43,422 nt of DNA, from the NCBI GenBank assembly GCA_012729815.1, contig JAAYCJ010000075.1, forward strand, positions 1 through 43,422, read 5' to 3'. This document shows positions 1 through 43,422 of this stretch, piece after piece. The position numbers were made by a program, and so were the translations under genes. The notes under the pieces were generated by a model. It did not search any database, was not told where the DNA came from, and was given only the letters and a program-made list of their open reading frames with translations. This stretch comes from Phycisphaerae bacterium (lineage in GTDB: Bacteria > Planctomycetota > Phycisphaerae > JAAYCJ01). Every line of letters starts with the position of its first letter. The first letter of the stretch is position 1.

Positions 1-104
1 GCTTTGTGCTCGAAAACACCGACTACCACGGCCACGACGAACTTCGCCGAGCCCTGCAACGCTACGTCACGTATCGAAATCAACACGCTCGGGAAAAACG
101 ATAG
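1..104 (+). CDS. C-terminal tail of an unidentified protein (partial)
   Basis: An open frame enters from the left edge (first full codon at 3) and stops at TAG 102-104, giving 33 residues. The tail is polar and basic, with an Arg/Tyr-rich stretch (LRRALQRYVTYRNQHA) that resembles the C-terminal ends of some transposases with an RNase H-like fold, but it is too short to identify. The stop is followed 42 nt later by the start of the next gene on the same strand, with no terminator between them. Whether this is a real transposase end cannot be decided without the upstream sequence. Confidence 0.4.
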   Translation, partial: FVLENTDYHGHDELRRALQRYVTYRNQHAREKR

Positions 105-146
105 TGAGTTTATGGAAACGGCACTAGGATGGGAAAGGAGCGGGAT

Positions 147-722
147 ATGAAAAAGCGAAGCGTGTTGGTTCTGTTGGGGGCGGCGATCGTGGCATCTTCC
201 GCCCAGGCGGGCGTATACCACTTCTCGCCGAGCGATCCGGACCTCGCGGATCTGCCGCATGAGTACTACTACAAGTGGACGATCAACTGGACGGTCCCGG
301 ATGGCGAGTACATCTCCGGCGCGTCACTGCTGTTCGACAACATCCGCAACTGGACGTACGAGGCGAACGTGCTGTACTCGCGTCTGCTGTCGTCCGGCCC
401 GGGCGGCGTGCGGCAATACGCGGACTGGGAGTATCCCGCGGACGCGTTCGCGGGCCAGGGCGTGTCGCTGGTGACGTACTACAACATTCCAAGCTGGCCG
501 CCGCAGGACCTGGTGCACTACCTGACGACCGATCAGCTCTCGGCCCTGAGCAGCTACAGCCAGGACGGGAACTTCGCCATCGGAATCGACCCGGACTGCC
601 ACTTCTACAACGACGGCGTGAGACTGACGATCGAGACGGCCCAGGTGCCGGCGCCCGGCGCGGTGGTGCTGGGCATGGGCGGCTTCGGCGCGGTCAGCGC
701 CATTCGACGCCGACTCGGATAG
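147..722 (+). CDS. Secreted protein with PEP-CTERM-like sorting tail
   Basis: A 191-residue exported protein of unknown function. It begins with a Sec signal peptide (MKKRS, a hydrophobic core, then an SSAQA-G cleavage region). The middle is rich in Tyr, Trp and Asp with no recognised domain and no cysteine-rich motif. It ends in a sorting-type tail: VPAPGAVVLGMGG followed by a hydrophobic stretch and an Arg cluster (RRRLG). This is the PEP-CTERM layout (short Pro motif, transmembrane helix, basic end), with VPAPG in place of VPEP. Such tails are processed by exosortase, which is not in this window. The ATG at 147 is chosen over the in-frame ATG at 129 because GGGAAAGGAG at 131-140 sits 6 nt before it and fits a ribosome binding site. 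Confidence 0.8.
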   Translation: MKKRSVLVLLGAAIVASSAQAGVYHFSPSDPDLADLPHEYYYKWTINWTVPDGEYISGASLLFDNIRNWTYEANVLYSRLLSSGPGGVRQYADWEYPADAFAGQGVSLVTYYNIPSWPPQDLVHYLTTDQLSALSSYSQDGNFAIGIDPDCHFYNDGVRLTIETAQVPAPGAVVLGMGGFGAVSAIRRRLG

Positions 723-770
723 ACTGAATTCTCGGTGCGACTGCGAACGACGGGTTAGCCCGTACTCCTC

Positions 771-800
771 CGGACGCGACTCCCCGCGGAGCCGCGTCCG
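771..800. terminator. Hairpin between convergent genes
   Basis: Arms CGGACGCG (771-778) and CGCGTCCG (793-800) pair perfectly. After one A/C mismatch, CTCC/GGAG continues the stem around a 4-nt loop, about 12 pairs in all. It lies between the stop of the PEP-CTERM gene (722) and the stop of the leftward parA (809). There is no clear T-run on either side, so it is called from structure and position only. Confidence 0.5.
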
Positions 801-808
801 CCTTGCGC

Positions 809-1561
809 TCACGATGAAGCGATCAGCGCGGCCAGGGCGAGGAAGTCCGCGGCGCCCGGAGAATCGGGGGCATGCTCGAAGACGGTCCTGCCGTGCTCCG
901 GCGCCTCGGCGACCGCGACGTTGTCGTGGATGATCGGCTCGAGGACGAGTTCGCCGTAAGCGTCCTTGAGTCGCTGGGCGACAACCCCGTTGAGACGCCG
1001 CTTGCGGCTCAGGCGATTGCCGATGATGCCCGCAACGGCCAGGGCGGCGTTGGCGGATTGACCGTATTCCTCGACCGCGGCAAGGGCTCGCTCGACTCCG
1101 GGCAGGGCCATCGGTTCCATGTTGACCGGCACCAGCACCCGATCGGCGGCGGCGAGGGCGTTGACGGTGAGCAGGCCGAGACTCGGCGGCGTATCGATCA
1201 GGGTGAAATCGTAACTCAACCGCCCGTTTCCCAGGGCCGAGGCCAGGGCATTTGCGGCATTTCGCTTCTGGCCGGCAAGAGCGATCTCAACGGCGGCAAG
1301 ATCGGGGCGGGCGGGGATCACGCACAGACCGTCGCGGTGGATGATGCACTCAACGGGACTGGCGGCGGTGTTGAGCAGATCGCCGACCGTACGGACGTTG
1401 CGGTCGGCCGCCAGCCCCAGCGAACGGGTGAGTTGGGCCTGCGGGTCCAGATCGATCAGAAGAACCTTCTTGCTCAGCGTCAAAAGAGCGGCCGCCAGAT
1501 TGACGGCGCAGGTGGTCTTGCCGGTTCCGCCTTTGGGGTTCAGGACTGCGATGGTCTGCAT
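809..1561 (-). CDS. ParA/Soj-family ATPase
   Basis: A 250-residue P-loop ATPase of the ParA/MinD superfamily, close to the family's usual 250-270. The deviant Walker A motif KGGTGKTT is at residues 10-17, followed by LLIDLDPQAQ (switch region) and LIDTPPSLG (Walker B side). These proteins dimerise on ATP and position chromosomes, plasmids or protein complexes. No ParB or parS-like site is visible nearby, so a chromosome-partition role is not shown; it may be an orphan cargo-positioning ATPase. It starts at ATG 1561 with GGAG a few bases upstream, 15 nt after the stop of the MEMO gene, so the two probably share one transcript from the promoter at 2512-2540. Confidence 0.9.
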   Translation of the reverse strand: MQTIAVLNPKGGTGKTTCAVNLAAALLTLSKKVLLIDLDPQAQLTRSLGLAADRNVRTVGDLLNTAASPVECIIHRDGLCVIPARPDLAAVEIALAGQKRNAANALASALGNGRLSYDFTLIDTPPSLGLLTVNALAAADRVLVPVNMEPMALPGVERALAAVEEYGQSANAALAVAGIIGNRLSRKRRLNGVVAQRLKDAYGELVLEPIIHDNVAVAEAPEHGRTVFEHAPDSPGAADFLALAALIASS

Positions 1562-1576
1562 GACGCTCCGTTCGGA

Positions 1577-2464
1577 TCATTCGTTGGCGAGAAAAACAAC
1601 CGACGCGTAGCCGACGGCGTCGGACATGCCGCCGCCGTAACGGCCGGCGAGGGTCTCGGCGCTGTTGGTGTGTTCAAGAACTCTGGCGGCGACGGCCCCG
1701 GATTCGCGGGCGGCAGCGATCGCAGCGGCAATGGCGCCGGCTCCGCAGGCGGACTGGCAGGTCACCGCAGCCTCAATCACGCCCTCCGGATCGAGCTTTT
1801 CAATCGCGTCCAGAAGCCGGCGGTCGTTGACCTCTTTGGCCCAGCGAATACCTTCGGCGCCGCGGCCCTTGGGAACGAAGCCGTAGCTCGGCCCGTAGTG
1901 GGTCAGGTCGCTGGAGCCGACGCAGACGGCGTCGACGCCGTAGTTGCGGATGACCTGGGCGACAATGGCCCCGATCGAGGGGGCGTGGCCGTTGGGGGGA
2001 ACCATCAGCGGCACGATTCTGGCCTCAGGAAAGAGCCGCTGGATGAAGGGAACCTGGACCTCGATGCTGTGCTCCTCCTCATGGGCGTAGGGCTCATCCT
2101 GGACCAGGTTGGTGTTGGCCAGAATCCGTTCGGCGAGGCGCTCGTCGATCTTGATCTGCCCGAGCGGGCTCTCCCAGGCCCCACGGGCGAACAAAGCGCC
2201 CTGGTGGACGCCGTGGCGGTGGACGGCGCCGAAGAGGACGAAGGTGGCGACTTCGGGACGCGTGGCGTGGATGGCCTTGAAGGTGCGGGCGGCGACCTTG
2301 CCGGAACAGACCCATCCAGCGTGAGGAACGACCCCGCCGACCACGCGGCCCTCGAGCTGTCCGGGCCCGATTTCGACGGCGAGGCACTCATCAAGTTCGC
2401 TGGAGGCCATGGTCCGGGAACCGGGATAGAATTGACCGGCGACAACCGGAGTTCGCACCATCAT
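1577..2464 (-). CDS. MEMO-family protein (AmmeMemoRadiSam system protein B type)
   Basis: About 295 residues, the full length of the MEMO family. Family hallmarks are all present: RTPVVAGQFYP near the start, VVPHAGWVCSG, EEHSIEVQVPF, SSDLTHYG and a late CQSACGAGA. These motifs line up with the His/Cys pocket of MEMO proteins, which are related to non-haem iron dioxygenases and bind metal. The exact reaction is unsettled. In many bacteria MEMO is encoded with an AMMECR1 protein and a radical SAM protein; neither is here, and the neighbour is a ParA ATPase instead. An upstream in-frame TTG at 2479 exists, but GGGGAG (2471-2476) is well placed for ATG 2464. Confidence 0.9.
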   Translation of the reverse strand: MMVRTPVVAGQFYPGSRTMASSELDECLAVEIGPGQLEGRVVGGVVPHAGWVCSGKVAARTFKAIHATRPEVATFVLFGAVHRHGVHQGALFARGAWESPLGQIKIDERLAERILANTNLVQDEPYAHEEEHSIEVQVPFIQRLFPEARIVPLMVPPNGHAPSIGAIVAQVIRNYGVDAVCVGSSDLTHYGPSYGFVPKGRGAEGIRWAKEVNDRRLLDAIEKLDPEGVIEAAVTCQSACGAGAIAAAIAAARESGAVAARVLEHTNSAETLAGRYGGGMSDAVGYASVVFLANE

Positions 2465-2511
2465 GGCGGTTCTCCCCAAAAAACCTTGTGCCCTGGTTGG
2501 CGTAGCGGTTA

Positions 2512-2540
2512 ATAATACTCATAGAGGCATGCACATTCAA
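2512..2540 (-). promoter_or_regulatory. Predicted sigma-70 promoter of the MEMO-parA pair
   Basis: On the minus strand, TTGAAT (2540-2535), a 17-nt spacer and TATTAT (2517-2512) form a near-consensus promoter. The expected start is about 2505, giving a leader of about 40 nt that contains the GGGGAG ribosome binding site of the MEMO gene. It overlaps the region where a rightward dacB promoter would have to lie. Confidence 0.6.
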
Positions 2541-2553
2541 CCGAGAGTTAGGG

Positions 2554-4041
2554 ATGACCAGACGGCGATATAGACAGGGAAGTCGCGGGTTCTTTCTTCT
2601 GGCCGCGGTATTGCTGTGGGTGCCGGTGCGAGGACAGTCGCCGGTCGGAGCGATCGAGGCGGAACTGGCGAAGGCGCGAAGCCAGAAGGCGGCGGTGGGA
2701 ATCAAGATCGTGGCCGCCGGCAGCGGCCGGGTGATCTACGAGTCCGGAGCGGCGACGCCGCTGGCCCCGGCGAGCAACATGAAGGTCATCACGACGGCGG
2801 CGGCAATGGGCGTGCTGGGGCCGGACTTCCAGTTCACCACCCCGATCGGCCTGCGCGGCCAGGATCTGGTCGTCATCGGATCGGGCGATCCGAGCACCGG
2901 TGACGCGGACCTGGAGGGCGATCTGTCGCTGGCCGACGAGTTCGACCTGCTGGGCCGGCATCTGGTCAAGCACGGGGTGGGCAAGATACCCGGCAAGCTG
3001 ATCGTCGACGCCTCGATCTTCGACGACGAGCTTCGCCATCCGCACTGGCCGAAGGATCAGTACCGCAAGTGGTACGCCGCCCCGGTGGCGGGGCTGAACA
3101 TCAACGACAACTGCCTGGACGTCCGGGCCGGACCGGGCGAGGGCGGCCGGGGATGGCTGGAGATCGTTCCGGAAAACCGGTTCGTCGCGGCCAAGCCGGC
3201 GTTTGTTGCCAAAGGCCAGACGAACACGATCATCGACGCCTACTGGCCGGGCCAAGGGTGGGAACTGATGGTGAAGGTGACGCTGGGCAGCCGCCCGGGC
3301 GGCCCGGCGTACGTGCCGATCGAACAGCCCGTGCGGTTCGTGGGCGAACTGCTGCGGGAGCGGCTGGCCGCCAACGGCGTGGGCATCGACGGACCGATCG
3401 AGCTCACTTCAGTCCGCCAGGGCAGCGGCGATCCGCCCGAAGGCTTCTCGAACCTGATCGAGCATCGCAGCCGCAGGCTCTCGGAACTAGTCGAACGAAC
3501 CAACAAGCGCAGCCAGAATATGTTCGCCGAGTGCCTCTTCAAACGGCTGGGCTACGAGTTCTCGCGGAAACTGGCCCCGTTTCCGGTCGGTTCGTGGAAC
3601 ACCGGGCGCCTGGCCATCGAGGAGTTCCTGCGAGGACAGGCAGACACTGATATTTCAGGAATTCTGCTTTGTGACGGATCGGGGCTCAGCAAGGAGAATC
3701 GCGTCACCGCCAACGTCTTGGTCGACGTGTTGAAGTATGCGGCCGATCAGCCGTGGTCACAAAAGTACATTGACAGTCTCCCCGTAGCGGGCAAGGACGG
3801 CACGCTTCGACGTCGGATGCGGGGCGGTTCGGCGGCGGGACGGGTGGTGGCCAAGACCGGCTACATTTCCGGAGTGAGCGGGCTGAGCGGTTACATCCTG
3901 GATCGGGAGGGCCGGCCCTCGATCGCCTTCTCGATGCTCTTCAACGACTTTCCCAGAAGCCAGCTTTGGCGGATTATGCAGATTCAAGATACAATATGTG
4001 TTGAGCTTGTGAAGTACAGTGATCGGATGGATTTGCAGTAG
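2554..4041 (+). CDS. dacB: D-alanyl-D-alanine carboxypeptidase/endopeptidase, PBP4 type (peptidase S13)
   Basis: A 495-residue S13 serine peptidase that trims or cleaves peptide cross-links in peptidoglycan on the outer side of the membrane. An N-terminal hydrophobic signal follows an Arg-rich start (residues 1-28). The catalytic SxxK is SNMK at 74-77 (APASNMKVITTAAA). The second motif block DGSGLSKEN is at 374-382 and KTG at 434-436 (VVAKTGYISGVSGLSGY). The long insert between SxxK and the second motif is typical of PBP4-type enzymes. It starts at ATG 2554, with only a weak purine-rich site (GAGAGTTAGGG) upstream. The AsmA-like gene follows after 13 nt, suggesting an envelope operon. Confidence 0.93.
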   Translation: MTRRRYRQGSRGFFLLAAVLLWVPVRGQSPVGAIEAELAKARSQKAAVGIKIVAAGSGRVIYESGAATPLAPASNMKVITTAAAMGVLGPDFQFTTPIGLRGQDLVVIGSGDPSTGDADLEGDLSLADEFDLLGRHLVKHGVGKIPGKLIVDASIFDDELRHPHWPKDQYRKWYAAPVAGLNINDNCLDVRAGPGEGGRGWLEIVPENRFVAAKPAFVAKGQTNTIIDAYWPGQGWELMVKVTLGSRPGGPAYVPIEQPVRFVGELLRERLAANGVGIDGPIELTSVRQGSGDPPEGFSNLIEHRSRRLSELVERTNKRSQNMFAECLFKRLGYEFSRKLAPFPVGSWNTGRLAIEEFLRGQADTDISGILLCDGSGLSKENRVTANVLVDVLKYAADQPWSQKYIDSLPVAGKDGTLRRRMRGGSAAGRVVAKTGYISGVSGLSGYILDREGRPSIAFSMLFNDFPRSQLWRIMQIQDTICVELVKYSDRMDLQ

Positions 4042-4054
4042 CGAGCCATAGTAG

Positions 4055-7000
4055 GTGACGCAGCGGCCAGCAAAAAAGCGGAAGAACCGGCCACTGGTGC
4101 TGGCGGCTGCGCTGCTGGTGGCGGTGATCGGTGGGGCGGGGATTATCGTCTCGGTTCGCTACCATTTCTCCGAAGCGCGGATCGCCGCGGCGGCGGCCGG
4201 CGCTCTGGAACGCCTGCTGGGGGCGGAGCTTCAGACCAGGCGGGCCGAAGTGGATTTCCCGCAGTCGCTGGTGTTTCACGACGTGGAAGTCCGCGTGCCG
4301 CCGGAGAAGCTGGAACGCGGGGAGGCGTTTTCGTCGGAAGACGCGGTCCTGTTGACCGCCAAACGCCTGGTCATCCGGTTCGACCGAAGCCGCCTGCTGA
4401 AGCTCAAGTTCAGGATCGATGACGTGGCGGTCCAGGAGCCGCGATTTCACCTGACGCGGGACGTGGACCGGGACCTGTGGAACTGGCAACTGCTGTTCGT
4501 CGGCCGCGAGCGGGAAGGCAAACGCCCCTTCCGGTTCAAAGTCGGTCCGCAGATGTCGCTGGCGGACGGGCAGGTGACCCTCACCGAGATCGTCAAGGGC
4601 AAGCGGCTGTTGCACGGGCGGGTGAATTTCACGGCGGACGCGATTCCCGGCGATGACCTGTACCACGTGGCGGTCGAGACGTGGACGGCGGAGGCCCGCG
4701 GCCCGCGGGTGAGCCTGGACTTTGATCCGCGATCCGGACAGGTGATCTCGGGGGCGATGGCCCTGGTGGACTGGCAGAACGTGGAGTTGGCGATCCCTCA
4801 GCCGTACCAGGAATGGTGCCGGCGCTTCGCCCTGGCGGGCCGGATCGGGATCTCGCAGATCAGCTACGCCAACCGCCAATCCGGCAAGGTGGTGATGATC
4901 CTGGAAGATGCGCGGAGCCGGATCCCCCTTTCGGCCAAGGAACTGGAGCAGCCGGACCACAAGTGGTTCGCGGACCTTACCGGGATCAGCGGCAAGATCA
5001 CCTTCGACGAGGACGGGGTCCGGATCGGCAAGCTGGTGGGCCGGCTCAACGGTGCGCCGTGCGAGGTCTCGGGCAGGTATCGCGGAAACTACGTGAACCT
5101 CCAGGAGGGTGAATTCGAGCTGCACATCAAGGCCGAGGGGCTCGAGTGTCCGGACTATACCGATCCCAACGATCACGCGATGATCGAGGAGTACTTCCCG
5201 CGCAAGCTGAGGAACTTCTTCAACGATTTCCGCCCGCGCGGCAAAGTGGACCTGGAACTGACGATCACCAAGGCGGCCGGCGCGGACGGAGCGATCGGGC
5301 TGGTGGGCAAGATCGCGCCGCGCGGGCTCAGCGCCGAGTACCGCAAGTTTCCCTATCGGGCGGACGACCTTCACGGGCAGGTGCTGCTGGTGGACGGCGG
5401 CTTCGTCATCAACGGCCTGACGGGACTGGCCAGCGGCGGTCCGTTCACCATGAAGGGGACGATCTCCGAACCGTCGAAGCACGCGCAGGTCGATCTGCAG
5501 ATCTCCAGCCCACGGGTCGAGGTGGACGAAAGACTCTACCGCGCCCTCTCGCCGCGACACCGGAAGATCTGGGACATGTTCCAACCGAGCGGCGGCGTGC
5601 GGATGAAGGTGCACCTGGTCCGGCCGGCCGGCCCGGATCAGAAATGGTCGCGGACGATCGAAGCGGACTTTATCGACGGTTCGGCGTGCTACGAGGCGTT
5701 CAAGTACCCGCTGACGGAGTTGGCCGGAGTCCTGGCGGTCGAGACGGACGTGCTGAAGCTCCAGAAAGTCCGTGGCCGGCACGGGCCGGCGACAGTGACG
5801 CTGGACGGCCAAGTTGACGGGCTGAACTCGCCGCGCCCGGAGGTCCGGCTGGAGGTGCGGGCCAGGGACGTGACCGTGGATCGGGACCTGATCGCCGCCC
5901 TTCCCGAATCGGCGGGCCGGATCATCGACGACTGCCGACTGACCGGACGAGGCGACCTGAACGGGTCGATTGAGGCGATGCCGGGCCAGCCGCTTGAATA
6001 TCAATTCACCTGCGAACTGAAGGAAGGCGGAGTCTGCTACAAGGACTTTCCGTACCCGGTGAAGAACCTGCGCGGGCGGCTGACGATCGAGCCGGAGCAG
6101 GTGCGGATCGACGGGGTCTTCGCCCGTGAGGGCGAACAGACGGTCGAGGCGCAGGGCCGGCTGGCCTTGGGCGGGCAGGATCAGGGAATCGAACTGACGA
6201 TAGACGCGGACAACGTGCCGGTGGATTCGGATCTGTACGCGGCGATGGACGAGCGGCTTCAGACGATCTGGCGAGATTTGAGGCCGGAGGGAAGAATTCG
6301 CGTCAAGGCGGAACTGTCGCGCCAGGGCCAGGATCCCTGGACGTGGCGGCTGGGAGTCGATCTGGCCGGAACGTCCATTCAGTATGGTGAGTTGCCGCGG
6401 ATCAGCGGACAGGGCGGACGGGCAGTCTTTGCACCGGGACAGGTGGAGCTATCGGAGGTGGTCGGCCGGACGGACGACGGCGGCGAAGTCCGCTGCACGG
6501 GCCGGGTCGCCGCCGAGGAAAAGGAACTGCGGTGCAATCTGCAGCTTGGCCTGGCGGACCTGCCCATCAGCAGAGAGCTGCTGCGGTCGGCGGGAGTTGG
6601 CAAGATGGCCTCCATGCTGGAGTGGCAGCCGGGAGGCAAGGCAAGCGGCCAGTTGGATGAGGTGGCGGTGGCCGCGTCGCTGGAGGACCTCTCGCGGCAG
6701 AAATGGGAGTTGAAGGGACGGTTGGATTTCGTCGGTGCGGCGTTGGAGTCGCTGGCCGTCGATCCGGTGAACCTGAGCTATCGCGGCCGGATCGGCTGGG
6801 ACAGGTCGCGAGGGCTTTTCAGCATGGACGGGGAGGCTGAGCTAAGCCGCTTTAACTGGAAGGACCGCGCCGTCAGCGACATCTCGTGCCGGATGATCAA
6901 ACCGCAGGACAAGCCGGAGTTGCAGATCGAGGACCTGCACGGATGGGTGGGCCTGGGCGAGGTCTCCGGGCTGGCGCGGCTGACGCTGTTGCCCGACGAG

Positions 7001-7585
7001 ACGCGCTACGGCGTGCAATTGACGCTGGACAATCTGCCGGTCGAAAAGGTGCTGACCATCGACAACGGTTCGTCGGGCCCGATCAAGGGGCGGATGCGGG
7101 GCGAGGTGTACATGCTGGGCACGCTGGGGGCCAGATACGTTCGCGAAGCCGGAGGCAACGTGCAGGTGGCGGCGGCTGAGGCGCTGAAGGTTCCACTGCT
7201 GGGCGAGGTCTACAAGAGCATCCGCCAGGAACCGCCGAACCTGGCGAGCTTCCATGATCTGGCGGTGGAGTTCGCGGTGGAGCAGCACCGCATGATCGTT
7301 CGGCGGGTGGAACTGACGGGACAGACGCTCTCGATGTTCGGCTACGGGACGATGAACCTTTCGAACGATCGCCTGCGGCTCAGCCTGATCGCCTCGAACG
7401 AGTCCGATCTGACCAGGATTCCCGTGCTGGCCGACCTGGTGCGACGGGCAAGGCGCGATCTGACCGAGGTGCAGGTGACCGGGACGCTGGACGATCCGAC
7501 GATCCGGGCGACGCCGTTGCGGCACCTCTCGGACACGTTCAAGGAATTCCTGCAGGGCAAGCGGGCCCACGACGAGATGCCGTGA
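4055..7585 (+). CDS. Very large AsmA-like envelope protein
   Basis: An 1176-residue protein with one N-terminal membrane anchor (about residues 14-34, after a basic KKRKNR patch) and a long beta-rich periplasmic body. Repeated blocks alternate short hydrophobic strands with phrases such as 'GxLNGxPCEVSGRYRG' and 'VTLDGQVDGLNSPRPEVRL'. It ends in an AsmA-like C-terminal region (NDRLRLSLIAS, then LTEVQVTGTLDDPTIRATPL). AsmA/TamB/YhdP-type proteins are thought to bridge the periplasm and carry lipids to the outer membrane, but the role of this one is inferred from fold only. The start codon is GTG 4055 with no strong ribosome binding site; it is probably co-transcribed with dacB, 13 nt upstream. 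The stop is 2 nt from the stop of the convergent exporter gene. Confidence 0.8.
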   Translation: MTQRPAKKRKNRPLVLAAALLVAVIGGAGIIVSVRYHFSEARIAAAAAGALERLLGAELQTRRAEVDFPQSLVFHDVEVRVPPEKLERGEAFSSEDAVLLTAKRLVIRFDRSRLLKLKFRIDDVAVQEPRFHLTRDVDRDLWNWQLLFVGREREGKRPFRFKVGPQMSLADGQVTLTEIVKGKRLLHGRVNFTADAIPGDDLYHVAVETWTAEARGPRVSLDFDPRSGQVISGAMALVDWQNVELAIPQPYQEWCRRFALAGRIGISQISYANRQSGKVVMILEDARSRIPLSAKELEQPDHKWFADLTGISGKITFDEDGVRIGKLVGRLNGAPCEVSGRYRGNYVNLQEGEFELHIKAEGLECPDYTDPNDHAMIEEYFPRKLRNFFNDFRPRGKVDLELTITKAAGADGAIGLVGKIAPRGLSAEYRKFPYRADDLHGQVLLVDGGFVINGLTGLASGGPFTMKGTISEPSKHAQVDLQISSPRVEVDERLYRALSPRHRKIWDMFQPSGGVRMKVHLVRPAGPDQKWSRTIEADFIDGSACYEAFKYPLTELAGVLAVETDVLKLQKVRGRHGPATVTLDGQVDGLNSPRPEVRLEVRARDVTVDRDLIAALPESAGRIIDDCRLTGRGDLNGSIEAMPGQPLEYQFTCELKEGGVCYKDFPYPVKNLRGRLTIEPEQVRIDGVFAREGEQTVEAQGRLALGGQDQGIELTIDADNVPVDSDLYAAMDERLQTIWRDLRPEGRIRVKAELSRQGQDPWTWRLGVDLAGTSIQYGELPRISGQGGRAVFAPGQVELSEVVGRTDDGGEVRCTGRVAAEEKELRCNLQLGLADLPISRELLRSAGVGKMASMLEWQPGGKASGQLDEVAVAASLEDLSRQKWELKGRLDFVGAALESLAVDPVNLSYRGRIGWDRSRGLFSMDGEAELSRFNWKDRAVSDISCRMIKPQDKPELQIEDLHGWVGLGEVSGLARLTLLPDETRYGVQLTLDNLPVEKVLTIDNGSSGPIKGRMRGEVYMLGTLGARYVREAGGNVQVAAAEALKVPLLGEVYKSIRQEPPNLASFHDLAVEFAVEQHRMIVRRVELTGQTLSMFGYGTMNLSNDRLRLSLIASNESDLTRIPVLADLVRRARRDLTEVQVTGTLDDPTIRATPLRHLSDTFKEFLQGKRAHDEMP

Positions 7586-7587
7586 CG

Positions 7588-8514
7588 TCACTGCGATCGG
7601 AGGCTCAGGAAGACGGCGGCGGTCACCAGCACAGCGCCGGCGATCAGGTCCCATCCCGGCACGAACCAGAGGAACAGGCACAGCCAGAGGGTCGAGAGGA
7701 TCGGCGTGACGGCGGCCATGAGGCCGAGGGTCTTGACGTTGGCCCGCGAAAGGGCCAGCTCCCACAGCAGATAGCCGTTGCCCCACGGCCCCAATCCAGC
7801 CAGAACCAGCACGCCGATGCCGCGAAAACCGATCGGACCGGCGTCGGCGTCATGGAACAGACAGACGACGCCGGCAATCAACCCAACGCCCAGCAACCCC
7901 ATGCCGCTGGTATTGTATCGGCCCGCCCAGTCGCGCCACCGGGCCAGCAGCGCCGAATATCCAGACCACAGAATGGCGGCAAGGAGGGCCAGCAGATACG
8001 GCAGCAAAGCGGCGAAGCTCATCCGCTCCGTGGTGAAAAGAGCGCCGGCCCCTTCGCGATTGGCCAAAACGGTTCCAGCCAGAACGCAGGCCAAGGCAAC
8101 CGCCAACAATCCGCTGAAGTTGGTTCCCGGCACCAGGAGAACGCCGAGAACGACGGTGAGGGTGGGCCAGAGGTAATTGACAAGGTTCACGCCGCACGCC
8201 TGCTCGCGGCTGGCGGCCAGGGCCACAGCCAGCGGGTAGGCGATTCCGTACAGCACAAAGCCGAAGATGGTCAACAGCCAGAGGCGGGCGGGCAGGCCGA
8301 CCGCGTTGCGGAAGTGGCCGTCGCAGGTCCGCCGGAATACCATCTGGTAGCACCCGCCGAGCAGGCACGAGCCGGCCAGAAACTGCCACGGCCCGAGGGC
8401 CTCGCTGCCGACCCGCACCACCGAGGCCGAGAGCGACCACAGCACGATCGCTCCGGCGCCAAAGAGGAGCCCGGCAAGGGAGTTGCTTCGGGTCGTCACG
8501 TTAAGCTCAGCCAT
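7588..8514 (-). CDS. EamA/DMT-family transporter, YddG-like
   Basis: A 308-residue, very hydrophobic protein with about ten predicted membrane helices, the usual length of the drug/metabolite transporter family. The opening (LLFGAGAIVLWSLSASVVRVGSEALGP) and the central YGIAYPLAVALA and VNLVNYLWPTLTVVLG stretches resemble the aromatic amino acid exporter YddG. The substrate is inferred, not shown. ATG 8514 is preferred: an AGGTG site lies 6 nt before it. A second ATG at 8538 is only about 14 nt after the -10 box. The longer in-frame extension toward 8709 runs through the promoter and is not believed. Confidence 0.85.
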   Translation of the reverse strand: MAELNVTTRSNSLAGLLFGAGAIVLWSLSASVVRVGSEALGPWQFLAGSCLLGGCYQMVFRRTCDGHFRNAVGLPARLWLLTIFGFVLYGIAYPLAVALAASREQACGVNLVNYLWPTLTVVLGVLLVPGTNFSGLLAVALACVLAGTVLANREGAGALFTTERMSFAALLPYLLALLAAILWSGYSALLARWRDWAGRYNTSGMGLLGVGLIAGVVCLFHDADAGPIGFRGIGVLVLAGLGPWGNGYLLWELALSRANVKTLGLMAAVTPILSTLWLCLFLWFVPGWDLIAGAVLVTAAVFLSLRSQ

Positions 8515-8552
8515 CCGCCGCACCTGCACCAGGGTCATCAGACGAAGCGGGC

Positions 8553-8581
8553 ATTGTACCGTCGGGTCCGTCCGCTGTCGA
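8553..8581 (-). promoter_or_regulatory. Predicted promoter of the YddG-like gene
   Basis: On the minus strand, TCGACA (8581-8576), 17 nt, TACAAT (8558-8553): five of six and five of six matches to the sigma-70 consensus with ideal spacing. The expected start is about 8546, leaving a leader of about 32 nt before ATG 8514. Confidence 0.65.
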
Positions 8582-8728
8582 TGGTCGACGCGCGCGAAGG
8601 TCCGATATTCAATCGGCGGCCGCGAACCAGCGGCGGAAGTTAGCGAACCCGTCCCCGTTTTTCGCCGAAGAAGAGATAGATGCCCGTGGTTCCGCGCGGG
8701 CGGTGTCATGGGAGCGGAGGGTCCGTCA

Positions 8729-9409
8729 ATGATGTTGGCCGCTTTGGGAGCAGGAATCGGATTGACGCTGGGCTTTCTGCTGGGCTACCTGATAAGAGCC
8801 AGACGGAAGAACCGCATCCGGGGCGGATTCGTCGAAACCGCCTTCGCCTCCACCGGTTCGACCGGCGATGGCGCCTCGACAACCTCGAAGGCCGCCGCCA
8901 GGAAGAATGCATCCAGTGACTCTGATCCCCAGATCGACCAGGTGGTCAACCTGACGGACAGCCGGGCCGCGACGGTGGTGGACCTGGACGTGGCCCGCAA
9001 GCTCCGCGGAAAGGCCAAGGCCCTGGACCGGCACGCCGCGTGCCTGTGGCGGCGGTCGAAGGAACTCGAAGCCCGTGGGCGGCTGGAGGAGGCCATCTCG
9101 CTCTGGCGGCAGGGGCTGCGGATTTACGAGTACATCATGAGAATCCACCCCAAGGCCCGCGAGAGCTGCAAGGCCATGCTGGGCCCGGCGTACCTCGACA
9201 TGGCGGAAAAACTGGCTGTGCAGGACAAGCCGGACAGCCAGCGCCGGGCGGCGGTTCACTGCAAGACGGCGGTCCGCTACCTGGAAATGTCGGTGGAGGC
9301 GGGCGTGTATGAGAACCAGGAGGCGCTGGCCCGGGCCGAGCGGTTATTGGAGCAGCTCAGGCCGCAGGACCGGGAGGAGGCGCTCCTGTTCGACGACAGC
9401 GAGGACTAG
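8729..9409 (+). CDS. Membrane-anchored helical (TPR-like) protein of unknown function
   Basis: A 226-residue protein. Residues 3-22 form one glycine-rich transmembrane helix (AALGAGIGLTLGFLLGYLI) followed by a basic RARRKN stop-transfer patch, so the rest should be cytoplasmic. A Ser/Thr/Ala-rich linker leads to an alpha-helical region (about 85-215) with repeated patterns such as LWRRSKELEARGRLEEAISLW and YLDMAEKLA that look like degenerate tetratricopeptide repeats. No enzyme motif was seen. ATG 8729 is chosen because GGAGGG at 8716-8721 lies 7 nt before it; an in-frame ATG at 8708 lacks a good site. The final TAG overlaps the stop of the convergent HAD lipoprotein gene within the 4-nt CTAG. 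Confidence 0.7.
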   Translation: MMLAALGAGIGLTLGFLLGYLIRARRKNRIRGGFVETAFASTGSTGDGASTTSKAAARKNASSDSDPQIDQVVNLTDSRAATVVDLDVARKLRGKAKALDRHAACLWRRSKELEARGRLEEAISLWRQGLRIYEYIMRIHPKARESCKAMLGPAYLDMAEKLAVQDKPDSQRRAAVHCKTAVRYLEMSVEAGVYENQEALARAERLLEQLRPQDREEALLFDDSED

Positions 9410-10338
9410 CGGCGGCCGGGCTTTTCGAGCAGGTCTTGAGGAAAGGTCACCGGGTCGTCGTAGTCGAAATCCTCGCCGTAGAGCTGCGGGTTGGAGTTGA
9501 GGAAGCTCTGGATGGCGGACCAGTCAGGCAGCACGACGCCGCGCCAGATCAAGCCCGGCGTCATCTCCTTGTCGATCAGGATGGTGAAGAGCTTGCGCTT
9601 GCGATAAGCCTCGTGGTCCTCCTCGCTGTTGCCGATCCCGATCCGGATGTTGCTGAAATCCTCCTGAAGACGGTCGATCTCCCGGCGTTTGTATCCCGAG
9701 AGCGACCATTCATGCTGATCGACGTCCCAGGTGAGCACCGGGCCGCGGGGAAAGCCGTGCCGGTCGAGCCACGCTCGCGTCTTGACCACAATCTCCCGCG
9801 GACGGGCGGTCAGATAGACGATCCGGAAATGCTTGGCCAGTTCTTCCACAACCGGCTGGGCGCCGGGAATCGGATCGGAGCGGTCGGGGTGCGAGCCGAA
9901 AAGCTGAAGTTGTTGCGTTCTGGCGAGGGTGTCGTCGATGTCCACGATCATGATCGGGGCGTCCTTCGGCCAGACGTAGACCTCGGCACAAGTCGCAAAG
10001 TGCCGGCCGTCCTCCGTGTAGACCACACGAAAAGGATAGACGCCGGACTCTTCGACCCGGTGCTTGACGCTGGCGTAGCCTTCCTCGTCGGTGTCGTCGC
10101 GGCCGATCGCCGTGCCGTCAAAGAAGAAGTCCAGATCGCGGTCCTCCAGCCCTTTGTTCCAGACGAGAAACGCGGGCCATTCGAGCTTGCCGGTGAGGGT
10201 GACGCGGTCGCCCGGCCGGCAAAGGCGATCATCAACGGTCAGCAACCGATTGGACGCGCAGCCACCGAGGCCGACAAGACAGATCAGAAATCCGATCAGA
10301 ATCAGTACGTTCCCACGATCGCCCGGCCTTGATTCCAT
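9406..10338 (-). CDS. Lipoprotein with HAD-type phosphatase domain (LNS2/App1-like)
   Basis: A 310-residue protein. A lipoprotein signal ends in LGGC with the lipidated Cys at about 27. Residues 33-125 look like a beta-sandwich (RPGDRVTLTGKLEW, later VYPFRVVYTEDG). The C-terminal half is a haloacid dehalogenase fold: nucleophile motif DIDDT at 133-137, then YLTARP at 175-180 and WLDRHGFPRGPVLTWD. That pattern resembles the LNS2/App1 group, some of which dephosphorylate phosphatidate. A lipid-phosphate substrate is an inference, but the next gene upstream makes phosphatidylglycerol phosphate. GGGAGG lies a few bases before ATG 10338. Confidence 0.75.
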   Translation of the reverse strand: MESRPGDRGNVLILIGFLICLVGLGGCASNRLLTVDDRLCRPGDRVTLTGKLEWPAFLVWNKGLEDRDLDFFFDGTAIGRDDTDEEGYASVKHRVEESGVYPFRVVYTEDGRHFATCAEVYVWPKDAPIMIVDIDDTLARTQQLQLFGSHPDRSDPIPGAQPVVEELAKHFRIVYLTARPREIVVKTRAWLDRHGFPRGPVLTWDVDQHEWSLSGYKRREIDRLQEDFSNIRIGIGNSEEDHEAYRKRKLFTILIDKEMTPGLIWRGVVLPDWSAIQSFLNSNPQLYGEDFDYDDPVTFPQDLLEKPGRR

Positions 10339-10385
10339 GATGTCCTCCCGTCATGAATTCGGGGACCACCCCCCAGCTTAATGGG

Positions 10386-10415
10386 ATTCTACACCGGGTC
10401 GAGCCACACTGGCAA
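10386..10415 (-). promoter_or_regulatory. Predicted promoter of the HAD lipoprotein gene
   Basis: On the minus strand, TTGCCA (10415-10410), 18 nt, TAGAAT (10391-10386). The predicted leader contains a small G/C hairpin (10361-10374) and the GGGAGG ribosome binding site. It makes the lipoprotein gene independent of pgsA, which stops at 10446. Confidence 0.55.
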
Positions 10416-10445
10416 CAGAATTCGGATACGGGCAAGAGAGTCGGA

Positions 10446-11090
10446 TCAGTAGCTGGCCAGCCGCGCCTGCTCCTCTTCGGAACTGTGCGCGAAGACGACG
10501 CCGCGACGGAAGTACTGCCAGCAGGTCAACATGGCCAGAATCGCACTGGCGACCCACAGGAACCACAACAGGGCCGCAACGGACGTCGGTCCCATCGGGG
10601 TCAGATGGAGCAGGTCTGGACCAAGCAGGGTCACCACCACCAGGATCATCTGCGATAGCGTGCAGATCTTGCCCGCCCAGCCGGGACGGATGAAGATGTG
10701 GCGGGTGACCAGGAACAGGATGACGAAACCGAGGACGACGAACAGGTCCTTGCCGATCGCGCAGATGACCACCCAGTTGGGTATCTTGAAGTGCGGCACC
10801 GCCGTGTAGTCGATGCCGAGCAGGATCATCGCGCAGGTGACCAGCAACTTGTCGGCCACCGGGTCCATGAACCGGCCAAGCTCTGTCTGCTGGTTGAAAC
10901 GCCGGGCCAGAAAGCCGTCGATGCCGTCGGTCAGCGACATCAGGGCGAAAACGATCAGGGCGCCGCGGCGGGCCCACAGGCCCCACTCCGGATCCTGAAG
11001 GTTGATCAGGCACCAGACGAACGGAGCGATCAGGACGATCCTGAGCATGCTCAGGCGGTTGGGCCAGTTCAGTATGTCCTTTCGCTCCAT
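10446..11090 (-). CDS. pgsA: CDP-diacylglycerol-glycerol-3-phosphate 3-phosphatidyltransferase
   Basis: A 214-residue integral membrane enzyme that joins CDP-diacylglycerol and glycerol-3-phosphate, the committed step to phosphatidylglycerol. The CDP-alcohol phosphotransferase signature is complete: D55, D58-G59, A62-R63, G72, D76 and D80 (DGIDGFLARR then LGRFMDPVADK). Several hydrophobic helices surround it. The long hydrophilic C-terminal tail (HSSEEEQARLASY) is unremarkable. The start is ATG 11090 with GGGGAGG upstream. It lies 28 nt after the rseP stop, so dxr-rseP-pgsA reads as one leftward unit. A related alcohol acceptor cannot be excluded, but N-terminal WPNRLSMLRI fits PgsA. Confidence 0.92.
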   Translation of the reverse strand: MERKDILNWPNRLSMLRIVLIAPFVWCLINLQDPEWGLWARRGALIVFALMSLTDGIDGFLARRFNQQTELGRFMDPVADKLLVTCAMILLGIDYTAVPHFKIPNWVVICAIGKDLFVVLGFVILFLVTRHIFIRPGWAGKICTLSQMILVVVTLLGPDLLHLTPMGPTSVAALLWFLWVASAILAMLTCWQYFRRGVVFAHSSEEEQARLASY

Positions 11091-11118
11091 CGGAACCTCC
11101 CCAACCGTCGGCCCGCGA

Positions 11119-13071
11119 TCATTCGCCGGTGATGATCCGGCGGATGTCGTTGTAGGTCAACAGGATGAACAACAGGATAAAGAAGATCAACCCGGCGGCC
11201 TGCCAGATCGCCGCGTACTTCGGCGGCAGCGGCTTGCCGCGGATCTTCTCGTACGCCAGCAGCAGCATGATCCCGCCGTCGGTGATGGGAATGGGCAGGA
11301 AGTTGACCACCGCCAGGTTGGCCGAGATCAGGGCGAAAAAGTAGAGCAGCTTGTAGAGCCCCGCCTCCGCCACGGTCTTGCCCGCGTGAATGATGAACAC
11401 CGGTCCGCCGACGTTGCGGGCGTCGACCGTCTGGTCGATGGCGATCCGCTGAATGGTGACGTAGACCAGCTTGATGAAGTACCAGGTGTAGCGGACGCCG
11501 AGAACGACGCCCTCGAAGGGATTCGACGCCTTGATCAGCGTCTCCATCGGATAGCCGATCATGTCGGTGGTGTAGCCGATCCGGTGAATCCACTGCTCCT
11601 GGGCCGGCACCGCCAGTTCGCCGCTCAGCTCCCGGTCGCCGAGCTGGAAAACAAGCGGTACGGTCTGGCCGGCGTTCTCCCGCAGGCAGCCGATCACGTC
11701 GAACCAGTCGCTCACCGCGTTGCCGTTGCACGAGACGATGCGGGCTCCGCGCGGCAGGTTCAGGCCCGCCGCCGGAGTGCCAGCGAGGGTGTCAGCCACA
11801 ATCGGGTGCTCGTCATCGACGCCCAACTGCTGTTCCAGAACCTCGAACTGGGGCTTCTTGCGAGGGACGTCGAAGGCGGCCGTCTTGCGCTCTTCGCCGC
11901 GAAGCACCTGCACCTGAACGGTCTCGCCGCGATTCTCAGCGAAGTAGTCGAGCAGTTCGGCCTTGGTCGGGTTGGCGATATTGGCCACCTGGACCACCAC
12001 GTCGAGCGGCTGAACACGGTCGGGATCGGGATTGTTGGGGTCGTGATCGAACAGGGCCAGGAACTTGGTCCGCGGTTGAAGGCCCACAATGGCCTCCTCG
12101 CGGGCCGCCTCGGCGAATTCCTCCTGAGTCACGGGCATCCGGGCGGGACCGATCACCAGGTGCGCCCGCTTGCGGACGGTCAGGGTCTTGGTCTCGCCGT
12201 TCACGTGCCGTTCGACGGTCAGTTCGACCGGCTTGCCTCTGGCCTCGACCAGGGCCTGCTCGACCTGCCAGAAGAGCTCGGGCTCGACGGAGTCCACGCG
12301 GACGATCACGTCGTCGGCCTTCAACTGATGCTCGCCCTGCTGCGAGAGGCCGGCGTAGAGGATTCTGGTGGAGCGGGCCTGGGCGATGCCGATCATCGGT
12401 TCCTTCAGATCGGGGTTCATCTGCTCGGGAACGACCTGGGTCTGGATGGTCTGCCCGTCCCGCCGCAGTTCAACGTCGATGGGCTGGCCGGGCCGGTGGA
12501 ACATGATGGCGACCTTGACCTCGCCGAAGTGCATGACCCGGTCGCCGCCGATCCGAACGAACTTGTCGCCCGGCTGGATTCCCGCCTTGGCGGCGGGCGT
12601 GCCGGAGATGACTTCGCCGGCCACCGGCGCGTCGCGCTCCAGGCCGTGCATGAAGACGACCATGAAGGCGACCGCGGCGAAGATGACGTTCATGATGACG
12701 CCGCCGCTGACCACCAGGGCCCGTTGGCCCACGCTCTTGGCCAGAAAGGACTCGGGATCGGCTTTGGTCTCGTAGAGACGCTCCTGGTCGAGGGCGGTGT
12801 CCTCCTGGCCGAGCATCTTGACGAACCCGCCGAAGGGAATGGCGCGGATGGAATACTCGGTGGCCCCCCGCTTGAAACCCGCCACCTTGGGCCCGAACCC
12901 GATGGCGAACGCCTCGACGCGAATGCCGACCAGACGGGCCATGATGAAGTGACCCAGTTCGTGGACGAAAATCACCAGGCAGAACCCGACCAGCACCAGG
13001 AAGATGTGCCACGCCGACTTTAGGGCCCACAGGGCCATCTGCTCCTGGCCCACGATCAACGATTCAAGCAT
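11119..13071 (-). CDS. rseP: RseP-type site-2 zinc metalloprotease, enlarged
   Basis: A 650-residue intramembrane protease of the M50 family, which cleaves anti-sigma factors or remnant signal peptides inside the membrane. The zinc motif HELGH is at 37-41 in the first helix, followed by GIRVEAFAIGFGP. The third ligand region is NFLPIPITDGG near residue 590. Between them lie an intact PDZ domain (VISGTPAAKAGIQPGDKFVRIGG) and at least two further PDZ-like blocks (about 290-330, and around TLAGTPAAGLNLPRGARIVS). Family members are usually about 350-450 residues, so this one carries 200 extra residues between the catalytic helices. GAGGTG lies 6 nt before ATG 13071; the start overlaps the end of dxr by 16 nt. 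Confidence 0.92.
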   Translation of the reverse strand: MLESLIVGQEQMALWALKSAWHIFLVLVGFCLVIFVHELGHFIMARLVGIRVEAFAIGFGPKVAGFKRGATEYSIRAIPFGGFVKMLGQEDTALDQERLYETKADPESFLAKSVGQRALVVSGGVIMNVIFAAVAFMVVFMHGLERDAPVAGEVISGTPAAKAGIQPGDKFVRIGGDRVMHFGEVKVAIMFHRPGQPIDVELRRDGQTIQTQVVPEQMNPDLKEPMIGIAQARSTRILYAGLSQQGEHQLKADDVIVRVDSVEPELFWQVEQALVEARGKPVELTVERHVNGETKTLTVRKRAHLVIGPARMPVTQEEFAEAAREEAIVGLQPRTKFLALFDHDPNNPDPDRVQPLDVVVQVANIANPTKAELLDYFAENRGETVQVQVLRGEERKTAAFDVPRKKPQFEVLEQQLGVDDEHPIVADTLAGTPAAGLNLPRGARIVSCNGNAVSDWFDVIGCLRENAGQTVPLVFQLGDRELSGELAVPAQEQWIHRIGYTTDMIGYPMETLIKASNPFEGVVLGVRYTWYFIKLVYVTIQRIAIDQTVDARNVGGPVFIIHAGKTVAEAGLYKLLYFFALISANLAVVNFLPIPITDGGIMLLLAYEKIRGKPLPPKYAAIWQAAGLIFFILLFILLTYNDIRRIITGE

Positions 13072-14210
13072 CGAGTCACCTCATTTCTCGCCCAGGCATC
13101 GATCTCGAAGAGCTCGGGCAGAGTGGGTTCGGGTTGGTGCCGGTGCCCGGAGAGCACCGTGCCGGTCAACTCCACAATCTGACCAAATGATATTCGTCCC
13201 TCGATGAAATATCCAACCGCCTGTTCGTTGGCGGCGTTGAGCACCGCGGGCGCCGATCCGCCCAGTCGCGCGGCTTGGTAGGCCAGGTCGAGGGCTGGGA
13301 ACTTGGCCCGATCGGGTTCGTGAAACGTCAGCATGGCGACCTCGCAGAGGCGCAGACGCGGCGCGATGCACGCGGTTCGCTGCGGCCACGTCAACGCGTA
13401 CTGGATGGGCAGGGCCATGTCCGGATTCGAGAGTTGGGCGATCATCGAACCGTCGCGGAACTCGACCAGCGAGTGGACGATCGCCTCCGGATGGATCACC
13501 ACGCCGATCCGGTCGGCGGACAATCCGAACAGGTAGTGTGCCTCGATAATCTCCAGACCCTTGTTCATCATGGACGCCGAGTCGATGGTGATCTTCCTGC
13601 CCATCGACCAGGTCGGATGGTTCAGGGCCTGCTCGACGGTGGCGTTGCGAATGTCATCAGCCGACCACCGCCGAAACGGGCCGCCGCTGGCGGTCAGCAT
13701 GATGCTGGCCACGTCGGATTCCCGCCCGGCCTGCATCGCCTGAAAGACCGCGCTGTGTTCGCTGTCCACCGGTAGAATGCGGGCACCCGTCCGTTTCGCC
13801 TCAGCCAGCAGCAGTTGCCCGCCGACCACCAGGGCCTCCTTGCTGGCCAGGGCCAGGTCCTTGCCGGCCCGCACGACGGCAAACGCCGGTTCGATGCTGG
13901 CCGCGCCGACGATGGCGCACAAAACGATCTGGGCGCCCGTCGCGCCCGCAACCTCCAGAACCCCCTCCTGCCCAGCCACGACGCGGATCGGCAGGTCGGC
14001 AAGGGCCTCCTTCAGCGGCGGATAGGCCTCCGGTGCGACAACGGCCACCACCGGCGGACGAAACGCACGGGCCTGACGGGCCAGTTCCTGCCAGTTCTCA
14101 CCGGCGGACAGCCCAGCCACCGACCACTCCGGGCCCAGCGCCCGCAGCACGTCGAGTGCGCGGCGGCCGATCGAACCGGTCGATCCCAGGATGGCTACTG
14201 ATTTGCTCAC
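13056..14210 (-). CDS. dxr: 1-deoxy-D-xylulose 5-phosphate reductoisomerase
   Basis: About 384 residues, the normal length for Dxr, which converts 1-deoxyxylulose 5-phosphate to methylerythritol 4-phosphate using NADPH in non-mevalonate isoprenoid synthesis. It opens with the nucleotide-binding GSTGSIG and contains LTASGGPFR, HPTWSMGRKITIDSASMMNKG and the IHPEAIVHSLVEF block that shape the metal and substrate site. The start is not certain: GTG 14210 places the usual two or three residues before the first strand, while an in-frame GTG at 14267 would add 19 residues with no ribosome binding site. It overlaps rseP by 16 nt, a sign of coupled translation; the dxr-rseP pair is common across bacteria. 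Confidence 0.93.
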   Translation of the reverse strand: MSKSVAILGSTGSIGRRALDVLRALGPEWSVAGLSAGENWQELARQARAFRPPVVAVVAPEAYPPLKEALADLPIRVVAGQEGVLEVAGATGAQIVLCAIVGAASIEPAFAVVRAGKDLALASKEALVVGGQLLLAEAKRTGARILPVDSEHSAVFQAMQAGRESDVASIMLTASGGPFRRWSADDIRNATVEQALNHPTWSMGRKITIDSASMMNKGLEIIEAHYLFGLSADRIGVVIHPEAIVHSLVEFRDGSMIAQLSNPDMALPIQYALTWPQRTACIAPRLRLCEVAMLTFHEPDRAKFPALDLAYQAARLGGSAPAVLNAANEQAVGYFIEGRISFGQIVELTGTVLSGHRHQPEPTLPELFEIDAWARNEVTRCLNR

Positions 14211-14374
14211 GTTCCTGCTATCTGCGCTTGGCCTTACTGCAACGACGATGGTTGTGGATTGCGCCACGCCCGCCGAGGCGGATCGGAAACTCAGGAAGTA
14301 TAAGCCGCGGATATGGACGCTTCAAGCAGATTCGCCGTCCAGCCCAATGAAATCGGGCCGACCGGCAAGTCCGT

Positions 14375-15031
14375 CTAAACGGACACCGGGCGAACCCGCG
14401 GAAAAAGCCCGACGATAAACAGGATGATTCCGACGACAACGAGAACGGGCGCGATACAGACGATGGCCACGCCGCTGGTCAAAACCGGCTGAAGACTCGA
14501 GACGTCATCGTAGACCTTCAGTTCCGCCTTGTGGACCTCAGCCGTGTAGGTGGCGTCGCGGCCGATCATGACCTGAACCAGGATCACCCCCCCTGCCGGC
14601 GCATCGAACGGCGGAAACAGGTGCTCGACGAGGGTCCGGCTGGACGACCGCTCGGAATGCGCCTCGCGCACGACGCGGGTTCCCTCCCCCTGCCACGAGG
14701 CGACGGTGCTTTCGGAGGCGATCAGGTCGCCCTGGTCGTTCCTTATCGTATAGTCGACCGGAAACTCGTACCGCGGCACATAGCGGGTCTGGCCGAAATG
14801 CTCCTCCTCCTGAATGGAGGAACTGGTCAACTCGAACACCACGCCCAGGCGGGCCGGACTGCCCGGATCGATGCGGAGATGCGGCGTGGTCATGGGCTCG
14901 CCGAGGACGAGCGGCGCGCGATAGACGATTTCCTGCCGGAAGAGTCCGAATACGGAGGTGCCGAGGAAGACGATGCTGATAAGGAATAGGACCATGCCGG
15001 CCAAGGCCACGATGCATCCGGCTGTTTTCAT
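14375..15031 (-). CDS. Two-helix membrane protein of unknown function
   Basis: A 218-residue protein. A first hydrophobic helix (about 5-27, VALAGMVLFLISIVFLG) and a last one (about 185-210, IVCIAPVLVVVGIILFIVGLF) bracket an extracytoplasmic domain of about 150 residues. That domain is rich in beta strands and charged residues (HLRIDPGSPARLGVVFEL, VPRYEFPVDYTIRNDQGD) and has no cysteine or enzyme motif. The arrangement suggests a hairpin anchored at both ends. It is not recognised. A -10 like TATAAT lies on the minus strand at 15103-15098 without a good -35. It ends 108 nt or more before dxr and is probably transcribed with it. Confidence 0.65.
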   Translation of the reverse strand: MKTAGCIVALAGMVLFLISIVFLGTSVFGLFRQEIVYRAPLVLGEPMTTPHLRIDPGSPARLGVVFELTSSSIQEEEHFGQTRYVPRYEFPVDYTIRNDQGDLIASESTVASWQGEGTRVVREAHSERSSSRTLVEHLFPPFDAPAGGVILVQVMIGRDATYTAEVHKAELKVYDDVSSLQPVLTSGVAIVCIAPVLVVVGIILFIVGLFPRVRPVSV

Positions 15032-15167
15032 ACGCCTGCCCTCGTCATAAGCCGCTCGAACCAGGAGCCTGATGGCTCTTTCCTCTTATCAGTTGGAATT
15101 ATAGAGCGGCGAGCGACAGAGGGCCAGCAAAATCAATATGAGTGATTGACTCGGAATATGCCTGGGC

Positions 15168-15194
15168 TTGACTTTGCCACGCTTCTTGTATAGC
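15168..15194 (+). promoter_or_regulatory. Possible promoter of the bifunctional-nuclease gene
   Basis: TTGACT (15168-15173) and TATAGC (15189-15194) are separated by only 15 nt, short for sigma-70. Reading the -35 one base earlier gives 16 nt. The GAAAGGGG ribosome binding site follows at 15211-15218. The 193-nt gap between the divergent genes holds this and the weak leftward -10 at 15098-15103, and nothing else that could be recognised. Confidence 0.4.
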
Positions 15195-15224
15195 GTTAGC
15201 TTTTAGATGAGAAAGGGGTGCCTC

Positions 15225-15620
15225 ATGCAGGTACGAATGGACCTGGCCAAGATCATCATCACGGAGACCGAGGACCGTCAGATCATCGTGCTCAAGGAGC
15301 GTGACGGCACCCGGACGTTTCCGATCGTGATCGGGATCGCTGAGGCCTGTGCCATCGACCGGCGGCTCAAGGGCATCCAGACCCTCCGTCCGCTGACCCA
15401 CGAGTTGCTGGCCAGCGTGATCGAGCAGTTGGGCGGCCAGTTGGAGAAGATCGTCATCAACGACCTTCGCGACGGGACGTTCTACGCCCGGCTGATGGTC
15501 CGCCAGGACGGCCGGTTGAGGGAAATCGACTCACGTCCGAGCGACGCGATCGCCCTCGGCGTGGCGACGGAGGTGCCCGTGTACGTGGAAGAGCACGTGC
15601 TGCGGGAAGTCTGTCAATAG
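15225..15620 (+). CDS. Bifunctional nuclease (BFN/DUF151) family protein
   Basis: A 131-residue single-domain protein of the BFN family. Typical landmarks are MDLAKIIITE at the start, RTFPIVIGIAEACAI, and the closing SRPSDAIALGVATEVPVYVEEHVL. Plant members were reported to cleave both RNA and DNA; the role of bacterial ones is not settled. ATG 15225 is preferred to an in-frame ATG at 15207 because GAAAGGGG (15211-15218) would then act as its ribosome binding site. The ATPase gene follows after 49 nt on the same strand. Confidence 0.9.
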   Translation: MQVRMDLAKIIITETEDRQIIVLKERDGTRTFPIVIGIAEACAIDRRLKGIQTLRPLTHELLASVIEQLGGQLEKIVINDLRDGTFYARLMVRQDGRLREIDSRPSDAIALGVATEVPVYVEEHVLREVCQ

Positions 15621-15669
15621 GAAGAACGCGACACGCAGCGGCCCAATTGAGAACCCCCAGGAGACGCCG

Positions 15670-16833
15670 GTGGCCAGAGACAGCGAGGCGACGGACCAGG
15701 AAAACGCGGGCCAGATCGTGGACTTGTGGCTGGACCGATCCATCCAGGTGAAGGCCAGCGATCTGCACTTCGAGCCGGACGCCGAGGGTCTGGCCGTCAA
15801 GATCCGGATCGACGGCATCCTTCATCTGGTCAAGCGGGTCAACCAGGAATTGGGCAAGCAGATCATCTCGCGTCTGATGGTCATGGCCAGCCTGCACACG
15901 CACCTGCAGAAAAAACCCCAGGAAGGCCGGGCCGACTACTCGTCGAGCCGAACCGGCGGCAAGCCCATCAACATGCGGGTCTCGACGTTTCCCACCGTCT
16001 GGGGCACCCGCGCGGTGGTCCGCTTCTTTCACGGCTTGGAGCGAATCCCGCAGCTCGATCAACTGGGCTATAACGACAAGACGCTCGAACTGCTCAAGAA
16101 AATGGCGTATCAGACACAGGGAATGATCCTGATCGCCGGCCCGGCGGGCAGCGGCAAAACCACCACCATCTATTCGTTTCTGCATCACATCCTGGGCGCG
16201 CGGCCGGGGTGCAGCGTCATCAGCATCGAGGATCCGGTCGAGTACAGCGTCGAGGGCATTACGCAGGTGCAGATCGGCCAGTACGCCGGCGGACTGACCT
16301 ACAAGGACGCCCTCAAGTCGCTGTTGCGGCAGGATCCGCAGGTCGTGGCGATCGGCGAGGTCCGCGATCCGGACACCGCCGCCATCGTCCTCGAAGCCGC
16401 CCTGACCGGACACCTGCTGATCAGCACGATCCACTCGCCGACCGTGGCCGGCGCGGTGCTGCGCCTGGTGGACATGGGCCTGGCCCCCTACCAACTGACC
16501 GGCGCCCTGACCGGCATTGTCGCCCAGCGCCTGGTGCGACGCCTCTGCACGAACTGCCGGGTCGCCACCAACGATCCGAACGAACCCTACGTCTCGGGCG
16601 GATGCACCAAGTGTTTCAAGACCGGCTACCGCGGCCGGATACCCGTGGCGGAAGCAGCCCACATGACCAAGAGCTTTCGCCAGGCGATCATCCAGGGCCA
16701 GGACGTCAGCGGTATCCAAGCCGCCCTCAAAGCCGACGGCCTGCCCACGTTGCGAGAGGACGCCCACCGCCTGGTGCGAAGCGGCATCACCTCCAGCAAC
16801 CAAGTCACCGAGCTTCTCCACAGCCTGGAGTAG
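15670..16833 (+). CDS. Short GspE/PilB-family secretion ATPase
   Basis: A 387-residue hexameric-type ATPase of type II secretion/type IV pilus systems. Walker A GPAGSGKT is at 157-164, an Asp box EDPVEY around 187-192, and Walker B VVAIGEVRD at 225-233. Histidines of the LTGHLLISTIH block lie at about 246-255. A zinc knuckle CTNC (293-296) pairs with CTKC (312-315), a feature of GspE/PilB rather than PilT. It lacks the long N-terminal MshEN-type domain, so it is about 150-200 residues shorter than normal GspE/PilB. No pilin, secretin or GspF neighbour is present. The start is GTG 15670 with AGGAG upstream. Confidence 0.85.
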   Translation: MARDSEATDQENAGQIVDLWLDRSIQVKASDLHFEPDAEGLAVKIRIDGILHLVKRVNQELGKQIISRLMVMASLHTHLQKKPQEGRADYSSSRTGGKPINMRVSTFPTVWGTRAVVRFFHGLERIPQLDQLGYNDKTLELLKKMAYQTQGMILIAGPAGSGKTTTIYSFLHHILGARPGCSVISIEDPVEYSVEGITQVQIGQYAGGLTYKDALKSLLRQDPQVVAIGEVRDPDTAAIVLEAALTGHLLISTIHSPTVAGAVLRLVDMGLAPYQLTGALTGIVAQRLVRRLCTNCRVATNDPNEPYVSGGCTKCFKTGYRGRIPVAEAAHMTKSFRQAIIQGQDVSGIQAALKADGLPTLREDAHRLVRSGITSSNQVTELLHSLE

Positions 16834-16870
16834 GCGCCCACCGGTCGGATTCCCCCACGTGAAGCACTGC

Positions 16871-16902
16871 GGCGCGCCCCTTTGGGGTCGCGGTTTGTTT
16901 TT
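16871..16902 (+). terminator. Rho-independent terminator after the secretion-ATPase gene
   Basis: CGCG-CCCC (16873-16880) pairs with GGGG-(T bulge)-CGCG (16884-16892) around a TTT loop, followed by TTTGTTTTT (16894-16902). It is a compact GC-rich hairpin with a T-run, closing the BFN-ATPase transcript. Confidence 0.8.
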
Positions 16903-16922
16903 GGAGAGCAGAAAGTAAAGCG

Positions 16923-16951
16923 TTGACGAAAACCGGGGAAATTTATAGACT
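16923..16951 (+). promoter_or_regulatory. Predicted promoter of the acyl-adenylating-enzyme homologue
   Basis: TTGACG (16923-16928), 17 nt, TAGACT (16946-16951). The good spacing and near-consensus -35 lie just after a terminator. The promoter overlaps an in-frame TTG at 16923 that would otherwise be read as the gene start, so translation must begin downstream of it. Confidence 0.6.
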
Positions 16952-17012
16952 GTGTGTACTGGAGGCGTTGAAGCATCATTTCGGCTCACAAGCGTGCGAG
17001 GCATACGCATTG

Positions 17013-18719
17013 ATGTCGGGTGAGGCACGGTTATTCCGTTGCATCAAATCGAATCGAGCGGTGAAGTTTACTCCCCCGGCGACCAGTCCGATCCACGCCC
17101 TGATGCTCTGGGCGCGTCGCCGTCCGCGGGACGCCGCGCTGATATTTTCACTTCCGGAAAGGCACGAACCCTTCGTCCGGACCTATAGCGAGCTGTTTTC
17201 ACGGGCGTTCACCCTCGCCGAATCGCTGGCGTCGCTGCCGGAAGGGCTGATCGGGATACTGGGAGGGCAGCACGGCCTGAGCGTGGAGGCGGCGCTGGCG
17301 GCGATGCAGGCGCGTCGCCCATTTGCGTTGATCAACCCGCTGAGCCAGGCCTTCGAGCACGAGGTCCAGTGCCTCCAATCCCTGCACCCGTTGGGCGTGC
17401 TGATCCCCTCGCTGGACGAAATGCCGGACCTGCTGGTGGACCGGTTGGGTGAAATCACGCGCGAGTTGGGAAGGGCGAACGTCTGGTCGGCCGGCCCGAA
17501 TCCCCTGGCGGCCAAGGATCTGCTCGCGGAAGACCAGGGGTCGCGGCAACCTCAGGATGCTGTGGACGATTCGCTGTGGAATGAACCACTGGTCTACCTC
17601 AACGGCCGGGATGAAGACGAGCACTGCCACGCCTACGTGTACACCCCGCTGGCCCTGGCGGCCAGCGCCCTGTCGGTGGCGCAGTGGCTGCAGATTAAAG
17701 AGGGCGTGCGGGTGCTATGCGGCGTGGAGCTCACCCGCTGCGCGGGCTTTGTGCCGGCGCTGGCGGCGGTGATGTCGGGCGCCGGATGCGTCCTGCCGCA
17801 TCGCCTCAAGGGGCACGAGTTCTGGCAGGTCGCCAGCCAGAGCGGCGCGCACGTGGCGAGGGTGGCGCCGGAGGTGATCGAAGACCTGCTCGAGAATCCC
17901 GGACGGGCAAGCGACATCAGCTCGAGCGGGCTCAAGTACATCATCACCGACGCGGGCGGCCTGCCGACGCGGGTGTCGCTGGCGTTCATCGAGACGTATG
18001 ACCTGCCGCTGATCAACTGTTTCGGCACGTCGGCCACCGGCGGCTACGCGTTGGGCGTGCCGCTGAACCTGTGCCGGCGCGAGTATGAACTGGCGCTGCG
18101 GGATAGCGCGGCGGGTGTGGAACTGGAACACTGCAACGTGAAGGTCGAGGAGGATCCGCAGATCACCGCGAGCGCCAACGACCGCCGCGAGGGCTACCTG
18201 GCGGTGCGGGGCAACGGCCTCTCGACGGGGTACTGGGACGGCCAGACGCTGTCGACCTGGCAGACGCCGTGGCTTCGCACCTCGCATCTCGGCGCGGTCT
18301 GCGGCGGGCAGGAACGGGAGTGCTTCAGCGTCCAGGGGCGAGCGTCCGAGGCGCTGGTGGTACAAGGCTACCGGATCTGGCCGGCGCAGATCGAGCACTC
18401 GCTGACCGAGACCTTTGCCTTTCTGGAGGATTGCGTCGTGCTGGCGCGGCCGGACGGGCGGGGACGAAATCAGCTCTGCGCCGCCGTGGTGCTGCCGGAG
18501 GAACTGGACCGCCACCGCCAGTCGGAGCTTCTGGCCCAGATGGAGGCGCGGGTCCGGGCCGGAGGCGTCGAAGGCCTGAGCGAACACGCCCGGCCGCACC
18601 AACTGATCGCCCTCTCGGGACCGATGCTGCCGCGTGATCCGGACGGCCGGCCCAACCGCCAGCAATTGCTGGACGTCATCAACGGCTTTGCCGCGGGGCG
18701 AGGCCTGGCCGCCTCGTAA
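17013..18719 (+). CDS. ANL-superfamily (acyl-CoA synthetase/AMP-ligase) homologue with eroded motifs
   Basis: About 568 residues with the overall order of an adenylate-forming enzyme. An FGTSATGGYALGVP block stands where the A5 aromatic-Gly-x-Thr motif is expected. LRTSHLGAV stands at the TGD motif, and GRASEALVVQGYRIWPAQIE matches A8 well. Two catalytic elements look wrong: the Ser/Thr/Gly-rich phosphate loop is replaced by YVYTPLALAASALS, and the C-terminal catalytic-Lys region reads PRDPDGRPNRQQL with Arg. The protein may therefore bind rather than activate an acyl group, or use a changed mechanism. ATG 17013 is the most likely start (TTG 16968 is possible). It stands alone, convergent with the mannosidase gene 15 nt away. 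Confidence 0.7.
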   Translation: MSGEARLFRCIKSNRAVKFTPPATSPIHALMLWARRRPRDAALIFSLPERHEPFVRTYSELFSRAFTLAESLASLPEGLIGILGGQHGLSVEAALAAMQARRPFALINPLSQAFEHEVQCLQSLHPLGVLIPSLDEMPDLLVDRLGEITRELGRANVWSAGPNPLAAKDLLAEDQGSRQPQDAVDDSLWNEPLVYLNGRDEDEHCHAYVYTPLALAASALSVAQWLQIKEGVRVLCGVELTRCAGFVPALAAVMSGAGCVLPHRLKGHEFWQVASQSGAHVARVAPEVIEDLLENPGRASDISSSGLKYIITDAGGLPTRVSLAFIETYDLPLINCFGTSATGGYALGVPLNLCRREYELALRDSAAGVELEHCNVKVEEDPQITASANDRREGYLAVRGNGLSTGYWDGQTLSTWQTPWLRTSHLGAVCGGQERECFSVQGRASEALVVQGYRIWPAQIEHSLTETFAFLEDCVVLARPDGRGRNQLCAAVVLPEELDRHRQSELLAQMEARVRAGGVEGLSEHARPHQLIALSGPMLPRDPDGRPNRQQLLDVINGFAAGRGLAAS

Positions 18720-18734
18720 AGACCCGCCGGCGGC

Positions 18735-21464
18735 TCAGGCGATCGCCAGCGTCACGATCTTCCGCGACTCGATCTCAAGCGTGATGGCCTTCCCATTCCG
18801 CGCCGGGCCCTCATCCAGAACCGTCTCATCGAGCCTTGCGAACCGGACCTGCTCGAACGGGAAGTTGAGGGTCAGGACCACCTTCTGCGTTTCGCCGGTG
18901 TAGTTTGTCAGCCGCAGAACGGTGGATTGACCGTCTTCGGCGGGTTTGAGGGCGTCGATCATCACGCCCTGGGCGTCGAGCGACAGCAACGACATCGATC
19001 CATCGCCGGCGGCCAGCGAGGGCAGCGGCGTGAACGTCTTGAGGCCGGCCAGGAACTGCTGCGAAAACTCCAGGACGCGGGCCGCCGGCCACGACGCGGC
19101 GTGCGGATAGACGGCCAGATCGAACTCGTAACGGCCGAAACACTGGGCTTCGGGAGTCGCCAGGACCGGACCGGCGTGCTCGCCACGGGTCAGGAAGTGA
19201 CCGCGGCTGAGGCGTCCGACGCACCGCAGCAGCGTGATCGCGATCGCCCGCGCGGCGTCGCGGGTGACTTCGAACTCGGGCAGGCCGCGGGCGAACACGG
19301 CCAGGCCGTTTCGCTCATCGGCCATGTCCACAAAGCCGTGATGCGGATACTGCTCCGGCTGATCCTCCGTCCAGACCTTCGGATCGACCGGCTCGACCAT
19401 CACAGGCAGCGAGTCGACGTCGAACTGCTGCAGGGCGCTGACCCGCTCAGCGGCCAAGCCCGTCGGGAACATCGCGCGGAGACGATGGTCGCGGGCCTGG
19501 TTGTCCACGGTCACCTTCACGCGGATGAATCTGGCCGCCTTGCCCAGTGTGACCTCGGCGCGGATGGGCAGTTCGACCCGCCGCGCGGCGCGATCGGCGA
19601 AGAACTCGCCGTTGCGGTCGCGCAGCTCGAGCCCCTCACGGTCGATCGCCGCCTCGGCGGGGATGCTCAGGACATACTCGATCCCCAGCGTGGCCGCGCC
19701 GGGCCCGTCATGCAGGACGCTGATCTGGGCCGGTCCGCCGAGGGTGGTGACCACCTGGTCCTTCATCGGCGGGCTGTAGTTGTACTCGTCGCCCACGTCG
19801 CCGCCGTCCTCGAAGTACAGCAGATTCTGGAACGTCTTGCCCGAGGCCTTGTCGGTGACGGTCAGCGTCCCGTTCGGCTCGACCCGCACCGTCAGGTGCT
19901 CGTTTTCCATCGTCCGCTGATCGGTCAGCAACGAGACCGTCCGGGCCGGATGGGCGTTGAGCGGCATGACTCGGAACTGGCGATAGCCCATCGCCGGCAG
20001 GTCGTCGGCCCAGAATCGCACGCGGGCCTTGACCGCGTTGCGGAAGGGCGCGCACTCGCGGACGTTGGGATAATACTCGAGGCCGTCGGTGACGCCGACC
20101 AGTTCGGCGGCGATCGACGTGCCGTCCTGGGCGGCCAGGCGCACGCTGCGGATCGTCTTTTGCGGATCGAAACGCGCGCCGTCGGCGTATTCGATCGGCT
20201 CCCACTCGGTCTTGACCAGCGGGATATCGGCCTCAACCAGATCGGAAACCGCGAACGGCATCGGATTGAACACGGCGATGCGATAGTCCTTCCGCTCGGA
20301 CGCCTCGCCGCAGGTCAGCTTGTGGAACACACGCCGGCAGACGCTGTCGCTGATGTCGCGGCACCACTGGAACCGCGTCATCATCTGCTGGTGGACGCGG
20401 TCGATGCTGCAGCCGCCGATCGAGTCGTGCGGCTGATTGCGCAGGAGCCACATCCACGCGTTGTCCAGGAAGCCGCGGCGGTCGCCGCCGAACATCAGCC
20501 GGTCGATCGCCGCCATCGGCTCGGCCCATCGCGCCATCTCGATCTCGCAGTCGGCGTTGGCCTGTTTGAGATAGATACGGGCGGATAGAATACCGTTGAG
20601 CACGACGGCGCCGGTCTTCTCGTGGCGTTTGGTGTCGCGGAGCATGCCATCGAACGTGGGCCACTCGGAGCACTGACGCTCGCGCAGCAGGTCGATGTAG
20701 TCCTCGAAACTGCCGTGCCGGAACTCCATGTCGTCGTACTCGCGGTTCAGATCGTCGATGATCTTCACCACGTCCGGGTCGACCGGCGCGTGGTCGACCC
20801 CGTGCATCAGCAGACCCAGCCCGCTGCGGGAATAGGCGCGGTGAAACTCGATCCGCTCGCGAAACAGGTCCAGCTTCTCCCGATACGTCTTCTTGTCGCT
20901 GGTGCAGACGTTCCCGTAGCCTTCGACCATGTGACAGCCGAATACCTTCGTCCCGTCGGGACTCCGCCAGAACATCTCCGGCGCCGGCCGTTCCAGGCCC
21001 AGACCTCGCCAGAAGACGATGTTATCGACGCCAAAACCAAGCAGAATCTGCGGAATCTGGGCGACGTGGCCGAAGCAGTCGGGCAGGTAGCCGACGTTGG
21101 GGAAATGCCCGAGCCTCTCGGCGATCCGCTTGCCGCGAAGCAGGTTGCGCACCAGGGCTTCGCCGCTGACCAGGAACTCATCGGGGAGGATGTACCACGG
21201 TCCGACCAGAAGCCGGCGGCTGGCCACGTGTTGGCGGAGCCGCTCGAGGGCGTCGGGCTTGATCTCCAGGTAATCCTCAGCCACCACCGCCTGCCCGTCG
21301 AGGTTATACGCGGCGAAACGGGCATCCTTGTCTTCTAGGAGTCCGGCTACCTCATCGATCAGATCGACCAGCCGCATGCGGAACTCCTGGAACACGGCGT
21401 ACCATTCGCGGTCCCAGTGGGCATGCGAGGCGACGATCATCGTGTGTTTGGTCGGCTTGCTCAT
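18735..21464 (-). CDS. Glycoside hydrolase family 38 alpha-mannosidase
   Basis: A 909-residue GH38 enzyme, which removes alpha-linked mannose with retention using a zinc ion. Zinc and substrate motifs are visible: HAHWDREW at 14-21 and LPDCFGH at 127-133, whose Asp129 is the expected nucleophile. A NQPHDSIGGCSID block follows in the middle. The C-terminal two-thirds is the beta-rich domain set typical of the family. There is no signal peptide, so it should act in the cytoplasm, as mannosylglycerate hydrolases and other bacterial GH38 enzymes do; the substrate cannot be told. AAAGGTGAG lies just before ATG 21464, and a TATAAT at 21505-21500 is a likely -10 with a poor -35. Confidence 0.92.
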   Translation of the reverse strand: MSKPTKHTMIVASHAHWDREWYAVFQEFRMRLVDLIDEVAGLLEDKDARFAAYNLDGQAVVAEDYLEIKPDALERLRQHVASRRLLVGPWYILPDEFLVSGEALVRNLLRGKRIAERLGHFPNVGYLPDCFGHVAQIPQILLGFGVDNIVFWRGLGLERPAPEMFWRSPDGTKVFGCHMVEGYGNVCTSDKKTYREKLDLFRERIEFHRAYSRSGLGLLMHGVDHAPVDPDVVKIIDDLNREYDDMEFRHGSFEDYIDLLRERQCSEWPTFDGMLRDTKRHEKTGAVVLNGILSARIYLKQANADCEIEMARWAEPMAAIDRLMFGGDRRGFLDNAWMWLLRNQPHDSIGGCSIDRVHQQMMTRFQWCRDISDSVCRRVFHKLTCGEASERKDYRIAVFNPMPFAVSDLVEADIPLVKTEWEPIEYADGARFDPQKTIRSVRLAAQDGTSIAAELVGVTDGLEYYPNVRECAPFRNAVKARVRFWADDLPAMGYRQFRVMPLNAHPARTVSLLTDQRTMENEHLTVRVEPNGTLTVTDKASGKTFQNLLYFEDGGDVGDEYNYSPPMKDQVVTTLGGPAQISVLHDGPGAATLGIEYVLSIPAEAAIDREGLELRDRNGEFFADRAARRVELPIRAEVTLGKAARFIRVKVTVDNQARDHRLRAMFPTGLAAERVSALQQFDVDSLPVMVEPVDPKVWTEDQPEQYPHHGFVDMADERNGLAVFARGLPEFEVTRDAARAIAITLLRCVGRLSRGHFLTRGEHAGPVLATPEAQCFGRYEFDLAVYPHAASWPAARVLEFSQQFLAGLKTFTPLPSLAAGDGSMSLLSLDAQGVMIDALKPAEDGQSTVLRLTNYTGETQKVVLTLNFPFEQVRFARLDETVLDEGPARNGKAITLEIESRKIVTLAIA

Positions 21465-21535
21465 CAGTTCTCACCTTTCCGGGAAAAAGCAACCCGACGA
21501 TTATAGCGATCGCGGGCCCCGGAAACAGGGAATTC

Positions 21536-21564
21536 TTGCGGCAACCGGCCTTCGATGCTATGAT
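21536..21564 (+). promoter_or_regulatory. Predicted promoter of the terC-like gene
   Basis: TTGCGG (21536-21541), 17 nt, TATGAT (21559-21564). The expected start is about 21571, leaving about 24 nt before ATG 21595. That is too short for the manganese riboswitch that precedes some terC-family genes. Confidence 0.65.
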
Positions 21565-21594
21565 TCCGCCCATTCGGAATTCTGGAACAAAGCG

Positions 21595-22383
21595 ATGGAA
21601 CAGGCGAGTTTTGTACACAACGTAGCCATTATCGTCTCCCTGGTTGTCCTGGAGGGGCTGCTCTCGGCCGACAACGCGCTGGTCCTGGCCATCCTGGTCA
21701 GGCACCTCCCCAAATCGCAGCAATCCAAAGCGCTGAAGTACGGGATCTTCGGGGCGTTTTTCTTCCGATTTTGGGGAGTGATCTTCGCGGCGTGGTTGGT
21801 GGCCTATTGGCAGTTCAAGGCGGTCGGAGCCGGCTATCTCCTCTACCTGGCATTCAAGCATTTCCTGCGCCGGTCGTCCGACCACGGCGGCGGGCGGGCC
21901 GGCTCTGCGACCATGGGATTCTGGAAGACGGTGGCGGTCGTGGAGTTGACCGACATCGCGTTCAGCGTGGACTCCATTGTGGCCGCGGTGGCCATGTCGG
22001 ACCGTAAGTGGGTAATCTACACCGGTGGGGTCCTGGGCATCATCACGATGCGCTTCGTCGCGGGGGTCTTTCTGCGGATCCTCGAACGGTTCCCGCGGCT
22101 GGAAACCGCAGCCTACATGCTGGTCGCGTGGATCGGAATCAAGCTCGGGCTTTCGTGCCTCGACCAGTTGATCACCGGGCACGTCGAGCATGGACCCTAC
22201 CACATGCCCCCGGTGCTGTTCTGGACCGTGATGGTCGCGATCTTCGTGGGAGGACTCCTATGGCCGGCCCCGCCGACCGCGACGCTGCACCTGGATGAAA
22301 GCGGCGGATTGACCAGGGATGAGAAGGGCTCGCGGATGCCTGCGGTGGTTCCTGCCGAGCCAGCCGTGCGGAAAAACTATTGA
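21595..22383 (+). CDS. TerC-family membrane protein
   Basis: A 262-residue protein with seven or so membrane helices. The family's acidic motifs are present: LEGLLSADNALVLA near the start and ELTDIAFSVDSIVA in the middle, whose acidic residues lie within helices. TerC-family proteins are associated with tellurite resistance and with metal ion (manganese) efflux. Here no other ter genes are present, so a metal-export or membrane-metallation role is more likely than tellurite resistance. The C-terminal 40 residues are hydrophilic. ATG 21595 is taken because it follows the promoter at 21536-21564; there is no strong ribosome binding site. An upstream in-frame extension runs through the promoter. 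Confidence 0.88.
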   Translation: MEQASFVHNVAIIVSLVVLEGLLSADNALVLAILVRHLPKSQQSKALKYGIFGAFFFRFWGVIFAAWLVAYWQFKAVGAGYLLYLAFKHFLRRSSDHGGGRAGSATMGFWKTVAVVELTDIAFSVDSIVAAVAMSDRKWVIYTGGVLGIITMRFVAGVFLRILERFPRLETAAYMLVAWIGIKLGLSCLDQLITGHVEHGPYHMPPVLFWTVMVAIFVGGLLWPAPPTATLHLDESGGLTRDEKGSRMPAVVPAEPAVRKNY

Positions 22384-22412
22384 CCAATACGGGGGTGGTC
22401 CCGGGCACCCTT

Positions 22413-22429
22413 CCGACCGCGGCGGTCGG
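22413..22429. terminator. Small hairpin between convergent genes
   Basis: CCGACCG (22413-22419) and CGGTCGG (22423-22429) pair around a CGG loop. It lies between the stop of the terC-like gene (22383) and the stop of the leftward DUF4432 gene (22465). No T-run follows on either strand, so its function as a terminator is a guess from position. Confidence 0.35.
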
Positions 22430-22464
22430 GGCTTCATCGGACGCGCTGCGGTACGCTGATCCGG

Positions 22465-23547
22465 CTACTTCCCGCCGGCGGCCTTCTTGAACTCGGCGAT
22501 CTCGGCTGGGCCTTCCACCACGTCGATGGCGATCTTGTACTCCCGGACCTGGCCGGGCCGCAACACGTCGAGCCATCCGCGTTGGCGGTCGACGTTTCGC
22601 CCTTCGACGCCGCAGTTGGCCGGCTCGATGCCCATCACGTACTGGCCGTTGGGCCCGAAGTGCTGCCAGTTGACCACGCGCGGGAAATGCTTCTTGAGGA
22701 AGGTCAGCTTGACGCCGAACTTGCGTTTCGGATTGAGCACGCCGCAGCAGACGTTGCCCGCCCGGTCGGTGTCCGGGTCGATGTAGACGCACGCCTCGCC
22801 GGTCCCGCGATGCTCGTCCAGCGGCTCGGGAACGACGCGGAGATTGCGTTTCTTGAAGTGCGCCGCCGCGTGTTCGCCGATCGGCGTGGTCTTTCCGGCG
22901 AAAAGGAACTGGGAACCCGGCTCCAGGAGCGGATAGCCGAAATTCATGTGCAGCAGCCAGGCGTGAGGCGCGTCCAGGTTGCCGCGGTTGATGAAGGTGT
23001 CCTCGATGATGATCCGGCTGCGCCCCAGCGGCGAGGTGATCGTGCGGCGAAGCTCCAGATTGGGCTCAAAGAGCTTGGCCTGGCGAACCACGCCGGTGAT
23101 GCTCATCTCGGTCAGTCCGCGGAGCGGATCGGGCCCGACCACGGACTCCAGCGAGGCTGAGAGGTTCGTATGCCGCCCGTGCAGGCCCAGTTCTTCCGTC
23201 CCGTCCTTACACGGAGCGCCGGCCGACGAGGGGCCGCAACTGGCCACCAGACCGCCGAAGAACCCCCAGAGCCAATCGAGCCCGCGGTGCATGGCCATCT
23301 CCGGGCGCGGCGCGCCGCTGAGCGAAAGCCACGAGAGCGACATGCCCTTGTAGAACGCCTCGGCGATATCCAACCCACGGTCCACCAAGACCTTGTAGTG
23401 CAGACCGGACCCGGTGTTGACCCAGGCGCAGCGGGTGCCGGCGGCGGGACCATCAATCTGGCTGAGTAAATCGATCCCTCCCAGTTGAGCGGGGTTGACG
23501 ACATAGGCGTGATCCGACGATAATGCCGCGGGAGACTTTTTCGCCAT
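22465..23547 (-). CDS. DUF4432 aldose-epimerase-like protein
   Basis: A 360-residue protein of the galactose mutarotase-like fold, DUF4432 group. Supporting stretches are VLVDRGLDIAEAFYKGMSLSWLS near the start, GLHGRHTN, FINRGNLDAPHAWLLHMNFGYPLL and ITGVVRQAKLFEPNLELRRTI. These match sugar-epimerase-like proteins that bind a carbohydrate in a beta-sandwich cleft. The reaction of this subgroup is unclear. There is no signal peptide, so it is cytoplasmic. AGGAG lies 8 nt before ATG 23547. It is divergent from mqnD, with 77 nt between the two starts. Confidence 0.82.
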   Translation of the reverse strand: MAKKSPAALSSDHAYVVNPAQLGGIDLLSQIDGPAAGTRCAWVNTGSGLHYKVLVDRGLDIAEAFYKGMSLSWLSLSGAPRPEMAMHRGLDWLWGFFGGLVASCGPSSAGAPCKDGTEELGLHGRHTNLSASLESVVGPDPLRGLTEMSITGVVRQAKLFEPNLELRRTITSPLGRSRIIIEDTFINRGNLDAPHAWLLHMNFGYPLLEPGSQFLFAGKTTPIGEHAAAHFKKRNLRVVPEPLDEHRGTGEACVYIDPDTDRAGNVCCGVLNPKRKFGVKLTFLKKHFPRVVNWQHFGPNGQYVMGIEPANCGVEGRNVDRQRGWLDVLRPGQVREYKIAIDVVEGPAEIAEFKKAAGGK

Positions 23548-23565
23548 GATTATGCTCCTAACTTT

Positions 23566-23594
23566 TTGCCACCGGGCTCAGGGCGGTTTATAAT
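23566..23594 (+). promoter_or_regulatory. Predicted promoter of mqnD
   Basis: TTGCCA (23566-23571), 17 nt, TATAAT (23589-23594): a perfect -10 and a good -35. The expected start is about 23601, and CGGAGCAG before ATG 23625 serves as the ribosome binding site. Confidence 0.75.
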
Positions 23595-23624
23595 TAAAGC
23601 GTTTGGATTTTACGGAGCAGTCTT

Positions 23625-24458
23625 ATGCCGGACAAGGAAATTCTGTTGGGGCACAGCCCGGATTCGGACGACGCCTTCATGTTCTACGGGTTGACCAGCG
23701 GCAAGGTGCCGAGCGAGGGCTACGTCATCAAGCACCTGCTGTCCGACATCGAGACGCTGAACCAGTACGCCACCAACGGCAAGCTGGACCTGACCGCCAT
23801 CTCGTTGCACGCCTACGCCTACGTCAAGTCGCATTACGCCCTGATGGCGTGCGGGGCGAGTATGGGGATGGGATACGGTCCGATCATCGTGGCGACCAAG
23901 CCGATGACGATTGAGGAACTCGAACGGGCGACCATTGCCGTGCCGGGCACGATGACCACCGCGTTTCTCGTGCTGCGGATGGTGCTGGGGCATTTCGACT
24001 ACCAGGTGATCCCATTCGACAAGATCCTGTTCCAGGTGGCTGGAGGGTCGGTCGACGCCGGACTGATCATTCACGAGGGCCAGGTGAACTACGGGCAGAT
24101 GGAGTTGCTTAACGTGCTGGACCTGGGCAAGTGGTGGTCCGACCAGACGGGGCTGCCGCTTCCGCTTGGGGTCAACGCGGTCAAGCGCGATCTGGGTCCG
24201 GCGGTGATGAAGGACCTCTCGCGTCTGGTGTTGCGGAGCATCGAGTACGGCATGGAGAACCCGGAGGAGGCCCTGGACTTCGCCCAGGACTACGCGCGCG
24301 GGCTGGACCGGCAGCAGCTCGAGACGTTCGTGCGCATGTACGTAAACCAGTGGACGCTCCGGTGCGGGCCGGAAGGAACGAAGGCCATCAACGAGTTGCT
24401 CTACCGGGCGGAGACCGAGCGGCTGATCCCGCCGACTCTCCCGGTCGATTTCGTGTGA
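23625..24458 (+). CDS. mqnD: 1,4-dihydroxy-6-naphthoate synthase (menaquinone, futalosine route)
   Basis: A 277-residue protein of the MqnA/MqnD family. It opens with HSPDSDDAFMFYGL, a phrase typical of MqnD, and contains LLSDIETLN, TAISLHAYAYV, VPGTMTTAFLVLRM and DAGLIIHEGQ. MqnD cleaves cyclic dehypoxanthine futalosine to 1,4-dihydroxy-6-naphthoate, the fourth step of the futalosine pathway. The other mqn genes are not in the window. This is evidence that the organism respires with menaquinone made by the futalosine route. A glycosyltransferase gene follows after 19 nt and is probably co-transcribed. Confidence 0.92.
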   Translation: MPDKEILLGHSPDSDDAFMFYGLTSGKVPSEGYVIKHLLSDIETLNQYATNGKLDLTAISLHAYAYVKSHYALMACGASMGMGYGPIIVATKPMTIEELERATIAVPGTMTTAFLVLRMVLGHFDYQVIPFDKILFQVAGGSVDAGLIIHEGQVNYGQMELLNVLDLGKWWSDQTGLPLPLGVNAVKRDLGPAVMKDLSRLVLRSIEYGMENPEEALDFAQDYARGLDRQQLETFVRMYVNQWTLRCGPEGTKAINELLYRAETERLIPPTLPVDFV

Positions 24459-24477
24459 CGCGAAGGATCGCAGCGGC

Positions 24478-26325
24478 ATGAATGACAATGGCGGCGTCAA
24501 GTATCCCTCTCCGTTCGAGGAGCCACTGGCCCAGCGTGCGCTTCAGGTGGCGCTGCTGACGATTGTGGCGATGGTGGTCTTCCTCTCCGGGGCCGGGCGC
24601 ACCGCGTTGACCGATCCGGACGAAGGGCGCTACGCATTGGTCGCCAAACGGATGCTCCTGACCGGCGAGTGGCTGGTCCCGCAGACCGACGGCCCCTACT
24701 TCGACAAACCGCCGCTGTACTTCTGGCTGACCGCCGCCTCGTTCAAGCTGTTCGGCGCGACGGACTTCGGGGTCGATTTCGCCGCCCGCCTGGTGCCGGC
24801 GGCTGGAGCGGTTTTGGCGGTGTTGGCGACCTACCTGCTGGCCGCGGCGCTGTTTAACCACCTGGTGGCCATGATCTCGGCGGGAACGCTGCTTTCGACC
24901 GCGGCCATGATCGGGCTGGGCAAGTTCGTCCGCATGGACGTCTACCTGATCGCGTTCGTGACACTGGCGATGTGGGCGTTTATCAAGGGCTATTCCGATC
25001 CGCAGCGCCGCCGGTGGTTCATCCTGATGTATCCGCCGATCGCGTTGGGAGTGCTGACCAAGGGACCGATCGCCCTGCTGATCCCGGCGGCGGTGATTCT
25101 CCTGTTCCTGCTGCTCCAGCGGCGGCTTGGCCTGATCTGGCGTCTCAAGATCATCCTGGGCCTGGCCGTGGTCATCGCGATCGCCGGGCCGTGGTTCCTC
25201 TACATGGCCCGGGAGTTTCCCGGCGAGCCCGGCCAACCGAATTTCCTGCGTGAATTCTTCTACAGCCAACACGTGGAGCGGTTCAACAGCGACAAGCACG
25301 GCCACGCCGACGGTTCGCTGATCGAGTATTTCAGCGGTCTGGCGGTCGGCCTGCTGCCGTGGACGGGGCTGATCGCGGTGGCGGCGGCACGGCGGTTCCG
25401 GAGCGCGTGGCGAAGGGACGAGAACGACTGGCGTTCGCAGTTCCTGCTGATCTGGGCGATCTTCGTGGTGGCGTTTTTCGCCTTCAGCCAGACCAAGCTG
25501 TGGCACTACGGGTTTCCGGCGATCGTTCCGCTGGCGATCATCGGCGCCCGGTACATGTACGACTACTGGCAGAGCGACTTTCCGGCGCGGCGCCGCGAGA
25601 CGAGCCTGCAGTGGGCTTACCCGCTGGCCGCGGCGGCGTCCGGGCTGATGGTGGCCCTGCTGATCGCGTTTGCGGGTCTTTCGATCTACGTGCACTTCTG
25701 GGCCAACTGGGGCGAGCTGCCGCCGCTGTTCGAGGGGTTCTGGGGGATATACGGGTGGATCATCCGGGCGTTCTACCGGCTGATCGGGGCGGCGGCGCTG
25801 GGGTTGGTGCTGCTGTCGCTGCTGCGGGGCCGCCAGTTGGAGCGGGTGGCGTGGGTGGCGGCGGCGGTGACGCTGCTGGTGGCGGTGGACCTCTCGTACA
25901 ACGAGATTCCCAAGATCGCCGACGTTCACTCGACCCGCCGGCTGACCTCGAGCGTCTACAAGTACAGCCAGCCGGACGACCCGATCCTCATCAGCCCGGA
26001 ACAGCGATGGTCGCTGCCGTTCTACCTGTCGCCGGTGCGGGAGAAAGACGTGCGGCAGTTGGACCACCTGGGCGAGTTCACCGGCACCTGGTCGGAGTTT
26101 CCCGGCCGCATGATGTACCTGGCCAACGACAGCGACGCCTTCAAGCAGATCCCGATCGATACGGAACACCGGATCGCCGTGCTCAACCAGTTCCAGGACG
26201 TGCGCTTGATGCTGATCCAGCCGAAGGCGGCGGCGCCGGTGGTCCCGCAACCCGGAGCCCTGCCCGCGATCCCGCCGGTGGACACGAACGTCGGGCTCGA
26301 ACCGCAAACGCCGCCAACGCCGTAG
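24478..26325 (+). CDS. GT39/ArnT-like membrane glycosyltransferase
   Basis: A 615-residue polytopic protein with about 11-12 helices in the first 460 residues and a soluble C-terminal domain on the outer side. The first outer loop has the family pattern: LTDPDEGRYA (45-53), GEWLVPQTDG and YFDKPPLYFW (74-83), whose acidic residues form the active site. Such enzymes move a sugar from a polyprenyl-phosphate carrier to a protein or lipid A. The Pro/Ala-rich tail (APVVPQPGALPAIPP) has no assigned role. The acceptor is unknown. It ends 7 nt from the stop of the convergent phosphatase gene. Confidence 0.85.
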   Translation: MNDNGGVKYPSPFEEPLAQRALQVALLTIVAMVVFLSGAGRTALTDPDEGRYALVAKRMLLTGEWLVPQTDGPYFDKPPLYFWLTAASFKLFGATDFGVDFAARLVPAAGAVLAVLATYLLAAALFNHLVAMISAGTLLSTAAMIGLGKFVRMDVYLIAFVTLAMWAFIKGYSDPQRRRWFILMYPPIALGVLTKGPIALLIPAAVILLFLLLQRRLGLIWRLKIILGLAVVIAIAGPWFLYMAREFPGEPGQPNFLREFFYSQHVERFNSDKHGHADGSLIEYFSGLAVGLLPWTGLIAVAAARRFRSAWRRDENDWRSQFLLIWAIFVVAFFAFSQTKLWHYGFPAIVPLAIIGARYMYDYWQSDFPARRRETSLQWAYPLAAAASGLMVALLIAFAGLSIYVHFWANWGELPPLFEGFWGIYGWIIRAFYRLIGAAALGLVLLSLLRGRQLERVAWVAAAVTLLVAVDLSYNEIPKIADVHSTRRLTSSVYKYSQPDDPILISPEQRWSLPFYLSPVREKDVRQLDHLGEFTGTWSEFPGRMMYLANDSDAFKQIPIDTEHRIAVLNQFQDVRLMLIQPKAAAPVVPQPGALPAIPPVDTNVGLEPQTPPTP

Positions 26326-26332
26326 CCGCGGA

Positions 26333-27583
26333 TCAGGCCGTGCGCTTGATGACGATGGCGGTCAGATCATCCCGCTGAAGCGTGCCTTCGGCGAACCGGT
26401 TCACGTCGCGGCGAATGCCCTCCAGAATGGCCTGCGCCGAATGCTCGGCCAGATCGACCACCAGGCGTTCCAGGCGTTCGAGGCCGAACTGCTCTTCGCG
26501 CGAATTGCTCCACTCGTAAAAGCCGTCGGTGACCAGGACGACGCTCTCGCCCACCTGGAGGTGGATCGGGGCGTCCGTGTGGAATTCCATCTCGGGCAGG
26601 ATGCCCAGCGGACAGGCGGTCGCGTCGAAGCGGGCAAGACGTCCGCCGCGCCGGACGTGGAGGATCGGGCCCTGGCCCGCGCTGCAGTAGTGCAGGATGT
26701 GGCGTCGCGTATCCAGAACGCCGCAGAAGGCGGTCACGAATCGGTCCGGCGGCAGGTCGGCGGCCAGACGCTTGTTGACGCATTGCAGGACCCGGCAGTG
26801 ACCCAGGTCCATGCTCGACAGCAGCACGCGGAACATCGCCTGAAGCTGGGCGACCACCAGCGCCGGGGCGATCCCGTGGCCGGAGGCGTCGGCCAGCACC
26901 ACGCCCAACCGATCGTCCGAAAGGCTGATGAAGTCGTAGCCGTCGCCGCCGGTCTCATCGGCGGGCCGGTTCCAGCCGACGATCTGGTAACCGTCGATCC
27001 GCGGATTGTCCCGCGGCAGCAGGCCCTGCTGGATCTCGCGGGCCAACTGCAGTTCCTGCTCCATCCGCTGCTTCTTGGCGTATTCCTGCAGCAGCCTCGC
27101 CCGCTGAAGGGCGACCGCGGCCTGCGCGCCAAGGGCCTCCAGAAGCCGCTCGTCGCCGGCTCCGAACGCACCGTCGTGCTTGTTGACGGCTTGGACGACG
27201 CCCACAAGCTGTCCGTCGTAGCCGATCAGCGGGCAACTCAGGATGTTGCGGGTCCGGTAACCGGTCTGGCGGTCCACATCGGGGTTGAAACGGTCGTCGG
27301 CGTAGGCGTCGGGAACGTTGACCAGGCACCGCTGTCGGGCGCAGGCGCCCAGAATCCCGCGATCGGCGGAAAGCCGCACCAGCCCGAGGCCGTGGGCCAC
27401 CTTGGTCACGAATTCGTGCGCGTCGGCCTCGTGGAGAAAAATCGAGGCCCGATCGCAGGCCAAGACCTTGATCGTCTCGTTGACGATCAGATCGAGCAAC
27501 TCGTCCAGGTCGATCGTCGCCCCAAGCCGACGGGCAACCTCCAGGATCGCCACAGCCCCGGTCAGTTCGATTGGCTCCGCCAC
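26333..27583 (-). CDS. GAF-domain PP2C-type serine phosphatase (RsbU/SpoIIE-like)
   Basis: A 416-residue signalling protein. Residues of about 20-170 form a GAF sensor domain (LDELLDLIVNETIKVLACDRASIFL, LIGYDGQLVGVVQAVNKHDG). A short coiled linker with KKQRMEQELQLAREIQQGLLP follows. The C-terminal half is a SpoIIE/RsbU-type phosphatase with GGDGYDFI and VVLADASGHGIAPALV, which supply metal-binding Asp residues. These proteins usually dephosphorylate an anti-sigma antagonist in a partner-switching cascade; no such partner is in the window. The start is GTG 27583 with GAGGAG 7 nt before it. It lies 24 nt after the methyltransferase stop, so the two probably form one operon. Confidence 0.9.
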   Translation of the reverse strand: MAEPIELTGAVAILEVARRLGATIDLDELLDLIVNETIKVLACDRASIFLHEADAHEFVTKVAHGLGLVRLSADRGILGACARQRCLVNVPDAYADDRFNPDVDRQTGYRTRNILSCPLIGYDGQLVGVVQAVNKHDGAFGAGDERLLEALGAQAAVALQRARLLQEYAKKQRMEQELQLAREIQQGLLPRDNPRIDGYQIVGWNRPADETGGDGYDFISLSDDRLGVVLADASGHGIAPALVVAQLQAMFRVLLSSMDLGHCRVLQCVNKRLAADLPPDRFVTAFCGVLDTRRHILHYCSAGQGPILHVRRGGRLARFDATACPLGILPEMEFHTDAPIHLQVGESVVLVTDGFYEWSNSREEQFGLERLERLVVDLAEHSAQAILEGIRRDVNRFAEGTLQRDDLTAIVIKRTA

Positions 27584-27607
27584 CCGGTTCTCCTCAAGGT
27601 TCGGATA

Positions 27608-28294
27608 TTACGTCGAATCGCCGCCCGGCTTGATTCCCACCGTCGCCAGGACCGGCGCCCAAAAGCCGAACTTCTGCTGCACGATCCGCTCGAAACCGGC
27701 CGTCTCCAGCAGATCGCACATCTCCGACGCGGTGCAGTGATGAACGGATTTCTCGACCATCGCGACACAGACGTCGAAGATGAACCAGCCGATCACGTTG
27801 TCGCGAAAACCGTCGAGGATGATCAGCCGACCGCCCGGCCGCAGGGCCCGGTACATCTGGGCGACCACCACCGACTGGTGAGGATAGTGGTGAAAGGAGT
27901 TGGAACAGGTGACCACGTCGAACGCGCCCTCCTCGAGCGGAAGGTGCTCCGAGTCGGCCACGATGAACCCGATGCGATCGTCAATGCCAAGCCGCCGGGT
28001 CTTCTCAGCCCCGATCTGGCACATCCGGACCGCCATATCCAGGCCATAGGCCCGCACCGGAAGGCTGGTCTCGGCCAGCATCGAGATGAACGTGCCGGTC
28101 CCGCAACCGATATCGAGCAGGCGAAGCTCGCCGTTGCCGTTAGCCGACCCGCCGTCGAGGATAAGCTCAATGAACTTCAAGTAGCATCGCTGGAACAAAA
28201 GGCGCTGAAGAACGGATTGGTCATAGGTTTCGGCCCACCGCTCAAACTCCGCCTGGGCATGAGCCTTCCATAGCTTGCCGTCGCGCTTCGACAA
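27608..28294 (-). CDS. SAM-dependent class I methyltransferase
   Basis: A 228-residue protein of the UbiE/Methyltransf_11 type. The SAM-binding loop DIGCGTGTF is at 61-69, with GLDMAVRMCQIG as the acidic second strand, CSNSFHHYPHQ at the active-site side and LRPGGRLIILDGF further on. The substrate is unknown. The start is a TTG at 28294, chosen because GGAGG (TCCTCC at 28301-28306 on the plus strand) lies 6 nt upstream. The longer reading back to 28396 would run through the predicted promoter at 28344-28372. Confidence 0.85.
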   Translation of the reverse strand: MSKRDGKLWKAHAQAEFERWAETYDQSVLQRLLFQRCYLKFIELILDGGSANGNGELRLLDIGCGTGTFISMLAETSLPVRAYGLDMAVRMCQIGAEKTRRLGIDDRIGFIVADSEHLPLEEGAFDVVTCSNSFHHYPHQSVVVAQMYRALRPGGRLIILDGFRDNVIGWFIFDVCVAMVEKSVHHCTASEMCDLLETAGFERIVQQKFGFWAPVLATVGIKPGGDST

Positions 28295-28343
28295 TGAGTA
28301 TCCTCCAAAACGGCTGCGGGAATGCCACTTTTTCCGCTCCAGA

Positions 28344-28372
28344 ACTATACCCGCCAAGCGGTCTCCGGACAA
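28344..28372 (-). promoter_or_regulatory. Predicted promoter of the methyltransferase-phosphatase operon
   Basis: On the minus strand, TTGTCC (28372-28367), 17 nt, TATAGT (28349-28344). The expected start is about 28337, giving a leader of about 43 nt with a strong GGAGG site. The 278-nt gap between the divergent genes also holds the rightward promoter at 28479-28507 and no other recognised feature. Confidence 0.65.
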
Positions 28373-28478
28373 CGGCCTTTTGCCGGAGATGGGCAATCAG
28401 AGAAAAGCTGGTAAACTAGGCAATTTGGGCAACAAGGCCGGGCGGGACAGATTCCTATGAAAGACAAGCAGTTGGCTA

Positions 28479-28507
28479 TTGCATAGTGACACGACTTCTG
28501 TTAGTAT
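28479..28507 (+). promoter_or_regulatory. Predicted promoter of the second PEP-CTERM gene
   Basis: TTGCAT (28479-28484), 17 nt, TAGTAT (28502-28507). The expected start is about 28514, leaving a leader of about 60 nt that ends in a purine-rich GGAGGGAGAG run. Confidence 0.55.
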
Positions 28508-28572
28508 GATTGCTGAGAGAGAGCCTGTCTGCGACCGCACAGAGAGGGTAGTGGTTTAAACTTGGAGGGAGA

Positions 28573-29361
28573 GTGAGAGAGATGAGAGAGAGAATCTGCA
28601 CGCTTATCGTGTCTCTGCTGTTTGTCTGTGCGCCCGCAACGGCCAGTCTGATCGCCTACCACGACTACACGCTCACGTTTGAGCGTCAGGGGTGGTCCGA
28701 GTCGCGGCTGATCACGGCGGCGCCCTTCCCGATGTCGCAGCCGTTCTACCAGGTCGGCGGCCAGGACGTCGATGTTTACATGGAGAAAATCAACGTGGCG
28801 CGGCCGGGAATCGTCAGCGAATACACCTGGTACGTCAACGCCCCGGCGGTCAGGGACGATCCGGACAACCTGATGCTGCTCGGCGGCAGCGGTCCGCTGA
28901 CGATACGGGTTTCCGGCATGCGGTTCTACGACAGCGAGAACCCGAGCAAGGTCTATACGACCAACGACGACCTCGACTTCGTCCCGCTGGTGACGCACAT
29001 CTACTACGTGGGCTTCCAGAACGGCGAGTACATCCCGATGCACCTGCCGGGCGATATTCCGGTGAATCCGGGCTCGGCCCAGTGGCAGCGATCGCCGGTG
29101 GCCCCGCTGATCGACGGAGTGGACCCGGAGTTCGCGACGTACGGCGCGGCCTATGGCACGCCCTACCAGGACTACACCCAGCCGGGAATCTCGTTCGTGC
29201 TGCCGGATATGTACGTGCCGGACAACATGGGCATCGCGCTGTGGGAGCTCTCGTTCGGCGCCGGTTTTGCGATAACGCAGGACGTGCCGGAGCCGAGCGT
29301 GATCTCGCTGCTGGTGATGGGACTGACTACCGCGATGTTCCGCCGACGCCGGACGCGATAG
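28573..29361 (+). CDS. Secreted PEP-CTERM protein
   Basis: A 262-residue exported protein of unknown function. A signal peptide (RERICTLIVSLLFVCAPATAS) is followed by a domain rich in Tyr, Pro and Asp. The C-terminus is a textbook PEP-CTERM tail: VPEPSVISLL, a transmembrane stretch and RRRRTR. These tails direct proteins to exosortase, probably for surface or extracellular matrix attachment. No repeated unit or catalytic motif is seen. Either GTG 28573 or ATG 28582 could be the start: GGAGG at 28564-28568 sits 4 nt before the GTG and 13 nt before the ATG. A strong terminator follows at 29385. Confidence 0.85.
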   Translation: MREMRERICTLIVSLLFVCAPATASLIAYHDYTLTFERQGWSESRLITAAPFPMSQPFYQVGGQDVDVYMEKINVARPGIVSEYTWYVNAPAVRDDPDNLMLLGGSGPLTIRVSGMRFYDSENPSKVYTTNDDLDFVPLVTHIYYVGFQNGEYIPMHLPGDIPVNPGSAQWQRSPVAPLIDGVDPEFATYGAAYGTPYQDYTQPGISFVLPDMYVPDNMGIALWELSFGAGFAITQDVPEPSVISLLVMGLTTAMFRRRRTR

Positions 29362-29384
29362 CAAGTCTTTACGTTTGTCGCCTG

Positions 29385-29412
29385 ACCGACCGGACGCTCT
29401 CCGGTCGGTTTT
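29385..29412 (+). terminator. Rho-independent terminator after the PEP-CTERM gene
   Basis: A perfect 10-bp stem, ACCGACCGGA (29385-29394) with TCCGGTCGGT (29400-29409), a 5-nt loop, then TTTT. It lies in the 73-nt gap to the convergent nth gene. Confidence 0.85.
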
Positions 29413-29434
29413 CCTTGCGCGGCGGCGACGAGAC

Positions 29435-30115
29435 TCAACCCGACACGCGCTCTTGGCCGGCCGGACAGAGGTCCAGAAGCGGGCAGATCGGACATTGGGG
29501 CTTGGCGGCGTGGCAGACCTGTCGGCCGTGAAGAATCATCGCGTGGCTGAAGAAAGTCCAGTCCTTCCGCGGGATCAGCTTCATCAGGTCCTGCTCGATG
29601 CAAACCGCGTCCTTGGAGTCCTTGGCGCCGGGCGAGAGGGCCAGACGCAGCGAGACCCGACCGACGTGGGTGTCCACGGCGATGCCCTCGTTCTTGCCGA
29701 AGGCGGTGCCGAGAACGACGTTGGCGGTCTTGCGGGCCACGCCCGGCAGGCTGGTCAGTTCCTCCATGGTGTCCGGAACGCAGCCGTCAAACCGATCGAG
29801 AATCTCCTGTGCGGCCTTGATGATCGACTTGGTCTTCTGCCGGAAGAAACCCGCTGTGCGGATTTCCTGTTCGAAACGGGCCGGATCGGCCTGGGCGTAA
29901 TCCCGCGTGGTCCGGTACTTTGGGAACAGGTTCGCTGTGACCTGGTTAACCCGCTGGTCGGTGCACTGGGCTGAAAGGATCGTGGCCACCAGCAGTTCGA
30001 GCGGATTGGACCAGTTCAGCGCGGTGGTGACGCGCGGGTAGTGTTTCCTGAGGCGTTTGAAGATGGCTTTTGCCCGCGTTGGCGCGTCGCTCGTGTGGTC
30101 GATCTGTCCGGTCAT
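29435..30115 (-). CDS. nth: Endonuclease III
   Basis: A 226-residue base-excision-repair glycosylase/AP lyase that removes oxidised pyrimidines. The helix-hairpin-helix reads LPGVARKTANVVLG, and its Lys is the expected Schiff-base residue; the catalytic Asp is in VDTHVGR. The C-terminal [4Fe-4S] loop is complete: C-x6-C-x2-C-x5-C (CHAAKPQCPICPLLDLC). Length is normal. ATG 30115 is chosen, with GAGGG about 10 nt upstream; an in-frame ATG or GTG further up at 30148 would add 11 residues and lacks a site. It is divergent from the YkgJ-type gene. Confidence 0.95.
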   Translation of the reverse strand: MTGQIDHTSDAPTRAKAIFKRLRKHYPRVTTALNWSNPLELLVATILSAQCTDQRVNQVTANLFPKYRTTRDYAQADPARFEQEIRTAGFFRQKTKSIIKAAQEILDRFDGCVPDTMEELTSLPGVARKTANVVLGTAFGKNEGIAVDTHVGRVSLRLALSPGAKDSKDAVCIEQDLMKLIPRKDWTFFSHAMILHGRQVCHAAKPQCPICPLLDLCPAGQERVSG

Positions 30116-30193
30116 GGTCGCTGCCCTCGTTTTAACAGCCGAGACCATTCTAAGCCCATCAGGGCAAATCCGAAAGCGCCGGTTGCCGAATGG

Positions 30194-30222
30194 TTGCCTG
30201 CGTTCCGCCGAAGCACTATAAT
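30194..30222 (+). promoter_or_regulatory. Predicted promoter of the YkgJ-lipoprotein-hisS unit
   Basis: TTGCCT (30194-30199), 17 nt, TATAAT (30217-30222). The expected start is about 30229; AAAGGAGAA follows in the leader. It could drive the closely spaced genes from 30274 to 33297. Confidence 0.7.
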
Positions 30223-30273
30223 CCGGGTCTTTGACCGGCTATCATTGTGGTGCGAAAGGAGAACGACTCGAGC

Positions 30274-30687
30274 ATGGCGAGCAGGAAGGCCAGCAAGAAA
30301 ACGTGCGACGGCTGCAACGCGATCTGCTGCCGTCACGTGGCACTGGAGATTGACGAACCGGAAACCGCGGGGGATTTCGACGACATCCGGTGGTACGTGC
30401 TGCACCGGAATGTCTACGTCTTCGTCGAGGACGGCGACTGGTACGTCGCGTTCAAGACCAAGTGCAACAGCCTGGGGTCCGACAACCGCTGCGCTACCTA
30501 CGAGCGTCGCCCGCGGATCTGCCGCAACTACGACACCGACAACTGCGAATTCCACGGCGACGGCGACGCCCACGAGCATCTGTTCGAAACCCCCGAGCAG
30601 GTCGAGGAGTTCGCCCAGGAGTTTCTGCGGAAGAAACGCGCCAAGAGCAGGGCGCGATCGAAAAAGAAACGGAACACCAGGTCATGA
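30274..30687 (+). CDS. YkgJ-family cysteine-cluster protein
   Basis: A 137-residue protein with eight conserved-looking cysteines: C11, C14, C18, C19, C64, C73, C83 and C91. The pattern fits the YkgJ/Fe-S oxidoreductase-like family, thought to bind zinc or an iron-sulfur cluster; its biochemical role is not known. The C-terminal 20 residues are strongly basic (KKRAKSRARSKKKR), which could bind nucleic acid. ATG 30274 follows AAAGGAGAA by about 12 nt; an in-frame GTG at 30247 is the alternative. The stop overlaps the start of the lipoprotein gene in ATGA. Confidence 0.85.
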   Translation: MASRKASKKTCDGCNAICCRHVALEIDEPETAGDFDDIRWYVLHRNVYVFVEDGDWYVAFKTKCNSLGSDNRCATYERRPRICRNYDTDNCEFHGDGDAHEHLFETPEQVEEFAQEFLRKKRAKSRARSKKKRNTRS

Positions 30688-31430
30688 AGCGATTCCCCCG
30701 TTCAACCGCACTGGCGTTGTGGTTCGCCGCGGCGGGTCTGCCCGTCGCCGGCGGCTGCGCCGCACAGGTCAGCGTCTGGGGCAACTCGGACAGCCTCAAT
30801 CCCAAGGACTACACGCAGACCAGCCCGCACTACGTGCACGTGGGCGAGACGGCCCAGTTCCGGGTGACGGTGGAGCCGGACATTGCCGACTACGTCGTGC
30901 TGGAGATCAACGGCGAGGCGCACCTGCTCAACCGCGTCACGACCGGCCAGTACGCGTTCAGCAAGCACTTCGATCAGGCCCTGCTCAACAAGACGCTGCG
31001 GGCCCAGGCCAAGGCGTATCGCCAGCAGGGCCGGCGCGACTACGTCGAGACGCGCGGGCGGATCGTCAAGCGTTCGACCGCGTCCGACCCGTCGGACGAG
31101 TTGCTCGGCGCCGGATCGATGATGATCAAGTGCTACCAGAGCAAAGTGGTCATCAAGTTCACGCCGGATGGCCGGTCGGCGCCGGACTGGAGGCAGGGAA
31201 CGCTCGAGCTGTTCGACGAAACGGGCAAGGCGGTGAGGGTGGCCTACGGCCAGCCGGGCCGGCACGGATTCGTCGTGCTGGGTCCGGAGGCCTTCGGCGG
31301 CGAATACGTCGTGTACTATGAACCGGAATTCGACGAGGTCCGCCGCAGCGGCAAGACGCGGGCGGTCTTCACGGTGCCCGGAGCCCCAGGCCAGACCATC
31401 CAGGTCGAGACCGAGGTCGAGACGCGGTAG
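30684..31430 (+). CDS. Lipoprotein of unknown function
   Basis: A 248-residue protein. The signal peptide ends in an AGGC lipobox, with Cys25 as the likely lipidated residue. The mature part is beta-rich with no catalytic motif (GETAQFRVTVEPDIADYVVLEINGE, FVVLGPEAFGGEYVVYYEPEF), suggesting immunoglobulin-like or carbohydrate-binding-like modules. It is not recognised. The start overlaps the preceding stop (ATGA), so translation is coupled. hisS begins 13 nt after its stop. Confidence 0.75.
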   Translation: MKRFPRSTALALWFAAAGLPVAGGCAAQVSVWGNSDSLNPKDYTQTSPHYVHVGETAQFRVTVEPDIADYVVLEINGEAHLLNRVTTGQYAFSKHFDQALLNKTLRAQAKAYRQQGRRDYVETRGRIVKRSTASDPSDELLGAGSMMIKCYQSKVVIKFTPDGRSAPDWRQGTLELFDETGKAVRVAYGQPGRHGFVVLGPEAFGGEYVVYYEPEFDEVRRSGKTRAVFTVPGAPGQTIQVETEVETR

Positions 31431-31443
31431 AGATGAGCGAACG

Positions 31444-32769
31444 ATGAGCGATACCAAACCACGCAAAGCGGACTTCCAAGCCCCTCGCGGAACGCGGGAC
31501 TTCTACCCGGAACACATGGCCCGGCTGAATTGGCTGTTCGACCACTGGCGCCAGGTGAGCCGCCGGCACGGATTCGAGGAATACGAAGGCCCCCTCTACG
31601 AACACCTGGAGCTCTACACGGTAAAATCGGGCGAAGGGATCGTCTCGGAGCTGTTCAGCTTCCAGGACCGCGGCGAACGGGACCTGGCGATCCGGCCGGA
31701 GATCACGCCGACGTTGGCCCGGATGATCGCCGCGAAGGCGGCCGCCCTGCCCCGGCCGATCAAGTGGTTCTCCATGCCGCGGGCGTGCCGCGCCGAACGG
31801 CCCCAGCGCGGACGGCTGCGCGAGTTCTTCCAGTGGAACGTCGACGTGCTGGGCTCCGAGAGCGTCCTGGCCGACGCCGAGTGCATTTTCGTGATGCTGG
31901 ATTTCCTGCGGACAGTCGGCCTCGGCCCGGACCTGGTCGAGGTCCAGGTCAACAGCCGCACCATCGTCGGCGCGCTGCTCGAACAGGAGGGCGTGAGCCC
32001 CGACCGCCACGAACGGGTCTTCACCGTGATGGACCGCTACCAGAAGCTCGAACCGGACGCCTTCCGCGAGTTCGTGCTCAGCCAGGGTTTTACCGACGTG
32101 GACTTCGACCTGATCACCCGGATCATCCGGATTCCCGATCTCGAGGCGATGAAGGATCTGGTCAAAAGCGATCCGGCCAAATGCGAATTCGACCGCCTGA
32201 ACGAACTGAAGGGCTACCTCGACCACTTCGGCGTCGGCGACTACTTCCGCTATCGGGCGGACGTGGTGCGCGGGTTGGCCTACTACACGGGAATTGTCTT
32301 CGAGGTGTTCGACCGCGGCTCCAAGCTCCGCGCGATCGCCGGCGGCGGACGCTACGACAACCTGATCCGCCTGTTCAACGGGCCGGACATGCCGGCGGTG
32401 GGGTTCGGCATGGGCGATCCGGTGCTGATGGAATTGCTGGCCGATCTGAAGCTGCTGCCGGAGACGGACGGCGCGCAGGGGCCACAGGTCTTCGTCATCG
32501 ACGCGGACGCCGAGATGTTTCAGACGGCCCTGGAAATGGTCGGCCGGCTGCGCATGCGCGGGATCGCCGCCGAGATGTCCTACAAGCGTCAGGCGGTGGG
32601 CAAGCAGTTCAAGCAGGCGGCGTCCCGCTGCGCCCGGACCGCGGTGGTTTTGGGCCGCGAGACCAGGGAGCAGAAGCTTCTGACGATCAAGAACCTGGAC
32701 GACGGCACGCAGTCGCAGGTGGATCTCGAGAAGTTCCTCGAGGACCCGGCGGCCTTTGTCGGCGGCTGA
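31444..32769 (+). CDS. hisS: Histidyl-tRNA synthetase
   Basis: A 441-residue class II aminoacyl-tRNA synthetase. Motif 1 and the N-terminal PRGTRDFYP are present. Motif 2 reads FSMPRACRAERPQRGRLREFFQ (about 109-130). The histidine-specific RGLAYYTG (276-283) and AGGGRYDNL (299-307) are intact. A C-terminal anticodon-binding domain starts at about 345 (PQVFVIDAD). The His-specific motifs and the C-terminal domain argue against the regulatory paralogue HisZ. ATG 31444 is taken as the start, but the site before it is weak (GAGCGAACG). HYExAFE follows after 3 nt. Confidence 0.93.
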   Translation: MSDTKPRKADFQAPRGTRDFYPEHMARLNWLFDHWRQVSRRHGFEEYEGPLYEHLELYTVKSGEGIVSELFSFQDRGERDLAIRPEITPTLARMIAAKAAALPRPIKWFSMPRACRAERPQRGRLREFFQWNVDVLGSESVLADAECIFVMLDFLRTVGLGPDLVEVQVNSRTIVGALLEQEGVSPDRHERVFTVMDRYQKLEPDAFREFVLSQGFTDVDFDLITRIIRIPDLEAMKDLVKSDPAKCEFDRLNELKGYLDHFGVGDYFRYRADVVRGLAYYTGIVFEVFDRGSKLRAIAGGGRYDNLIRLFNGPDMPAVGFGMGDPVLMELLADLKLLPETDGAQGPQVFVIDADAEMFQTALEMVGRLRMRGIAAEMSYKRQAVGKQFKQAASRCARTAVVLGRETREQKLLTIKNLDDGTQSQVDLEKFLEDPAAFVGG

Positions 32770-32772
32770 GGC

Positions 32773-33297
32773 ATGAAACGATCCAACCACTACGAGGCGG
32801 CGTTCGAGCACCTGCTGCGCGAGCGGGCGCTGCCTTACGTGGCGGTGGACGAGGCCAAGCGGGCTCTCCTGGCCAACACCCAACTCAAAAGCTTTGATTT
32901 CGTGCTGTACCTGCCGGAACGGCGCAACCTGCTGATCGACGTCAAAGGCCGCAAAGCCGCCGGCGGCAAGCGCCGCTGGTCGTTCGACCCGTGGGTCAAC
33001 CGCAGCGACCTGGAGGCCCTGGCGACCTGGCAGGAAGTCTTCGGTGACGGCTTCCGGGCTGCGTTCGCGTTCGCCTTCTGGCTCAGCGACCTCGACCAGG
33101 TCGGCCTGTTTGAAACCTTCACCTTCCGCGAACGCTACTACCGGTTCTACGTGGTCTACCTGGACGACTACCGCCCGTATCTGCGTCAGCGGTCGGACCG
33201 GTGGGACACCGTCACGATCCCGCGCGAGGTGTTCGGCCGGCTGGCCTTCGAATTCGACGAGCTGCTGCGATGCCCGCCGGCGAACAAAAAGCTGTGA
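32773..33297 (+). CDS. HYExAFE-family protein
   Basis: A 174-residue protein whose opening NHYEAAFEHLLRERALPYVAVDEAKR carries the HYExAFE signature, a family known mainly from planctomycetes and without an assigned function. LIDVKGRK, after a hydrophobic strand, followed by SFDPWVNRSDLEAL, looks like a restriction-endonuclease-type (D...DxK) core, which may indicate a nucleic-acid-binding or nuclease fold. That is an inference from the motif alone. It starts 3 nt after hisS with GAGG overlapping the hisS stop, so it is almost certainly in the same transcript. Confidence 0.82.
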   Translation: MKRSNHYEAAFEHLLRERALPYVAVDEAKRALLANTQLKSFDFVLYLPERRNLLIDVKGRKAAGGKRRWSFDPWVNRSDLEALATWQEVFGDGFRAAFAFAFWLSDLDQVGLFETFTFRERYYRFYVVYLDDYRPYLRQRSDRWDTVTIPREVFGRLAFEFDELLRCPPANKKL

Positions 33298-33321
33298 CGC
33301 GGGCGACAAGCATGTTATGAT
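33294..33321 (+). promoter_or_regulatory. Possible promoter of the small membrane protein genes
   Basis: GTGACG (33294-33299), 16 nt, TATGAT (33316-33321). The -10 is good, the -35 moderate. AAGGAGGAG follows in the leader before the first small gene. Confidence 0.45.
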
Positions 33322-33350
33322 GGTGCAAGGCCTTACAAGGAGGAGAAGCT

Positions 33351-33563
33351 TTGTTGACGCTGTGCAGGAAGATGATGTGGCGAGGGACGCTGGCGGCGGC
33401 CCTGCTGAGCCAGGCGGCGTTTGGGGCCGACCCGAACGGCGCAACCCAGGATGTGCTGCTGCGGGACGACCGAATGGTCCTGCCCTGGCTGGTTGGCACG
33501 GGCATTCTGGTCATGGTGCTGATCGCCGGGTTCAAACACCCCGGCCGGACCCATCTGGACTGA
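33351..33563 (+). CDS. Small exported membrane protein (70 residues)
   Basis: A 70-residue protein with an N-terminal signal-like helix (WRGTLAAALLSQAAFGA) and a second transmembrane helix near the C-terminus (LPWLVGTGILVMVLIAGF), ending in a short hydrophilic tail. The mature part between helices is short and acidic. The start is TTG 33351 with a very strong AAGGAGGAG site 5 nt upstream, which supports it being a real gene. Not recognised. Confidence 0.6.
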   Translation: MLTLCRKMMWRGTLAAALLSQAAFGADPNGATQDVLLRDDRMVLPWLVGTGILVMVLIAGFKHPGRTHLD

Positions 33564-33589
33564 AATTCGTACACTCTGGGAGGTGTGAT

Positions 33590-33916
33590 ATGAGAAAATT
33601 GGCGATCATTGGCCTGATCGCGACCAACGCGATCCTGGCCGTCATGCTGGTGGGGAATTTCCTCAAACCGGAAACGGCTCACGCCCAGCCGATGGGCATG
33701 TCGGGCAACGTCCTGATGACCGCGGGCGCGATTCTGGGCACCACGTCCGACGCGGTCTATGTGGTCGATCTGACCAACCGCGAGCTGTTGGCCCTGATAT
33801 ACGATAAGTCGAAGATTGACGAGGTCAGGATCTTAGGCCGTCGCGACCTGGTCCGCGACCTGGCCTACGGCGCGACGACGGAAGAAGAGCCGGATCGGCG
33901 AAGGCGAAGAAGGTAG
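33590..33916 (+). CDS. Small membrane-anchored protein, paralogue A
   Basis: A 108-residue protein. Residues 3-24 form a signal or anchor helix (LAIIGLIATNAILAVMLVG). The outer part is beta-like: TSDAVYVVDLTNRELLALIY followed by DKSKIDEVRILGRRDL, then an Arg-rich tail. The segment resembles the next gene's AVWVMDARSRTIGVYMYD segment, suggesting a duplicated pair with a single shared beta unit. GGGAGGTG precedes ATG 33590. No function is recognised. Confidence 0.7.
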   Translation: MRKLAIIGLIATNAILAVMLVGNFLKPETAHAQPMGMSGNVLMTAGAILGTTSDAVYVVDLTNRELLALIYDKSKIDEVRILGRRDLVRDLAYGATTEEEPDRRRRRR

Positions 33917-33953
33917 CGGCGGCGAGGCGACATAACCGCCAAGGAGGACCATA

Positions 33954-34244
33954 ATGACTACTGACAAACAAACCAAACTGATAATCGCACTGCTTTGCTC
34001 GGCCCTGCTCATGACGATGGCGCTGCTGGTGCTGGATCGCGGCATGCTGACTTCCGAGGCGCTGGCGGGCAGCATGCAGGATCGGGGCGGCGATTACGCG
34101 ATCACGATGGCCCGGCAGACGGATTCCCAAGAGGCGGTGTGGGTGATGGACGCCCGCAGCCGGACGATCGGGGTCTACATGTACGATGTGACCTCGAAAC
34201 GTCTGGAATTGCTCAAGACGCTGGTGCTGGCGGAAAGCCAATAG
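33954..34244 (+). CDS. Small membrane-anchored protein, paralogue B
   Basis: A 96-residue protein. An N-terminal helix at about 8-27 (LIIALLCSALLMTMALLVLD) is followed by an outer segment with AVWVMDARSRTIGVYMYD and LELLKTLVLAES. The spacing and hydrophobic pattern match the preceding gene, so it is probably a tandem duplicate. AAGGAGG lies 8 nt before ATG 33954. Its stop is 3 nt from the stop of the convergent methyltransferase gene. Its role is unknown; a pair of such small proteins may form a membrane-attached complex. Confidence 0.7.
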   Translation: MTTDKQTKLIIALLCSALLMTMALLVLDRGMLTSEALAGSMQDRGGDYAITMARQTDSQEAVWVMDARSRTIGVYMYDVTSKRLELLKTLVLAESQ

Positions 34245-34247
34245 GCC

Positions 34248-37145
34248 TCAGGTGTCCGATCCGATACTGCGGGAACGCCCAGCCGAACCCGCCCAACCGT
34301 ACCGTCCGGCGGCGAAGGCCTTGGCGTGCTTGGTCAGGAACGCCCTGTAGGACGCATCCGCCAGCCGCGATTGGAACGGAAGGATGTTCAGCAGAATCCC
34401 GTCATGCGGGTTGAAGTATCTCCAAGGGGTCTCTGAACCGTGTTCCACGCTCAGGCGATGATAGTACAGCAGGTCAGGCGAGGTGCCCTCCCCTTTCACG
34501 ACCCAGTAGATCGGTCGATTTCGGTAGAGCTTCACGTGGTCTGGGAAGAACCCGCTGCGAAGATAGTCGCTGAGATGCTGTTTCGGCGTCAGAGCGCTGA
34601 CCACCTCACCGGCGGCGGATGCGCCCAGGATCGCCGTCAGGACGTGCAGGATTCGCTCGATGGCGTTGGCAGCCGAGAGGCGGCCTTCGCGGCATATGGC
34701 GGATGCCAGACCATCGCATGACGGCTCAAGAGGTCTTGCGTGGCGATCGACAAGGCCAGCCAGTGCGACTCGATCGAGACGCAGAACCGGCGGAACGTCG
34801 AAACCCTCCAGACGGTAGAGGCCGCTGCCCGGTCGATCAGCAAGGCCCGGCGCGAAACGGCCGAAGACGACACCCAAGGCGTAGGAAACCCACCGATGGG
34901 CCAGTTGCCGCAGGTCCATCCCGGGCAAGACGCCATCGCCGATTTCATCCGGCTCGGTAACCTCCAGACCGTAACATCCGCACACCTGGCGGTCGATCTC
35001 GTGTTCGAGTGCAGCCTGTTCGCGGGCCATCGCCGTCAGCCCTCGCAACTCGCCGCCCCACGGCGGCGGCGCGACGAAATCGAGCGAGGTCTCATCGAAC
35101 GTTTCACGCAGCTTCTGGATGGCGGCCACGCGGGCGACCAGACCGGCCAGTTCGTCCGTGCCCCGCCGCGGGATCGGCAGCCGGGCCAGGTCGCCGATCT
35201 GGAAATTGACGGTCGAGTTGATCAGTTCGAGCAGCCGCCGGCACGCCGTCGAGTTCAGCACGGCCAGGACGAGGGCGGGATCCTTGGGAAACACCGCCGA
35301 GCCGGCAACGTCGAAGATACAGCCGCCGGGCAGGATGCGGGCGCTGAACGTCTTGGACGTCAGGTACGAGTAGCTCAGGCCCGGCTGGAAGTACCACTCG
35401 ACATTTTTGGCCACCCACTGCCATTTGCCCCGCAGGTACGGATATCGGCGAAGGATCTCCCGCTTGATCGCGCGGCCGTCGTCTTCCCAATCGACCAGAT
35501 ACTCCGGACGCGAGTACCACCGCTTGAAACCGCCCCCTTTGGCGTACGGGAACCAGCGTTTGCCGGACCGTGCCGCCTCCTCGGCGTTGCGGCAGTTCCA
35601 GGCGATCTGATCGTCGGGAATCTCCCACCAGTAGCGAACGAACCGGAAGTTGTCGGTCGTGGCCAGACCCTGGCGGATCTCGGCATGATCGCCGAGCGCG
35701 GGAAACTTTGTGAAGGCGTCGTGCAACTCGGCCTCGGCCCAGTAGACCCACGGCGATCCGGGAATCCGATCGAATGCCGCCTGGTGGGCGTGGAAAAGCC
35801 GCGGATGCGAACGTCCGCTTCGCTGCTCGTCGATGATGCGCCCGAGACAGTGCGCCTTGGCCTGGGCGTTCTGGTCCGATTCCGTGAGGCGGACGAACCA
35901 CGCCCCGTCCGCGGGCGGATCGGCTGGGTCGTTGCGTCGAAGCACGTAGAAAGCGCAATCGACGACCGCCTCGTCGAAGGTGTTCAGCCCGGTGTGCACG
36001 AGCGTCTCGATGGCGGCGTGCTGTGTCAGCCACCGGCGGACCGGCTCGAGCGAGCTGATGAACATGAACGTCTGCGGCGTGATCGCCCCGAGCCGGCCGC
36101 CAGGACGCACCAGTTCCAGCGAGCGTTCGAGGAACGCGGTGTAGAGATTTCTCCCGCTGCGGGGAAAGCGGCGTTTCATAGCCGTCTTGAGGGGCGGCGG
36201 ATAATCGCGGCGATCGAGGTACGGCGGGTTCAGCAGCACCACGTCGTATTGGCCGTCACCGGCTGGGTGCCGTTCGGCAAGGGCGTCGGCCAAAGTGAGA
36301 TTGAGGGCAAACGGCTCGGACACGCCGCTTCGCACGTACAAGCCGACGGCGGCCAAAACCAGCGGCCGGCGGTCAACGTCCACGCCGAACAGGTTGTTTC
36401 GCAGAATGGCTTGGGGAATCTCTCGCTCCGATCGGACCGATGGAGACTGAGGCCAGCCATCCGCGCCGGCGCGATCGAGTTCCTCGCGGTACATCGCCTC
36501 CAGAAGCTCGAACGCCGCCAGGCCGAAGTTCATCGTCCCGCACGCCGGATCGAGGATCTTCAATTCGCCGACGGACGTCAAAGGCGTCTGACGCCCTGCC
36601 GGCTGGTCCACCAGATACGCCATGGCCGATGCGAGCCGGCTGTCCGGATGCATGGCCAGCCACCATCGGCCGACCGTGTTGTGGACCAGGAACTCGGCGA
36701 TCCACCGGTCGGTGAACTGCTGCGTCCGCCGCCCGATCAGCTCCGGCGGCACCTTCGCCCCCCCTGCCGTCCGAAACACCTCCAGATCCGGCTCCGAAAA
36801 ATACTGGTACGCCGCAGCGGCGGACGTTGGATCGGACCACGCATCCCAATACGCCTCCGACTGCATCCGGGCGAACAACTCCGCCGTCTGGTCCGCGGCC
36901 AGAAGCTGATCCGCGACCGAAAACGGCTGGCCCAGTAGGACCGAGAGCAGCTCGGTCAGTTCCTCAACCGCCGCGCCGCATCGCCGCCCGCGCAGCATTG
37001 AGGCCGCGATCAACAGTACCCAGACATCAAGAGCGGTCTCAACCGCCACCTCGCGAGAATCGCAGCCGCGTCTCAACACCGCCTCAACGAGCGTTTCACG
37101 CCCGTGCAAGGCCAGTTGCCGCAATGTCCGTCGCGACGGGATCAC
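34248..37145 (-). CDS. PglX/type IIG-like adenine-specific DNA methyltransferase
   Basis: About 965 residues. The N6-adenine methyltransferase core has motif I DPACGT at 199-204 and catalytic NPPY at 306-309. Just before it, TQQFTDRWIAEFLVHNTVGR resembles the helical lead-in of BREX PglX and Eco57I-type enzymes. Downstream, GLATTDNFRFVRYWWEIP and YAKGGGFKRWYSRPEYLVDWEDDG are PglX-like target-recognition phrases. No PD-(D/E)xK nuclease motif is seen in the first 190 residues, and no BREX partner genes (brxA, brxB, brxC, pglZ, brxL) are adjacent. Start GTG 37145 coincides with the predicted transcription start; a longer reading to 37388 would overlap the upstream activase gene. Confidence 0.85.
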   Translation of the reverse strand: MIPSRRTLRQLALHGRETLVEAVLRRGCDSREVAVETALDVWVLLIAASMLRGRRCGAAVEELTELLSVLLGQPFSVADQLLAADQTAELFARMQSEAYWDAWSDPTSAAAAYQYFSEPDLEVFRTAGGAKVPPELIGRRTQQFTDRWIAEFLVHNTVGRWWLAMHPDSRLASAMAYLVDQPAGRQTPLTSVGELKILDPACGTMNFGLAAFELLEAMYREELDRAGADGWPQSPSVRSEREIPQAILRNNLFGVDVDRRPLVLAAVGLYVRSGVSEPFALNLTLADALAERHPAGDGQYDVVLLNPPYLDRRDYPPPLKTAMKRRFPRSGRNLYTAFLERSLELVRPGGRLGAITPQTFMFISSLEPVRRWLTQHAAIETLVHTGLNTFDEAVVDCAFYVLRRNDPADPPADGAWFVRLTESDQNAQAKAHCLGRIIDEQRSGRSHPRLFHAHQAAFDRIPGSPWVYWAEAELHDAFTKFPALGDHAEIRQGLATTDNFRFVRYWWEIPDDQIAWNCRNAEEAARSGKRWFPYAKGGGFKRWYSRPEYLVDWEDDGRAIKREILRRYPYLRGKWQWVAKNVEWYFQPGLSYSYLTSKTFSARILPGGCIFDVAGSAVFPKDPALVLAVLNSTACRRLLELINSTVNFQIGDLARLPIPRRGTDELAGLVARVAAIQKLRETFDETSLDFVAPPPWGGELRGLTAMAREQAALEHEIDRQVCGCYGLEVTEPDEIGDGVLPGMDLRQLAHRWVSYALGVVFGRFAPGLADRPGSGLYRLEGFDVPPVLRLDRVALAGLVDRHARPLEPSCDGLASAICREGRLSAANAIERILHVLTAILGASAAGEVVSALTPKQHLSDYLRSGFFPDHVKLYRNRPIYWVVKGEGTSPDLLYYHRLSVEHGSETPWRYFNPHDGILLNILPFQSRLADASYRAFLTKHAKAFAAGRYGWAGSAGRSRSIGSDT

Positions 37146-37151
37146 CGCGAC

Positions 37152-37180
37152 AGTATATGATGCGATCCGACCGCCCGCAA
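37152..37180 (-). promoter_or_regulatory. Predicted promoter of the methyltransferase gene
   Basis: On the minus strand, TTGCGG (37180-37175), 17 nt, TATACT (37157-37152). The expected transcription start falls on or beside GTG 37145, so the mRNA would be leaderless. It lies between the activase stop (37225) and the methyltransferase. Confidence 0.65.
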
Positions 37181-37224
37181 GACTCGCCGCGATCGAGGAT
37201 GCATGTCGGTCTTGCCCGGTGGCG

Positions 37225-38130
37225 TCACAGTGCGCGGACCGGTACACGCGTGGCGGCCTCGACGACCGAGAGCCAGCGGCTGACATCCTTCGCGTCGGCG
37301 GAGTTGATGCCCGCAGACGGATCACAGGCGCCAAGTCGCGCAACCTTGGAACGGCCGAAGGGATGATACGGGTGGAGGTCGACCGCAATCACGTTCTTCA
37401 GAGAATTCGCCACGTCGGCGATGCCGCGCAGGTGACCCTCATCGTCATTGACGTCGGGAATCAACGGGCAGCGCAGGATGATCCTCCCACCGGCCGCGTC
37501 GATGGCCGCAAGGTTGGCCAGGATGGGCTCCAGCGGCCCGCCCGTCGTCTGAAGATGACGCTCCGGATCGGTATCCTTCAGATCGTAAAGGAAGAGGTCC
37601 ACGCCATCGAGCAGTTCCATGAAGCTGCCGGTTGGCGCAAAGCCGCACGTGTCGAGACAGGTGTGCACGCCGGCCTCACGGGCGGCCCGCAACAAGGCCC
37701 GGGTGAACTCGAACTGCATCATGGGCTCGCCGCCGGAGATGGTGACCCCGCCGCCGCCGTCGTAAAAAGGTCTGTCCCTGACCACGTCGGCGAGCACGTC
37801 CTCGACGGTCATCTCCCGCCCGATGACCTCGATCGCGCCGCTGTAGCATCCTTCGGCACAGGCGCCGCAGCCGCCGCAGAACTCTCGAAGCAGAACGTGC
37901 CGCCCGTTCCGCAAAACGTGCGCCGCGCCCGGACACGCCTCAAAGCACCAGCCGCAGCCGATGCATCGGTCGGGAATGAAGGAAATCTCCCGCTCCCGTT
38001 TCTGCGACTCGGGATTGTGGCACCACAGGCAACGCAGCGGACAGCCTTTGAGGAACACCGTCGTCCGGATGCCCGGCCCGTCGTGTAGCGAAAACCTCTG
38101 AATGTCGAAGATCGTGCCGGTGATGGCCAT
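37225..38130 (-). CDS. Glycyl-radical-enzyme activating protein (radical SAM)
   Basis: A 301-residue radical SAM enzyme that installs the glycyl radical on its partner. The cluster motif is CPLRCLWC (C30, C34, C37). Two bacterial ferredoxin-type clusters follow: CIGCGWCFEAC (C56, C59, C62, C66) and CGGCGACAEGC (C85, C88, C91, C95), as in the activases of non-PFL glycyl-radical enzymes. GGVTISGGEP and the late LHPYHPFGRSK complete the family pattern. It starts 6 nt after the glycyl-radical-enzyme stop, with GGAGG upstream, so the pair is one transcript. Confidence 0.93.
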   Translation of the reverse strand: MAITGTIFDIQRFSLHDGPGIRTTVFLKGCPLRCLWCHNPESQKREREISFIPDRCIGCGWCFEACPGAAHVLRNGRHVLLREFCGGCGACAEGCYSGAIEVIGREMTVEDVLADVVRDRPFYDGGGGVTISGGEPMMQFEFTRALLRAAREAGVHTCLDTCGFAPTGSFMELLDGVDLFLYDLKDTDPERHLQTTGGPLEPILANLAAIDAAGGRIILRCPLIPDVNDDEGHLRGIADVANSLKNVIAVDLHPYHPFGRSKVARLGACDPSAGINSADAKDVSRWLSVVEAATRVPVRAL

Positions 38131-38136
38131 GAAGCA

Positions 38137-40317
38137 TCAGCCTCCGCCCTGCTGCTCCGTCCGGGCGATGATCATCTCCTGCCACTCGCGCGTCAACGTG
38201 GCGAAGCGGGCCGACCAGCCGGAAATGCGAACCGAAAGATTCGGGTACGCCTCAGGATGCTCCTGGGCGCGACGGAGCAGTTCGGTATCCACCACGTCGG
38301 TCTGCATGAAGACGCCGCCCAACGTGACGAAACTGCGCATCAGGCCGCTCAGGGCCTCCAGGCCGACTTCGCCGCGGACGCTGTCGGGAGCGATCTTCAG
38401 ATCCAGCGCGGTCCCGCCCGGCAGCCGGCCCAAATCCACCGAACAGTGCGAACGGATCACCGCCGTCGGGCCGCGCCGGTCCGTGCCCGGCGACGGCGAG
38501 AAATTCGCGGAAAGGATCGCGCCCGCCTTGTGGCCGGCGGCGCTGGCCGTCCGGTGCGAAAGGTAGTCCGAACCCTCGCGACCGAAGGTGCTGATCCCCG
38601 CCGGACGCAGCACACCGTGCCGCTCCCGGTGACGCCATACGTAGCCGGTGTAGTCGTCAAAGACCCGCCGCAGGAGGGCATCCGCTTCGACGCTGTCATT
38701 GCCCCAGAAGTCGAACCGGCTGCCGATCCGCCGACGCAGCACCTCCTGCCCCTCCCAGTTTGCACGCAGTACGGCGACAAACTCCGGCAGCGTAAACTCG
38801 CCGGTCTCGTAGACCAGACGCCGGATCACCAGCAGGCTGTTGGCCACGTCCGGCAGCCCGCCCGCATGCGGCGAGCAGACGGTGTATTTCGGCCCTCCCG
38901 CAAGATAGCCGCGCCCCTTCTCGATGCAGCCTTCCACCAGGAGGGAGGCCAGCGGCGCGGGCTGATCGTTGAAGAAACGCTCGTCCAACAGCCGATCCAA
39001 AACCGCCTCCAGCCGCCCGCGAAAGTCGGCGTACAGGGATTCGAAGTCCGCAAACGCCGGAGGCAGCGTCTCGCCCTCGGACGCGGAGACCGAAAGCCCG
39101 AGCGTCTCCTGCAGCAACCGCAGCGCGTCGAACGGCTGATAACCGAAGGCCGTCTTGCCGGGAATGATGACCTCCCAGCAGCCGTCGTTGGCGAAGTCGC
39201 GGGCCTCGGCCAGAGGATACCCGAAACCGGTCAGGGTCGGGATGATCCGCTCGTCGTTGTAGATCGCCACGATGCCCCCGCCAAGCCGCTGAATCGCGGC
39301 GATCCGATTGAGCAACCGCGACGGAGTCCGCGAATCGATCCGCACCGCGATCGGAAAATCGCTGATGTGAAGCTCCTCCACCACGTCCAGAACCAGATCG
39401 GTCACCTTGTTGGCGACGGGCCGTCCCGCCTCGTCCACGCCGGCCAGCACGATGTTCTGGTAGAACTGCGCGTCGCCGCTGCCCCGTCCTTCGGCCGTGA
39501 TCCACTCGCACCCCTTGATCCAGAAGTGTGCCACGAGTTCCCGCGCCTCATCGAGCGAGATCCGCCCCGCCTCCAGGTCCGCCCGAAGCAGCGGCCCCAG
39601 CATCTTGTCGAAACGCCCGATGCCGCTCCAGTTGCCGCACAACCGCTGAAAGTCCCACAGCAGCCACAGCGCCTGCACACCCTCCCGAAACGAGGCAGGA
39701 GGTTCCTCGGGCACGCGGCGCAGCGCCGCCAGCACCTCCATGTCATTCGACCGATCCGCGCCGCCCGCGCTCGCGATCCGCTCCTCCAGCAGCTTCACAT
39801 ACCGACCGTGCCAGATACCCGCGGCGTCGAGGCAGATACCCATCGCCTCCAGAAGATCGCGACCCTCCGCCTCCAGATCGCCTCGCGCCAGACGCGCGTC
39901 AATCTCAGCCCGAATGCCGCGATAGCCGATCCGCAGCGCTTTCTCAAAACCCAGCGTGGTGTGGCTGATCGAACTGAATTCCGTCAGCGGTATGCGGTGC
40001 CATGTCGCCTCCCTGAGCGTGGCCGCACCCGCCAGCTTCTCCCCGGGAAAATGGCGCAGCGGGGCATGCAGGGCGATCAACCGCACCGCCTCCGCCGCCT
40101 GCCGATGCGGCGACGGATTCCCAGCCAGAAACTCCGGCCCCAGGCCGAACGTCGCCTCGCCCATCGTCCGACCCACCGCACCGGACAGGTAGTGCGCCGC
40201 CAGTTCCCGCGTGGCCCGACTGAGCCTCGCTTGGCCACGAAAGGGCGTTGCCACGCCAAAGCCGGAACCTTTCAGACCCATAGCCGCTCGCTCGGCTCCT
40301 GATACCAACTCGCTCAT
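38137..40317 (-). CDS. Glycyl-radical enzyme of unknown substrate
   Basis: A 726-residue protein with both radical-chemistry hallmarks. The thiyl-radical Cys380 sits in NDGCWE, with the C-x-E arrangement (Glu382) found in eliminase-type enzymes such as choline TMA-lyase and glycerol dehydratase, rather than the Cys-Cys of pyruvate formate-lyase. The radical Gly700 is in RISGWSARF. The substrate cannot be assigned: the neighbouring GKTAFGYQPFDALR does not match a subfamily I know. It is oxygen-sensitive chemistry, so expression should be anaerobic. ATG 40317 is chosen, with AGGAG 9 nt before it; an in-frame extension to 40389 lacks a site. It is divergent from an AraC regulator. Confidence 0.9.
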   Translation of the reverse strand: MSELVSGAERAAMGLKGSGFGVATPFRGQARLSRATRELAAHYLSGAVGRTMGEATFGLGPEFLAGNPSPHRQAAEAVRLIALHAPLRHFPGEKLAGAATLREATWHRIPLTEFSSISHTTLGFEKALRIGYRGIRAEIDARLARGDLEAEGRDLLEAMGICLDAAGIWHGRYVKLLEERIASAGGADRSNDMEVLAALRRVPEEPPASFREGVQALWLLWDFQRLCGNWSGIGRFDKMLGPLLRADLEAGRISLDEARELVAHFWIKGCEWITAEGRGSGDAQFYQNIVLAGVDEAGRPVANKVTDLVLDVVEELHISDFPIAVRIDSRTPSRLLNRIAAIQRLGGGIVAIYNDERIIPTLTGFGYPLAEARDFANDGCWEVIIPGKTAFGYQPFDALRLLQETLGLSVSASEGETLPPAFADFESLYADFRGRLEAVLDRLLDERFFNDQPAPLASLLVEGCIEKGRGYLAGGPKYTVCSPHAGGLPDVANSLLVIRRLVYETGEFTLPEFVAVLRANWEGQEVLRRRIGSRFDFWGNDSVEADALLRRVFDDYTGYVWRHRERHGVLRPAGISTFGREGSDYLSHRTASAAGHKAGAILSANFSPSPGTDRRGPTAVIRSHCSVDLGRLPGGTALDLKIAPDSVRGEVGLEALSGLMRSFVTLGGVFMQTDVVDTELLRRAQEHPEAYPNLSVRISGWSARFATLTREWQEMIIARTEQQGGG

Positions 40318-40413
40318 TCCCTGCGTCTCCTGAGGGCCGGAACAGGCAAGACCCGCGCCCGGCCCGGAAAAGCTTCCTGAATATACCATACTCTGCCCAT
40401 ATCCATTAAAGCA

Positions 40414-40442
40414 TTGACTGAAGGCGGGAAAACATATACAAT
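40414..40442 (+). promoter_or_regulatory. Predicted promoter of the AraC-family gene
   Basis: TTGACT (40414-40419), 17 nt, TACAAT (40437-40442): near consensus in both boxes. The start codon is only 13 nt after the -10, so the leader is about 5-9 nt. The shared 138-nt gap to the divergent glycyl-radical-enzyme start must also hold that gene's promoter, which could not be identified, as expected for an activator-dependent one. Confidence 0.7.
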
Positions 40443-40455
40443 CCTATGATACGCC

Positions 40456-41298
40456 ATGGACATCGATCGGATCCCCTATGACGCGATTTCGTTGCGTTTC
40501 TTCGAAACGGGCAGCTTTGACGTGCGAGTGGACAGGCACGTGCACTGCAAGACGTGCCCCTACACTATCCTGGCCCAAGCGGTGCAGGGGCGATACGAGA
40601 TCCACTGCGGCCCTAACCGGCATGAGTCCCTGGCGGAGGGCGAGGCGTTCCTGGTCCCGGCGTTTCAGCCGTTGCGGATCGTCCATCACGGCGACCCGCG
40701 GGAAGGCGGTCGAATGCGCGCCCGCTGGCTTCACATCCACGTCACGCTCTTTGACGCCGTCGACCTGTTGTCATTGCTTGACATGCCGCTACGGGTGTCA
40801 GCGGAGCAGTGCGAACCCTTTGCGGACATCATGAGCGCCTTGACGCGTGTTCAGGAATGTCCCCCGTTCGTACAACTGGCAAGGAAGCAGGAACTGGCGT
40901 TCAGAACCCTGGCGATGCTCTGCGAACTGGCCCCCTTGCGCACCGACGCCGACGACCTGTGGCTCAGGAGGCATCGCCTGCAGCCGGTCTTCAACCACAT
41001 GCGCGAGCATCTGGCTGAGAGGCTGACGGTAACCCGCCTGGCCCGCCTGGCGCACCTCTCGGTGCCGCACTTTCACGCCCTTTTCCGCAAATACCTGGGA
41101 CGGTCCCCGATGCAGCACCTCAAGCAACTGCGGCTGGAACGGGCGGCCCGGCTCCTGACCGGCAGCGACGCCTCGCTTGCGGACATCGCGGAGGCGACCG
41201 GCTTCTGCAACGAGTTCCACCTCAGCCGCGAGTTCCGCCGTGTCTTCGGCAGACCGCCGAGACGCTGGCGCGCCGACCCCGACCGCACCCTTCCCTGA
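40456..41298 (+). CDS. AraC-family transcriptional regulator
   Basis: A 280-residue regulator. Residues of about 15-110 form a cupin-like effector-binding domain (HVHCKTCPYTILAQAVQGRYEIHC, EAFLVPAFQPLRIVHHGD). Residues 175-272 hold the double helix-turn-helix: MREHLAERLTVTRLARLAHL and SDASLADIAEATGFCNEFHL, with the usual FRRVFGRPPRRWR end. It is transcribed away from the glycyl-radical-enzyme genes and probably controls them, responding to the compound they degrade. ATG 40456 has no ribosome binding site, consistent with a near-leaderless mRNA. Confidence 0.92.
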   Translation: MDIDRIPYDAISLRFFETGSFDVRVDRHVHCKTCPYTILAQAVQGRYEIHCGPNRHESLAEGEAFLVPAFQPLRIVHHGDPREGGRMRARWLHIHVTLFDAVDLLSLLDMPLRVSAEQCEPFADIMSALTRVQECPPFVQLARKQELAFRTLAMLCELAPLRTDADDLWLRRHRLQPVFNHMREHLAERLTVTRLARLAHLSVPHFHALFRKYLGRSPMQHLKQLRLERAARLLTGSDASLADIAEATGFCNEFHLSREFRRVFGRPPRRWRADPDRTLP

Positions 41299-41317
41299 GC
41301 CGCCCATTTATTGAAAA

Positions 41318-41341
41318 CGGCTCCGTCTCCGGAGCCGCTTT
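41318..41341. terminator. Bidirectional terminator between araC-type gene and tRNA-Pro
   Basis: A perfect 8-bp stem, CGGCTCCG (41318-41325) with CGGAGCCG (41330-41337), loop TCTC. It is followed by CTTTAAT on the plus strand and GTTTTC on the minus strand. It sits 19 nt after the araC stop and 7 nt from the 3' end of the tRNA, so it can end both transcripts. Confidence 0.75.
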
Positions 41342-41343
41342 AA

Positions 41344-41418
41344 TCGGGGCGAGAGGATTTGAACCTCCGGCCTCCTGCTCCCAAAGCAGGCGCTCTAGCC
41401 AAACTGAGCTACGCCCCG
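41344..41418 (-). tRNA. tRNA-Pro (anticodon UGG)
   Basis: A 75-nt cloverleaf. The acceptor stem is CGGGGCG/CGCCCCG with discriminator A. The D arm is GCTC/GAGC, the anticodon stem CCTGC/GCAGG around loop TTTGGGA (anticodon UGG), and the T arm GGAGG-TTCAAAT-CCTCT. No CCA is encoded. Confidence 0.95.
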
Positions 41419-41428
41419 GATCATCTGT

Positions 41429-41457
41429 ATTTTAGTGATCAGCAACTTGGATTTCCA
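41429..41457 (-). promoter_or_regulatory. Predicted promoter of tRNA-Pro
   Basis: On the minus strand, TGGAAA (41457-41452), 17 nt, TAAAAT (41434-41429). The -10 lies 10 nt before the mature 5' end, so transcription would start within a few bases of it. Confidence 0.5.
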
Positions 41458-41485
41458 GAGCCCGGTTCGGATTATCACCGTCAAA

Positions 41486-43150
41486 TCAGGGCGTCCAGCG
41501 GGCTCGGCGCAGCGTCACCGCACCGTGCTGATCCGCTGCCAATCCCAGGTGCCAGAGGCCCAGCGTTGAGCCAAGTTCCAGGGCGACTTCAGGCCCGCTA
41601 TCGACGGTGATCCCGGCCTGACCTTTGGAGAGCTGGAGGACCAGGTCAAACCGCCGGTCCTGAGGCCACGGCTGAGGGTATTCGACCTCATAACCGATGG
41701 GAAAAGCCGTGTGGGCATACCACGGAACGTGGTCAGCGACTGAAGTCTCGACCCGACTCGCCGAGCCCGCACCAACCAGGATCCTGCCGCCGTCGGCGAA
41801 CCGGACGCGCAGCCGGGCCGATCGGACCTGTCCCGCATAGAGAAAGACGTCGCCAAACAGCAGATAGCCCGACGGCTTGTGAACCGAAAGCGTCAGCGTA
41901 ACCTTGCCCTCGGTGAGCAGCGGAAACGCCCGGACGATACCGGCCGGTCCGGCGCCGGAATCCTCAACCCGCAACGCCGCGCCCGCCTGATCGTCGTCGG
42001 GATCGACCAACTGAGCCGAGCCAGACGATGAGCCGAGGCTGCACCACGCGGTCAGTCCGTCGCGAAAATCCTCGACGATCTCGCGCCGGCCGAGCCACGC
42101 CCGGTCCACTCGAACCAGGTGGGCCTGCTGAAAATTCCAATCGCCCTCGTTGAATGCCACCGTCAGATCGCCGTTTGGCAGTTGAGCCACGTAAGGGTAC
42201 ATGACTCCCCAATAGACGTCGGTGGCGGTCAGAGGATAGTCGGTGTGGGCGATCTCGTCTCCGCCGTAGAACGCTCGGCCGTCGTCGGAAACCGCGAGCA
42301 TCAGGCTATGGCGGGCGTAGGCCGAATCGACGCACGGGTTCCACGCCAACAGGATGCGCCCGTCGGCGAGTTTGACCAGCACCGCCGGCGCATTGCCGGA
42401 AGGAACCGACGACGGCTGCGGCGCGCTCCACGACAGACCTCCATCGTGCGAAAACGACTCCCACTGGCAGCCGTGCTGCGTCCGCAACAGCATCCACACC
42501 CGCCCGTCGGGCAGTTCGACGACGCTTGGCTCCAGCGCTCCGCTTTCCATCCCCGCTCCGCCCACGTCGAGCACCGATGGCGAGACCTGCCACGTGGCCC
42601 CCTCGTCATCGGAAACCAGGGCCGAGACCACCGACTTGCCAGCCTGCCCGGTCATCAGGCCGTACGGATAGACCACGCGGCCGGAGGAAAGCTGCGTCAT
42701 CGAAAGCGGCGGACATTGATAGCGCCCCCGCGCGGGCAGCCGTGAAGGCGCCGACCACGTCCCGCCGCCGTCATCGGAAAACATGGCCCAGCCTTCGCAC
42801 AGCGACTTGGCCGGGTCCAGATCGGGACTGAACCCGCCGAAGCGGACAAACGTCAGCAGAATCCGCCCGCTGCGCAACCTCAGCATGGCGGAAGGAATCT
42901 GCGCATACTCTCGCGTGCCGGCAAGCAGCACGCGCCCCTCGTCCCACGTGCGGCCGCCGTCGGCGGACTCTCTCAACTCGGCCCGGCAAAGATGAAAAAT
43001 CCCCGGCCGCGGAAACACCGGCCCGGAAACCAACCACAATAGCCGCCCATCATCGGCGGCCGCAATCGGTCCGGCAAGCGTGGTTCGGTATCGGCGATCA
43101 GTGCCTAACATGTGGGTTTGTGCCACGAGACTGTCTCCAACAACTTTCAT
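41486..43150 (-). CDS. Sialidase-like (BNR/Asp-box) protein, cytoplasmic
   Basis: A 554-residue protein whose first 370 residues form a six-bladed-propeller-like sialidase fold. Four Asp boxes (S-x-D-x-G-x-T/S-W) are visible: SADGGRTW at 62-69, SDDGGGTW, SDDEGATW and SHDGGLSW. The last 180 residues are a beta-rich, lectin-like domain (LTLSVHKPSGYLLFGDVFLY). It has no signal peptide, unlike most extracellular sialidases, so a true sialidase role is uncertain; related proteins of this fold also act as other exo-glycosidases or phosphorylases. ATG 43150 is chosen: the longer frame to 43369 would pass through the promoter at 43161-43190. Confidence 0.8.
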   Translation of the reverse strand: MKVVGDSLVAQTHMLGTDRRYRTTLAGPIAAADDGRLLWLVSGPVFPRPGIFHLCRAELRESADGGRTWDEGRVLLAGTREYAQIPSAMLRLRSGRILLTFVRFGGFSPDLDPAKSLCEGWAMFSDDGGGTWSAPSRLPARGRYQCPPLSMTQLSSGRVVYPYGLMTGQAGKSVVSALVSDDEGATWQVSPSVLDVGGAGMESGALEPSVVELPDGRVWMLLRTQHGCQWESFSHDGGLSWSAPQPSSVPSGNAPAVLVKLADGRILLAWNPCVDSAYARHSLMLAVSDDGRAFYGGDEIAHTDYPLTATDVYWGVMYPYVAQLPNGDLTVAFNEGDWNFQQAHLVRVDRAWLGRREIVEDFRDGLTAWCSLGSSSGSAQLVDPDDDQAGAALRVEDSGAGPAGIVRAFPLLTEGKVTLTLSVHKPSGYLLFGDVFLYAGQVRSARLRVRFADGGRILVGAGSASRVETSVADHVPWYAHTAFPIGYEVEYPQPWPQDRRFDLVLQLSKGQAGITVDSGPEVALELGSTLGLWHLGLAADQHGAVTLRRARWTP

Positions 43151-43160
43151 AGTCCGAAGG

Positions 43161-43190
43161 ATAATACCGGACGCAGGCCCGGTCAGTCCA
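43161..43190 (-). promoter_or_regulatory. Predicted promoter of the sialidase-like gene
   Basis: On the minus strand, TGGACT (43190-43185), 18 nt, TATTAT (43166-43161). The -10 ends 10 nt before ATG 43150, giving a leader of only about 3-4 nt. Confidence 0.5.
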
Positions 43191-43360
43191 GAAAACGCGG
43201 GCATTTTCGCCAGCCCAACGGCGAATACACGACAAGGACCGGGGCAATACCCACTGGATAAGGGCCTCCGGGAACGCCCATGGGGACCGATAACGCCACA
43301 AATCCTTGCCAAAGCCGCAGTTATCGCCCCCAGCCGGCCGAATTGACCCAGGATAAGCCC

Positions 43361-43390
43361 TTGCCCCATACACCCGGATTTGCTTATAAT
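43361..43390 (+). promoter_or_regulatory. Predicted promoter of a gene beyond the right edge
   Basis: TTGCCC (43361-43366), 18 nt, TATAAT (43385-43390). The 32 bases after it are open in one frame but too short to call a gene. The rest of the 272-nt end region (43151-43422) holds only the leftward promoter above. Confidence 0.5.
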
Positions 43391-43422
43391 GGATGCAGCA
43401 GCCGCACTGAGCGACTTGCGAA

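Follow-up and report, generated by a model that had tools for sequence, protein, structure and literature searches.

Reports exist on the residues through which ANL enzymes handle ATP and on ANL domains that have lost them. In the available text of PMC8388817, the A3 motif is the P-loop, the A7 Asp and A8 Arg touch the ribose, A5 stabilises ATP and the A10 Lys touches the alpha-phosphate; mutants of the motifs were reduced 4- to 2000-fold or inactive. An amide bond synthetase with an A10 Lys-to-His mutation has been crystallised with an ATP analogue (PMC10804368, accessible portion). Degenerate domains have also been described. The FLD2 domain of DIP2 has degenerate A5 and A7 motifs, and its authors suggest, in the section of PMC9342972 available, that adenylation is not retained and that an unidentified function has been acquired. 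The A domain of module 3 of CysK, from the cystobactamid NRPS, is without the A10 Lys and loaded no L-asparagine, and the domain is retained (PMC7966384, as excerpted). As far as these excerpts extend, DIP2 FLD2 and the CysK A3 domain are, by analogy, precedents for degenerate but retained ANL domains.

Here we describe a gene in a window of 43,422 nucleotides, the whole stretch of DNA that was analysed. Its product is likely an ANL-superfamily protein without catalytic activity that selection has kept and that now serves in ligand binding or regulation, the roles we favour; a transferase function is possible but less likely. A literature search covering papers other than subscription ones found no description of this protein group. 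The features discussed below, in coordinates of the window, are as follows.

16923-16951, + strand: promoter-like site TTGACG-17-TAGACT, sigma-70-like, by consensus match only
17013-18719, + strand: gene of the pseudo-ANL protein, 568 amino acids, ATG start
17031-17048, + strand: N-terminal signature LFRCIK, residues 7-12, invariant in all three orthologs and containing Cys10
17595-17633, + strand: destroyed A3 phosphate loop, residues 195-207, YLNGRDEDEHCHA, placed by alignments
17640-17675, + strand: YTPLALAASALS, residues 210-221, the helix after the P-loop according to alignments and a low-confidence fold model
17727-17747, + strand: remodelled A4 region, residues 239-245, with clade-invariant Glu239, Cys243 and Gly245 (P, I and S in the intact sisters)
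18015-18047, + strand: A5 region NCFGTSATGGY, residues 335-345, with the A5 Glu replaced by Ala341 and a clade-invariant Cys336
18264-18296, + strand: A7 region, residues 418-428, with WLRTSHLG at 420-427 and the ribose-binding Asp replaced by His425
18333-18692, + strand: C-terminal lid domain, residues 441-560, with the ANL C-domain fold at pLDDT 61-84 in blocks of ten
18624-18668, + strand: A10 motif MLPRDPDGRPNRQQL, residues 538-552, with the catalytic Lys replaced by Arg546

The start at 17013 is MSGEARLFRCIK, and the ATG is supported because the first residues are kept in both aligned orthologs, as MSGEAKLFRCIK and MSEDRQLFRCIK. With the match to the ANL superfamily, this bears out 17013-18719 as a real open reading frame, as the first-pass annotation had it. 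Pfam AMP-binding (PF00501) matched residues 215-408 (E 2.9e-18), and PF13193 gave only E 0.059, below the cut-off. The best NCBIfam model was the long-chain-fatty-acid--CoA ligase PRK06187, at 87.6 bits against a cut-off of 476 bits; two intact sister proteins scored 324 and 318 bits, likewise under that cut-off. Both parts of the ANL fold, the AMP-binding domain and the C-terminal lid, are present. AlphaFold with a three-sequence alignment gave a mean pLDDT of 48.7, and the single-sequence fold a pLDDT of 33. Within the model the C-domain superposed on 1t5d (residues 439-558 against 396-504; Z 11.9, rmsd 1.9, 109 aligned). At its end the superposition runs with an offset of 54, so Arg546 would fall on position 492, taken here to be that enzyme's catalytic lysine. 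Only the C-domain (441-560) is modelled fairly reliably; the N-domain, with pLDDT 30-59 in blocks of ten, is too poor for pocket geometry. Foldseek with the whole model matched ANL enzymes at TM about 0.2, so nothing was learnt beyond the family. Judged from its sequence, the window protein is a member of the ANL superfamily, in the long-chain acyl-CoA/acyl-AMP ligase branch.

The gene lies between a type II secretion/pilus ATPase of the GspE/PilB type upstream (15670-16833, same strand) and a GH38 glycosidase downstream (18735-21464, other strand). A promoter scan of 16600-19000 found the single site listed above, where shuffled sequences gave a mean of 0.2, and this consensus match suggests that the pseudo-ligase gene is its own transcription unit. 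Around 16873-16901 a stem and T-run resemble a terminator by eye, but the scan did not list them, and no terminator is claimed. The ATPase was considered as a partner and rejected, as 179 bases separate the genes and the pseudo-ligase has its own promoter-like site. Searches with tblastn for the ATPase on the two ortholog contigs gave no match; one of these, in genome G001, stops just upstream of the gene. The ATPase carries CTNC...CTKC, and its TIGR02533 match starts at model position 109, with the N-terminal part absent. Elsewhere in the window are a PF02621 menaquinone biosynthesis protein (23625-24458), which presumably ties to the futalosine route, and, on the minus strand, a PFL-like glycyl radical enzyme with a Gly_radical domain (38137-40389). 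The latter adjoins a radical-SAM protein with ferredoxin domains (37225-38130, minus strand), probably its activase.

The first-pass annotation had proposed an altered phosphate loop, a missing C-terminal lysine and an intact A8 region. The loop is indeed destroyed, as YLNGRDEDEHCHA departs from (S/T)(S/T/G)G(S/T)TGxPK and has four consecutive acidic residues at 200-203, but its location had been wrong: YTPLALAASALS is the following helix. The low-confidence model has a strand at 194-196, a loop, a strand at 207-209 and a helix at 212-225. The register of the loop varies between alignments, none of which restores the motif. In the alignments the A3 loop of the orthologs reads YSSGRHGLPKG or YSPGHYHQPTG, and that of the intact sisters YTSGTTGxPKG. 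Two further losses went beyond that list. The A5 Glu is Ala341 and the A7 Asp is His425, and each canonical residue is present in 40/40 ligases of a comparison panel. The A10 Lys, present in 39/40 panel ligases, is missing as had been claimed, and Arg546 occupies its column within GRPNRQ (545-550). Of the seven lysines in the protein, the last is residue 377, which leaves no shifted lysine to take over the role. Alignment thus found neither an intact P-loop nor the Lys at a shifted position, and the other reading frames across A3, A5, A7 and A10 held no hidden canonical motif; a frameshift artefact is therefore not the cause of the losses. As for A8, the window protein retains Arg443, Gly452 and Pro457, so intactness holds roughly, although the A8 glycine is gone in both relatives (N, D).

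As the alignments show, the phosphate loop, A5 Glu, A7 Asp and A10 Lys are gone from the window protein, and the Gly/Pro scaffold and the lid domain remain. We infer that it forms no acyl-adenylate, and it probably binds no ATP productively, since four acidic residues occupy the phosphate site. Conservation of these changes among homologues, which had been proposed as a check, was found in part. The A10 Lys is absent from all three orthologs (R/H/R), but the other two keep some A3, A5 and A7 residues: the ortholog in genome G002 retains SSGxxGxPKG and the A7 Asp, with Asp at the A5 position, and that in G001 retains the A5 Glu and A7 Asp. By analogy with the Lys-to-His mutant structure, these relatives may retain nucleotide binding. 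A separate ANL protein of the panel, L023 from a related genome (G003:C22:5021-5752, minus strand), has the loop TAGSDAQPKG and Thr for the A10 Lys and keeps the A5 Glu and A7 Asp; from its sequence it is possibly an independent loss of adenylation.

The selectivity of the losses was assessed against the panel, made up of 40 further ANL proteins encoded in this genome and in related ones (40 of 60 loci). Excluded were the clade itself (L005-L008, L036, L037, L042, L043, L057, L058), wide stretches (L038-L041), duplicates (L045, L047, L050, L051) and transporter loci (L059, L060). Among the 25 panel columns with at least 90% conservation, the window protein matches 16, and the nine lost columns all belong to ATP-site motifs: A3 accounts for six, and A5, A7 and A10 for one apiece. 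Its match of 0.64 is below every panel protein, the lowest of which reaches 0.70 in a leave-one-out comparison. The G001 and G002 orthologs match 19/25 columns each, within the panel range; the A8 glycine and hydrophobic positions are among what they have lost, so the losses are not purely catalytic. At an 80% threshold the window protein matches 23/48, just under the lowest panel member (24/47), and the orthologs, at 27/48 and 26/48, are not under it.

Intact relatives were found outside the order. In a set of 392 genomes drawn from the phylum, near-full-length relatives occur in three of another family (f72), at E 1e-59 to 1e-66; a further genome (f96) has a more distant one (E 7e-38). A closer look at seven listed f72 genomes returned the same three (3/7 at E 1e-40). 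These relatives (L079-L081, in genomes G530, G501 and G469) have complete motifs: YTSGTTGxPKG, YGLTE, SGDLG and TGKV(K/Q)R. They share with the degenerate clade an N-terminal stretch and a C-terminal ARxxxGxxxxL insert, and differ from it in keeping every catalytic motif and in their downstream neighbour, which is a different conserved gene and not TauE/SafE. That following gene (L083 6836-8338, L084 4955-6316, L085 6635-8011) is 44-62% identical among the copies, and the L083 and L085 copies had no Pfam match at E 1e-5.

A maximum-likelihood tree was built from 47 proteins and 498 columns, after trimming the L081 frame of its initial 100 residues, which precede the alignable region. Support values, taken from the unrooted tree, were UFBoot 100 for the degenerate clade and a moderate 81 for its pairing with L079-L081. 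The stem of the clade is long (1.22 substitutions per site). An earlier tree without L079-L081 had placed the clade beside L017 and PaaK-like proteins; misplacement of this kind is frequent with long branches. The clade probably descends from an active ligase, with L079-L081 as its probable sisters. Parsimony would place the loss of the A10 Lys and the P-loop threonines on the stem, and the A5 Glu-to-Ala and A7 Asp-to-His changes in the window's line.

If the ligase chemistry is lost, part of it might still be in use. The protein could carry out the second half-reaction only, taking an acyl-adenylate or acyl-thioester made elsewhere and transferring the acyl group, for which neither the adenylation Lys nor the P-loop is needed. 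The A8 region shapes the thioester-forming state, and R443, G452 and P457 are retained in the window protein; in addition, residues 481-520 of the C-domain are the 40-residue block richest in invariant columns (18/40). However, the A8 glycine changes of both relatives count against such a transferase, His425 stands in place of the ribose Asp that would be expected to hold an adenylate too, and the neighbours scanned included no recognisable carrier protein gene. We regard this explanation as unlikely.

A second alternative arises from the residues that are newly invariant in the clade, which is defined by three sequences only. It has 143 invariant residues in 564 ungapped columns; 48 of these are common to all three intact sisters, nine to some and 86 to none, the last group including Cys10, Cys243, Cys336, Cys374, Cys474, Glu239 and Trp456. 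Position 243 follows the A4 position, which is His in 34/44 other proteins, and position 336 precedes the A5 Tyr/Phe. Both are presumably equivalent to substrate-pocket residues of 4-chlorobenzoate:CoA ligase. This pocket equivalence fits with the presence, among the PDB entries matched by Foldseek, of I303 mutants of the ligase with other ligands. A new enzyme or metal-binding protein could therefore be envisaged, in which Cys243, Cys336, Glu239 and the window protein's loop DEDEHCH serve metal or thiol chemistry. Five clade-invariant Cys are absent from the three intact sisters, two of them at or beside the former pocket if the presumed equivalence holds, and a His occurs in the loop of all three orthologs. 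Against this, the loop residues are not conserved among the orthologs, the N-domain model is too poor for distances, and the new Cys and Trp are suggestive only, because such residues are often conserved for structural reasons. The metal or thiol reading is accordingly doubtful.

Orthologs were found in all three genomes of the order examined, which represent one family and three genera. A scan of the genome contigs with the single protein as query found no relative, and a scan with an alignment as query found the two orthologs only; the assemblies are drafts, that of the window's genome having 367 contigs and that of G001 being 73% complete. Matches at E 1e-24 to 1e-30 came from 13 more of the 397 genomes of the class, and the proteins concerned, all in the panel, have canonical A5, A7 and A10 residues. 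A plasmid collection gave weak matches in 62 records, none reaching 80% query coverage. The three orthologs are 33-44% identical. Second codon positions of the three coding sequences are 0.60-0.70 identical against 0.25-0.26 by chance, and third positions 0.26-0.37 against 0.22-0.28; the protein is therefore constrained, with silent sites near saturation. A homologue without its catalytic motifs that is maintained in 3/3 genomes under codon-position constraint is in this evolutionary sense a pseudoenzyme; its non-catalytic function is putative. The earlier suggestion of a conserved protein that has lost ligase chemistry and become something else agrees with this retention, with the constraint and with the clade-specific invariant residues.

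The same data bear on whether the gene is a decaying pseudogene on its way to loss. Degradation has gone furthest in the window copy, which also has no TauE/SafE neighbour, but a full-length open frame persists in three divergent genomes under the constraint just described. From the common node, the window branch measures 1.05 substitutions per site against 0.80 and 0.89, so it is not markedly accelerated, and decay appears very improbable. An active ligase with an unorthodox site, using Arg546 for Lys and another loop for the phosphates, is hardly tenable: Arg is chemically near Lys, and the scaffold columns and C-domain fold are retained, but four ATP-site motifs are gone together, the loop is strongly acidic, and CysK module 3, without its A10 Lys, loaded no L-asparagine in the excerpted text of PMC7966384.

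We therefore return to the preferred reading, in which the protein binds a ligand or acts as a regulator. The remodelled pocket, with its clade-invariant Glu239, Cys243 and Cys336, would accommodate a small acid or some other ligand. Movement between N-domain and lid is typical of the ANL fold, and such movement could report pocket occupancy to a partner. In G001 and G002 the likely partner would be a TauE/SafE-family anion transporter encoded by an overlapping gene; in the window's genome it might be another of its TauE/SafE proteins or something else, since no TauE/SafE gene lies beside the pseudo-ligase there.

In G002 and G001, the stop of the pseudo-ligase overlaps the start of the TauE/SafE (PF01925) gene as TAATG, and the two transporters are 60% identical. 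The TSUP family, according to the available part of PMC5840216, has sulfate transporters as well as sulfite/organosulfonate exporters among its members; the authors of that paper hold that predicting TSUP function from sequence is not feasible. A protein search of the window's genome (G000) with the G002 transporter gave no match at E 1e-3. The TauE/SafE family model found two genes over the cut-off and one partial match there (contigs C223, C289 and C266), all on other contigs, so that none adjoins the pseudo-ligase and a conserved functional link is weakened. The G002 transporter has many homologues in the class (185/397 genomes at E 1e-30). At 18 further transporter loci (L061-L078, with flanks of about 1.5 kb), tblastn searches that used both orthologs and an intact sister as queries found no ligase, and the pairing is therefore special to G001 and G002. 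TauE/SafE was consequently rejected as a diagnostic partner, given its widespread homologues, the 18 loci without a ligase and the absence of a match to the G002 transporter from the window's genome. A more specific proposal is that of an order-wide ANL pseudoenzyme whose Glu239/Cys243/Cys336 pocket senses a sulfur-containing or metal ligand and regulates a TauE/SafE anion transporter. It is speculative and we give it little probability; if true, a ligase fold would have been turned into a transporter regulator, with the transporter co-translated in two of three genomes.

ANL enzymes are very common and are annotated by fold-level match, and the window protein would be named an acyl-CoA ligase despite its lost ATP site. 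The proteins described here form a natural series, from intact probable sisters through the less degraded G002 and G001 orthologs to the window protein, the most degraded, together with new invariant residues. This series lets one ask which parts of an ATP site are dismantled first and to what use the ligase fold is put later, and the transporter overlap in G001 and G002 offers a testable partner.

Overall, the window protein has in common with the long-chain-fatty-acid--CoA ligases of PRK06187/PF00501 the scaffold columns, the A8 region and the lid fold, and differs from them in the P-loop, A5 Glu, A7 Asp and A10 Lys, all of which it has lost. Like DIP2 FLD2, as described in the accessible portion of PMC9342972, it is an ANL domain with degenerate A5 and A7; in contrast, FLD2 is eukaryotic and fused to an active FLD1, whereas the window protein is bacterial and free-standing and has lost A3 and A10 too. 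With the CysK module 3 A domain, as far as the excerpt of PMC7966384 goes, it shares the absence of the A10 Lys in a domain that is kept, but the CysK domain sits in a multi-module NRPS, and the window protein is without a carrier domain.
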